Of a stretch of 44,799 bases of DNA, positions 1 to 44,799 are shown piece after piece. The stretch lies in NCBI GenBank assembly GCA_017532085.1, contig JAFXJT010000049.1, positions 1-44,799 on the forward strand. Direction: 5' to 3'. The position numbers and the translations under genes are program-made. The stretch is from Oscillospiraceae bacterium. GTDB lineage: Bacteria; Bacillota; Clostridia; Oscillospirales; Ruminococcaceae. The notes under the pieces are model-generated. The model was not told the origin of the DNA, made no database searches, and saw nothing but the letters and a program-made list of their open reading frames with translations. The first letter of the stretch is position 1. The number at the start of each line of letters is the position of its first letter.

Positions 1-1436
1 ACTGCCTTCTGATAGACATGGAAGCTGACATCGTTGCTGATGGCAAGTGTCATATCGGTTTGTGTAAATCCACGTTCTCCGATCCATGCCGGTACGGGGC
101 TCAGACGGGTATCCAGTGCAACATAGAGCTTGATCGGTTCTGCAGCCTTAAGGATTGCCAGTTCTCCGGTATAGCTCTTGGAATCGCAAGCAGACAAAAC
201 ATATTCCGCACCCTGCAGCGTTTCCGGGACATAAGTATAAGTGAAATCACGGTCACCGAAGACCTTGCTGCCTACCGCAAGATTCTGCGAGATTGCCCAA
301 TCCCCACTGTTGGCACTGTCGAGCAGCTCGATGGAGGCAATATAGTGACCGGTAATCTCTGTTTTGATTTCTCCCATCAAACCTCCGGCAACCAGATTTT
401 TGGGCCAGCTGCCATACCAGGAATAGCCGGTGCGCCGCTCTTGACTCAATTCTGCCATGGTATCATGGATGGATCCGTCACGATCCACAAACAACGGCTT
501 ATTAGCATCCAAAGTGTAAAATCTCGCCCAAATAGGACCGGCGGAAGGATCCTGCACTACAATACGATCATTACCGGTATTTTCCACCTTAATACCCATG
601 ATCTTCACCTTATCCATCCAAGTGATTGCTGCGTTAATCGAAGCAACGATATCATTTCTGCCGTTGACTACCTTTTTCAGAAACTCAACAATACCAACGC
701 TTTCACTTGCACTGATCGAGGGCAGCTCATAAGCACGAGCCGGAGCAGGCTTCAGTGTAAACTCATCATGCTGCTGACACCATGCCGTTTTGACACCGTT
801 CTGTACAATCTGCATATCCAGAATACACTGTACGCCTTTCTCTACAGCATTTTTAGCTCTGCCGGCACGGGTATCATCCACAAAGGGAAAATCACCCGTT
901 TTCTGAGAGATCTCCAACATAATATTCAAAACACGCACCATTGCGCCGTCATTAAAGGTAATATGTGCATGATATGTACCTGCATCATTGAACACCTGCG
1001 GCCATCCGCCATTGGCGTATTGACCATTCAGCAGCAGATCCACACCCTTCAGACAAGCATTCAGATAGGTCTGATTCCCGGTTTTCTGATATACGCGTGC
1101 AAGCACACGAATCTGTGAAGTCGTTGCTTCATTATCAATCGTAGATTTTGCCCAAGATCCGGTCTGCGAGGTATCATCCATCGCCTTACGCCATCCGCCG
1201 TCGGAAAGCTGATATTGCACAATCGTATTGGCAAGAGAGATCGCCTCAGCAGATCCAAACCAATCTGCCGATTTCTTCAGATAATTGCCCCAGTTATAAT
1301 CTGCAGCCGATGCTGTATAACCAAAGGATGCAAACTCCTCTGTTCCCAACGAATCATAAGGCGCCATTGCTGCGCCCAGCATTGCTGCACTCAAAAGCAG
1401 AGACAAAATGGTACATCCATATTTTTTCCGAGTCAT
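1..1436 (-). CDS. Pectate lyase, family PL10 (secreted; C-terminus beyond window)
   Basis: Reading the minus strand from an ATG at 1436 gives 478 codons with no stop before the window edge, so the 3' end is missing. Residues 1-40 are a signal peptide (MTRKK, hydrophobic LSLLLSAAMLGAA core). The PL10 (Pec_lyase) hallmarks follow: GGWPQVFNDAG near 143, HAHITFNDGAM near 157-167, WCQQHDEF near 219, RAYELPSI near 231 and IWARFYTLD with DRDG near 304-322. PL10 enzymes cleave polygalacturonate by calcium-assisted beta-elimination outside the cell. After residue ~380 comes an accessory module (YVALDTRL, PAWIGERGF) that I cannot assign; in related organisms such enzymes often end in a dockerin or CBM, which would lie outside the window. 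A purine-rich AAAGGGGAA precedes the ATG. The gene stands alone, divergent from the next one, with a LacI-type palindrome at its transcription start. Confidence 0.88.
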   Translation of the reverse strand, partial: MTRKKYGCTILSLLLSAAMLGAAMAPYDSLGTEEFASFGYTASAADYNWGNYLKKSADWFGSAEAISLANTIVQYQLSDGGWRKAMDDTSQTGSWAKSTIDNEATTSQIRVLARVYQKTGNQTYLNACLKGVDLLLNGQYANGGWPQVFNDAGTYHAHITFNDGAMVRVLNIMLEISQKTGDFPFVDDTRAGRAKNAVEKGVQCILDMQIVQNGVKTAWCQQHDEFTLKPAPARAYELPSISASESVGIVEFLKKVVNGRNDIVASINAAITWMDKVKIMGIKVENTGNDRIVVQDPSAGPIWARFYTLDANKPLFVDRDGSIHDTMAELSQERRTGYSWYGSWPKNLVAGGLMGEIKTEITGHYIASIELLDSANSGDWAISQNLAVGSKVFGDRDFTYTYVPETLQGAEYVLSACDSKSYTGELAILKAAEPIKLYVALDTRLSPVPAWIGERGFTQTDMTLAISNDVSFHVYQKA

Positions 1437-1457
1437 ATACATTCCCCTTTGCATTAC

Positions 1458-1471
1458 GGCAATCGTTTGCC
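1458..1471. promoter_or_regulatory. Candidate LacI-family operator at the PL10 transcription start
   Basis: The 14-mer GGCAATCGTTTGCC has perfect GGCAA/TTGCC arms around a central CG and fits the general LacI-family pattern GnAAnCGnTTnC. It lies a few bases downstream of the predicted start, where a bound repressor would block initiation. The binding protein is not in this window. It could alternatively act only as a short leader hairpin. Confidence 0.5.
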
Positions 1472-1480
1472 ATTTTTCTT

Positions 1481-1509
1481 AGTATACCAAAAGTTACTGC
1501 ATTTTTCAA
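1481..1509 (-). promoter_or_regulatory. Sigma-A-type promoter of the PL10 gene
   Basis: On the minus strand a -35 TTGAAA (1509-1504) and a -10 TATACT (1486-1481) are separated by exactly 17 bases. The predicted transcription start is near 1474, giving a leader of about 38 nt before the ATG at 1436. Confidence 0.75.
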
Positions 1510-1622
1510 TATGCTATTCTCACTTTTTTATGGCAAATCGTGCAACAAAGCCAATGCAAATCCGGCATGCGAAATCAGCAAGAATTCACAAGAAATTATC
1601 GGAAGTATTTACCAGTTTATCA

Positions 1623-1651
1623 TTGACAGAAAGAAAAAAATATGGTATTAT
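1623..1651 (+). promoter_or_regulatory. Promoter for the 1728 gene and nnr
   Basis: TTGACA at 1623-1628 and TATTAT at 1646-1651 with a 17-base spacer. It drives the small membrane protein gene and probably nnr and the lipoprotein gene, since no terminator is visible between them. The rest of the 290-base gap (1510-1622) holds nothing I recognise. Confidence 0.75.
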
Positions 1652-1727
1652 GTACAGGAACGGCTTTTGAATTTTTCAAAGAAAAAAACAGAATCCGAAT
1701 CAAATTTGCAATACAAAGGATGATTTC

Positions 1728-2267
1728 ATGTTCAATCCCCATTACTGCGAAGCGCTGGTCAAACGGGAGCCGGAATCCAATTCCAAACCGATGCTGATTC
1801 TGGCAGGCGGCTGCTTTCTCACCTTGGCAGCAGCTGTCGTCGCCCTGTTCACCGGACTCTTTTTCCTGTTGCTGTTTTCACTCGCTTTTGCTTTCGGCAC
1901 CTGGTATCTATATACCAATGAGCAAGTAGAATATGAATATATCTTCAGCGGCGATGAACTGGTGATTACCAAAATTATTGCTGAACGTAAACGCAAACCG
2001 ATGATCTCCGTTTCGCTCAATCGTGCCACAGCATTCGGAAAGCTCTCTGAAGCCGAGCAGCTGCAGGATCATGTCACTTTGGTATTGGCTTGCCGCTGTC
2101 AGGATGAGGATACCTATTATATGCAGCTGACGCATGAGTCTTATGGTGAAGTAAGGTTGCTCCTTACACCTACGGAACGCTGTTTGCAGTATTGTTCCGA
2201 TCATTTGCCACGCACTCTGCGATTTCGGTATCATGCCCCCGAAGCAATCACTGAATCCGATTTCTAA
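1728..2267 (+). CDS. Small membrane protein of unknown function (possibly DUF6106)
   Basis: 179 residues. The ATG at 1728 has AAAGGA seven bases upstream. Residues ~22-63 form two closely spaced membrane segments (LILAGGCFLTLAAAVVALF, then FLLLFSLAFAFGTWYLY), followed by a soluble C-terminal part beginning EYEYIFSGDELVITKI, which looks like a small PH-like or YcxB-like beta domain. From memory it resembles proteins annotated DUF6106 in Oscillospiraceae; I could not check this. It is followed 39 bases later by nnr and is probably cotranscribed with it. No catalytic motif is visible and no function can be assigned. Confidence 0.75.
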   Translation: MFNPHYCEALVKREPESNSKPMLILAGGCFLTLAAAVVALFTGLFFLLLFSLAFAFGTWYLYTNEQVEYEYIFSGDELVITKIIAERKRKPMISVSLNRATAFGKLSEAEQLQDHVTLVLACRCQDEDTYYMQLTHESYGEVRLLLTPTERCLQYCSDHLPRTLRFRYHAPEAITESDF

Positions 2268-2306
2268 TCAAACATTACATTGTAATCCATGAGAAAGGAG
2301 CACGTC

Positions 2307-3830
2307 ATGCGACTTGTAACACCTGCTATCATGCGAAAAATTGAAGAAGAAGCTGATCGCCGAGGTCTCTCTTATGATACGATGATGGAACGTGCCGGTC
2401 AGGGTCTTTCCAGCTTTTTGAGCGATTTTGCCTCACGCAATCAGCTGAAAGAAATCCTCTTTTTGTGCGGCAGCGGCAACAATGCCGGCGATTGCTTTGT
2501 AGCTGCACAGATTCTTGCTTCACAATTCCAGATTACGATCTGTATGGTAAGCGGTGTCACAAAAACACGTCTTGCTTATGCAAAATTCAAACGGCTTACC
2601 GGTATGCGCATCTTAACGGATTTCAGACAAATCGAACAGGCTGTTCAAGAAGCACAACTCATTGTGGACGGCGTGTTCGGCACGGGTTTCCATGATACCT
2701 TAAGTCCTCAGCTGCAACGTCTCTTTGCGCTCGCAGAACAGAAATTGTGTGTTGCTGTGGACATTCCCAGCGGTGGAAACGGTTTGACAGGTGAAGCATC
2801 GCCCGGTACCATTCACTGCGATTATACCGTAACCTTTGCCGCCGGAAAATATGGCATGATGCAAGAACCGCTGCTGACGCACTGCGGCGATATCGTGCTG
2901 ATTGATATGGGTATCCCCGAACAAATCTTTGAGCAGATGGATTATCAGATGTATATGCTCGCTGAGCGTGATATTCACGAATTGCTTCCCGCAAGACCGC
3001 TTCATGGGCAGAAAGGGATGTTCGGAAGACTGCTGTGCGTTGCCGGTTCAACCAGAATGCCCGGTGCCGCTTTGCTGGCAGGCAATGCTGCTATACGATG
3101 CGGTGTCGGTACGATTTGTCTGGCATCCGTGCCGGATGCTTGTCATCTGATGGTCGCCAACACGCCCGAAGCCATGATTCTGCCGCTTTCTCACGACGAA
3201 AACGGAACACTCACCGAAGCTGCATTGCCAACATTATTGGATTATGCGCAACAATGCTCCGCAGTTTTGATCGGCTGCGGTCTCGGGCAGTCAGAATCCG
3301 TCAAGAATCTGGTCTGTGGACTCATTGAACAATTAGAATGTCCTATGATTTTGGATGCCGATGGTCTAAACGTCATCGCCTCCTGCATAGATATATTACA
3401 GAAGGCAAAGGCTCCCATCATCATAACGCCGCATCCGGGCGAAATGAGCCGTCTGTTAAACTGCTCCATCGAGGAAGTGCAAAAAAATCGATTGAATAGC
3501 GCAAGATCTCTCGCTCAGCAATACGATATTACCGTGGTGCTTAAGGGTGCCGGAACAATCATTGCCACCCAAAATCGTGCCTATATCAATACAACCGGAA
3601 ATTCCGGTATGAGCAAGGGCGGAAGCGGTGATGTACTTGCCGGTATGATCGGCAGTCTGATTGCACAGGGGATTGATGGAGAATCCTCCGCTCGGATTGC
3701 AGTGTATCTCCATGGATTAGCAGGCGATGTAGCTGCAAAAGCCTTCTCCCGACGTGCCATGCTGCCTCGTGACATCATCAGACAATTGCCGAAAATTTTT
3801 GCTCAAATGGAGCAAGTATCAGACGGATAA
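2307..3830 (+). CDS. nnr: Bifunctional NAD(P)H-hydrate epimerase / ADP-dependent dehydratase
   Basis: 507 residues. The enzyme repairs damaged NAD(P)HX: an N-terminal YjeF_N epimerase domain interconverts R and S hydrates and a C-terminal ribokinase-like domain dehydrates the S form using ADP. Visible N-terminal motifs are CGSGNNAGDCFVAA (~50-63), DGVFGTGF and VDIPSGGNG. The C-terminal domain starts near HGQKGMFGRLLCVAGS (~232) and contains LDADGLNVI, ITPHPGEM and the catalytic-region motif GNSGMSKGGSGDVLAG (~431-446). An in-frame ATG at 2289 lies before the Shine-Dalgarno sequence GAAAGGAG (2293-2300), so translation should begin at 2307 (MRLVTPAIM). Length and domain order match full-length bifunctional Nnr. 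Confidence 0.95.
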   Translation: MRLVTPAIMRKIEEEADRRGLSYDTMMERAGQGLSSFLSDFASRNQLKEILFLCGSGNNAGDCFVAAQILASQFQITICMVSGVTKTRLAYAKFKRLTGMRILTDFRQIEQAVQEAQLIVDGVFGTGFHDTLSPQLQRLFALAEQKLCVAVDIPSGGNGLTGEASPGTIHCDYTVTFAAGKYGMMQEPLLTHCGDIVLIDMGIPEQIFEQMDYQMYMLAERDIHELLPARPLHGQKGMFGRLLCVAGSTRMPGAALLAGNAAIRCGVGTICLASVPDACHLMVANTPEAMILPLSHDENGTLTEAALPTLLDYAQQCSAVLIGCGLGQSESVKNLVCGLIEQLECPMILDADGLNVIASCIDILQKAKAPIIITPHPGEMSRLLNCSIEEVQKNRLNSARSLAQQYDITVVLKGAGTIIATQNRAYINTTGNSGMSKGGSGDVLAGMIGSLIAQGIDGESSARIAVYLHGLAGDVAAKAFSRRAMLPRDIIRQLPKIFAQMEQVSDG

Positions 3831-3902
3831 TGCAAAGAAGAGGACATTCCTCATACAAAACAACGGTCGTCAAACGCAAATTTGACTTTGGAGGTCGCTT
3901 TG

Positions 3903-4529
3903 ATGAAGCCCATTGTTTTTATGAAGAATGTCCTGTTTTGTACTTTACCGCTGAGCGTGATGCTGCTGTCCGCCTGCGGTCCCGCCTCAGCAGAAACACC
4001 ATTCTCACCGAAGCTGGATGACGCATATTCAGTGCAGGCGGAAATGACCTATCAAAATGACAATGAAGCAAAATTGCTTTTAACTCGCTATGACAATGAA
4101 AACTGGGATGCTGCCTTTGCAGAACCCTCTGCACTTGCCGGCGTGATTCTCAGCTTCGAAGGCGATGCAGTCAGCGCAAGTTACAAAGGACTATCGTTTA
4201 CAATTCCCAAAACAGCGTTACCCGCAAAATCCATGCTTGTATTGCTGATCGATGTGCTGGATGTCATCGGCGAGGAAGAATCTATTCCCTGCGTCAAAAA
4301 TGACGATGGCACATGGACAGTCAGCGGCGAAACGGAAGGCGGAAACTATACATTAACGTTCCAGCAGGATGGTACGCTTTCATCCTTTTCGATTCCCAAC
4401 CAGCCGTTGGACATTCAATTCAGTGATTATCATGCAAACAGCACTCCTGAGAGTACAGTCTCCGGTACCTCTGAGGGAAATGAAACAACAACCACAGAAA
4501 CAACTACCACAACCGCAGCAACCGAATGA
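3903..4529 (+). CDS. Lipoprotein of unknown function
   Basis: 208 residues from the ATG at 3903, which follows TTTGGAGG; upstream in-frame starts precede this ribosome site and are rejected. The N-terminus MKPIVFMKN, a hydrophobic stretch and the lipobox LLSAC (Cys25) indicate a lipid-anchored, surface-exposed protein. Residues ~35-185 are a beta-rich domain (VQAEMTYQNDNEAKLLLTR, YTLTFQQDGTLSSFSIP) resembling LolA-like lipoprotein folds of clostridia; this is a pattern judgement only. The tail is rich in Thr, Ser and Glu (TTTTETTTTTAATE) and probably extended. It ends its transcription unit at a strong terminator. Confidence 0.8.
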   Translation: MKPIVFMKNVLFCTLPLSVMLLSACGPASAETPFSPKLDDAYSVQAEMTYQNDNEAKLLLTRYDNENWDAAFAEPSALAGVILSFEGDAVSASYKGLSFTIPKTALPAKSMLVLLIDVLDVIGEEESIPCVKNDDGTWTVSGETEGGNYTLTFQQDGTLSSFSIPNQPLDIQFSDYHANSTPESTVSGTSEGNETTTTETTTTTAATE

Positions 4530-4540
4530 TACGATAGAAA

Positions 4541-4569
4541 GGCAGTGCTACATAACAGCACTGCCTTTT
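4541..4569 (+). terminator. Rho-independent terminator after the lipoprotein gene
   Basis: Perfect 9-bp stem GGCAGTGCT/AGCACTGCC with a 7-base loop, followed by TTTT. It lies 11 bases after the lipoprotein stop and ends the + strand transcription unit before the convergent cellulase gene. Confidence 0.9.
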
Positions 4570-4575
4570 CTCATA

Positions 4576-4610
4576 AAGAAAAAGGTTGGTCTCCGAAGAG
4601 ACCAACCTTT
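4576..4610 (-). terminator. Rho-independent terminator of the GH9 gene
   Basis: On the minus strand a perfect 13-bp stem (AAAGGTTGGTCTC and its complement) is closed by a C(TTCG)G tetraloop, an especially stable RNA loop, and continues into a T-rich tail. It starts 12 bases past the cellulase stop and sits back to back with the + strand terminator at 4541-4569. Confidence 0.92.
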
Positions 4611-4622
4611 GCATTTTAGAAA

Positions 4623-7490
4623 TTACTGGGGACCCAGCTCACCCAGAGTAAGGAGACCAGCCAGATACTGCAGAATAGCAGTACTGTCATCGGAATCGAT
4701 CTTACCGGTGTATGCACAGTCAGCATTCAGAACGCCCTGTGGAGTAACATTAATGGTAGTATCTTCAGCAACGTAACGGTTCAGCAGAACAACGTCATCA
4801 ATCTTAACAACGCCATCGCAGTTAACGTCGCCGTAGAGGCTAGCCTCGGGATCATCACCAGGATCAGTGCCGGGAGTAGGAGGATCGATCTCGCCATTTG
4901 CCTCGTCCTCCATGAAGCTCATAACCCATGCAAACGGAGAATTCCAGTTAATGGTAACCTCGTTTACAGACCAAGCCTCGATAGAGTCAACATAGCAGAG
5001 CTGAGAAGCAACCTTGCCGCGAACATAACCTGCACCAGCAACATAGGGATCCTGCATACCAGCATTCGGGCCACCGGACATAACGCCGGCAGGAGCATAC
5101 GGGAACTCAGAATCGAGCTCATGGCTCCAGAATCTGTGGTGAGGATTGATGCAGTGGTAAGTACCGTAACCGGTAATATAGGAGAAGTCCATAGCGTTAC
5201 GGCCAAAGATGTAGTCCATAGCCTCAGAAACGCCATTCAAGTACTTTGCATCGCCGGTAGCGCTGTAAGCGTAAGCCATAACGATTGCATTGTTAACTAC
5301 CATGGAGTTGGAACCCCACTCATAGCCTTCAACAACAACGCCAGGTCCGAGGTTAACCGGATCTTCAAATGCAGTGCCCTGGTAAGGAATACCGAAGCCC
5401 TGCTCTGCTTCCTTCGCAACATAAGCGTCAGCAGCAGCAACGATGGAATCAGCAATAGCATCAGCCTTGGAAGCAACCTTATCAGCGTTCAGGTACAGGG
5501 ACAGGGTGCCCAGACCAGCAGTGTTACCCCAGTTGAAAGAGGTGAAGGAACCGCTGTTCTCACCGCCATCGAGGCTGTAAACCAACTGATAAGCTTCCTT
5601 GTAGGACTCAAGATCAGTCAGGTACTTGGAATCGCCGGTGGTGATGTACAGCTCGCAAGCTGCCCAGTAGAAGTCATCAGCTACATTGTTATCACCGTAA
5701 GCGCCGCCGCCGATTGCCTGATCCAAAGGAGCATACAGCTCAGGATTTGCCTTTGCAGCTGCATAGGTTCTCTCTGCCATTTCAAGACATTCTTTAGCGT
5801 AAGCAGCATCATACTCTTCCCACAGACGAGCAGCCTGTGCAGCAGATGCAGCAACGTTCAGAGTAGCAGCAGTGGACGGAGGCTTCACAATACGAGTGAT
5901 ACCAGCCCAGTCCTTGCTATCCATATAGTCCCAAGCATGAACGGCAAGACCGGTCCACTTGGAGTCATGCAGCTTATGGAATACCATGTCAGTGTACTGC
6001 TTGGTATCCTTACCGCCGCACATAGTGGTATCATACTTCATGGAATAGGTGGAAGGAACCAGCATATCGAAGAACCAATCCAGCTCAACCTTAGTCTCGT
6101 CGAGGATATCAGGAGCGCCGTTGCCTGCTTCAGGAACTACGACAACACCGGACTTGTCAGCGAACTTATCGGCAGAGGTGTTATTGTTCTCGTTGAGAGA
6201 CCACTCATACATATTCTGGAGAGTCCAAACAGCGATACCGCCGTTAACAACGTACTTACCGTGGTCACCGGCATCATACCAGCCGCCGGTAGCGGTGATC
6301 TGACCGTTAGATTTCTGAACGTCGGAACCGTCGTTCTTGTAAGCCTTGATCCAAGCATTCTGGATGTAAGCAGTATCAGGATTGTGACCTGCCTTATCAG
6401 CCAGGATTTCCTTAGAATCGTTCTCACCGGTAGAAGTGATGTATGCAGCATCCTTTGCAATACCGGAACGGTTCTGATAGAAATAGTTGACTGCATCGGT
6501 CAGAACGCCGTCATAAATGTCGTCACCGATCACGAAATCATAAGAATCACGAGTGGTGCCGCTGGTTGCGAAGTAATAAGTACCGGGGGTTGTGAACTCG
6601 GAGAAATCAAATACTGCAGTGTAGAAACCGGAATCCTTATCCAGTTTGCTGCCGCCTACAGCAGTGCCGGAGTAAACTTCCTTACCGCTCTTAGCATCGA
6701 TAATGGAAACCTTCTGACCATTGAAGCTGGAAGTAGCATGGTAGGTTGCCTTCTTGTTCAGATTGGTGTAATAACCAACCTGGTTTCCGTGCACGCCATA
6801 CTCAGGTGCTTCTGCCGGAGGCGTATAGTCATCATCGTCTCTGGTCTCGTTCACGAGGCTCATGTTATCGAACTTCAGAGTTGCGCCATTGGGCATACAG
6901 TCGGTAGACTGGTGCTCACCTGCGCCGCCGAAGTGGAATGCCCACTCAGCAACTTCCATGTCCTTGGTGGAAGTAAAGGTAGAGTCAATGATCAGAGTCT
7001 GATTTGCAGTAACAGGAATCGGATCCCAAGTGGAATTGAATTCGCTGCTGAATCTGCCCTGATTATCGCCCATACCGTTGTGCCAGATTTCTACGTTACC
7101 GCTCAGGTCACCAATCTTGGTGTAGATAGAGCCGGTAGCATCAGCAGTAATCTCAGCCTTTACGGTGTAAACGTCACCGGAACGGAGTCTGAGCTTTCTG
7201 TGACGGAACTGAGCATCCCAACGAGATGCACCGCCAACATCAATACCGCCGTTTTCAACGATCTCGATGTTGTAAGTACCGCCGCTGATAGAGAAATTGA
7301 GCTGTGCAGGCTGCGTGACGCAGGTATACCAAGGCAAGCCAACGCCATCGTCAAAGTCAGTCATACCAAGCAGCTCGCCGGCAGATGCGGTCATAGCCAT
7401 GCCCGGTAAGACAGCGATAGAAGCGCTTGCCAGCATAGTTGCTGTCACAATGCCGCTTGCTACGCGTTTGCCGAATGATTTTTTCAGCAT
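4623..7490 (-). CDS. Cellulosomal endoglucanase: CBM4 - Ig-like - GH9 - dockerin
   Basis: 955 residues from the ATG at 7490 (MLKKSFGKRV), preceded by GGGAGG; an in-frame ATG at 7538 lies before this ribosome site. A signal peptide (~1-38, ending TASAG) is followed by a CBM4/9-like beta-sandwich (~42-214), an Ig-like CelD_N domain (~231-321), the GH9 catalytic domain (~329-856), a Pro/Gly/Asp linker (PPTPGTDPGDDPE) and a type-I dockerin (~887-952). GH9 landmarks are GGWYDAGDHGKY (catalytic Asp, ~403-414), INPHHRFW (~782-789) and NEVTINWNSP with the acid Glu at ~844. The enzyme should hydrolyse beta-1,4-glucan by inversion and attach to a scaffoldin cohesin. The first dockerin repeat (DVNCDG) is canonical; the second (DCAYTG) has lost some calcium ligands. 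It is monocistronic. Confidence 0.95.
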   Translation of the reverse strand: MLKKSFGKRVASGIVTATMLASASIAVLPGMAMTASAGELLGMTDFDDGVGLPWYTCVTQPAQLNFSISGGTYNIEIVENGGIDVGGASRWDAQFRHRKLRLRSGDVYTVKAEITADATGSIYTKIGDLSGNVEIWHNGMGDNQGRFSSEFNSTWDPIPVTANQTLIIDSTFTSTKDMEVAEWAFHFGGAGEHQSTDCMPNGATLKFDNMSLVNETRDDDDYTPPAEAPEYGVHGNQVGYYTNLNKKATYHATSSFNGQKVSIIDAKSGKEVYSGTAVGGSKLDKDSGFYTAVFDFSEFTTPGTYYFATSGTTRDSYDFVIGDDIYDGVLTDAVNYFYQNRSGIAKDAAYITSTGENDSKEILADKAGHNPDTAYIQNAWIKAYKNDGSDVQKSNGQITATGGWYDAGDHGKYVVNGGIAVWTLQNMYEWSLNENNNTSADKFADKSGVVVVPEAGNGAPDILDETKVELDWFFDMLVPSTYSMKYDTTMCGGKDTKQYTDMVFHKLHDSKWTGLAVHAWDYMDSKDWAGITRIVKPPSTAATLNVAASAAQAARLWEEYDAAYAKECLEMAERTYAAAKANPELYAPLDQAIGGGAYGDNNVADDFYWAACELYITTGDSKYLTDLESYKEAYQLVYSLDGGENSGSFTSFNWGNTAGLGTLSLYLNADKVASKADAIADSIVAAADAYVAKEAEQGFGIPYQGTAFEDPVNLGPGVVVEGYEWGSNSMVVNNAIVMAYAYSATGDAKYLNGVSEAMDYIFGRNAMDFSYITGYGTYHCINPHHRFWSHELDSEFPYAPAGVMSGGPNAGMQDPYVAGAGYVRGKVASQLCYVDSIEAWSVNEVTINWNSPFAWVMSFMEDEANGEIDPPTPGTDPGDDPEASLYGDVNCDGVVKIDDVVLLNRYVAEDTTINVTPQGVLNADCAYTGKIDSDDSTAILQYLAGLLTLGELGPQ

Positions 7491-7620
7491 GTGTAAATAC
7501 CCTCCCATTTTTTGTTTATATAACCGAAGCCAGTACAAGCTTCAAATTATACCGAAAGATAACGTACAGCGTACCGCATGATATCCCACTTAGTCGTTTT
7601 CAGACGAAAAAGCACGTATG

Positions 7621-7657
7621 CACGGAGATTTGGTATGTTCCCAAGCACTCTCCCGTG
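7621..7657 (-). promoter_or_regulatory. Long hairpin in the GH9 leader
   Basis: In the transcribed leader of the GH9 gene, CACGGGAGA (7657-7649) pairs with TCTCCGTG (7628-7621) with one bulged G. An inner TTGG/CCAA pair (7644-7641 with 7633-7630) closes a 7-base loop. There is no T run, so it is not a simple terminator. It could be an mRNA-stabilising or regulatory element; I do not recognise it as a known riboswitch. Confidence 0.45.
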
Positions 7658-7671
7658 ACGAGCAGCTTTGT

Positions 7672-7696
7672 ATAATATTACTAAATGTAATATTAT
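7672..7696. repeat. Perfect 10-bp inverted repeat in the GH9 leader
   Basis: ATAATATTAC and GTAATATTAT are exact reverse complements separated by 5 bases (TAAAT). The site lies about 40-60 bases downstream of the predicted GH9 transcription start. The symmetry, AT-rich arms and position suit a repressor operator or roadblock site; as RNA it would be a weak AU hairpin. Confidence 0.6.
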
Positions 7697-7740
7697 CACC
7701 ATTATCTCCACATAGCTATCACGCAGTTATCACTAAAGAT

Positions 7741-7769
7741 ATTATAATACATCTTTTTGCGCTTGTAAA
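7741..7769 (-). promoter_or_regulatory. Strong sigma-A-type promoter of the GH9 cellulase gene
   Basis: On the minus strand a -35 TTTACA (7769-7764) and a consensus -10 TATAAT (7746-7741) are separated by 17 bases. The start near 7734 gives an unusually long leader of about 240 nt to the ATG at 7490. Confidence 0.82.
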
Positions 7770-7996
7770 GTGAATTCCAAAACTTTGTAGGAAGTGAAAA
7801 AAATGGTTAGCAGTTTTTATGCAATTTTACCAATCAAAATCGAGCGGCATTTACGTTTTGTATAGAATAAGTATGATTTTACAAATCGGCGCAAAACAGA
7901 GCAATCCCGCAATGCATTACTACGAGTTGAACCTCCACGAAATCCTGCTGAAAACACAGCGTTTTTTGTCGGATTTGTCACTTTTCAAAAAAGCAC
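7770..7996. other. AT-rich spacer between divergent promoters
   Basis: About 230 bases between the GH9 and symporter promoters. A 66-codon open frame begins inside it at 7819 but has no ribosome site, unconvincing composition, and runs through the symporter promoter. I see no gene or RNA here. Confidence 0.5.
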
Positions 7997-8025
7997 TTGA
8001 CATTTTGGAAGAAATGTGATACAAT
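7997..8025 (+). promoter_or_regulatory. Promoter of the sodium:solute symporter gene
   Basis: Consensus -35 TTGACA (7997-8002) and -10 TACAAT (8020-8025) with a 17-base spacer. Transcription should start near 8032, leaving a leader of about 88 nt before the ATG at 8120. Confidence 0.85.
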
Positions 8026-8119
8026 CGCTTTGTTGCGTTAAAGCTTTACAGCGTTGATGCTACACACAGCTAAAGTGAGCTTAAATAAGCGATCTATACT
8101 ATATTATAAGGAGCATATC

Positions 8120-9709
8120 ATGGATAATCTCTTCACCCTATTGATTGTGCTGATTTACGCAGCACTGATGGTGACCATCGGCATTGTCACTTCAAAGCGA
8201 ACCCGCAGTGTGGATGACTTCGTCTTCGGTGGCAATAAAATCGGTCCTTGGATGACTGCTTTTGGTTTTGGCACGGCATATTTTTCCGCTGTCGTATTCA
8301 TTGGATATGCAGGTCAGTTTGGTTGGAGCTATGGCATCTCTGCTGCGCTCATCGGTGTAGGAAACGCTGTCGTGGGCGCCACACTCGCATGGGCAGTGCT
8401 TGGTAAACGTACCCGTTTGATGACCAAGCATCTGGAAGCTAAGACCATGCCCGATTTCTTTGAAAAGCGATATGGCTCCAAGGCATTGAAAACTGCCGCT
8501 GCTCTGATCGTTTTTCTGTTTTTGATTCCTTATACCGCTTCGGTTTACAACGGTCTTTCTCGTTTGTTCGCCATGGCATTCAACGTACAGTCCGATCACG
8601 CCTATGAAATAATGATCATCTGCATGGCGTTGCTCAGCGCAGTATATGTCGTGCTGGGTGGATATTCCGCTACTGCCATCAATGATTTTATCCAGGGCAT
8701 CATCATGCTCATCGGCATTTCCTGCGTGGTAGGATGTATCATCAATTATCAAGGCGGTTTATCGGAAGCTATTGACAAACTTGCCGCAATCTCCGACAAA
8801 TCCGTGCCTCAGGGATCTCTTGCCTCACTGCTTGGTCCTGATCCCCTCAATCTGCTGGGTGTCGTATTGCTCACCTCTCTGGGTACATGGGGCCTTCCGC
8901 AGATGGTACATAAGTTTTACGCAATCCGCAACGAAAAAGATATCACCCGCGGCATGGTCATTTCTACCGTGTTCTGCCTGATCGTTTCCGGCGGCTGCTA
9001 TCTCATCGGCGGCTTCGGCAGACTGTACTGCACACTCAATCCTGACGGTGACGGCAATAAAGCCATCATCAAGATTCTTACTAACGGAAAACCCGAATTT
9101 GATGCCATCGTTCCTTCGATGCTGGAAGTTGCTCTGCCCAGTTTGCTGATCGGTCTGGTGGTTGTATTGGTGCTGAGCGCTTCTCTCTCAACCTTATCCG
9201 CATTGGTGCTCACTTCCTCCACAACCATGGCACATGATCTGATCCGCCCTGCATGCAAAGGCAAGCTTTCTGATAAAAATGAGTTCACCATTATGCGTGT
9301 GCTGATCGCTGTATTCCTGCTGATCTCTGTACTTGTTGCGCTGAACAAGAATGCTTCCATTTCCGCACTGATGAGTTATTCCTGGGGCGCATTGTCAGGT
9401 TCCTTCCTCGGGCCGTTCATCTGGGGACTGTATGGCAAGCGCACCACCAAAGCCGCTGTATGGGTCAGCTTTGGCATCGGCATCACTCTCACCCTTTCCC
9501 ATATGGTCATCTTTTCTTTCTTCCCGCAGCAGTGCTCCGAAATCGTCAAGTGGGCAGCTTCTCTGCCGCTGAATCTGGCTTCTCCGATCAATGCAGGTGC
9601 CGTTCTGATGCTGCTTTCCATCATCGTGACGCCGATTGTTTCCCTGTTTACAAAACCCTGCGATCAGAAAACTGTGGATAATGCATTTTCTGCATTGAAA
9701 CAATCCTGA
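8120..9709 (+). CDS. Sodium:solute symporter family transporter
   Basis: 529 residues from the ATG at 8120, which has AAGGAG nine bases upstream; earlier in-frame ATGs lack a ribosome site. The protein is hydrophobic throughout with about 13 membrane segments. SSS (SLC5-like) features are the N-terminal TSKRTRSVDDFVFGGNKIG with GFGTAYFSAVVFIGYAG, the loop GKRTRLMTKHLEAKTMPDFF, and the Ser/Thr-rich SASLSTLSALVLTSSTT near ~357-373, which in this family forms part of the Na+ site. It should couple inward sodium flow to solute uptake at the cell membrane. Substrate cannot be read from sequence; the divergent cellulase does not prove a sugar substrate. It is a single-gene unit with its own promoter and terminator. 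Confidence 0.9.
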   Translation: MDNLFTLLIVLIYAALMVTIGIVTSKRTRSVDDFVFGGNKIGPWMTAFGFGTAYFSAVVFIGYAGQFGWSYGISAALIGVGNAVVGATLAWAVLGKRTRLMTKHLEAKTMPDFFEKRYGSKALKTAAALIVFLFLIPYTASVYNGLSRLFAMAFNVQSDHAYEIMIICMALLSAVYVVLGGYSATAINDFIQGIIMLIGISCVVGCIINYQGGLSEAIDKLAAISDKSVPQGSLASLLGPDPLNLLGVVLLTSLGTWGLPQMVHKFYAIRNEKDITRGMVISTVFCLIVSGGCYLIGGFGRLYCTLNPDGDGNKAIIKILTNGKPEFDAIVPSMLEVALPSLLIGLVVVLVLSASLSTLSALVLTSSTTMAHDLIRPACKGKLSDKNEFTIMRVLIAVFLLISVLVALNKNASISALMSYSWGALSGSFLGPFIWGLYGKRTTKAAVWVSFGIGITLTLSHMVIFSFFPQQCSEIVKWAASLPLNLASPINAGAVLMLLSIIVTPIVSLFTKPCDQKTVDNAFSALKQS

Positions 9710-9723
9710 CAACAGCAGCACAC

Positions 9724-9767
9724 AAAGCTGCAGAGGCTCGCTTTCCCATTGTGCCTCTGCGGCTTTT
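9724..9767 (+). terminator. Rho-independent terminator after the symporter gene
   Basis: AAAGC-T-GCAGAGGC pairs with GCCTCTGC-G-GCTTT with a single mismatch and a 15-base loop, ending in TTTT. It lies 15 bases after the symporter stop. The stretch 9768-9874 that follows shows no gene or recognisable element. Confidence 0.85.
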
Positions 9768-9874
9768 CTGTTGATTCCGATTCCATTCAGTGCATTTGGC
9801 AAATAGCACAAAAAGTAAAATGCAAGAATTGAAATATTTTCTGTATTGATCAGGCAGAAAAAGCGAATCACCCC

Positions 9875-9903
9875 TTGCAAAGACGTAAAAAATATGATAT
9901 AAT
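9875..9903 (+). promoter_or_regulatory. rpsB-tsf promoter
   Basis: TTGCAA (9875-9880) and consensus TATAAT (9898-9903) with a 17-base spacer. The start near 9910 gives a structured leader of about 117 nt before rpsB. Confidence 0.82.
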
Positions 9904-9925
9904 AGTACCGCACTTCGCACGGAAT

Positions 9926-9980
9926 GCGCACAGCCGCTTGGGTCCGATGGCATCATCGGCTGCGGTTTCTCCTTGTGCCG
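9926..9980 (+). promoter_or_regulatory. Structured rpsB leader, candidate S2 autoregulatory element
   Basis: A nested fold is visible: GCACA (9928-9932) with TGTGC (9974-9978), then GCCGC with GCGGT, then CCGATG with CATCGG at the top. An alternative CAGCCG/CGGCTG pairing overlaps the top helix, so two mutually exclusive folds are possible. Ribosomal protein S2 is known to repress its own operon through such leaders in several bacteria; assignment here is inferred from position and pairing only. Confidence 0.5.
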
Positions 9981-10026
9981 TCCGGAGGTCAAAACCAAAT
10001 TATTTTTTATCTAGGAGGATTTATCC

Positions 10027-10761
10027 ATGGGCGTAGTATCTATGAAACAGCTTCTTGAGGCCGGTGTCCACTTCGGTCACCAGACCAGACGCTGGAACCC
10101 CAAAATGGCTCCCTACATTTTCACGGAGCGCAACGGCATCTACATTATCGATCTGCAGAAGACCGTAAAAAAGCTGGAGGAAGCTTATGCTTTCATCCGC
10201 GACCTGTCCGCACAGGGCAAGTCCGTTCTGTTCGTTGGTACCAAAAAGCAGGCTGCCGATTCCATTCGTGAAGAGGCTCTCCGCTCCGGTTCCTACTACG
10301 TTAACGCTCGTTGGCTGGGCGGTATGATGACCAACTACAAAACCATTCAGCAGAGAATCAAGCGTCTTGAGCAGCTCCGTGCAATGGAAGCTGACGGTAC
10401 ATTCAATCTGCTTCCCAAGAAGGAAGTTGGTAAGCTGACCCTTGAGATCGAAAAGCTCGAGAAATTCCTCGGCGGTATCAAGGATATGGGCAAGCTCCCC
10501 GGCGCTCTGTTCATCGTTGATCCCCGCAAGGAGAAGATCGCTGTTTCCGAAGCTAAGAAGCTCTGCATTCCGATCGTTGCTATCGTAGATACCAACTGCG
10601 ATCCTGACGATGTAGACTATGTAATCCCCGGCAACGATGATGCCATCCGTGCTGTCAAGCTGATCGCCGGCACCATCGCAAATGCTGTGATCGAGGGCCG
10701 TCAGGGTGCTGATATTGCTGATGCTCCCGCTGCTGAGGCAGAGGAAGCTGTTGCTGAGTAA
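10027..10761 (+). CDS. rpsB: 30S ribosomal protein S2
   Basis: 244 residues from the ATG at 10027, eight bases after AGGAGG. Family landmarks include [20 protein letters not shown] at the N-terminus, [19 protein letters not shown] and [10 protein letters not shown], with [14 protein letters not shown] in the second half. S2 joins the 30S subunit late in assembly and is needed with S1 for mRNA binding. The C-terminus ends in an Ala/Glu-rich tail ([12 protein letters not shown]), common in clostridial S2. tsf follows after 90 bases in the standard bacterial order. Confidence 0.98.
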
Positions 10762-10777
10762 TCCCACGCATGTTACC

Positions 10778-10836
10778 TGCGCCTTTCGCATCCGCTGAAA
10801 GGCGCAAACAATAGATACGCTGCCGCAACCGGCAGC
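10778..10836 (+). promoter_or_regulatory. Two perfect hairpins between rpsB and tsf
   Basis: The first has 10-bp arms TGCGCCTTTC (10778-10787) and GAAAGGCGCA (10797-10806) without a T run, so it is not a classical terminator. The second, GCTGCCG-CAAC-CGGCAGC (10819-10836), directly abuts the tsf ribosome site AGAAGGAG. They may set the relative expression or mRNA stability of tsf. Confidence 0.6.
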
Positions 10837-10851
10837 AGAAGGAGTATTATT

Positions 10852-11775
10852 ATGGCTAATTTTACCGCAAAAGATGTCAACGATCTGCGTAAGTCCACCG
10901 GTGTTGGCCTGATGGACTGCAAGAAGGCTCTGACCGAAGCTGACGGCGATGTTGAGAAGGCAATTGTTCTGCTCCGTGAAAAGGGTCTGGCAAACCAGGC
11001 TAAGAAGGCTGATCGTATTGCTGCCGAAGGCGCTGTAATCGCAATCGTAAACGATGATAACACCGCAGGTGCAATCGTTGAAGTCAACTCCGAGACCGAC
11101 TTTGTTGCTCAGAACGAAGAGTTCATCGGTTTCTGCGAGGGTCTGGCAAAAACTGTTCTGGCTTCCAATCCTGCTGATCTGGAGGCTCTGAAGGCCGCAA
11201 AGTTCAACGGCACTGATATGACTGTGAAGGAAGCTCTGGATGAGATCTTCCTGAAGTTCCGTGAGAACCTGCAGATCCGCCGCTTTGCTCGTGTGGAAGG
11301 CATCGTAAAGGAATACGTTCACTTCAATAAGAAAGAGGGCGTTCTGGTTGTTGCTTCCTGCGAGGCAGGTGCTACCGCTGCTGTTCTGGATTGTCTGAAC
11401 GATGTTGCTCTGCAGGCTGATGCAATGAAGGCAACCTATCTGACCAAGGATGAGGTTCCTGCTGACATCATTGAGCAGGAAAAGAAGATCGTTATGGCTC
11501 AGATGGCTGATGATCCTAAGATGGCTAACAAGCCCGAAGCAGTTCTGGCTAAGATCGCTGAGGGTAAGCTGGGCGTTTACTACAAGGATAATTGCCTGCT
11601 CTGCCAGGAGTTTGTTAAGGGCGAGGGCGAGACCGTTGAGCAGTATGTTGCAGCTTGCAGCAAATCTGCCGGCAGCCCCATCACAGTTACCAGCTTCGTT
11701 CGCTTCATCTGCGGCGAAGGCATCGAGAAGCGTGTTGACAACTTCGCAGAAGAAATCGCCAGCATGATGAAATAA
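10852..11775 (+). CDS. tsf: Translation elongation factor Ts
   Basis: 307 residues from the ATG at 10852 after AGAAGGAG. EF-Ts releases GDP from EF-Tu. The N-terminal UBA-like domain with KDVNDLRKSTGVGLMDCKKA (~6-25) and the core motif VEVNSETDFVAQNEEF (~76-91) are clear, followed by the two dimerisation subdomains. VYYKDNCLLCQEF near the C-terminus matches the usual end region. The gene is cotranscribed with rpsB and closed by a strong terminator. Confidence 0.98.
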   Translation: MANFTAKDVNDLRKSTGVGLMDCKKALTEADGDVEKAIVLLREKGLANQAKKADRIAAEGAVIAIVNDDNTAGAIVEVNSETDFVAQNEEFIGFCEGLAKTVLASNPADLEALKAAKFNGTDMTVKEALDEIFLKFRENLQIRRFARVEGIVKEYVHFNKKEGVLVVASCEAGATAAVLDCLNDVALQADAMKATYLTKDEVPADIIEQEKKIVMAQMADDPKMANKPEAVLAKIAEGKLGVYYKDNCLLCQEFVKGEGETVEQYVAACSKSAGSPITVTSFVRFICGEGIEKRVDNFAEEIASMMK

Positions 11776-11788
11776 TTCTCACCAATAT

Positions 11789-11826
11789 AAAAGCACTTCC
11801 GGTTTTCCATCGGAAGTGCTTTTTTT
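11789..11826 (+). terminator. Rho-independent terminator after tsf
   Basis: Perfect 10-bp stem AGCACTTCCG/CGGAAGTGCT with a 9-base loop, A-rich on the left and a seven-base T run on the right. It ends the rpsB-tsf unit. Confidence 0.95.
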
Positions 11827-11838
11827 GATATTCTGTCA

Positions 11839-11867
11839 TTGCTTTTCTTCCACGGCTATGGTATAAT
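11839..11867 (+). promoter_or_regulatory. Promoter of the GNAT gene at 11901
   Basis: TTGCTT (11839-11844) and consensus TATAAT (11862-11867) with a 17-base spacer, directly after the tsf terminator. The leader is only about 27 nt. Confidence 0.72.
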
Positions 11868-11900
11868 CTTCTTAATCCATCTTTGTAAAGGAGTGCTGCT

Positions 11901-12338
11901 ATGATCCGTGAAATCACCCCGCGAGATTTTGATGGCCTCATGCGACTGTATATGCAGCTGCATGATAATCCGTTCCCCGAAAAAGACGAAAAAACACTCG
12001 CTGTATGGCAGACCATCTGCAATGATCCGAACCATCATATCATCGTTGCAGAAGAACAAGGGCAAATCATTTCTTCATGCGTCTGCGTGATAATTCCCAA
12101 TTTAACCAGAGGACAACGCCCCTATGCACTGATCGAGAATGTCATTACCGATCAGGCTCACCGAAACCAAGGCTATGCCTCAGCCTGTCTGCAATATGCA
12201 AAGACAATCGCTTTGCAGGAAAACTGCTATAAAATGATGCTGCTGACCGGCGCAAAACAAGAGAGTACTCTGCGATTCTATGAGCAATCAGGCTATAATC
12301 GCAACGATAAAACTGCAATGATTCAATGGCTTCCGTAA
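11901..12338 (+). CDS. GNAT family N-acetyltransferase
   Basis: 145 residues from the ATG at 11901 after AAAGGAG. The fold order of GNAT enzymes is visible: N-terminal IREITPRDFDGLMRLYMQLH, the central strand ALIENVITDQAHRNQGYAS containing the acetyl-CoA pyrophosphate-binding R/Q-x-x-G-x-A loop (RNQGYA), and the C-terminal TLRFYEQSGY. The acyl acceptor cannot be predicted. It has its own promoter and sits between the rpsB-tsf and pyrH units. It is not close in sequence to the GNAT domain fused to HisA further along. Confidence 0.88.
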   Translation: MIREITPRDFDGLMRLYMQLHDNPFPEKDEKTLAVWQTICNDPNHHIIVAEEQGQIISSCVCVIIPNLTRGQRPYALIENVITDQAHRNQGYASACLQYAKTIALQENCYKMMLLTGAKQESTLRFYEQSGYNRNDKTAMIQWLP

Positions 12339-12407
12339 TCTCGTTTTCATCCTTGCGGAAAAATACGGAAAAAATTCCCAAAAAGCAATTTTTCTCCTCA
12401 TTTCCTC

Positions 12408-12436
12408 TTTACAGAACAAAAAAAATCGTGTATAAT
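12408..12436 (+). promoter_or_regulatory. Promoter of the pyrH operon
   Basis: TTTACA (12408-12413) and consensus TATAAT (12431-12436) with a 17-base A-rich spacer. It probably drives pyrH and frr and, by readthrough, part of the downstream cluster. Confidence 0.82.
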
Positions 12437-12467
12437 AGAGGTATATAGATTTTTGGAGGTGTATCCA

Positions 12468-13187
12468 ATGGAGCCGAAATATAAGCGCATTCTCCTGAAA
12501 TTAAGCGGAGAAGCTCTCGCAGGCACCAAAAAAACCGGTCTGGATTATGAAGTCATTACTGCCATCTGTCAAAGCATTAAAAAATGTTCCGATGCCGGCG
12601 TGGAAATCGCGATTGTCGTCGGCGGCGGCAATTTCTGGAGAGGCCGTTCCTCCGGTGCCATGGATCGTACTCGTGCGGATCATATGGGTATGCTGGCAAC
12701 GGCAATGAATGCTCTGGCTCTGGCTGATGTACTGGAATCCATTGGCTGTGCCGTCCGTGTACAGACCGCCATCATTATGACACAGATCGCTGAGCCGTAT
12801 ATCCGTAACCGTGCAATGCGCCATTTTGAAAAAGGCCGTATTGTTATCTTTGGCTGCGGCACCGGCAATCCGTTCTTCTCTACCGATACCGCTGCCGCCC
12901 TTCGTGCAGTTGAGGTGGAAGCCGATATCCTGCTGAAGGCAACCATGGTCGATGGTGTCTACGATAAGGATCCGAATCGTTATGAGGACGCCGTCAAATA
13001 TGATACGCTTTCTTTCGATCAGGTGCTCAGCGGACAGCTGGCTGTTATGGACAGCACTGCTGCTACCCTTTGCCGTGATAACAATATGCCGATGCTGGTC
13101 TTTGATCTGGCTCGTCCCGATAATATTTTCGATGCCGCTATGGGCGAAACCATCGGTACACTGGTTTCTTCCAATCCGCAGGTATGA
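12468..13187 (+). CDS. pyrH: UMP kinase
   Basis: 239 residues. The ATG at 12468 follows TTTTGGAGG with normal spacing; an in-frame TTG at 12453 lies inside the ribosome site and is rejected. PyrH phosphorylates UMP to UDP with ATP and is the bacterial, amino-acid-kinase-fold enzyme. Visible motifs are [13 protein letters not shown] (~6-18), [11 protein letters not shown] (~50-60), [19 protein letters not shown] (~67-85) and [17 protein letters not shown]. It is followed 48 bases later by frr, as in most bacteria. Confidence 0.98.
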
Positions 13188-13235
13188 ACCCTGCCATACA
13201 TTCATACAATAAAACCAATCACAAGGAGTACGATC

Positions 13236-13802
13236 ATGATTGAAATTATGAAAGAAAAGCTCGACCACTGCGAAAATCGTATGAAAAAAGTCATCTCTCG
13301 TCTGTCCGGTGAGTTCGCAACCATCCGTGCAGGACGTGCAAATCCCAGCGTTCTCGATAAGATCCAAGTGGATTATTACGGCACACCCTCTCCCATTCAG
13401 CAGGTCGCTTCTGTTTCCGTTCCCGAAGCAAGAATGCTCGTCATTACCCCTTGGGAAACCAATATGATTCGTGAAATCACCAGAGCGATCCTCAATTCCG
13501 ATCTGGGAATCAACCCCACCGATGACGGTAAATCCATTCGTCTGGTCTTCCCGCAGTTGACGGAAGACCGTCGTAAGGATCTGTGCAAAACCGTAAAGAA
13601 GTATGGCGATGAGGCAAAAGTCAATGTGCGTAATGAGCGCCGCGATGTCATCGAAAAATATAAAACGATGAAGAAAAACTCCGAAATCACGGAAGACGAC
13701 CTCAAGAATGCCGACAAGAAGGTACAGGCTTTGACCGATCGCTATATCGCAGAGATCGATCAGCTCGTTTCCGCAAAGGAAAAGGAAATCATGAGCCTGT
13801 AA
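13236..13802 (+). CDS. frr: Ribosome recycling factor
   Basis: 188 residues from the ATG at 13236 after AAGGAG. RRF splits post-termination ribosomes with EF-G. Conserved features are the N-terminal helix ending with GEFATIRAGRANP (~25-37), YYGTPSPIQQVASVSVPEAR (~47-66), INPTDDGKSIRLVFPQLTE and ENRR-like VRNERRDVIEKYK near ~130. Length is typical (about 185). Confidence 0.98.
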   Translation: MIEIMKEKLDHCENRMKKVISRLSGEFATIRAGRANPSVLDKIQVDYYGTPSPIQQVASVSVPEARMLVITPWETNMIREITRAILNSDLGINPTDDGKSIRLVFPQLTEDRRKDLCKTVKKYGDEAKVNVRNERRDVIEKYKTMKKNSEITEDDLKNADKKVQALTDRYIAEIDQLVSAKEKEIMSL

Positions 13803-13815
13803 GGCTTGCCGCATG

Positions 13816-13864
13816 ACAAAAGGTTGGGACACGCACCTCTGCTCGTTCCTGCCTTTTGTTTTTT
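13816..13864 (+). terminator. Probable weak terminator between frr and uppS
   Basis: ACAAAAGG (13816-13823) pairs with CCTTTTGT (13852-13859), followed by a run of T to 13864. The 28-base loop is large, with only short extra pairings. Partial readthrough into uppS is likely, as no promoter is obvious before uppS. Confidence 0.5.
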
Positions 13865-13902
13865 GACACAACAAAATAATCCTCGTGAAAGGATGAACAA
13901 TA

Positions 13903-14637
13903 TTGGCCAAGCCAAAAGCAAAAACACCCCCTGTTCCCGCTGAATTTTTGCCCAAGCATATTGCCTTTATCATGGACGGCAACGGCAGATGGGCCAAAAA
14001 GCGTGGTCTGCCCCGCACAGCAGGTCATGTGGAAGGTGCTCGTAATTTTAAACGCATTGTCCGATACTGCAAGGATATTGGCATCGAAAACATCACCTTC
14101 TATGCCTTTTCGACCGAAAACTGGAAACGTCCCGATGAGGAAGTCAGCAAAATCATGGAGCTGATGCGGGAATATCTGGTAGAAGTCAGAAAGCATATGA
14201 CCGAGAATACTCGACTCATCGTGCTGGGTGATAAATCCGCTTTTTCGCCCGATCTGAAAAACGGTTTCGATTCCATCGAAAAGGATACCAAGGACTTTAA
14301 AGAAATGACCTTGAATCTTGCAGTCAATTATGGTTCGCGTCATGAAATGGTCAGCGCAGTCAAACAGCTTGCACAGCAAGTCAAGGATGGCACTCTGCAG
14401 CCCGAGGAGATTACCGAGGAAACCATTTCCAATGCGCTGTATACCAAAGAACTGCCCGATGTGGATCTGATGATCCGCCCCAGTGGTGAGTTCAGAATCT
14501 CTAATTTCTTGCTATGGCAGTCTGCCTATGCAGAGCTGTATTTTTGTGATACGCTCTGGCCCGATTTTTCCGCCAAGGATGTTGATCAAGCGCTGATTGC
14601 CTATGCAAAGCGCAATCGTCGATTCGGCGGACTGTAA
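13903..14637 (+). CDS. uppS: Isoprenyl (undecaprenyl) diphosphate synthase
   Basis: 244 residues from a TTG start at 13903, placed eight bases after GAAAGGAT; an ATG at 13893 is in another frame. The cis-prenyltransferase signature HIAFIMDGNGRWAKKRG (~20-36) contains the catalytic Asp, followed by GHVEGARNFKRIVRYC, FYAFSTENWKRP and the C-terminal LMIRPSGEFRISNFLLWQ and YAELYFCDTLWPDF. The enzyme condenses isopentenyl diphosphate onto farnesyl diphosphate to give the C55 carrier for cell-wall synthesis. In-window dxr and ispG supply its precursors. Confidence 0.96.
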   Translation: MAKPKAKTPPVPAEFLPKHIAFIMDGNGRWAKKRGLPRTAGHVEGARNFKRIVRYCKDIGIENITFYAFSTENWKRPDEEVSKIMELMREYLVEVRKHMTENTRLIVLGDKSAFSPDLKNGFDSIEKDTKDFKEMTLNLAVNYGSRHEMVSAVKQLAQQVKDGTLQPEEITEETISNALYTKELPDVDLMIRPSGEFRISNFLLWQSAYAELYFCDTLWPDFSAKDVDQALIAYAKRNRRFGGL

Positions 14638-14672
14638 TCGTTTTATCCGATTTTGCCTTCTGTTCATCTTAG

Positions 14673-14705
14673 AAAGGAGTGCGGCGTTTTTCAGCCGCGT
14701 GCATC
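14673..14705 (+). promoter_or_regulatory. Shine-Dalgarno with hairpin spacer before cdsA
   Basis: AAAGGAG (14673-14679) is followed by GCGGC (14681-14685), an 8-base loop and GCCGC (14694-14698), then seven bases to the ATG at 14706. The linear gap is 26 bases; with the 5-bp GC hairpin folded it becomes about eight, which is normal. No other in-frame start lies at suitable distance. Confidence 0.6.
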
Positions 14706-15539
14706 ATGGCCACTCGTTTGATTTCTTCCGGCATTGGTATTGCCATTGCTCTTGTGATTTTATTCTTGCATAATACCTTTGTTTTCCCGCTCTGCATCGG
14801 TATTGTATCACTCATTACACTGTTTGAGTTTTATCATGCCAATGATATGCAGCACTATAAGCTTTCATTCTTTGCAGGTCTTACCTATGCATTGATGCTC
14901 CCCATCATTTCGGTCGGCACCGCTACAAGATTTAAGCTGCTGCTGACTGTGATTTGCAGCATCATCGTGCTCTTCGATTATATCCTGCATCAGATGCGCA
15001 TGAAGTCCAGAAGCTTCTTCTGTATCCTTGCAGGTATGTTTCTGATTCCCAATGCCCTTTCAACTGCCGTGATTCTCAATCACAGCGATGAAAAGCATGG
15101 CATCATTTATGTTGTACTGGCTCTGTGCGGTGCATGGGTAGCCGATTCCAGTGCCTATTTTACAGGCACCTTCCTCGGCAAACATAAGCTCTGCCCCAAT
15201 ATCAGTCCCAAGAAAACCATCGAGGGCTTCTTTGGCGGATTGCTTGCCAATGTGGTGGTGTTTATCCTGTTTACACTGGTTTATGCCGCCATTATGAAGC
15301 ATCAGGGTACTCCGATTACGTACAGCTGGTTTGCGATTGTCATGCTGGCGTTGGCTTGCGGCATCCTCGGCACCATCGGAGATCTCAGCGCTTCGGTACT
15401 GAAGCGTCAGCTGGATCTGAAGGATTATGGTAATATTATGCCCGGTCACGGCGGCATTCTGGATCGCTTTGACAGCGTTCTGCTGGTGCTCCCGTTCTTC
15501 TGCGCATACATCATTTCCATAGGTTTGTTCGGTACATAA
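14706..15539 (+). CDS. cdsA: Phosphatidate cytidylyltransferase
   Basis: 277 residues from the ATG at 14706. The N-terminus MATRLISSGIGIAI matches the usual CdsA beginning, which supports this start over an in-frame GTG at 14679 that overlaps the ribosome site. About eight membrane segments are present. The family signature near the C-terminus is clear: LKRQLDLKDYGNIMPGHGG followed by ILDRFDS (~235-261). The enzyme makes CDP-diacylglycerol from phosphatidate and CTP at the membrane. It stands between uppS and dxr in the classic cluster. Confidence 0.96.
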   Translation: MATRLISSGIGIAIALVILFLHNTFVFPLCIGIVSLITLFEFYHANDMQHYKLSFFAGLTYALMLPIISVGTATRFKLLLTVICSIIVLFDYILHQMRMKSRSFFCILAGMFLIPNALSTAVILNHSDEKHGIIYVVLALCGAWVADSSAYFTGTFLGKHKLCPNISPKKTIEGFFGGLLANVVVFILFTLVYAAIMKHQGTPITYSWFAIVMLALACGILGTIGDLSASVLKRQLDLKDYGNIMPGHGGILDRFDSVLLVLPFFCAYIISIGLFGT

Positions 15540-15560
15540 CCGAAAGAAAGAAGGCATACT

Positions 15561-16709
15561 ATGATGACAAGTGTAGCAATTCTGGGTTCCACCGGAAGTA
15601 TCGGCACACAAGCCATCGAGGTCGCACAGATGCATCATCTGCGTGTGACCGCTTTGGCCGCCAATACTCGTGTGGATGCGCTTGTACAGCAGGCACGCAT
15701 CTTGCGTCCCGAGCTGCTTTGTATTGCCGATGAAGCACGCTATCCTGCACTCAAGGAGGCGGCAGCCGGTCTTGGTTGCCGCCTTTTGGCAGGCATGGAG
15801 GGTCTGTGTGAAATCGCAGCACATCAAAGCAGCGAAATATTACTGAACTCTGTGGTGGGTATGGTAGGCCTGCGTCCTACGCTTACTGCCATTGAAGCAA
15901 AAAAGCCAATCGCCCTTGCCAACAAGGAAACTCTCGTGGCAGGCGGCGCCATTGTGATGGATGCTGCGGCGAAAAACAATGTTCCCATTTATCCTGTTGA
16001 CAGTGAACATTCCGCAATCTTTCAGTGCTTGCAGGGAAATCGCCGCAAACAATTGAAAAAAATCATCCTCACCGCATCCGGCGGACCGTTTTTCGGAAAG
16101 AAAAAAGACGAGCTGGAATCCATTACCGTTGAGCAGGCTTTACAGCATCCCAACTGGAGCATGGGCAATAAAATCACCATCGATTCCGCCACTTTGATGA
16201 ACAAGGGATTGGAATTCATTGAGGCTCGTTGGCTCTTTGATCTGACACCCGATCAAATCGAGATCGTGGTGCATCGGCAGAGTGTTCTGCATTCTGCTGT
16301 GGTATATGAGGACGAATCCATGATCGGACAGATGGGAGTACCGGATATGAAAATTCCGATTCAATATGCCCTGCTGTATCCGGAACGGCTCTCTTGCCCT
16401 ACAAAGCCACTTTCCCTCACGGATTACGGCACTCTGACCTTTGCAAAGCCCGATTTCGAGACCTTCGATTGTCTGACAGCCTGTATTCGTGCCAGTGAAA
16501 TGGGCGGCTCCTCTCCCTGTATTGCAAATGGTGCCAATGAAGCCGCTGTGGCAGCGTTCCTCGCCCGCAAAATTCCCTTCCTGCAGATCGGCAAACTGGT
16601 GAATGCAGCCATTGATACGCTCCCATCAGAAACGCTGCACTGTTATGAAGACGTAGAACGTGCCGATCGTATGGCACGGGAATTTGTTGCAGAACATCTT
16701 ACAATGTAA
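15561..16709 (+). CDS. dxr: 1-deoxy-D-xylulose 5-phosphate reductoisomerase
   Basis: 382 residues from the ATG at 15561 (a second ATG follows directly) after AAGAAGG. Dxr converts DXP to MEP using NADPH, the first committed step of the MEP pathway. Visible are the NADPH-binding VAILGSTGSIGTQAIEV (~5-21), ALANKETLVAGG, the metal and substrate region PVDSEHSAIFQCLQG (~147-161), TASGGPFF, and HPNWSMGNKITIDSATLMNK (~194-213). Two steps of the same pathway (dxr and ispG) lie in this cluster. Confidence 0.97.
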   Translation: MMTSVAILGSTGSIGTQAIEVAQMHHLRVTALAANTRVDALVQQARILRPELLCIADEARYPALKEAAAGLGCRLLAGMEGLCEIAAHQSSEILLNSVVGMVGLRPTLTAIEAKKPIALANKETLVAGGAIVMDAAAKNNVPIYPVDSEHSAIFQCLQGNRRKQLKKIILTASGGPFFGKKKDELESITVEQALQHPNWSMGNKITIDSATLMNKGLEFIEARWLFDLTPDQIEIVVHRQSVLHSAVVYEDESMIGQMGVPDMKIPIQYALLYPERLSCPTKPLSLTDYGTLTFAKPDFETFDCLTACIRASEMGGSSPCIANGANEAAVAAFLARKIPFLQIGKLVNAAIDTLPSETLHCYEDVERADRMAREFVAEHLTM

Positions 16710-16740
16710 TCATTCGTTTGCCTCTCGAAAGGAGCAATCC

Positions 16741-17790
16741 ATGAATATTCTTTCCATTCTGACTGCTGTTCTTTGCTTCGGCATCATCATTCTCGTGCAT
16801 GAACTGGGACATTTCCTGGTTGCAAAAAAATGCGGTATCCGTGTTTTGGAATTTGCCATCGGCATGGGCCCTGCTTTGTTCAAAAAGCAAAAGGGTGAAA
16901 CCACATATTGTATCCGGTTGCTGCCGATCGGCGGCTATTGTGCTATGGAAGGCGAAGATGAAAACAGTGAGGATCCCAGAGCCTTCCGTCGCCAGCCTGT
17001 CTGGCAAAGAATACTGGTCACTGTTGCCGGCGCTGTGATGAATATCATTCTGGGCTTTGTGCTGATCATTGCCACAACCTGTATTGATACCGGCATCACC
17101 TCGACTACAATCTCCAGTTTCCATACCAACGAAGCCGGTGAGAGTACTGCCACATCCTCTCAGTGGCTGCAGCCTGATGACCGCTTTGTCTCCATCAACG
17201 GACTGCATATTTTTACCGCAACCGATATTTCCTATGCCTTGCAGAACGATACCTGCGAAACCTTTACTGTGGTGGTAGAACGTGCCGGTAAAACAATCAC
17301 ACTGGAAAATGTAAAGTTTTTAGATACCGCTACCGAAGGATTGCTCGATTTTTATGTCTATGGACAAAAGAAAACCTTTGGTGCAGTGCTGTCTCATAGC
17401 TGCCGTGAAATGGTTTCTACGGCACGCCTGATCTGGATCTCCCTGATGGATCTGGTCAGCGGCAAATATGGCTTCCATGATCTTTCCGGTGTGGTGGGTA
17501 TTGTAGATACCACTGCGGCAATCGTAACACAAAGCCCTACCTTACGGGAAAAACTGTTGTCACTGTTCTCGCTGATGTCCTTTATCACTGTCAATGTAGG
17601 TATGTTCAATCTGATCCCCTTCCCTGCACTGGATGGCGGCAGACTGGTCTTTTTAGTCATTGAAGCAATTCGCAGAAAGCCCATAAAAGCCGATATTGAA
17701 GCGAAAATTCATTTTGTGGGTCTGGCACTGCTGATGCTGCTGATGCTTGCCATCACCTGTCAGGATATCCTAAAGCTGTTCCAAAAATGA
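16741..17790 (+). CDS. rseP: Site-2 intramembrane zinc metalloprotease RseP
   Basis: 349 residues from the ATG at 16741 after GAAAGGAG; the upstream part of the open frame overlaps dxr. The zinc motif HELGH is at residues 20-24 in the first membrane segment and the second site NLIPFPALDGGR is at ~290-301. A PDZ-like domain between them spans roughly 110-190. M50 family members cut membrane-anchored anti-sigma factors or signal-peptide remnants within the membrane. Position between dxr and ispG is standard. Confidence 0.93.
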   Translation: MNILSILTAVLCFGIIILVHELGHFLVAKKCGIRVLEFAIGMGPALFKKQKGETTYCIRLLPIGGYCAMEGEDENSEDPRAFRRQPVWQRILVTVAGAVMNIILGFVLIIATTCIDTGITSTTISSFHTNEAGESTATSSQWLQPDDRFVSINGLHIFTATDISYALQNDTCETFTVVVERAGKTITLENVKFLDTATEGLLDFYVYGQKKTFGAVLSHSCREMVSTARLIWISLMDLVSGKYGFHDLSGVVGIVDTTAAIVTQSPTLREKLLSLFSLMSFITVNVGMFNLIPFPALDGGRLVFLVIEAIRRKPIKADIEAKIHFVGLALLMLLMLAITCQDILKLFQK

Positions 17791-17828
17791 TCATGTGAAA
17801 ATAATGGCAGCAAGGAGGTCTGTGATCT

Positions 17829-18527
17829 GTGAAACGACTGAAATATGCTTGCCCCTTCGGCGGCAAGCAGTATCCCATCTATCTGGCGCTGGCCGCAGCA
17901 TTTCTCTCACCGCTTTTATCCCTTTCTCTTGATTGGGAGCTTGCTGGCTCACTTTCTACTATGGTATGGATACCGCTTTGTGTGCTGATAATCTGCTTTC
18001 TCTTTGAACAGCATCTGACTCCCGATGAACGAGCCATCATTGCGGAACTCGAACCGCCGCTTTGGAATATTGCCACGCAGGAACTGATCGATAAGATCCG
18101 GATAGCTGAGAATAAAGATGCCAAAAATGAAATGGTCGCCGCCGGAATCATTGCCGCCGTAATATGCCTGCTGGCAACTGCCGGATTCGGGTTTTCGGAG
18201 TTTACGATCGTCCTCTGCTTGCTGATTGTGCTGGGCTGCATCTTTGCTTTTCTCTATACACTGAAAATGTCACAGATATGGGCGCAGATTGACGATTCGG
18301 CTGTGTTCATAGATGTGCCCATCCACCATATATACGATGTAACGCACAGATCGAGCAGAAGACAGAGACTTCTCTTCTTGAAACCAAGAATATGGTATGA
18401 AAGCTATTTGGTTTTCTATCTGCATGACGGCAGATATGTGCTTCATGCACCTAAAGGATCAGGCGATGCAAAAACGATTCGCCTGATCAAATTCCGCAAT
18501 CACATCCGCTGGATGCTGCAAGAATAA
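17829..18527 (+). CDS. Membrane protein of unknown function between rseP and ispG
   Basis: 232 residues from a GTG at 17829, ten bases after AAGGAGG. Two pairs of membrane segments are visible (IYLALAAAFLSPLLSLSL and MVWIPLCVLIICFLF; then AAGIIAAVICLLATAGFGF and FTIVLCLLIVLGCIFAFLY, ~108-145), followed by a cytoplasmic-looking beta-rich C-terminus (SAVFIDVPIHHIYDV ... HIRWMLQE) that could be a PH-like domain. I do not recognise the family. It is spaced 14 bases before ispG and should be cotranscribed with it. Confidence 0.75.
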   Translation: MKRLKYACPFGGKQYPIYLALAAAFLSPLLSLSLDWELAGSLSTMVWIPLCVLIICFLFEQHLTPDERAIIAELEPPLWNIATQELIDKIRIAENKDAKNEMVAAGIIAAVICLLATAGFGFSEFTIVLCLLIVLGCIFAFLYTLKMSQIWAQIDDSAVFIDVPIHHIYDVTHRSSRRQRLLFLKPRIWYESYLVFYLHDGRYVLHAPKGSGDAKTIRLIKFRNHIRWMLQE

Positions 18528-18541
18528 AGGAGTGTGTTTTT

Positions 18542-19582
18542 ATGCGTAATCTGCACCCGGTAAAGGTAGGCGGATATCTGCTCAACGGTGAACATATTTA
18601 TATCCAATCCATGCTCAATACCCGTTCCGATGACATTGCCGGATCTGTTGCACAGGCGAAGGCCTTGGAAGCTGCCGGCTGTGAAATCGTTCGCGCTGCC
18701 ATTCCCGATCAGAAAGCTATCGCACTGATTCCTGCCATCAAAGAAGCCGTATCCATCCCCTTGGTGGCAGATATTCATTTCGATTATAAGCTGGCTTTGG
18801 CTGCTGCCGATGCCGGCATTGATAAAATCCGCATCAATCCCGGCAATATCGGTGATATTGATCGTGTCAAGGCTGTGGCAGACAAATGCCGTATCAAGCA
18901 GATTCCCATTCGCATCGGTGTCAATTCCGGCTCACTGGAAAAAACGCTCCTTGCCAAATATGGTGGTCCCACGCCCGAAGCACTGGTGGAAAGTGCGATG
19001 CAGCATGCTGCGCTGCTGGAGCAATTTGATTTTCAAGATATCGTCATCTCTATCAAATCCTCGAATGTCAAAAATATGATTGCCTGTTATCGTCTGGCGG
19101 CTGAACGCTGCAGCTATCCGCTGCATCTGGGAGTCACAGAGGCAGGTACTGCCAGAATGGGTCTGATGAAATCTGCTGCCGGTATCGGTTCTCTGCTCTG
19201 CGACGGCATTGGCGAAACCATCCGTATTTCACTGACTGCCGATCCTATACAGGAAGTAGAAGCTGCCATTGATCTGCTCAAGGCAATCGGATTGCGCAAA
19301 GGCGTTACTTTGATCTCCTGTCCTACTTGCGGCCGTACCAGAATTGATCTGATTTCTGCTGCCAATGCCGTAGAAAAGGCTCTGCGCAGCTGCAATAAAA
19401 ATATCAAGGTAGCTGTCATGGGCTGCGTTGTGAACGGTCCCGGCGAAGCAAGAGAAGCGGATATCGGCATTGCCGGCGGCGATGGCTGTGCAGTTCTGTT
19501 CCGTGGAGAACAAATTCTGCGTAAAGTGCCCGAATCTGAAATCGTACCGGCACTGCTGGCTGAAATCGAACAATTACCATAA
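18542..19582 (+). CDS. ispG: 4-hydroxy-3-methylbut-2-enyl diphosphate synthase
   Basis: 346 residues from the ATG at 18542 after AAAGGAG. IspG (GcpE) reductively opens MEcPP to HMBPP with a [4Fe-4S] cluster, the penultimate MEP step. Landmarks: VKVGGYLLNGEHIYIQSMLN (~7-26), VADIHFDYKLAL (~79-90), KIRINPGNIGD (~98-108), and the cluster cysteines in ISCPTCGRT (~259-267) plus MGCVVNGPGEAREADIGIAG (~299-318). Length is that of the short bacterial form. Confidence 0.97.
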   Translation: MRNLHPVKVGGYLLNGEHIYIQSMLNTRSDDIAGSVAQAKALEAAGCEIVRAAIPDQKAIALIPAIKEAVSIPLVADIHFDYKLALAAADAGIDKIRINPGNIGDIDRVKAVADKCRIKQIPIRIGVNSGSLEKTLLAKYGGPTPEALVESAMQHAALLEQFDFQDIVISIKSSNVKNMIACYRLAAERCSYPLHLGVTEAGTARMGLMKSAAGIGSLLCDGIGETIRISLTADPIQEVEAAIDLLKAIGLRKGVTLISCPTCGRTRIDLISAANAVEKALRSCNKNIKVAVMGCVVNGPGEAREADIGIAGGDGCAVLFRGEQILRKVPESEIVPALLAEIEQLP

Positions 19583-19583
19583 C

Positions 19584-19601
19584 TGACGGCTCTTGCCGTC
19601 A
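19584..19601 (+). promoter_or_regulatory. Intercistronic hairpin between ispG and polC
   Basis: Perfect 7-bp stem TGACGGC/GCCGTCA with a TCTT loop beginning at the second base after the ispG stop. It lacks a T run, so it is more likely an mRNA-stability or partial attenuation element than a terminator. Confidence 0.5.
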
Positions 19602-19633
19602 CATCCGAACTGTCAGAAAGGACTCGATCTCTC

Positions 19634-22600
19634 ATGATGCAGACACTGCGTGAATTCCTGCGTGAATACAGTGCAAAGCTTCCTGATGTCGTATTGAACG
19701 GCAAGATCCGCCGTGTGATGGCAAATGCCGATCGTTCCCGTTTGTATTTTGAAACTGAATTCGATGCTCCGATTCCCTTTGCTGAGCTGTCAGCATTTGA
19801 AACCGAGCTGACAGACCGCTTTGGAATCCAGGCGGTCCGTTTGCTTTGCCGTTATCCTGCAGAAAGCCTGTCCGTTTCGGTCTTACCGGATCTGTTTTTG
19901 TCTTTGCGGCGGGATCTGCCTATGATCAATGGCTTTCTCGAAAATGCAGGACTTTCTCTCTCTCAGGATGTGCTGACCATTACTTTGCAGCACGGCGGCG
20001 CCGACATCTTGGAATCCACCCGTTTCCGTGAGGAGCTGGCACGAGCAATCCGGACCATTTTCTCACGCAATCTGACCATTCGCTTCGATGGCGATACTCA
20101 ACATATCACACCTGAACTGCATAAATCCATGCAGGCCGAGGTGCTGGCTGCCATGCCATCTCCGGTTCTGCCGGAAGAGCATCCGGATACAGAAGCTGCT
20201 CCCACCTTCTCGGTACTGCAAAACGCAATGCCTGCCGATGCAGCTCCCATTCAGCCGAGAATGCCCGATAAGGAAGATCTTTCCGTGATCTATGGCAGAA
20301 AGATCAAAGAAGCTCCCGTGGCAATTTCCGAGGTGGTTGCCAATCTCAACACGATCGGCAGAGTCTGCATTGCCTGCGAGGTGTTCGGATCTGTGGATAC
20401 CCGCACGCTTAAAAGCGGCAAAACACTGCTGACATTTCCTGTAACCGATTATACCGGCAGTCTGTTGGTGAAAATGTTCCTGGATGAAGAAAAACTTGCC
20501 GATTTCCCTGTCAAAGAATGCAAGCGCGGTGCCAATCTGCTCATCTATGGTGCGGTCGCTTACGATGAATATGAGCACGATATTACCATCAAGCCTGTGG
20601 GCATCAGTACCTATCAGCCCGAACGTCGGATGGATGATGCGCCTGTCAAGCGTGTGGAGCTGCATCTGCATACCAATATGTCTGCAATGGATGCTGTCAA
20701 TTCTGCGGAATCGCTCATTCAACGTGCATATGAATGGGGACATCGTGCTGTTGCCATTACCGATCATGGTGTGGTACAAGCCTTCCCGGAGGCAATGAAT
20801 GTCACTGCGAAAATGAAAGATTTCCGTGTTATTTACGGATGTGAAGCCTATGTAGTGAATGATCTGGAGCTTGCAAAGGTGATTGATCAGGCAGATCCGC
20901 GCAGCATTGAAGATGAAGTGATCGTCTTCGATGTGGAGACCACCGGACTTTCGCCTGCAAACGATCGTCTGACTGAAATCGGTGCAGTCAAAGTCAAGGG
21001 CTTGCGGATTATTGACAGCTTCCAAACCTTTGTCAATCCCAAGCGTCCGATTCCTGCCAATATTGTAGAGCTGACCGGTATCACCGATGAAATGGTACAG
21101 GATGCTCCCGATGAGCAGCAGGCTGTTACTGCGTTTATGGAATTCTGCGGCAACAATCCTGTCCTGATTGCTCATAATGCAAGCTTTGATACCGCTTTTT
21201 TGCGCGCGGTATTGCAGCGGCATCAAATGACATGTTCCTTTGTTACACTGGATACGCTGGTGCTGTGCCGTGCTATGCTGCCCGAACTTGCAAAACATAA
21301 ACTGAACATTGTGGCAAAACATTTAAAGCTTGGAAAGTTCGATCATCACCGTGCCAATGATGACGCTTGTATGCTGGCAAAAATCTACATTGCCCTCTCG
21401 GAACGACTGATCAAGAATCAAAAGCTTGCCACATTGGCAGAGTTCAATACCAAGATTCCATCCATTGATCCGAGAAAGCTCAAATCCTTCCACCAAATCA
21501 TTTTGGCGAAAAACCAAACGGGTATGAAAAATCTTTACCGTTTGGTCTCATACAGTCAGCTGGATTATTTTTACAAAAAACCGCTGATTCCCAAATCCGT
21601 GTTGCAGCGATACCGTGAAGGATTGATCTTCGGCAGCGCCTGTGAAGCCGGCGAGCTGTTTACCGCATTGATTGAGGGCAAATCGGAACAGGAGCTTCTA
21701 CGTCTTGCCTCCTTTTATGATTATTTGGAAATACAGCCCATCCGCAACAACTCTTTTATGCTCCGCAGCGATAAATTTCCTGCCAGAACAGAAGAAGATC
21801 TGCGCAATTATAACCGCCGTATCTTAGAGATCGGTGATAAGGCCGGCATCCCTGTGGTTGCAACCTGTGATGTGCATTTTATGGATGAGAAAGATGCAAT
21901 CTACCGTGAGATTCTGCAATCCGGCAACGGCTTTGACGATGCCGGCGAACAGGCTCCGCTGTATTTCCGTACCACCGACGAAATGTTGGAAGAATTCGAT
22001 TATCTGGGAGACCGTGCTTATGAGGTGGTTGTGGAAAACCCCAACCGCATTGCTGATAAAATTGATGCTTGTCATGCAATCCCCAAAGGTACCTTTACGC
22101 CCTCGATTCCCGGTGCGGAAGAAGATCTCAAACGCATTACCACAGAAACTGCAGAAAGCATCTATGGCTCTCCGCTGCCTGAAATCGTACAGAAGCGTTT
22201 GGACAGAGAATTGGGCTCTATCATCAAGCATGGTTTCTCGGTGCTGTATATGATCGCGCAAAAGCTGGTTGCCAATTCTGAGGCGCATGGCTATCTGGTT
22301 GGATCCAGAGGTTCTGTGGGTTCCTCTTTTGTTGCCAGTATGGCAGGTATCTCTGAGGTCAATCCGCTGGTGCCCCATTATGCTTGTCCACAGTGCAAAT
22401 ATTCAGAATTTATCACGGATGGCTCCTATGGCTCCGGATTTGATCTGCCACCAAAAGATTGTCCGAAATGCGGTACACCCTTGAAACGTGACGGCCACGA
22501 TATCCCCTTTGAAACCTTCCTTGGTTTCGACGGAGATAAAGCACCTGATATCGACCAGAATTTCTCCGGTGAATTCCAGTCCGAATCCCACCGCTATACC

Positions 22601-23986
22601 GAGGAATTGTTCGGCAGAGCCAATGTGTTCAAAGCCGGTACCATCAGTGGTGTGCAGGATAAAATTGCTTACGGTTATGTCAAGCATTATCTGGAGGACT
22701 GCGGTATCTCCGTGAACAACAGCGAAATCAACCGTTTGGTAGCCGGCTGTGTGGGCGTCAAGAAAACCACCGGTCAGCATCCAGGCGGTATGGTCGTTGT
22801 TCCGGAGGATTTCGATATTTTCGATTTCACTCCCGTACAGCAGCCCGGTGAACCCGATGAATCCGGAGAGACCAATGTCATCACTACACACTTCGATTTC
22901 CATAGCCTGCACGATACGATCCTTAAGCTGGACGAGCTGGGTCATGTGGTGCCTACCTTCTATAAGCATCTGGAGGATGCTACCGGCATCAAAATTGCAG
23001 ATGTGCCTGCAACCGATCCCAAAGTTCTGCAAATGTGTACCGATTGCTCTGTGCTGGGCGTAGACGAAAAAGAAATCTACTGCAAAACGGGCAGTCTGGG
23101 AATTCCCGAAATGGGTACCGGCTTTACCATCGGAATGCTGCTGGATGCAAAGCCAAAATTGTTCACAGACTTTTTGCAGATTTCGGGACTCTCTCACGGT
23201 ACGGATGTATGGCTGGGCAATGCACAGGATCTGATTGCCAATAAAACCTGTACGATTTCCGACGTGATCGGTACCCGTGACAGTATTATGACCTATCTGC
23301 TTTACCACGGTGTCGAGCCGAAACAGGCGTTCCAGATCATGGAAGATACTCGTAAGGGAAAAGCACCCAAAACCTTTACGCCAGAACGCATTCAAATGCT
23401 CAAAGACCATAATGTTCCGGATTGGTATATCGAAAGCTGTCTGAAAATTAAATATATGTTCCCGAAAGCGCACGCAGCGGCTTATGTCATTGCTGCCATC
23501 AAGCTGGGCTGGTTCAAGCTCTATAAACCGCTGGAGTTCTATGCCACCTATTTTACAGTGCGCGGTGATGACTTCAATGTCGAACTTGCAATTGCCGGCA
23601 TTCATGCTGTCCGCAATAAAATTGATGAACTGGAACGAAAAGGCAAAAAAGAACGCTCTAAAAAAGAAAATGATCTGATGGATATTCTCATGATTGTCAA
23701 TGAAATGATGTCCAGAGGCTATGAGTTCCTACCGGTGGATCTGTATCATTCTGAGGCACATCGCTATAAAATTGAGGATGGCAAAGTGCGCATCCCCTTC
23801 TCTGCCATTGACGGCATCGGTGGAAAGGCAGCCGAAAAGCTCTATGAAACCGCTCAGAAGGGTGACTTTATCTCCGTGGAAGAATTCCAGATCCAAAGCG
23901 GTGCATCAAAAGCAATAATCGAAACGCTCGATCAGATCGGAGCTTTAGGTAATCTGCCAAAATCCAATCAGCTTTCTCTGTTTTGA
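19634..23986 (+). CDS. polC: DNA polymerase III PolC (alpha subunit with proofreading exonuclease)
   Basis: 1450 residues from the ATG at 19634, eleven bases after AAAGGA. Gram-positive replicative polymerase. Order of domains: an N-terminal region to ~220; an OB domain near ~234-320; the start of the PHP domain (VELHLHTNMSAMDA, ~340); an inserted DEDDh exonuclease (FDVETTG at ~430, IAHNASFD at ~510, HRANDDA at ~571); the rest of PHP; the zinc site CPQCKYSEF/CPKCGTPL (~917-948), diagnostic of PolC; the palm aspartates in DKAPDIDQNFSGE (~968-980); QHPGGMVV; and a C-terminal HhH region (IDGIGGKAAEKLYE). Full length with no breaks. Confidence 0.98.
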   Translation: MMQTLREFLREYSAKLPDVVLNGKIRRVMANADRSRLYFETEFDAPIPFAELSAFETELTDRFGIQAVRLLCRYPAESLSVSVLPDLFLSLRRDLPMINGFLENAGLSLSQDVLTITLQHGGADILESTRFREELARAIRTIFSRNLTIRFDGDTQHITPELHKSMQAEVLAAMPSPVLPEEHPDTEAAPTFSVLQNAMPADAAPIQPRMPDKEDLSVIYGRKIKEAPVAISEVVANLNTIGRVCIACEVFGSVDTRTLKSGKTLLTFPVTDYTGSLLVKMFLDEEKLADFPVKECKRGANLLIYGAVAYDEYEHDITIKPVGISTYQPERRMDDAPVKRVELHLHTNMSAMDAVNSAESLIQRAYEWGHRAVAITDHGVVQAFPEAMNVTAKMKDFRVIYGCEAYVVNDLELAKVIDQADPRSIEDEVIVFDVETTGLSPANDRLTEIGAVKVKGLRIIDSFQTFVNPKRPIPANIVELTGITDEMVQDAPDEQQAVTAFMEFCGNNPVLIAHNASFDTAFLRAVLQRHQMTCSFVTLDTLVLCRAMLPELAKHKLNIVAKHLKLGKFDHHRANDDACMLAKIYIALSERLIKNQKLATLAEFNTKIPSIDPRKLKSFHQIILAKNQTGMKNLYRLVSYSQLDYFYKKPLIPKSVLQRYREGLIFGSACEAGELFTALIEGKSEQELLRLASFYDYLEIQPIRNNSFMLRSDKFPARTEEDLRNYNRRILEIGDKAGIPVVATCDVHFMDEKDAIYREILQSGNGFDDAGEQAPLYFRTTDEMLEEFDYLGDRAYEVVVENPNRIADKIDACHAIPKGTFTPSIPGAEEDLKRITTETAESIYGSPLPEIVQKRLDRELGSIIKHGFSVLYMIAQKLVANSEAHGYLVGSRGSVGSSFVASMAGISEVNPLVPHYACPQCKYSEFITDGSYGSGFDLPPKDCPKCGTPLKRDGHDIPFETFLGFDGDKAPDIDQNFSGEFQSESHRYTEELFGRANVFKAGTISGVQDKIAYGYVKHYLEDCGISVNNSEINRLVAGCVGVKKTTGQHPGGMVVVPEDFDIFDFTPVQQPGEPDESGETNVITTHFDFHSLHDTILKLDELGHVVPTFYKHLEDATGIKIADVPATDPKVLQMCTDCSVLGVDEKEIYCKTGSLGIPEMGTGFTIGMLLDAKPKLFTDFLQISGLSHGTDVWLGNAQDLIANKTCTISDVIGTRDSIMTYLLYHGVEPKQAFQIMEDTRKGKAPKTFTPERIQMLKDHNVPDWYIESCLKIKYMFPKAHAAAYVIAAIKLGWFKLYKPLEFYATYFTVRGDDFNVELAIAGIHAVRNKIDELERKGKKERSKKENDLMDILMIVNEMMSRGYEFLPVDLYHSEAHRYKIEDGKVRIPFSAIDGIGGKAAEKLYETAQKGDFISVEEFQIQSGASKAIIETLDQIGALGNLPKSNQLSLF

Positions 23987-23987
23987 C

Positions 23988-24016
23988 TTGACTTTTCTGT
24001 GATATCGTGGTAACAT
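23988..24016 (+). promoter_or_regulatory. his operon promoter upstream of hisZ
   Basis: TTGACT (23988-23993), starting two bases after the polC stop, and TAACAT (24011-24016) with a 17-base spacer. The -10 is embedded in a tandem repeat described separately. The leader is about 52 nt with no room for a T-box or long attenuator. Confidence 0.65.
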
Positions 24017-24041
24017 GATAGCATAGTAACGTGTTAGCACG
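24010..24041. repeat. Tandem 16-bp repeat over the hisZ promoter, candidate his operator
   Basis: GTAACATGATAGCATA (24010-24025) and GTAACGTGTTAGCACG (24026-24041) agree at 12 of 16 positions, at a 16-base period that could put bound proteins about one and a half helical turns apart. The first copy contains the -10 and the second covers the transcription start. The second copy also yields TTAGC-AC-GCTAA, a 5-bp palindrome. A similar site lies inverted over the hisI -10. Confidence 0.5.
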
Positions 24042-24075
24042 CTAAAGCATCAATACAATCGAAAGGGTAGCTATT

Positions 24076-25275
24076 ATGAATCGCTTTGATTTAATTACGC
24101 CGGAAGGCACCAGAGATGCACTCTTTACTGAATGCACCCTGCGTCGTGAGGTGGAGGCCCGTTTGCGTCATTTGTTTGTCGCAAGAGGATACAGCGAAAT
24201 CATCACACCGACACTGGAATTCTATGATGTATTCAATCGTGATGCAAGACCCTTCCCGCAAGAAAAAATGTATAAGCTCACCGATAATAAAGGCAGATTA
24301 CTGGTATTGCGTCCCGATAATACCGTACCGATTGCCCGTGTATGTGCCACTCGTCTGCGGGATGCGGCACTTCCGCTGCGCTTATACTATAACCAGAGCA
24401 TTCATATCAGTTCTCCCTCCTTGAAGGGCAGAGATGATGAAGTCACACAATCGGGTATCGAACTGATTGGTTCCGATTCCCGTATGGCGGATTTAGAGGT
24501 CATTGCAGCTGCTGTGGATGTTCTGGCATCCTGTGATACGGAATACCGTCTGGAGCTTGGCAATGCTGCATTTTTCCGCGAGCTGACGGATCAGCTGACC
24601 GTTTCCAAGCAGCTCAAGGAAAGCATCCGTGATTATGTAGAGGATAAAAACTTCCCGGCTCTCGGAGATTTGCTGGATACACTGCCTGCATCGCCCATTA
24701 CCGAAGCACTGCGTATGCTGCCTCGGCTGTTCGGCGGTGAAGAGGTCTTTGACAAGGCGGCAACGCTTTGTCCCGGTGAACGCTTTGCTGCAACTTTGGA
24801 TTCTTTGAAGAGTCTTTGGCAGACGGTAACGCAGATTGCCGGCAAAGAACGTGTCACAGTGGATCTGAGCATGGTACATCGCACCGATTATTATACCGGT
24901 ATGATTCTGCGCGGCTATCTTTCCGGCTATGGTGAAGAAATCCTTTCCGGCGGTCGCTATGATAAACTGATCTCGGAATTCGGTTATGATGTCCCGGCAA
25001 CCGGCTTTGCAGTCAATGTGGATGCGCTGGTTAAGGTGCTCTCAAAACAAAATGCCGCCGATCCTGCCGCAAGACCGGTCAGCGATGTACTGATCTGGGC
25101 TGCAGCTGGTTTGGAGGCCAATGCCATTGCAGCTGCCGAAACGCTCAGAGCCAAAGGCCTTGTCACAGAGCATTCTCTCTGTGAGACCCTCGCCGAAGCA
25201 CAGGCATATGCCAGAGCACAGGGCATTCAGAACGTATTTCCCATTACCGATGCAGAAACGGAGGACAACGCATGA
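24076..25275 (+). CDS. hisZ: ATP phosphoribosyltransferase regulatory subunit HisZ
   Basis: 399 residues from the ATG at 24076 after GAAAGGG. HisZ is a catalytically dead histidyl-tRNA synthetase homologue that complements the short HisG. The class II synthetase fold is seen in LITPEGTRDALFTECTLRRE, PTLEFYDVFNR, MYKLTDNKGRLLVLRPDNTV and QSGIELIGSDSRMADLEVIA, with YTGMILRGYLSGYGEEILSG (~274-293) near the end; the lack of the C-terminal anticodon domain and the position directly before a short hisG decide for HisZ over HisS. It overlaps hisG by four bases (ATGA). Confidence 0.95.
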   Translation: MNRFDLITPEGTRDALFTECTLRREVEARLRHLFVARGYSEIITPTLEFYDVFNRDARPFPQEKMYKLTDNKGRLLVLRPDNTVPIARVCATRLRDAALPLRLYYNQSIHISSPSLKGRDDEVTQSGIELIGSDSRMADLEVIAAAVDVLASCDTEYRLELGNAAFFRELTDQLTVSKQLKESIRDYVEDKNFPALGDLLDTLPASPITEALRMLPRLFGGEEVFDKAATLCPGERFAATLDSLKSLWQTVTQIAGKERVTVDLSMVHRTDYYTGMILRGYLSGYGEEILSGGRYDKLISEFGYDVPATGFAVNVDALVKVLSKQNAADPAARPVSDVLIWAAAGLEANAIAAAETLRAKGLVTEHSLCETLAEAQAYARAQGIQNVFPITDAETEDNA

Positions 25276-25919
25276 GCCGTCCATTGAGAATTGCTCTGAC
25301 CAAGGGCAGACTGGAAAAGGATACGCTGGGCTTGTTGGAAAGTCTTGGCTATGATTGTGAAATGGTACGCAATAAGGGTCGCCGTCTGATTCTGCCTATT
25401 CCCAACGGCAATATGGAGGTTGTTCTTGCGAAAGCCGCCGATGTCATTACCTATGTCGAGCATGGCGTTTGTGATCTGGGTGTGGTGGGTAAGGATACCA
25501 TCATGGAAATGCAAGGAAAATTCTATGAATTGCTGGATCTGGGTTTTGGCAGATGCAAATTTGCGCTTGCTGTCAAAAAAGGCACCGATTTCTATAACGG
25601 TTTTTCTGTTAAGACGATTGCAACCAAATATCCCAATGTAGCCAGAGCGTTTTTCGAAAGCAAAGGCATGGATATCGATGTGGTGAAGATCGAAGGCTCT
25701 GTGGAGCTGGCACCTCTTCTGGAACTGTCCGACGGTATTGTGGATATCGTGGAAACCGGTACCACACTGAAGGAAAACGGTCTGGAGGTCTACGAGGATG
25801 TTTGCAAGATCTCTGCCAGATTGATTGCCAATACCGTCAGCATGAAACTGCGGCAAACAGAAATTGAAATGCTGACCACCAATATTGAACGATATTTTGC
25901 CGAGCATTCCCATAACTGA
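25272..25919 (+). CDS. hisG: ATP phosphoribosyltransferase, short catalytic subunit
   Basis: 215 residues; the ATG at 25272 overlaps the hisZ stop. HisG joins PRPP and ATP, the first histidine step. Motifs: LRIALTKGRLEKD (~4-16), DVITYVEHGVCDLGVVGKD (~57-75), the PRPP loop region in GIVDIVETGTTLKENGLEV (~154-172). It ends without the ACT-like domain of the long form, so histidine feedback must come through HisZ. Confidence 0.96.
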   Translation: MSRPLRIALTKGRLEKDTLGLLESLGYDCEMVRNKGRRLILPIPNGNMEVVLAKAADVITYVEHGVCDLGVVGKDTIMEMQGKFYELLDLGFGRCKFALAVKKGTDFYNGFSVKTIATKYPNVARAFFESKGMDIDVVKIEGSVELAPLLELSDGIVDIVETGTTLKENGLEVYEDVCKISARLIANTVSMKLRQTEIEMLTTNIERYFAEHSHN

Positions 25920-25957
25920 TCTCCCGGATGCCCGACAAGCCTACAGATTTCTATTAC

Positions 25958-25999
25958 GAAAGGAGGTAGGTTTCCATTTTACCGGAAACCAAATCCATC
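25958..25999 (+). promoter_or_regulatory. Shine-Dalgarno with hairpin spacer before hisD
   Basis: GAAAGGAGG (25958-25966) is followed by a perfect 7-bp hairpin, GGTTTCC (25969-25975) and GGAAACC (25984-25990), then nine bases to the ATG at 26000. The linear gap is 33 bases; folded it is about 11. An in-frame ATT at 25976 lies nine bases after GGAGG and is a possible rare start. Confidence 0.6.
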
Positions 26000-27283
26000 A
26001 TGCAGATTATTCGCTGTAACGGAACCGATGAGCTCCGCTTTTTAGATACCTTACGCAGCCGCAGCACCGCTCCTGATCCTGCTGTGGTCAATGCTGTGAC
26101 CGATATTCTGGAAAATGTACGTCAGAACGGCGATGCCGCTGTACGTGCTTATACCGAAAAATTTGACGGCAAATGCCCCGAAACCTTCGAGGTCGATGCC
26201 GATACCATTGCCGATGCACTGGAAAACGCAGAGCCTGCATTTGTGGATGCCTTGCTCAACGCCATCGAAAACATTGCCGATTTCCACAACCGACAGAAAG
26301 AACAAGGCTTTGTCAATACGCGCGATGACGGCGTGATGCTGGGTCAGAGACTGCGTGGTCTTGCTCGTGTGGGATTGTATGTCCCCGGTGGTACTGCTGC
26401 CTATCCTTCCAGTGTATTGATGAACGCCATTCCCGCAAAGATCGCCGGTGTAGGTGAACTGATCATGGTAACGCCTCCCGGCAAGGACGGCAAACCCAAT
26501 CCCGATATTCTGGTGGCTGCTTCGCTGTGCGGTGTGGATCGTGTGTTCCTGATGGGTGGTGCACAGGCTGTGGCAGCACTCGCCTATGGCACGGAATCCA
26601 TTCCTCGTGTGGATAAAATTGTAGGTCCCGGCAATATATATGTTGCAACGGCAAAGCGGCTGCTTTACGGCGTTGTGGATATTGATATGGCAGCGGGTCC
26701 CAGCGAGATTCTGGTGATGGCAGATGATTCCGCCGATCCGAAATTCGTAGCAGCGGATCTGATGTCCCAGGCCGAACACGATGTGTTGGCTTCTTCGATT
26801 CTCGTTACCACCAGTGATCGTATTGCAAAGGAAACCTGTGCCGAAATCGAACGCCAGCTTCAGTATCTCTCTCGTGCAGAGATTATTCGGAAATCTCTTG
26901 CCGATTACGGCGCAATCCTCATCTGCGACAGCAATGCACAGGCTGTGGCACTTGCCAATGAGATCGCTCCCGAACACCTGGAGGTGCTCATGGAAAATCC
27001 GTTGGAATATATCGGTAAGCTGGATAATGCCGGCTCTGTGTTCTTAGGTGCCTATGCATCTGAGCCTCTGGGAGATTACTATGCAGGACCGAACCATGTT
27101 CTGCCTACCTCCGGCACAGCAAGATTCTTCTCGCCCTTATCGGTATACAGCTTTGTCAAGCGTTCCAGCTATATTTACTACACGGAAGAAGCACTTCGTT
27201 GTGCAAAGGATGATATCCTATGCATTGCCAATAAAGAGGGTCTGACTGCTCATGCCAATGCAGTTGCCGTGCGTTTTGAGTAA
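26000..27283 (+). CDS. hisD: Histidinol dehydrogenase
   Basis: 427 residues from the ATG at 26000 (MQIIRCNGTDEL), matching the usual HisD N-terminus. It oxidises histidinol to histidine in two NAD+ steps using zinc. Landmarks: RVGLYVPGGTAAYPSSVLMN (~119-138), GGAQAVAALAYGTESIPRVD (~181-200), the HisD signature VDIDMAAGPSEILVMADD (~226-243), AEHDVLASS (zinc His, ~257-265) and EIAPEHLEVL. The ribosome site lies unusually far upstream with a hairpin between. Confidence 0.97.
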   Translation: MQIIRCNGTDELRFLDTLRSRSTAPDPAVVNAVTDILENVRQNGDAAVRAYTEKFDGKCPETFEVDADTIADALENAEPAFVDALLNAIENIADFHNRQKEQGFVNTRDDGVMLGQRLRGLARVGLYVPGGTAAYPSSVLMNAIPAKIAGVGELIMVTPPGKDGKPNPDILVAASLCGVDRVFLMGGAQAVAALAYGTESIPRVDKIVGPGNIYVATAKRLLYGVVDIDMAAGPSEILVMADDSADPKFVAADLMSQAEHDVLASSILVTTSDRIAKETCAEIERQLQYLSRAEIIRKSLADYGAILICDSNAQAVALANEIAPEHLEVLMENPLEYIGKLDNAGSVFLGAYASEPLGDYYAGPNHVLPTSGTARFFSPLSVYSFVKRSSYIYYTEEALRCAKDDILCIANKEGLTAHANAVAVRFE

Positions 27284-27307
27284 GCCCTAAGGAAGGATGC
27301 TGAAACT

Positions 27308-28363
27308 ATGTTGCAATTACCCGAAAAACTGACTGCACTCAAGCCCTATGACCCCATCACGGGCAGCTATACTGTGCGCTTGGATGCCAATGAATCCTAT
27401 TTTGATCTTCCCTTGGTGCTGAAAGCAAAAATCGCTGATCGCATTGAGGAAATTGATTTTAACCGCTATCCTGATCCACTGGCTGCTCCTGCCATCGAAG
27501 CCTTTGCTTCCTATTACAATGTGCCCGTAGATTGTGTCACTGCAGGAAACGGCTCCGATGAGCTGATTTCTATCCTGACCAGCTGCTTTTTGCAAGCAGG
27601 CAGCAAAATTGTAACGCTTTCTCATGATTTTTCCATGTATCGCTTCTATGCCTCATTGTATGAAGTGGAAACCATTACCGTGCAAAAGAACGATCATCTG
27701 CAAATCGATGTAGATACATTGATTGCTGCCTGTCAGAATGCAGATGCCGTAATCTTCTCCAATCCCTGCAACCCCACTTCTCTGGGACTGCCCCGCAATG
27801 AGATCAAGCGATTGCTGGATGCGGTATCCTGCCTTGTGATTCTGGATGAAGCGTATATGGATTTCTGGGATCAATCCGTCATGGATTGGGTCAATGCATA
27901 TGATCATCTGATCATTCTGCGCACCTGCTCCAAAGCAGTAGGACTTGCTGCCGCACGCATGGGTTTTGCTGTAACAAATCCGAGAATGACCGGTTTGCTG
28001 CGTGCAGCCAAATCTCCCTATAACTGCGATGCCATCAGCCAGACCATTGCTGCCACCGTATTGAACGAAAAGGAACTGCTGCAGCATTGCCGGGATGAGA
28101 TCATTGTGCAAACACAACGTCTGTACACCGCTATCTCCGCTCTGGTCAAGCGGTATCCGGCATTGCTGGAAACCGTTTATGCTCCCCGTACAAATTTTGT
28201 ATTTATCAAAACGGCCTATGCCCAAGAGATTCATCAGGCATTACTGGAACAAGGGATTGCTGTCCGCTGCTTCCCAAATGGTCTGCGGATCTGCTGCGGT
28301 ACACGCCGTGAGCATACATTGCTGCTGAATGCGCTGGAGAACATCCTTCAGCCAAAAGATTGA
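27308..28363 (+). CDS. hisC: Histidinol-phosphate aminotransferase
   Basis: 351 residues from the ATG at 27308 after AAGGAAGG. A fold-type I PLP enzyme converting imidazole acetol phosphate and glutamate to histidinol phosphate. Visible motifs: [13 protein letters not shown] (~24-36), NGSDELISI (~81-89), FSNPCNPTS (~150-158), LDEAYMDF (~179-186) and the PLP-lysine segment [17 protein letters not shown] with Lys near 209. Length is typical. Confidence 0.96.
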
Positions 28364-28382
28364 TGCCAAGGAGGTGCTTTTG

Positions 28383-28970
28383 ATGATGAGATCTGCAACC
28401 ATTACACGAAATACCAAAGAAACACAGATCACCATTTCTCTTTCCATGGATGGCAAAGGCAACAGTGCAATTGCAACCGGTATCGGTTTCTTTGATCATA
28501 TGCTGACCGCCCTTGCACGACACAGCGGAATCAGTCTGGAAATCCGTACTGTGGGTGATCTGCATGTGGATGCACATCATACCGTTGAAGATACCGGTAT
28601 CGTATTGGGTCAGGCTCTTGCAGAGGCGCTGGGAGATAAATCCGGCATTGCACGTTATGGCAGTGCTTACATTCCCATGGATGAAGCCCTCTCCTTCTGC
28701 GCATTGGATCTGTCCAATCGTCCGTATCTGGTCTTTCAGGGCTGCTTTACCAATGCCATGATCGGCAGCTATGATGCTCGTCTGACCGAAGAGTTCTTCC
28801 GTGCCGTAGCAGTGAATGCCGGCATGACCTTGCATCTGAATATGCTGTATGGCAGCAACGATCATCATAAGTGTGAAGCGCTCTTCAAGGCATTTGCCCA
28901 TGCACTCAAGGCTGCGATCCGCGAAAATGAGGATGGCAGTGTCTTATCCACCAAAGGAGTGTTATCATGA
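28383..28970 (+). CDS. hisB: Imidazoleglycerol-phosphate dehydratase
   Basis: 195 residues from the ATG at 28383 (another ATG follows directly) after AAGGAGG. A monofunctional HisB without the phosphatase domain. Metal-binding histidine motifs are present: [17 protein letters not shown] (~39-55), [10 protein letters not shown]-type [15 protein letters not shown] (~63-77), and [17 protein letters not shown] (~159-175). It overlaps hisH by four bases (ATGA). The separate histidinol-phosphate phosphatase needed by the pathway is not in this window. Confidence 0.97.
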
Positions 28971-29572
28971 TTGCTGTCATTGATTACGGCGCCGGTAACC
29001 TGTTCAGCGTCTGCAATGCACTGAATTATCTGGGAATGGCGCATAAGCTTACCAAGAATCCTGCAGATCTGCAGGCTGCCGATGGAATCATCCTGCCGGG
29101 AGTAGGCGCTTTTCCTGCCGGAATGCAAATGCTGGAGGAAAGCGGTCTGACAGAGGTGATCCGCACTGAATCCAAGAAAAAGCCGCTGCTGGGCATCTGC
29201 CTCGGCATGCAGATGCTGCTGGAGAAAAGTGATGAGGTTGCCCCCTGCAAAGGACTGGGTCTCATCCGTGGTGAAGTCCACAAGATTCCTTCTCAGCGTG
29301 TCATCATTCCCCATATGGGTTGGAATGAGCTGGTAATTACACAACAGAATTGTCCTCTGCTGCACGGCATCGAAGCACCGATATATACCTATTTTGTCCA
29401 CTCCTATCAAGCCTTCTGCGATGATCACAATATCATTGCCTATGCTGATTACGATGGAAAAATCCCCGCTTTGATCACCGATGGCGGTTATGTTTACGGC
29501 GCACAGTTCCATCCCGAAAAATCCGGTGAACAGGGACTGCAGATGCTGCGCAATTTCGGAGGGATGCTCTAA
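28967..29572 (+). CDS. hisH: Imidazole glycerol phosphate synthase, glutaminase subunit
   Basis: 201 residues. A class I glutamine amidotransferase that feeds ammonia to HisF. The triad is visible: nucleophile Cys in [13 protein letters not shown] (~75-87) and His/Glu in [12 protein letters not shown] (~181-192); the start [14 protein letters not shown] is diagnostic. Its stop overlaps the hisA start by one base (TAATG), indicating tight coupling. Confidence 0.97.
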
Positions 29573-30735
29573 TGTTTATTTTACCTGCGATCGATATCCA
29601 CAAAGGTCAGTGTGTCAGACTGTATCAAGGAGATTATGCAACCGCTTCCAAGGTAGCAGAGGATCCGCTGGAAACCGCAAAAACATTTGAGGCTAACGGC
29701 GCAACATGGATCCATATGGTAGATCTTGACGGTGCAAAAGCAGGATATCCTGTGAACACTGAAATCTATAAGAATATTGCTCAGAATACCAACCTCAAAG
29801 TTGAGGTTGGCGGCGGCATTCGTACATTGGAAACCATTGGGGCGTATCTTGATCTTGGGATTGCACGTGTCATTCTGGGCTCGGTTGCACTGAAAAATCC
29901 AAAACTAGTTGCCGATGCCATCAAGGAATTCGGCAGCGAAAAAATCGTGGTAGGCATTGATGCCAAAAACGAAATGGTAGCCACCGAAGGCTGGCTGGAA
30001 ACTTCCGATGTACACTACATTGATCTGGCAAAAGAAATGATCGCCGTTGGCGTGCGGTATTTTATTTTCACCGATATCTCCAAAGACGGTACGCTTTCGG
30101 GCGTGAATGCGCATCAGCTGGAAGCTTTGGCAAAAGCCACTGCAGGACAATGCAGCATCATTGCAAGCGGCGGCGTACACACCATAGAGGATATCATCAC
30201 TTGTAAACAATTGGGTCTTTACGGCACGATTTGCGGCAAGTCCATCTACCAAGGCACCTTGGATCTTGCTGAGGCAATTCAGACAGCAGAAACACTGCAA
30301 ATCCGCCCGATGCAGATCGAAGATTATCCGGCACTGTATGCGCTCTGGGTTTCCTGCGGCAATGGTCTGAACAATCTGGATGATTCCGAAGAAGGCGTTG
30401 CAAAATATCTCAAACGCAATCCAACCACTTCCTTTGTCGCAGAAGAACACGGTCAACTGATCGGCGCTGTGCTTGCGGGACATGACGGCAGACGCGGCTA
30501 TATCCAGCATATGGCAGTGTCCGAATCCTGCAGACGAAGAGGAATCGGCAGCAAGCTGGTTGCAGTATGTCTGGATGCAATGCGAAAAGAGGGTATCCAT
30601 AAAGTCGCACTGGTCGCATTCAAGCGGAATCAGCTCGGAAATGCGTTTTGGGAACAGCAGGGCTTTACAGTGCGTGAAGATCTCAACTATCGGAATCTTG
30701 CACTTTCCGATATGATCCGATACGATCCCGAATGA
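29572..30735 (+). CDS. hisA: HisA isomerase fused to a C-terminal GNAT acetyltransferase domain
   Basis: 387 residues, about 145 longer than usual HisA. Residues 1-~240 are a full (beta/alpha)8 HisA: PAIDIHKGQCVRLYQGD with catalytic-region Asp8, GGGIRTLE (~80-87), VGIDAKN (~127-133), FTDISKDGTLSG with Asp168, and ASGGVHTIEDI (~198-208). After GKSIYQGTLDLAEAIQTAE the frame continues without a stop into a GNAT fold: LQIRPMQIEDYPALYALW (~242-259), FVAEEHGQLIGAVLAGHDG (~288-306), YIQHMAVSESCRRRGIGSKL with the acetyl-CoA loop RRRGIG (~321-326), and ALVAFKRNQLGNAFWEQQGF. HisA isomerises ProFAR to PRFAR; the acyl target of the GNAT part is unknown. No frameshift or internal ribosome site was seen at the junction. 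hisF follows after 19 bases. Confidence 0.95.
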   Translation: MFILPAIDIHKGQCVRLYQGDYATASKVAEDPLETAKTFEANGATWIHMVDLDGAKAGYPVNTEIYKNIAQNTNLKVEVGGGIRTLETIGAYLDLGIARVILGSVALKNPKLVADAIKEFGSEKIVVGIDAKNEMVATEGWLETSDVHYIDLAKEMIAVGVRYFIFTDISKDGTLSGVNAHQLEALAKATAGQCSIIASGGVHTIEDIITCKQLGLYGTICGKSIYQGTLDLAEAIQTAETLQIRPMQIEDYPALYALWVSCGNGLNNLDDSEEGVAKYLKRNPTTSFVAEEHGQLIGAVLAGHDGRRGYIQHMAVSESCRRRGIGSKLVAVCLDAMRKEGIHKVALVAFKRNQLGNAFWEQQGFTVREDLNYRNLALSDMIRYDPE

Positions 30736-30754
30736 TAGATAAAGGAGTAGCAAT

Positions 30755-31510
30755 ATGCTTGCAAAAAGAATTATCCCTTGTCTGGATGTACGCCACGGAA
30801 AAGTCGTTAAGGGCGTGAATTTTGAGGGCGTAAAGGATGTTGGGGATCCCATTGCCTGCGCTGCGGAATACAACCGTCAAGGTGCCGATGAGCTGGTATT
30901 CTATGATATCGTTGCCTCGCACGAAGGCAGAGGCGTTTTTCTCGATGTCGTGCGGGAAACCGCAAAGCAGGTGTTTATCCCGCTGACAGTAGGCGGCGGA
31001 ATTGCTTCGGTTTCCGATATGCGGGATACTCTGCGTGCCGGCGCCGATAAAATCAGCATCAATTCTTCTGCTGTGAAAAATCCTGCGCTGATATCCGAAG
31101 GAGCCGAGCTGTTCGGTTCCCAGTGTATTGTCGTTGGCATTGATGCCAAGCGCGACGGAAAAGGCGGCTATACTGTTTTTGTCAATGGCGGCAGAATCGA
31201 TATGTACATCGACCTGATCGAATGGGTACGAGAGATTCAGGCTAGAGGTGCAGGTGAGATCTGCCTGAACTCGATTGATACCGATGGTGTCCGCGGCGGT
31301 TTTGATCTGGAAATGTTGCAGGCTGTGTGTGCCAATGTAACCATTCCGGTCATTGCAAGCGGCGGTGCCGGAAAGCTTTCTGATTTTGCTACGGCATTTC
31401 AGAAAACCAATGCCACTGCTGCATTGGCTGCTTCCCTGTTCCACTTCGGCGAACTGACCGTGGCACAGGTAAAAGAGGACTGCCGCAGCAAAGGAATCAT
31501 AGTAAGATAA
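30755..31510 (+). CDS. hisF: Imidazole glycerol phosphate synthase, cyclase subunit
   Basis: 251 residues from the ATG at 30755 after AAAGGAG. A (beta/alpha)8 barrel that pairs with HisH to produce IGP and AICAR. Motifs: [20 protein letters not shown] (~4-23; catalytic Asp in CLDV), [38 protein letters not shown] with the second catalytic Asp (~171-185) and [13 protein letters not shown]. Last gene of the hisZ-F unit, closed by a terminator at once after the stop. Confidence 0.97.
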
Positions 31511-31511
31511 C

Positions 31512-31538
31512 AAAAAGCCCGTACCAACGGGCTTTTTT
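31512..31538 (+). terminator. Rho-independent terminator of the hisZ-F operon
   Basis: AAAAAGCCCGT and ACGGGCTTTTTT form a strong stem with an ACCA loop and T run. It separates the his operon from the MATE gene. Confidence 0.95.
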
Positions 31539-31565
31539 CTGCGTCTATGCATGAGATGCGGCAAA

Positions 31566-31595
31566 TTGCATACACTATGCAAAGCTGTATATTAT
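31566..31595 (+). promoter_or_regulatory. MATE gene promoter with inverted repeat over the -35
   Basis: A candidate -35 TTGCAT (31566-31571) and -10 TATTAT (31590-31595) lie 18 bases apart. The -35 forms the left arm of a perfect 7-bp inverted repeat TTGCATA-CAC-TATGCAA (31566-31582). A repressor or activator bound there would directly control entry of RNA polymerase. Confidence 0.55.
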
Positions 31596-31621
31596 GCTTT
31601 CCCACCTCAAGGAGGAACGTA

Positions 31622-33025
31622 ATGAAACGACAATCCGGCGCATGGCAGTTTTATAAACGCACACTGCTCATCGCCATTCCCATTACCATACAGAATCTCA
31701 TTACCAATTTTGTGGCGCTGATTGATAACATCATGGTAGGACAAGTCGGCACGGAAGAAATGTCCGGCGTTGCCATTGTCAATCAGATCTTGTTCGTATT
31801 TAATATTACCATCTTCGGTGTCATATCCGGTGCAGGAATTTTCTGTGCACAGTTCTTTGGCAAAGAAGACCATGAAGGTGTCCGATATACCTTCCGATTC
31901 AAACTGCAAAGTGCCTTATTGATCACAATACTCGGTATTCTGATCTTTTTGCTGCTGGGTGATCCGTTAATCACCATGTATCTGCATGATACGGAAAAAG
32001 GCATTGATCTGGAAAAAACCTTTTTCTTTGCAAAAGAATATCTTTCTATCATGCTTTGGGGGCTTGTTCCCTTTACGTTGGAGCAGATCTATGCCAGTAC
32101 ACTGCGGGAAGGCGGTATTGCAACACCCCCTATGGTAGCAGGCATTATTGCCGTGATCCTCAATACCGTGCTCAATTATCTGTTGATTTTTGGCATCGGA
32201 CCGTTTCCTGTATTGGGCGTAAAGGGTGCTGCCTATGCTACCATCTGCGCACGATTTGTACAAACCGCTATCGTAATCTTATGGGCACACACACATAAAA
32301 AGCGACTGCCCTTTATGGAAAAGCTCTATCCCTCTCTGTATATTCCCAAACAGCTGCGCAAACGGATTCTGGTCAAAGGACTGATTCCGCTGACCGCAAA
32401 TGAATGCTTGTGGTCAGCCGGTGTCGCAACACTGGTGCAGTGCTATTCCATCCGTGGTATTGATGTGGTAGCAGGACTGAATATTGCCAATACCGTGGTG
32501 AATCTGTTTAATGTCTTGTTTATCGCCTTTGGATCGGGTGTTTCTGTGGTCATCGGACAGCTGTTGGGCGCCAATGATCTGAAAAGTGCAAAATTTGCAG
32601 CGCCTCGTCTGATCTGGTTTTCAGGCGGAATGTGTATTGTTTTGGGTGCATTGATGGCCTGTTTTTCCGGCATATTCCCACAGGCCTACAATACCACTGA
32701 TGATGTTCGTTCGCTGGCAACTGCTTTTATTCTCATCAGTGCAATGCTTATGCCGATTCACGGAATTCTGCACTCCACCTATTTTACTCTGCGTTCCGGT
32801 GGAAAAACAGTCATCACCTTTTTATTCGACTGCGGCTTCTCATGGGGGATTATCGTACCGCTTGCCTATTGTCTGGCACACTTTACCTCATTGTCAATCC
32901 TTACGGTATATTTCTGCAGCCAAGGCATAGAGCTGATCAAATGCTTCATCGGCTTTGTCCTGATCAAAAAAGGAGTGTGGCTTTCCAATATCGTTTCCGC
33001 CCCCAATGAAGCAGTCACTCAGTAG
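31622..33025 (+). CDS. MATE family multidrug/metabolite exporter
   Basis: 467 residues from the ATG at 31622 (MKRQSGAWQFYKRTLL) after AAGGAGG; upstream in-frame ATGs lack a ribosome site. Twelve membrane segments in two halves are expected. Family features are the first-helix segment IPITIQNLITNFVALIDNIM followed by VGQVGTEEMSGVAIVNQ, and the second-half counterpart ANTVVNLFNVLFIAFGSGVS followed by IGQLLGAN. Such transporters expel cationic drugs or metabolites using Na+ or H+. The substrate is unknown. It interrupts the histidine genes but has its own promoter and terminator. Confidence 0.92.
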   Translation: MKRQSGAWQFYKRTLLIAIPITIQNLITNFVALIDNIMVGQVGTEEMSGVAIVNQILFVFNITIFGVISGAGIFCAQFFGKEDHEGVRYTFRFKLQSALLITILGILIFLLLGDPLITMYLHDTEKGIDLEKTFFFAKEYLSIMLWGLVPFTLEQIYASTLREGGIATPPMVAGIIAVILNTVLNYLLIFGIGPFPVLGVKGAAYATICARFVQTAIVILWAHTHKKRLPFMEKLYPSLYIPKQLRKRILVKGLIPLTANECLWSAGVATLVQCYSIRGIDVVAGLNIANTVVNLFNVLFIAFGSGVSVVIGQLLGANDLKSAKFAAPRLIWFSGGMCIVLGALMACFSGIFPQAYNTTDDVRSLATAFILISAMLMPIHGILHSTYFTLRSGGKTVITFLFDCGFSWGIIVPLAYCLAHFTSLSILTVYFCSQGIELIKCFIGFVLIKKGVWLSNIVSAPNEAVTQ

Positions 33026-33044
33026 GGATAACAGATATTAACAA

Positions 33045-33080
33045 CAATACGCTCATCGTTTCGATGTGCGTATTGTTTTT
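33045..33080 (+). terminator. Rho-independent terminator after the MATE gene
   Basis: CAATACGC-T-CATCG and CGATG-T-GCGTATTG pair with a TTT loop and one T/T mismatch, followed by a T run. It isolates the MATE gene from hisI. Confidence 0.93.
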
Positions 33081-33184
33081 GTCATGGAGGGGTCTCTTAG
33101 AGACAGGATCCGTATTCCGATGGAAAAGATAATCGGCATATCGCCGCATATCTGCTAAAATCCCATGGTTTCTATGGAAACCGC

Positions 33185-33213
33185 TTGCAAAAAAACAAGG
33201 GATATGCTATACT
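33185..33213 (+). promoter_or_regulatory. hisI-hisE promoter with candidate his operator
   Basis: TTGCAA (33185-33190) and TATACT (33208-33213) with a 17-base spacer. The -10 lies within TATGCTATACTGTAA (33203-33217), whose reverse complement matches the first hisZ repeat at 12 of 15 positions. Just upstream of the -35 is a perfect GGTTTC-TATG-GAAACC inverted repeat (33167-33182). Confidence 0.7.
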
Positions 33214-33255
33214 GTAAGGTGATGCAGTTTGAAAAAATTTACAAGGAGTATCATA

Positions 33256-33612
33256 ATGATTCAAATTGATCTGAACAACCTTGACCGTTTCTTTCAGAAA
33301 AGTGAGCTGATCCCCGCCATCTGCTACGAAGTGGATACCAAAACCGTGCTGATGCTCGCTTATATGAACAAAGAAAGCCTAAAGCGCACGCTTGAAACCG
33401 GCTATACTTGGTTCTGGAGCCGTTCCAGACAAGAATACTGGAACAAAGGTGCTACCAGCGGTCATCTGCAAAAAGTTGTTTCCATCTTTGCCGATTGCGA
33501 TGATGACACTTTGCTGGTCAATGTGAAGCAGACAGGTGTTGCCTGCCATACCGGCGAATACAGCTGCTTTTTTAAGGAACTCTATCATGATACAAAGGAG
33601 AATGCACAATGA
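33256..33612 (+). CDS. hisI: Phosphoribosyl-AMP cyclohydrolase
   Basis: 118 residues from the ATG at 33256 after ACAAGGAG; an in-frame upstream TTG has no ribosome site. It opens the purine ring of PR-AMP, the third histidine step. Motifs: [20 protein letters not shown] (~17-36), [18 protein letters not shown] (~48-65) and the metal site region [20 protein letters not shown] followed by HTGEYSCFF (~81-109). It is monofunctional and overlaps hisE by four bases. Confidence 0.96.
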
Positions 33613-33947
33613 CAGTTTATCAAGAAATCTTCGAGGTCATCAAAGCGCGTAAGGCCGCTTATCAAAACGGCACCTCTGAATCCAATTCCTATACCTGTTA
33701 TCTGTTCGAGAAGGGCGTGGATAAAATCTGCAAAAAGGTCGGAGAAGAAGCTTCCGAAACCATTATCGCTGCCAAAAATAACGATCCGGATGAGCTGGCA
33801 AACGAAATCAACGATCTGATCTATCATCTGATGGTGCTTGCCGCCGACCGAGGTCTGGAGTGGAGTAAAGTAGAAGAAATTCTCAATGCACGCAATGAGA
33901 AGATCGGAAATCTGAAAACCTTCCATCAGGTGGATAAGAATACCTGA
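33609..33947 (+). CDS. hisE: Phosphoribosyl-ATP pyrophosphatase
   Basis: 112 residues; the ATG at 33609 overlaps the hisI stop (ATGA). HisE removes pyrophosphate from PR-ATP, the second histidine step. The all-alpha MazG-like metal-binding pattern is seen in [20 protein letters not shown] (~37-56) and [20 protein letters not shown] (~60-79). Together with hisI it completes the early pathway absent from the hisZ-F unit. Confidence 0.95.
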
Positions 33948-34045
33948 AACCCTGCACAAAATCCTACTGTGGTGAATATATTGTGAAAGAGGATTCTGCC
34001 GCTTTCCACTGCGGAGTTCTCAATTCTACCACAGGAGGAATGATT

Positions 34046-34804
34046 ATGAGCGAATATCATCAGAACGATGCCGCTTGCAGTGTTGTGCCAATGAAAGTGG
34101 ATCGTATCTTCGACAGCTGCAGCGATAAAGACTGCATCACCAATGTACAGGTTACATTGGAATGCGGTGAGCTGCCGCAGTCCATCACCTTGGTCAAGAC
34201 CCGCTGCGTGTCCATTGAAAACATCTGTATGAATGTGGAGCCGATTCCGTTCAATCGTGGATATTTTTCGGTGGATCTCACATTTACGTTCGGCGTTGAG
34301 CTGCTGGCCTATGAGCGTGCCTGCGATTGTCCGATTGTATTGCGCGGATGCGCCAGTGCTGCCAAAAGCGTAATCCTTTACGGCGGTGAGTCCAATACCA
34401 AGACCTTTTTCAGTAACGGTATGCGCATTGGTGAGACCAACAGCTGCTGCGAAGTTGTGAATCTGCCTACTGCCGCAGTACAGTGCGTGGATCCCATTGC
34501 ACTGGAAACCAGAATTTCCGGTATGTGCTCCAATCACGACGATGCCGGCTGCTGCCGTCACCGTACTGTGCTGCTGACGCTGGGTGTATTCTCGATCGTT
34601 GAGCTTTCACGACCTGTTACTATGATGGTAGCTGCATATCCATATACAGTACCGAAAAAAACCTGCTCCTGCGAAACAGATTCGCCCTGTGAAGTATTCA
34701 GCCGCATCTCGTTTCCTACAGAGGAGTTCTTGCCGCAAGGAAATACTGCTCTTGATTCGGGCACCTGCGGCTGCGGCGGAACGCTTCTCTCCGCCGATCA
34801 CTGA
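34046..34804 (+). CDS. Cysteine-rich conserved clostridial protein of unknown function
   Basis: 252 residues from the ATG at 34046, eight bases after CAGGAGG; the ATG at 34040 is too close to it. Twenty cysteines (about 8%) occur throughout, several in close pairs (NSCCE, AGCCRH, KTCSCE, TCGCGG), with no signal peptide or membrane segment. The central part, VEPIPFNRGYFSVDLTFTF and VILYGGESNTKTFFS, resembles from memory an unnamed Clostridia family with the pattern 'VYDSC.DKDC...VEPVPFNRG'; no function is known to me. Cysteine density could mean metal binding or disulfide-crosslinked assembly such as a spore or surface layer; both are guesses. It lies between hisE and ligA without an obvious promoter. 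Confidence 0.75.
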   Translation: MSEYHQNDAACSVVPMKVDRIFDSCSDKDCITNVQVTLECGELPQSITLVKTRCVSIENICMNVEPIPFNRGYFSVDLTFTFGVELLAYERACDCPIVLRGCASAAKSVILYGGESNTKTFFSNGMRIGETNSCCEVVNLPTAAVQCVDPIALETRISGMCSNHDDAGCCRHRTVLLTLGVFSIVELSRPVTMMVAAYPYTVPKKTCSCETDSPCEVFSRISFPTEEFLPQGNTALDSGTCGCGGTLLSADH

Positions 34805-36889
<2,085 letters not shown>

Positions 36890-37017
36890 GCTGCACGCTA
36901 GCCAAAATAGAAAAAACATTAGCGTGGGGGATCCGTTTTCTTGACTGCATCTCACATTCCGGCAGATCCTGCAAGGAAATGCAGATTGATTTTTTGTTTG
37001 ATTTGGAGGTTATCACT

Positions 37018-38736
37018 ATGCGACATCTGAAAAAACTGTTTGCGCTCTCTGTTGCGATGCTGAGCATTGCAACGGCACATCCGCTTTCCACCATTGCAGC
37101 GGTTACGAATGCATCGGCACATCACCTTGCAGATGCACTGACCAAGCAAGGTGAAATGACCATGGAGGATGACTATAATGGCGATCGTGTCGTCAACGGT
37201 ATTGATCTGACTCTGCTCAAGCGTGCACTGCTGCAGGAGGAAGAATCCGGCGAGGTCACAGATCAAACCATCAAAGATATTGCCGGCTCCTGCAAGCTGA
37301 TTGGCAGAACACTTGACAAAAATGATGTAACATGGCTGGTGCAAAGCGGTTCGGCTGTGGAATGCACTGTAACCGGCACCAAAGCAAGCGTCACAATCGC
37401 AGGGGATGGTAATGTTTATTCCGATGCCAAATATCGTCCACGCTACGCTGTTTATGTGGATGACGAACTGCTCACCGATGTGGTGATGGGTGAGCCGGAA
37501 CAGACTGTCCAACTATTCTCCGGCACTGCCAATCGTACCGCAACGGTAAAGATTATCCATCTCTCCGAAGCGAATAACGGTGCTGTGGGTGTAAAGCAGT
37601 TCGATATTACCTCCGGCGCTTCCAGACCTGTAAAGCCAACTGCCAAAAAAGATCTTTCCATTGAATTTATCGGCGATTCCATCACCTGTGCTTACGGTGT
37701 CGAGGCAGATTCACAGTATGTTTCCTTCGAGACAGGCACCGAAAACTTCACGATGTCCTATGCATATCTCACCGCCGGATTGCTGAATGCCGATTACAGT
37801 GCCGTCTCATACAGCGGTCATGGTATTATCTCCGGCTATACCAATGACGGCAGCATCAACACCGATTCCCTTGTGCCGGATTTCTACACCGTTGTCGGCA
37901 AGCCTGCCGATTATCAGACCGAATGGGATTTTAATGCCAATCCCAACGATGTTGTTGTCATCAATCTGGGTACCAACGATAATACCTATCTCTCTAAGGA
38001 CTATGAGGGCCGAGGGCCATCCTTTACCGAAGCTTATGTGGATTTTCTCACCCTGATCCGTGAAAAGAATCCCGATGCCCATATCATCTGTACGGTCGGT
38101 ACAATGGGCTGTGCAGAAGTATATCCTTACATCGAAGAGGCCGTTGCCGCTTTCGGTGATGCCAAGGTCAGCAGTTATCTCTGCGCAACACAGGATATGA
38201 CCAACGATGGCCTTGGCGCCGATTGGCATCCTTCTCCTGTGACACATCAGAAGAGTGCCTATGTATTGGCTGACAAGATCGCAGATGCTTTGGGAATCCC
38301 GTGGGATGAAATTGGTCTGGATGCCGCTTCCGATCGTACCTATGAAGTCACTAACGATACAGCAGCAGGCGTATATGTTTCCTCTTATGTCAATACGTAT
38401 GATAATTCACTCAATGTCGGCATAACGACCGGCGGCGATACCCCCGAAGCAGTACAAGCCTTTGTTTCCGGCTTGTCACTGATCAAAGGAGAATATGAAT
38501 TAAAGCTTACCTGCAATGTGAATACCACCACCGAAGTCCCCTATCGTCTGCGCAGTCTTGCAGATCCCGATGTGATCTATCTGGAGGGCACTCTGGATTG
38601 CTCCGGCGGTGCCGTTACAATCCAGAAAACCATTGCTATGACCGGCGCAGATGAATGTGAATTCGTTTTTGATCTGGGCGGAAAAGATTCCTATCAGTTT
38701 AATATCACTGCTATGACAATGTTTAAAATCTCATAA
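37018..38736 (+). CDS. Secreted CE2-type SGNH esterase with a single dockerin-like repeat
   Basis: 572 residues from the ATG at 37018 after TTTGGAGG. A signal peptide (~1-28) is followed by one calcium-binding dockerin-type repeat (DDYNGDRVVNGIDLTLLKRA, ~51-70), a jelly-roll domain (~90-205) and an SGNH hydrolase domain (~212-430) with FIGDSITCAYG (Ser221), INLGTNDN (~315-322) and ADWHPSP (His404). This jelly-roll plus SGNH order is that of carbohydrate esterase family 2, which deacetylates plant glucans, mannans or xylans. A further beta-sandwich (~440-572) closes the protein. Only half a dockerin is present, so cohesin binding is uncertain. The 128-base gap before it contains a CACGCTA/TAGCGTG inverted repeat (36894-36926) but no clear promoter. 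Confidence 0.88.
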   Translation: MRHLKKLFALSVAMLSIATAHPLSTIAAVTNASAHHLADALTKQGEMTMEDDYNGDRVVNGIDLTLLKRALLQEEESGEVTDQTIKDIAGSCKLIGRTLDKNDVTWLVQSGSAVECTVTGTKASVTIAGDGNVYSDAKYRPRYAVYVDDELLTDVVMGEPEQTVQLFSGTANRTATVKIIHLSEANNGAVGVKQFDITSGASRPVKPTAKKDLSIEFIGDSITCAYGVEADSQYVSFETGTENFTMSYAYLTAGLLNADYSAVSYSGHGIISGYTNDGSINTDSLVPDFYTVVGKPADYQTEWDFNANPNDVVVINLGTNDNTYLSKDYEGRGPSFTEAYVDFLTLIREKNPDAHIICTVGTMGCAEVYPYIEEAVAAFGDAKVSSYLCATQDMTNDGLGADWHPSPVTHQKSAYVLADKIADALGIPWDEIGLDAASDRTYEVTNDTAAGVYVSSYVNTYDNSLNVGITTGGDTPEAVQAFVSGLSLIKGEYELKLTCNVNTTTEVPYRLRSLADPDVIYLEGTLDCSGGAVTIQKTIAMTGADECEFVFDLGGKDSYQFNITAMTMFKIS

Positions 38737-38751
38737 AAGAAAGGGCATTTT

Positions 38752-39315
38752 ATGGAATATATTCTGGCTTCTGCCTCTCCACGCCGTCAAGAGCTGCTGG
38801 CAAGACTTCCCATTGCTTTTACGGTCGATCCTGTATTCTGTGATGAAACACTGCCTGCGGATACTCCGGCTGCACAAGCTGCCGAACTGCTGGCAGTCAG
38901 AAAAGCGGCAGCGGCGGCAAAACTGCATCCGAATGCCGTGGTCATTGGTGCGGATACAACCGTGGTCATAGAAGATACCATTCTCGGCAAACCAAAAGAT
39001 CGGGCAGAATGCTGCGCTATGCTCTCGTTGCTTTCCGGCAGAACCCATAGCGTTTATACCGGAGTAGCAATCTTTTGGGAAGGCAAAAGCCTCAGCTTTA
39101 CCGAACAGACCGAAGTCGGATTTTTCCCACTTTCTGAACGGGAAATCATCGCATATGCCGATACCGATGAGCCATATGACAAAGCCGGTGCCTATGGCAT
39201 CCAGGGAAATGCCGGTTTGTTTATTGCCGGAATTCATGGCGATTATTACAATGTCATGGGGCTTCCCATTGCAAGACTTTATCGACAAATGAGAAAATTG
39301 GGTATTTGTAGTTGA
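38752..39315 (+). CDS. maf: Maf family nucleotide pyrophosphatase
   Basis: 187 residues from the ATG at 38752 after AAAGAAAGGG. Maf proteins hydrolyse dTTP/UTP-type or modified nucleotides and are linked to septum arrest. Family motifs: ILASASPRRQELL (~4-16), AVVIGADTTVVIEDTILGKP (~62-81), GRTHSVYTGVA (~99-109) and the C-terminal DKAGAYGIQGNAG with YYNVMGLPIARLY. The gene starts 15 bases after the esterase stop and its own stop overlaps the prfB -35 box. Confidence 0.95.
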   Translation: MEYILASASPRRQELLARLPIAFTVDPVFCDETLPADTPAAQAAELLAVRKAAAAAKLHPNAVVIGADTTVVIEDTILGKPKDRAECCAMLSLLSGRTHSVYTGVAIFWEGKSLSFTEQTEVGFFPLSEREIIAYADTDEPYDKAGAYGIQGNAGLFIAGIHGDYYNVMGLPIARLYRQMRKLGICS

Positions 39316-39340
39316 CAGATCTGAAAAAATCCTGTATCAT
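39312..39340 (+). promoter_or_regulatory. prfB promoter overlapping the maf stop codon
   Basis: Consensus TTGACA (39312-39317) containing the maf TGA, and TATCAT (39335-39340) with a 17-base spacer. The leader is about 30 nt. Confidence 0.78.
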
Positions 39341-39377
39341 AAATAAGATAGCCCAACATCGGAAAGGATAACAGAAT

Positions 39378-40517
39378 ATGATTCTATTGGACGATATTCG
39401 TAATGAATTGGTCAACGCCCGCCCCGAAATCAAGGAGCTTGGGGAAGTCCTGCAAATTGCACGAGCCAAATCAGATCTGGAAGATCTGCGGATTCAAGTA
39501 ACCTATGAAGGCTTTTGGGATAACCCTGAACAGTCCCAGAAGGTGATGCAGCGCATCCGTAATCTGGAAAACAAGATTGACCGCTTTGAAAAACTGGAAG
39601 CATTGCTTGAAGATACCATCGGTATGATTGAGCTTTGTCAGGAAGAAGACGATGATTCCTCTAACGAGGAGATCTTTGCCGACGCCGAGCGCTTTAAGGA
39701 ACAGCTTGCTGCTGAAAAGCTCAAAACTCTGCTCACCGGTGAATATGATAATGCCAATGCAATTCTGACCCTGCATGCCGGTGCCGGCGGTACCGAAGCG
39801 CAGGATTGGGCACAAATGCTCTATCGTATGTATAACAAATATGCCGAAAGCCATGGATTTAAAGTCGATTTGCTGGATTGGCTGGATGGCGATGAAGCAG
39901 GCATCAAATCCGCTTCGTTTATGGTGCAGGGCGAAAATGCCTATGGCTTCTTAAAATCCGAAGCCGGCGTACACCGTCTGGTGCGTGTTTCTCCCTTTGA
40001 TTCTTCCGGCAGACGGCACACCTCTTTCTCCGCATTGGAGGTCATGCCCGAAATTGCTGATGATGTAGAGGTGGATATCCGCCCCGAAGATATCAAGATG
40101 GATGTGTTCCGTTCCAGCGGTGCCGGTGGTCAGCATATTAACAAAACCAGCTCGGCTGTTCGTCTTACGCATTTGCCTACCGGTATTGTGGTATCCTGTC
40201 AGACTCAGAGAAGCCAGTTCCAGAACAAGGATTTTTGTATGAAAATGCTGCGTGCTAAGCTCATCGAAATCAAAGAGCGTGAACATCTGGATAAGATTTC
40301 CGATATCAAAGGCACACAGCTCAAAATCGAATGGGGCAGCCAGATCCGTTCCTATGTATTCATGCCCTATACGCTGGTCAAGGATCACCGTACCGGCTGC
40401 GAAAACGGTAATGTTCAGGCAGTTATGGATGGTGAACTGGATTCATTTATCAATGCTTATCTCAAAGCACTCTCTCACGGCACGCTGCAAAACGGCGGCG
40501 GCGGAGATGCGATGTAA
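39378..40517 (+). CDS. prfB: Peptide chain release factor 2
   Basis: 379 residues from the ATG at 39378 after GGAAAGGA. RF2 reads UGA and UAA. The class-defining SPF tripeptide is in VRVSPFDSSGRRHTSF and the catalytic GGQ is in SSGAGGQHINKTSSAVRLTH. The N-terminal region (MILLDDIRNELVNARPEIKE) continues in a single frame: the in-frame UGA and +1 frameshift site used for autoregulation by many bacterial prfB genes are absent. It is a single-gene unit with its own promoter and terminator. Confidence 0.98.
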   Translation: MILLDDIRNELVNARPEIKELGEVLQIARAKSDLEDLRIQVTYEGFWDNPEQSQKVMQRIRNLENKIDRFEKLEALLEDTIGMIELCQEEDDDSSNEEIFADAERFKEQLAAEKLKTLLTGEYDNANAILTLHAGAGGTEAQDWAQMLYRMYNKYAESHGFKVDLLDWLDGDEAGIKSASFMVQGENAYGFLKSEAGVHRLVRVSPFDSSGRRHTSFSALEVMPEIADDVEVDIRPEDIKMDVFRSSGAGGQHINKTSSAVRLTHLPTGIVVSCQTQRSQFQNKDFCMKMLRAKLIEIKEREHLDKISDIKGTQLKIEWGSQIRSYVFMPYTLVKDHRTGCENGNVQAVMDGELDSFINAYLKALSHGTLQNGGGGDAM

Positions 40518-40535
40518 TCAATCAAATGATCACAG

Positions 40536-40574
40536 AAAGCTGCTGTTGTGCGATCAGACAACAGCGGCTTTTTT
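40536..40574 (+). terminator. Rho-independent terminator after prfB
   Basis: AAAGC-T-GCTGTTGT pairs with ACAACAGC-G-GCTTT with an 8-base loop and a T run. Confidence 0.93.
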
Positions 40575-40634
40575 GTGCAGATTTTTCATTTAATTGTCCC
40601 GCTTCTTCCTGCTTTTGTAAGTCTGCAAGAATAT

Positions 40635-40652
40635 TTGGAAATCTTGGAAATC
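40635..40652. repeat. Tandem 9-bp repeat upstream of the aconitase promoter
   Basis: TTGGAAATC occurs twice head to tail (40635-40643, 40644-40652), ending three bases before the -35 box. The position suits an activator or repressor binding site. Confidence 0.5.
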
Positions 40653-40655
40653 GAC

Positions 40656-40685
40656 TTGACAGTGAAGGGTATTTTGTTGTAAAAT
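40656..40685 (+). promoter_or_regulatory. Promoter of the aconitase operon
   Basis: Consensus TTGACA (40656-40661) and TAAAAT (40680-40685) with an 18-base spacer. It likely drives the aconitase gene and, with no terminator visible further on, the small membrane gene, icd and rex. Confidence 0.75.
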
Positions 40686-40719
40686 AATAATGAATATTTA
40701 TGTGAAAGGATGATTCAAA

Positions 40720-42657
40720 ATGGGTTTAACCCTTACCGAAAAAATTCTCTCTGCCCATCTGGTGGAAGGTGAACTGATCCGTGGTACAGAAATCGGTATC
40801 CGCATTGATCAGACTCTGACACAGGATGCTACCGGCACCATGGCTTATCTCGAATTCGAAGCAATGGGCGTTCCTCGTGTCCGCACCGAGCGCTCTGTTG
40901 CATACATCGATCATAACACACTGCAAAACGGTTTTGAAAATGCAGATGATCATCGCTTTATCGGCAGCTGTGCCAAGAAGCACGGCTTGTTTTTCTCCCG
41001 CCCCGGTAATGGTATCTGCCACCAGGTTCACCTGGAGCGTTACGGTATTCCCGGAAAAACATTGATCGGTTCCGATTCCCATACGCCTACAGGCGGCGGT
41101 CTGGGTATGCTGGCCATCGGTGCAGGCGGTCTGGATGTTGCTGTTGCCATGGGCGGCGGCGCATATTACATTACTTGCCCGAAAATCGTAAAAGTAGAAC
41201 TGACCGGCAAGCTCTCTCCGTGGGTTGCTGCCAAGGATGTCATTCTTGAAGTACTGCGTCGTATGACCGTAAAGGGCGGCGTCGGTAAGGTCATTGAATA
41301 TTGCGGCGAGGGTGTGAAAACTCTGACCGTTCCTGAGCGTGCCACCATCACCAATATGGGTGCCGAGCTGGGTGCTACCTCCTCGATTTTCCCTTCTGAT
41401 GAGATGACACGTGATTTCCTGCGTGCACAGCAGCGTGAAGATGTCTGGACACCTCTGGCAGCCGATGAAGATGCTGTCTATGATGAGTGCATCACCATTG
41501 ATCTGAGCACTTTGGTGCCGCTGGCTGCTTGCCCGCACTCTCCCGATAATGTCAAATCCATGGAGGAAATCGGCACGCTGAAGATTGATCAGGTTTGTAT
41601 CGGTTCCTGCACCAACTCCTCCCTTTTGGATATGATGAAGGTTGCCCATATTCTTAAGGGCAAAACAGTACATCCCGATGTTTCTTTGTCTATCGCACCC
41701 GGTTCCAAACAGGTGCTGAATATGCTGGCTGAAAATGGCTGTCTGGCAGATATGATCGATGCCGGCGCCCGTATTCTGGAAAGTGCTTGCGGCCCCTGCA
41801 TCGGTATGGGACAGTCGCCCAATTCCGCAGGTATTTCTCTGCGCACCTTCAATCGTAACTTTGAAGGCCGTTCCGGCACCAAGGATGGTCAGATTTATCT
41901 GGTCTCTCCCGAAACCGCAGCAGTCTCTGCACTGACCGGCTATCTGACCGATCCCAGAACACTGGGTGATATGCCTGCATTCCCGCTGCCTGAAGTGTTC
42001 ACCATCAATGACAATATGCTGACACCGCCTGCATCCGAATCTGAAATGGAAGATGTGGAGATTCTGCGCGGACCCAACATCAAGCCTTATCCGGATACGG
42101 CTCCGTTACTGGAAACCATCGAAGCACCTTGCTCGTTGAAGGTCGGTGACAATATCACCACCGATCACATTATGCCTGCCGGTGCTAAGATCCTGCCGCT
42201 GCGTTCCAATATCCCTGCCATTTCTCAGCATTGCTTTGCTGTATGCGACGAGACCTTCCCTGCCCGTGCAAAGGAAATGGGTCAGAGCATCATTGTAGGC
42301 GGCACAAACTATGGTCAAGGTTCTTCCCGTGAGCACGCAGCGCTTGCACCGCTGTATCTTGGTGTAAAGGCCGTATTGGTGAAGTCCTTTGCCCGTATTC
42401 ACCGTGCAAATCTGATCAATGCAGGCATTCTGCCTCTGACGTTTGTGAACGAATCCGATTATGACAAGATCGCTCAGGGTGATGTGCTGGTACTTGACGG
42501 TATCCGCAAATCTGTGGAAGAAGGCAAAACCGAGCTGACCGTTCTGAACAAAACCAACGGCACACAGATTCCTGTACTTTGCGAACTGACAGGCCGTACC
42601 AAGGATATTATGCTGGCAGGCGGTCTGCTGGATTATACCAGAGAACAACTGAAGTAA
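40720..42657 (+). CDS. Aconitate hydratase
   Basis: 645 residues from the ATG at 40720 after GAAAGGATG. It isomerises citrate to isocitrate with a [4Fe-4S] cluster. Key motifs: YIDHNTLQ (~62-69), LIGSDSHTPTGGGLGMLAIG (~112-131), cluster cysteines in IGSCTNSSLLDM (~293-304) and ACGPCIGMGQSPNS (~355-368), and in the swivel domain GDNITTDHIMPAGAKILPLR and GTNYGQGSSREHAALAP (~528-544). Length and order match the mitochondrial-like bacterial aconitase. Homology with isopropylmalate and homoaconitate isomerases is excluded as the main call by the single-chain form and the neighbouring icd. Confidence 0.95.
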   Translation: MGLTLTEKILSAHLVEGELIRGTEIGIRIDQTLTQDATGTMAYLEFEAMGVPRVRTERSVAYIDHNTLQNGFENADDHRFIGSCAKKHGLFFSRPGNGICHQVHLERYGIPGKTLIGSDSHTPTGGGLGMLAIGAGGLDVAVAMGGGAYYITCPKIVKVELTGKLSPWVAAKDVILEVLRRMTVKGGVGKVIEYCGEGVKTLTVPERATITNMGAELGATSSIFPSDEMTRDFLRAQQREDVWTPLAADEDAVYDECITIDLSTLVPLAACPHSPDNVKSMEEIGTLKIDQVCIGSCTNSSLLDMMKVAHILKGKTVHPDVSLSIAPGSKQVLNMLAENGCLADMIDAGARILESACGPCIGMGQSPNSAGISLRTFNRNFEGRSGTKDGQIYLVSPETAAVSALTGYLTDPRTLGDMPAFPLPEVFTINDNMLTPPASESEMEDVEILRGPNIKPYPDTAPLLETIEAPCSLKVGDNITTDHIMPAGAKILPLRSNIPAISQHCFAVCDETFPARAKEMGQSIIVGGTNYGQGSSREHAALAPLYLGVKAVLVKSFARIHRANLINAGILPLTFVNESDYDKIAQGDVLVLDGIRKSVEEGKTELTVLNKTNGTQIPVLCELTGRTKDIMLAGGLLDYTREQLK

Positions 42658-42703
42658 TCGGCTAAGTTCCTATCAATATATCCGGAAAGAAGTGTAAATA
42701 ACA

Positions 42704-42919
42704 ATGTTTCTGAATACAATGGCAGTACTGCGTGTCATCCGCATTCGCTCCTGGACCGATATCGTATTGATTGCGATTGCCGCTGTCATGCTTTGGGGAT
42801 TGCACACTCTGCTGCCCAAAGTATTTCCGAATCTTTCGGAAAATGCGGTAAAATGGATCTCCTATCTTCTTGTATTCGTTTTTTGTTTGATTTGGGTATT
42901 TGCAGTACCTGTCCCCTGA
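42704..42919 (+). CDS. Small membrane protein between aconitase and icd
   Basis: 71 residues from the ATG at 42704, preceded by GAAAGAAG about ten bases upstream. It has two hydrophobic segments (IVLIAIAAVMLWGLHTLL and WISYLLVFVFCLIWVFAVPV) separated by a short polar loop. No family recognised. Same-strand position within the operon and a clear two-helix pattern favour a real gene; the weak ribosome site and short length leave doubt. Confidence 0.6.
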   Translation: MFLNTMAVLRVIRIRSWTDIVLIAIAAVMLWGLHTLLPKVFPNLSENAVKWISYLLVFVFCLIWVFAVPVP

Positions 42920-42948
42920 TTTAGATTGATGTGAAAGGAGTTTTTCCA

Positions 42949-44160
42949 ATGGATAAAATCAAAATGACAACACCGCTGGTCGAGATGGACGGAGATGAAA
43001 TGACCCGAATCCTCTGGCAGTGGATTAAGGATATTCTGATTGCTCCTTATGTGGAGCTGAATACCGAATACTATGATCTGGGACTCGCTCACCGTGAGGA
43101 AACCAAGGATCAGGTAACCTTCGACAGCGCTGAAGCTACTAAGAAATACGGCGTAGCGGTGAAGTGCGCTACCATTACGCCCAACGCTGCCAGAATGCCC
43201 GAATACAATCTGACCCAGATGTGGAAATCGCCCAACGGCACCATTCGTGCAATTCTCGATGGTACTGTATTCCGTACTCCTATTCTGGTCAAAGGCATCA
43301 CACCCTATATTCCTACCTGGACACAGCCCATTACCATTGCTCGTCACGCTTACGGTGATGTATATAAGAACACCGAAATGCAGGTGAAGGGCGGCGGTAA
43401 GGCTGAGCTGGTATTTACCGATCAGAACGGCAATGAGACGCGTCAGCTCATTCACGAGTTCAAGGGGGATGGCGTGATTCAGGGTGTGCATAATGTGGAT
43501 CAAAGCATTGCCGGCTTTGCAAGAGCCTGCTTCAATTATGCACTGGATCTCAAGCAGGATGTATGGTTCGCTTCCAAGGACACCATCTCCAAGCAGTATG
43601 ACCATCGCTTCAAGGATATTTTTGCCGAAATCTTCGAAGCCGAATACAAAGAGAAGTTCGCTGCTGCCGGAATTGAATACTTCTATACCCTCATTGACGA
43701 TGCAGTGGCACGTGTGATTCGTTCCAACGGCGGCTATATCTGGGCTTGCAAAAACTATGATGGCGATGTGATGTCGGATATGGTATCCACCGCATATGGC
43801 AGCCTTGCAATGATGACCTCTGTTTTGGTTTCTCCCGATGGCGTATATGAATATGAGGCAGCACACGGCACGGTGCAGCGTCACTATTATAAGCACCTGA
43901 AGGGTGAAGAAACCTCCACCAACTCTGTGGCAACCATCTTTGCATGGAGCGGCGCTCTGCGTAAGCGCGGCGAGTTGGATCACATTCCTGCACTGTGTGA
44001 ATATGCCGATCGCTTAGAGCAAGCTACGCTTCAGACCATTGAAGATGGTGTGATGACCGGTGATCTCTATCTGCTTTCCACTCTGGAAAACAAAAAGAAG
44101 GTCAACTCCAGAGAATTCCTGGAGGAAATTAACATCCGTCTCTCCGCTTTGATGCAGTAA
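42949..44160 (+). CDS. icd: NADP-type isocitrate dehydrogenase
   Basis: 403 residues from the ATG at 42949 after GAAAGGAG; the in-frame ATG at 42931 lies before the ribosome site. It belongs to the homodimeric class shared with eukaryotic NADP enzymes, shown by [18 protein letters not shown] (~11-28), [20 protein letters not shown] (~71-90), [17 protein letters not shown], and [12 protein letters not shown] with [17 protein letters not shown] (~302-318). It yields 2-oxoglutarate and NADPH for glutamate synthesis. rex follows 12 bases later. Confidence 0.95.
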
Positions 44161-44172
44161 GGAGTCTTTACC

Positions 44173-44799
44173 ATGCCAAAACAGGCGATTTCTTCCTCTG
44201 TCATCCGCCGATTGCCTCGATATCACCGTTTTCTCACCGAACTGGAACAGAGAAAAGTGATACGGATTTCCTCCAAAGAGCTTTCTGCGCAAATGGGTCT
44301 GACAGCATCTCAGATTCGACAGGATCTGAATTGCTTCGGAGGCTTCGGGCAGCAGGGCTACGGCTATAACGTCAGTGCGCTGCGCGAGGAAATCGGACGA
44401 ATACTTGGCGTAAATAATCGTTGCCGCACGATTCTGATTGGCACCGGTAATCTGGGACGTGCCATTGCCATGCATGTGAATTTCCAACAGCGCGGCTGTG
44501 AACTGATCGGCTTGTTTGATTCCAATCCTACCGTAGCGGGACGCGATCTTGCCGGTATGCCGATTCATCACACCGATACGCTGGATGGTTTTTGCCGCAT
44601 GGAAAAGCCTGTTATGGCGGTTCTGTGTATTCCCAGAGATAACGCACCGCAAATGGCAGAGCATCTGGTATCGTTAGGCATCCGTGCTTTCTGGAATTTC
44701 AGCCATGCGGATCTGATTCTCTCGGATCCCGATATTCTGATTGAAAATGTATATCTGGAGGATAGTCTTTCTACTCTCGCCTACGGATTGAACCAGTAG
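44173..44799 (+). CDS. rex: Redox-sensing transcriptional repressor Rex
   Basis: 208 residues from the ATG at 44173 after AAGGAG; its TAG ends on the last base of the window. Rex represses fermentation and respiration genes and leaves DNA when NADH rises. The N-terminal winged helix includes ISSKELSAQMGLTASQIRQD with LNCFGGFG (~34-61), and the Rossmann part has TILIGTGNLGRAIA (~86-99) and GLFDSNPT; the C-terminal domain-swap helix ends the protein. Its place behind the TCA genes suggests cotranscription and possible redox control of this locus. Confidence 0.96.
   Translation: MPKQAISSSVIRRLPRYHRFLTELEQRKVIRISSKELSAQMGLTASQIRQDLNCFGGFGQQGYGYNVSALREEIGRILGVNNRCRTILIGTGNLGRAIAMHVNFQQRGCELIGLFDSNPTVAGRDLAGMPIHHTDTLDGFCRMEKPVMAVLCIPRDNAPQMAEHLVSLGIRAFWNFSHADLILSDPDILIENVYLEDSLSTLAYGLNQ

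Follow-up and report, generated by a model that had tools for sequence, protein, structure and literature searches.

A HisA-GNAT fusion conserved within a genus of Ruminococcaceae carries an acetyltransferase domain related to those of arginine operons

Results

A his cluster encodes HisA joined in frame to an acetyltransferase domain

The window, a 44,799-nucleotide stretch forming positions 1 to 44,799 of contig JAFXJT010000049.1 (Oscillospiraceae bacterium, assembly GCA_017532085.1), contains a histidine biosynthesis cluster with the gene order hisZ-G-D-C-B-H-(hisA-GNAT)-F-[MATE transporter]-I-E (Table 1). The hisH stop codon overlaps the start of hisA-GNAT by 1 base. Between hisF and hisI sits a gene for a MATE-family efflux transporter (TIGR00797, 31619-33025). 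We noticed no histidinol-phosphatase gene among the frames examined within the cluster (24076-33947), and no T-box or other Rfam element reached its gathering score within the window. Two long secreted-looking proteins are encoded farther out, at 4623-7538 (-) and 36979-38736 (+); we take them to resemble a family-9 glycoside hydrolase and a GDSL esterase with dockerin-like repeats.

Table 1. Genes and protein features of the his cluster, in positions of the window
Feature	Position	Strand	Remarks
hisZ (ATP-PRT regulatory subunit)	24076..25275	+	TIGR00443 above cut-off
hisG	25272..25919	+	TIGR00070 above cut-off
hisD	26000..27283	+	TIGR00069 above cut-off
hisC-like aminotransferase	27308..28363	+	TIGR01141 7.9e-75, 251.9 bits, below cut-off 276.55
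hisB	28383..28970	+	NF002111 above cut-off; start chosen by eye
hisH	28967..29572	+	TIGR01855 above cut-off
hisA-GNAT fusion gene	29572..30735	+	387 aa, ATG to TGA; stop codon 30733-30735
HisA (ProFAR isomerase) domain, residues 1-238	29572..30285	+	TIGR00007 269.9 bits, cut-off 228.95
Junction, residues 239-244	30286..30303	+	no inserted linker of variable length
GNAT acetyltransferase domain, residues 242-387	30295..30732	+	PF00583 1.3e-17
DGRRG motif, residues 305-309	30484..30498	+	each residue in at least 90% of 97 aligned GNAT rows
Acetyl-CoA loop RRRGIG, residues 321-326	30532..30549	+	sequence motif
hisF	30755..31510	+	TIGR00735 above cut-off
hisI	33256..33612	+	NF000768 above cut-off; start chosen by eye
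hisE	33609..33947	+	TIGR03188 above cut-off

The original prediction, that one frame encodes HisA joined to a complete GNAT domain with an intact acetyl-CoA loop, is borne out. Within this single open frame, Pfam His_biosynth matches residues 3-230 (E = 1.8e-79) and Acetyltransf_1 matches residues 256-365 with 64.5 bits against a gathering score of 20.7. The protein passes the HisA equivalog model TIGR00007; a PriA-type bifunctional HisA/TrpF was also considered and rejected, the fusion scoring 163.4 bits against the TIGR01919 cut-off of 306.45. Membership of the GNAT superfamily follows from the PF00583 score together with the motif [RQ]xxGx[GA], present here as RRRGIG. No kinase domain was found among the Pfam matches of the fusion.

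Residues D8, D130, T167 and D168 of the HisA half, which we take to be the catalytic ones from earlier HisA work, are invariant in all 24 fused proteins described below, as are R321, R322, G324 and I325 of the acetyl-CoA loop. Both domains are presumably active. The DGRRG motif is a possible acceptor-substrate site.

The fusion is conserved in the genus, with selection on both halves

Of 30 genomes in the genus, the source genome among them, 24 carry the fusion; hisA was found in 28. Each of the 24 gives one stop-free match, colinear with residues 1-385 or 1-387 at 73-100% identity. Four genomes (G012, G020, G021 and G024) encode HisA alone, with 242-244 residues, and neither G025 nor G026 (75% and 58% complete) has a HisA match. 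Conservation across species, which the original prediction named as support for a functional unit, is thus observed, and the case in which relatives keep two separate genes and this assembly alone is fused, which it had allowed for, is not what the genus shows.

The distance between the end of the HisA motif QGT[LI][DN]L and the GNAT motif [IL]RxM is 11 residues in all 24 fused proteins, and the join is presumably rigid. Five fused contigs from named genomes (L108-L111 and L129) are metagenome assemblies, which would be expected if the fusion were an artefact of assembly or annotation; given a junction of the same length in 24 genomes, we regard such an artefact as extremely improbable and are nearly certain that the fusion is real and conserved. 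The five contigs are recorded as Oscillospiraceae or Ruminococcus, three of them from goat omasum or sheep rumen, and by length they correspond to contigs of G009, G002, G013, G014 and G003, adding no further species.

On average, pairs of fused proteins are 86% identical in HisA and 74% identical in the GNAT domain. In either half dN/dS is 0.04-0.19, estimated from seven pairs that share genomes and in which dS is partly near saturation. Selection acts on both halves of the fusion.

A distribution wider than the genus was considered and rejected: among the matches listed for 294 further genomes from the order and 397 further genomes from the phylum, no full-length fusion was present; the two samples partly overlap, and HisA joined to some unrelated GNAT could escape this search. 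A separate internal start for the GNAT domain was likewise rejected. Start-like codons within residues 226-256 are preceded by no Shine-Dalgarno-like string in 22 of 24 fused genes, the exceptions being L007 (AGGA) and L024 (GGAGG), so the GNAT domain is probably made only within the fusion.

Gain and loss of the fusion within the genus

Three changes of the 'fused' state are required on a HisH+HisA+HisF tree. One of the unfused genomes, G021, is nested among fused species and retains a decayed GNAT remnant between hisA and hisF (L066:5311-5460); because of this position and this remnant, G021 probably lost its fused GNAT domain secondarily. The basal fork of the genus comprises G024, the pair G012-G020, the window's own pair G000-G005 and the rest, in an order that the tree does not separate, and the tree fits both loss and original absence of the fusion in G012, G020 and G024. 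These three genomes carry a free-standing GNAT elsewhere, at 48-57% identity, which falls outside the fused clade on the GNAT trees, for G024 also on the 89-row tree described below. In the unfused G020, the interval from hisA to hisF contains a small frame that does not match the GNAT (L069:8975-9245).

The nearest free-standing relatives adjoin arginine biosynthesis genes

Free-standing relatives of the GNAT domain were drawn from the family and from named genomes, the named set being the best 80 of at least 573 confirmed loci (5 fused and 75 free-standing). When neighbouring proteins were clustered, ArgH and ArgG emerged as the commonest neighbours. Taking as context any gene on the same strand within 3 kb, with other frames sometimes intervening, arginine genes lie near the GNAT in 41 of the 75 best free-standing loci: argG and argH in 26, argC and argJ in 10, argG only in four and argH only in one. 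One further locus has hisF and hisI, and the remaining 33, some at contig ends, have no arg or his neighbour. Gene calls at these loci were made naively, and the arginine genes were checked against NCBIfam models at L166 and L128 (argG/argH of L128).

Within the family, 25 of 28 loci with 1.5-kb flanks (L034-L061) have no arg or his neighbour and three have one. Eleven longer stretches, which share G186 and G048 with the short loci, give eight with neither, two with arginine genes and one with histidine genes (G048). The two arginine contexts are argD-GNAT-argF in G186 and argB-argD-argF-GNAT in G070; GNAT also precedes argJ in G100 and lies just upstream of ArgJ in G126. G070 and G100 carry distantly related GNATs. 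The nearest relatives are thus strongly tied to arginine genes (41 of 75 of the best matches) and the more distant ones in the family only weakly, and the fused gene itself lies among his genes.

Relatives also occur in two further his clusters. In G048, a free-standing GNAT (L071:8932-9390) follows hisI, sharing 1 base with its end, and precedes hisE, and in a record named Ruminococcus flavefaciens RUG14191 another (L165:6001-6438) lies between hisF and hisI, in a cluster that contains several other inserted frames.

The fused domains share descent with arginine-operon GNATs

The fused domains group together as a single clade in an 89-row GNAT tree (support 100/92). Their sister clade, which joins them at a node supported by 100/98, comprises 21 rows, 13 of them in argG-GNAT context. 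These supports rest on 147 columns, and many forks are not separated. Rows were selected by hand: the first GNAT tree omitted six of the 24 fused rows and 26 of the 75 named free-standing loci, along with G070, L053 and family hits including G044 and G126, and for the 89-row tree eight more rows with long or odd branches were removed, including the free-standing GNATs of G012, G020 and G100. In the first tree, the long-branched GNAT of G100 had grouped inside the fused-argG clade. Of the 13 argG sister rows, 12 have 19-23 bases between the end of the GNAT match and the argH match.

A one-residue deletion, giving CxNG[LFM]N, is shared by 18 of 18 fused rows, 12 of 13 argG sister rows and 8 of 8 other sister rows. 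The thirteenth argG row, L137, reads SGNGLN at this site. None of the 58 remaining tree rows has the deletion, and five of those 58 match neither pattern. Furthermore, 69 of the 70 columns conserved in both the fused rows (90%) and the argG rows (80%) hold the same residue, and the specificity of the GNAT is therefore probably unchanged after its move to hisA. The fused GNAT and the arginine-operon GNATs share descent.

The GNATs of the other two his clusters, G048 and L165, branch outside the fused clade, so GNATs have seemingly entered his clusters more than once. Such repeated association would be expected if the GNAT acetylated a histidine-pathway compound or HisA itself. We consider this target improbable: his context was found in 1 and arg context in 41 of the 75 best free-standing relatives, the 69 of 70 jointly conserved residues are common to the argG rows, and the L165 cluster holds other inserted frames. 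Moreover, a free primary amine is absent from both the substrate and the product of HisA.

The GNAT might also have been retained merely through the joining of its frame to hisA, with any substrate and a link by expression alone. This fits the retention in G021 of hisA with only a GNAT remnant, and the lack of any arg or his neighbour at 33 of the 75 named loci and at 25 of the 28 short loci from the family. Against it stand the low dN/dS in both halves, the motifs conserved in 24 genomes and the shared descent with arginine-operon GNATs, and we judge it unlikely.

Arginine genes in the genus and in the sister clade

ArgJ is present in 27 of the 30 genus genomes, and argC is also found at 26 of these 27 ArgJ loci, with no GNAT match between argC and argJ. 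The two genes are separated by fewer than 100 bases in 22 loci and by 212-233 bases in four (G017, G007, G018 and G023); with a gap of at most 233 bases there is no room for a GNAT. The unfused G012, G020, G021 and G024 likewise have none at this position, and relatives such as R. flavefaciens (L166) retain a GNAT there. Classical ArgA (TIGR01890), which pairs a kinase-like domain with a NAT domain, scored above its cut-off in none of the 30 genus genomes.

Across 197 family genomes, ArgJ is above cut-off in 34 of 37 with the GNAT versus 105 of 160 others (Fisher p = 0.001, uncorrected for relatedness, with presence of the GNAT set at E below 1e-30, a threshold of our choosing). G038 and G057 have the GNAT without ArgJ, and G117 has it with a partial ArgJ match. 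Of the 21 sister-clade genomes, 20 were searched (L113 being omitted), and ArgB and ArgJ each exceed their cut-offs in 19 of these; the exception is G909 (L117), in which the GNAT occurs with no ArgJ and an ArgB match below cut-off.

Relation of the GNAT domain to characterised families

By sequence, the solved proteins nearest to the GNAT domain are PA4534 (5ib0), 4ubr and YpeA, all listed without a substrate. The best NCBIfam GNAT model is the YpeA equivalog NF002959, at 84.4 bits against a cut-off of 124, so that YpeA/PA4534-type GNATs (PDB 2pdo, 5ib0) are the nearest solved relatives but the fused domain falls short of their equivalog model. No chain named as an N-acetylglutamate synthase (NAGS) appears among 22 structure matches or among the best 60 of 61 matches, and no NAGS-named model appears among the best 25 of 46 NCBIfam matches of the fusion or among the GNAT-domain matches listed. 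The ArgH/NAGS model NF008964 was not matched by the GNAT domain at E 1e-5.

Discussion

We have described a protein in which HisA continues in frame into a GNAT acetyltransferase domain that descends in common with GNATs of arginine operons. On the function of this domain, the original prediction offered a histidine-pathway intermediate, a protein or an unrelated metabolite as targets; these options stand, and the evidence now favours a fourth, an arginine-pathway metabolite. Because the nearest GNAT relatives adjoin arginine biosynthesis genes, an arginine-pathway substrate, with glutamate first, is the most likely, and we are fairly confident that the fused GNAT is an arginine-pathway acetyltransferase. 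Glutamate itself is proposed from gene context, since sequence alone gives no placement in a characterised NAGS family, and we would put its chances as substrate at about even.

In the mechanism that we propose, residues 1-238 would act as HisA, in the fourth step of histidine synthesis, and residues 242-387 would transfer the acetyl group of acetyl-CoA to glutamate as a short NAGS, priming the ArgJ acetyl cycle. In an ancestor of most of the genus, a GNAT of the argG-GNAT-argH type would have landed behind hisA and the frames been joined, so that the acetyltransferase would now be expressed as part of the his operon and attached to HisA. The fusion is probably one protein taking part in two amino-acid pathways. 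That it comprises two working domains from these pathways, with the GNAT as a glutamate-acetylating short NAGS, is an evenly balanced proposition, and the benefit would presumably lie in co-expression or in stabilisation by the partner.

The main competing account keeps the GNAT in arginine metabolism and gives it a target other than glutamate, either another amine of the pathway or, for a regulatory acetylation, an arginine or histidine enzyme. The adjacency of the nearest relatives to arginine genes fits this account, no substrate is given for the nearest solved proteins, and a NAGS may be unneeded because ArgJ, present in 27 of 30 genus genomes, may itself be bifunctional and already make N-acetylglutamate. 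Two points weigh on the other side: a position adjacent or fused to argH is where short NAGS-like sequences are found in some other bacteria, as described in PMC1382215, and classical ArgA was above cut-off in 0 of 30 genomes. We hold a target other than glutamate to be a credible but distinctly less probable reading.

Several known systems resemble the fusion. In some bacteria, argH has a short NAGS-like gene as its neighbour or a domain of that kind as its fusion partner (PMC1382215), and ArgH(A)/H-NAGS of Moritella and Vibrio-like bacteria consists of argininosuccinate lyase with a C-terminal short NAGS (PMC1382215, PMC4490483). As portrayed in the accessible portions of these and a third paper, short NAGS domains exist alone and behind ArgH, and partner proteins have been proposed as their helpers (PMC1382215, PMC3827942, PMC4490483). 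Like ArgH(A), the fusion is an amino-acid pathway enzyme with a single C-terminal GNAT domain, but its partner, HisA, belongs to another pathway, and NF008964 is unmatched at E 1e-5. Short NAGS of the M. tuberculosis ArgA type (S-NAGS), in the parts of its description accessible in PMC3827942 and PMC4490483, resembles the fused domain in being a single GNAT domain of about 150 residues, and in the genus, too, ArgJ is present and classical ArgA is not above cut-off. It differs in that no chain so named is among the structure matches listed for the fused GNAT. ArgA2 of Bacteroidetes, a predicted N-succinylglutamate synthase in the accessible text of PMC9026213, is likewise a GNAT encoded within arginine operons; it comes from another phylum and has genetic data cited for it, and we liken the two by description and gene context. 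O-NAGS (ArgO), at 146 residues, is another NAGS form.

We found no HisA-GNAT fusion in the literature searched, from which subscription journals were mostly out of scope. Surveys of his fusions describe fusions among his genes, in their accessible text (PMC1963479, PMC10138114). The known examples, hisIE, hisNB, hisHF and hisIED, likewise join genes of the his operon; the accessible portions of the surveys describe no hisA-acetyltransferase fusion, and the word acetyltransferase does not occur in the main text of either.

A stronger coupling can be imagined, in which the HisH/HisF glutaminase would release glutamate next to the tethered GNAT and histidine flux or expression would set arginine priming through a HisA-tethered glutamate N-acetyltransferase beside HisH/HisF. 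We think this doubtful. The two further his-cluster GNATs (G048 and L165) make a real histidine-arginine link possible, and if the coupling were true, the fusion, hisI-GNAT-hisE and hisF-GNAT-hisI would be instances of one selected link between both pathways.

On the reading that we prefer, the fusion would physically link histidine and arginine synthesis in 24 of the 30 sampled genomes of the genus. The glutamate-acetylating step of arginine synthesis has surfaced repeatedly in new protein forms (PMC9026213, PMC3827942, PMC4490483), and a clostridial GNAT often found with arginine genes could fill the first step of arginine synthesis where classical ArgA is not seen.
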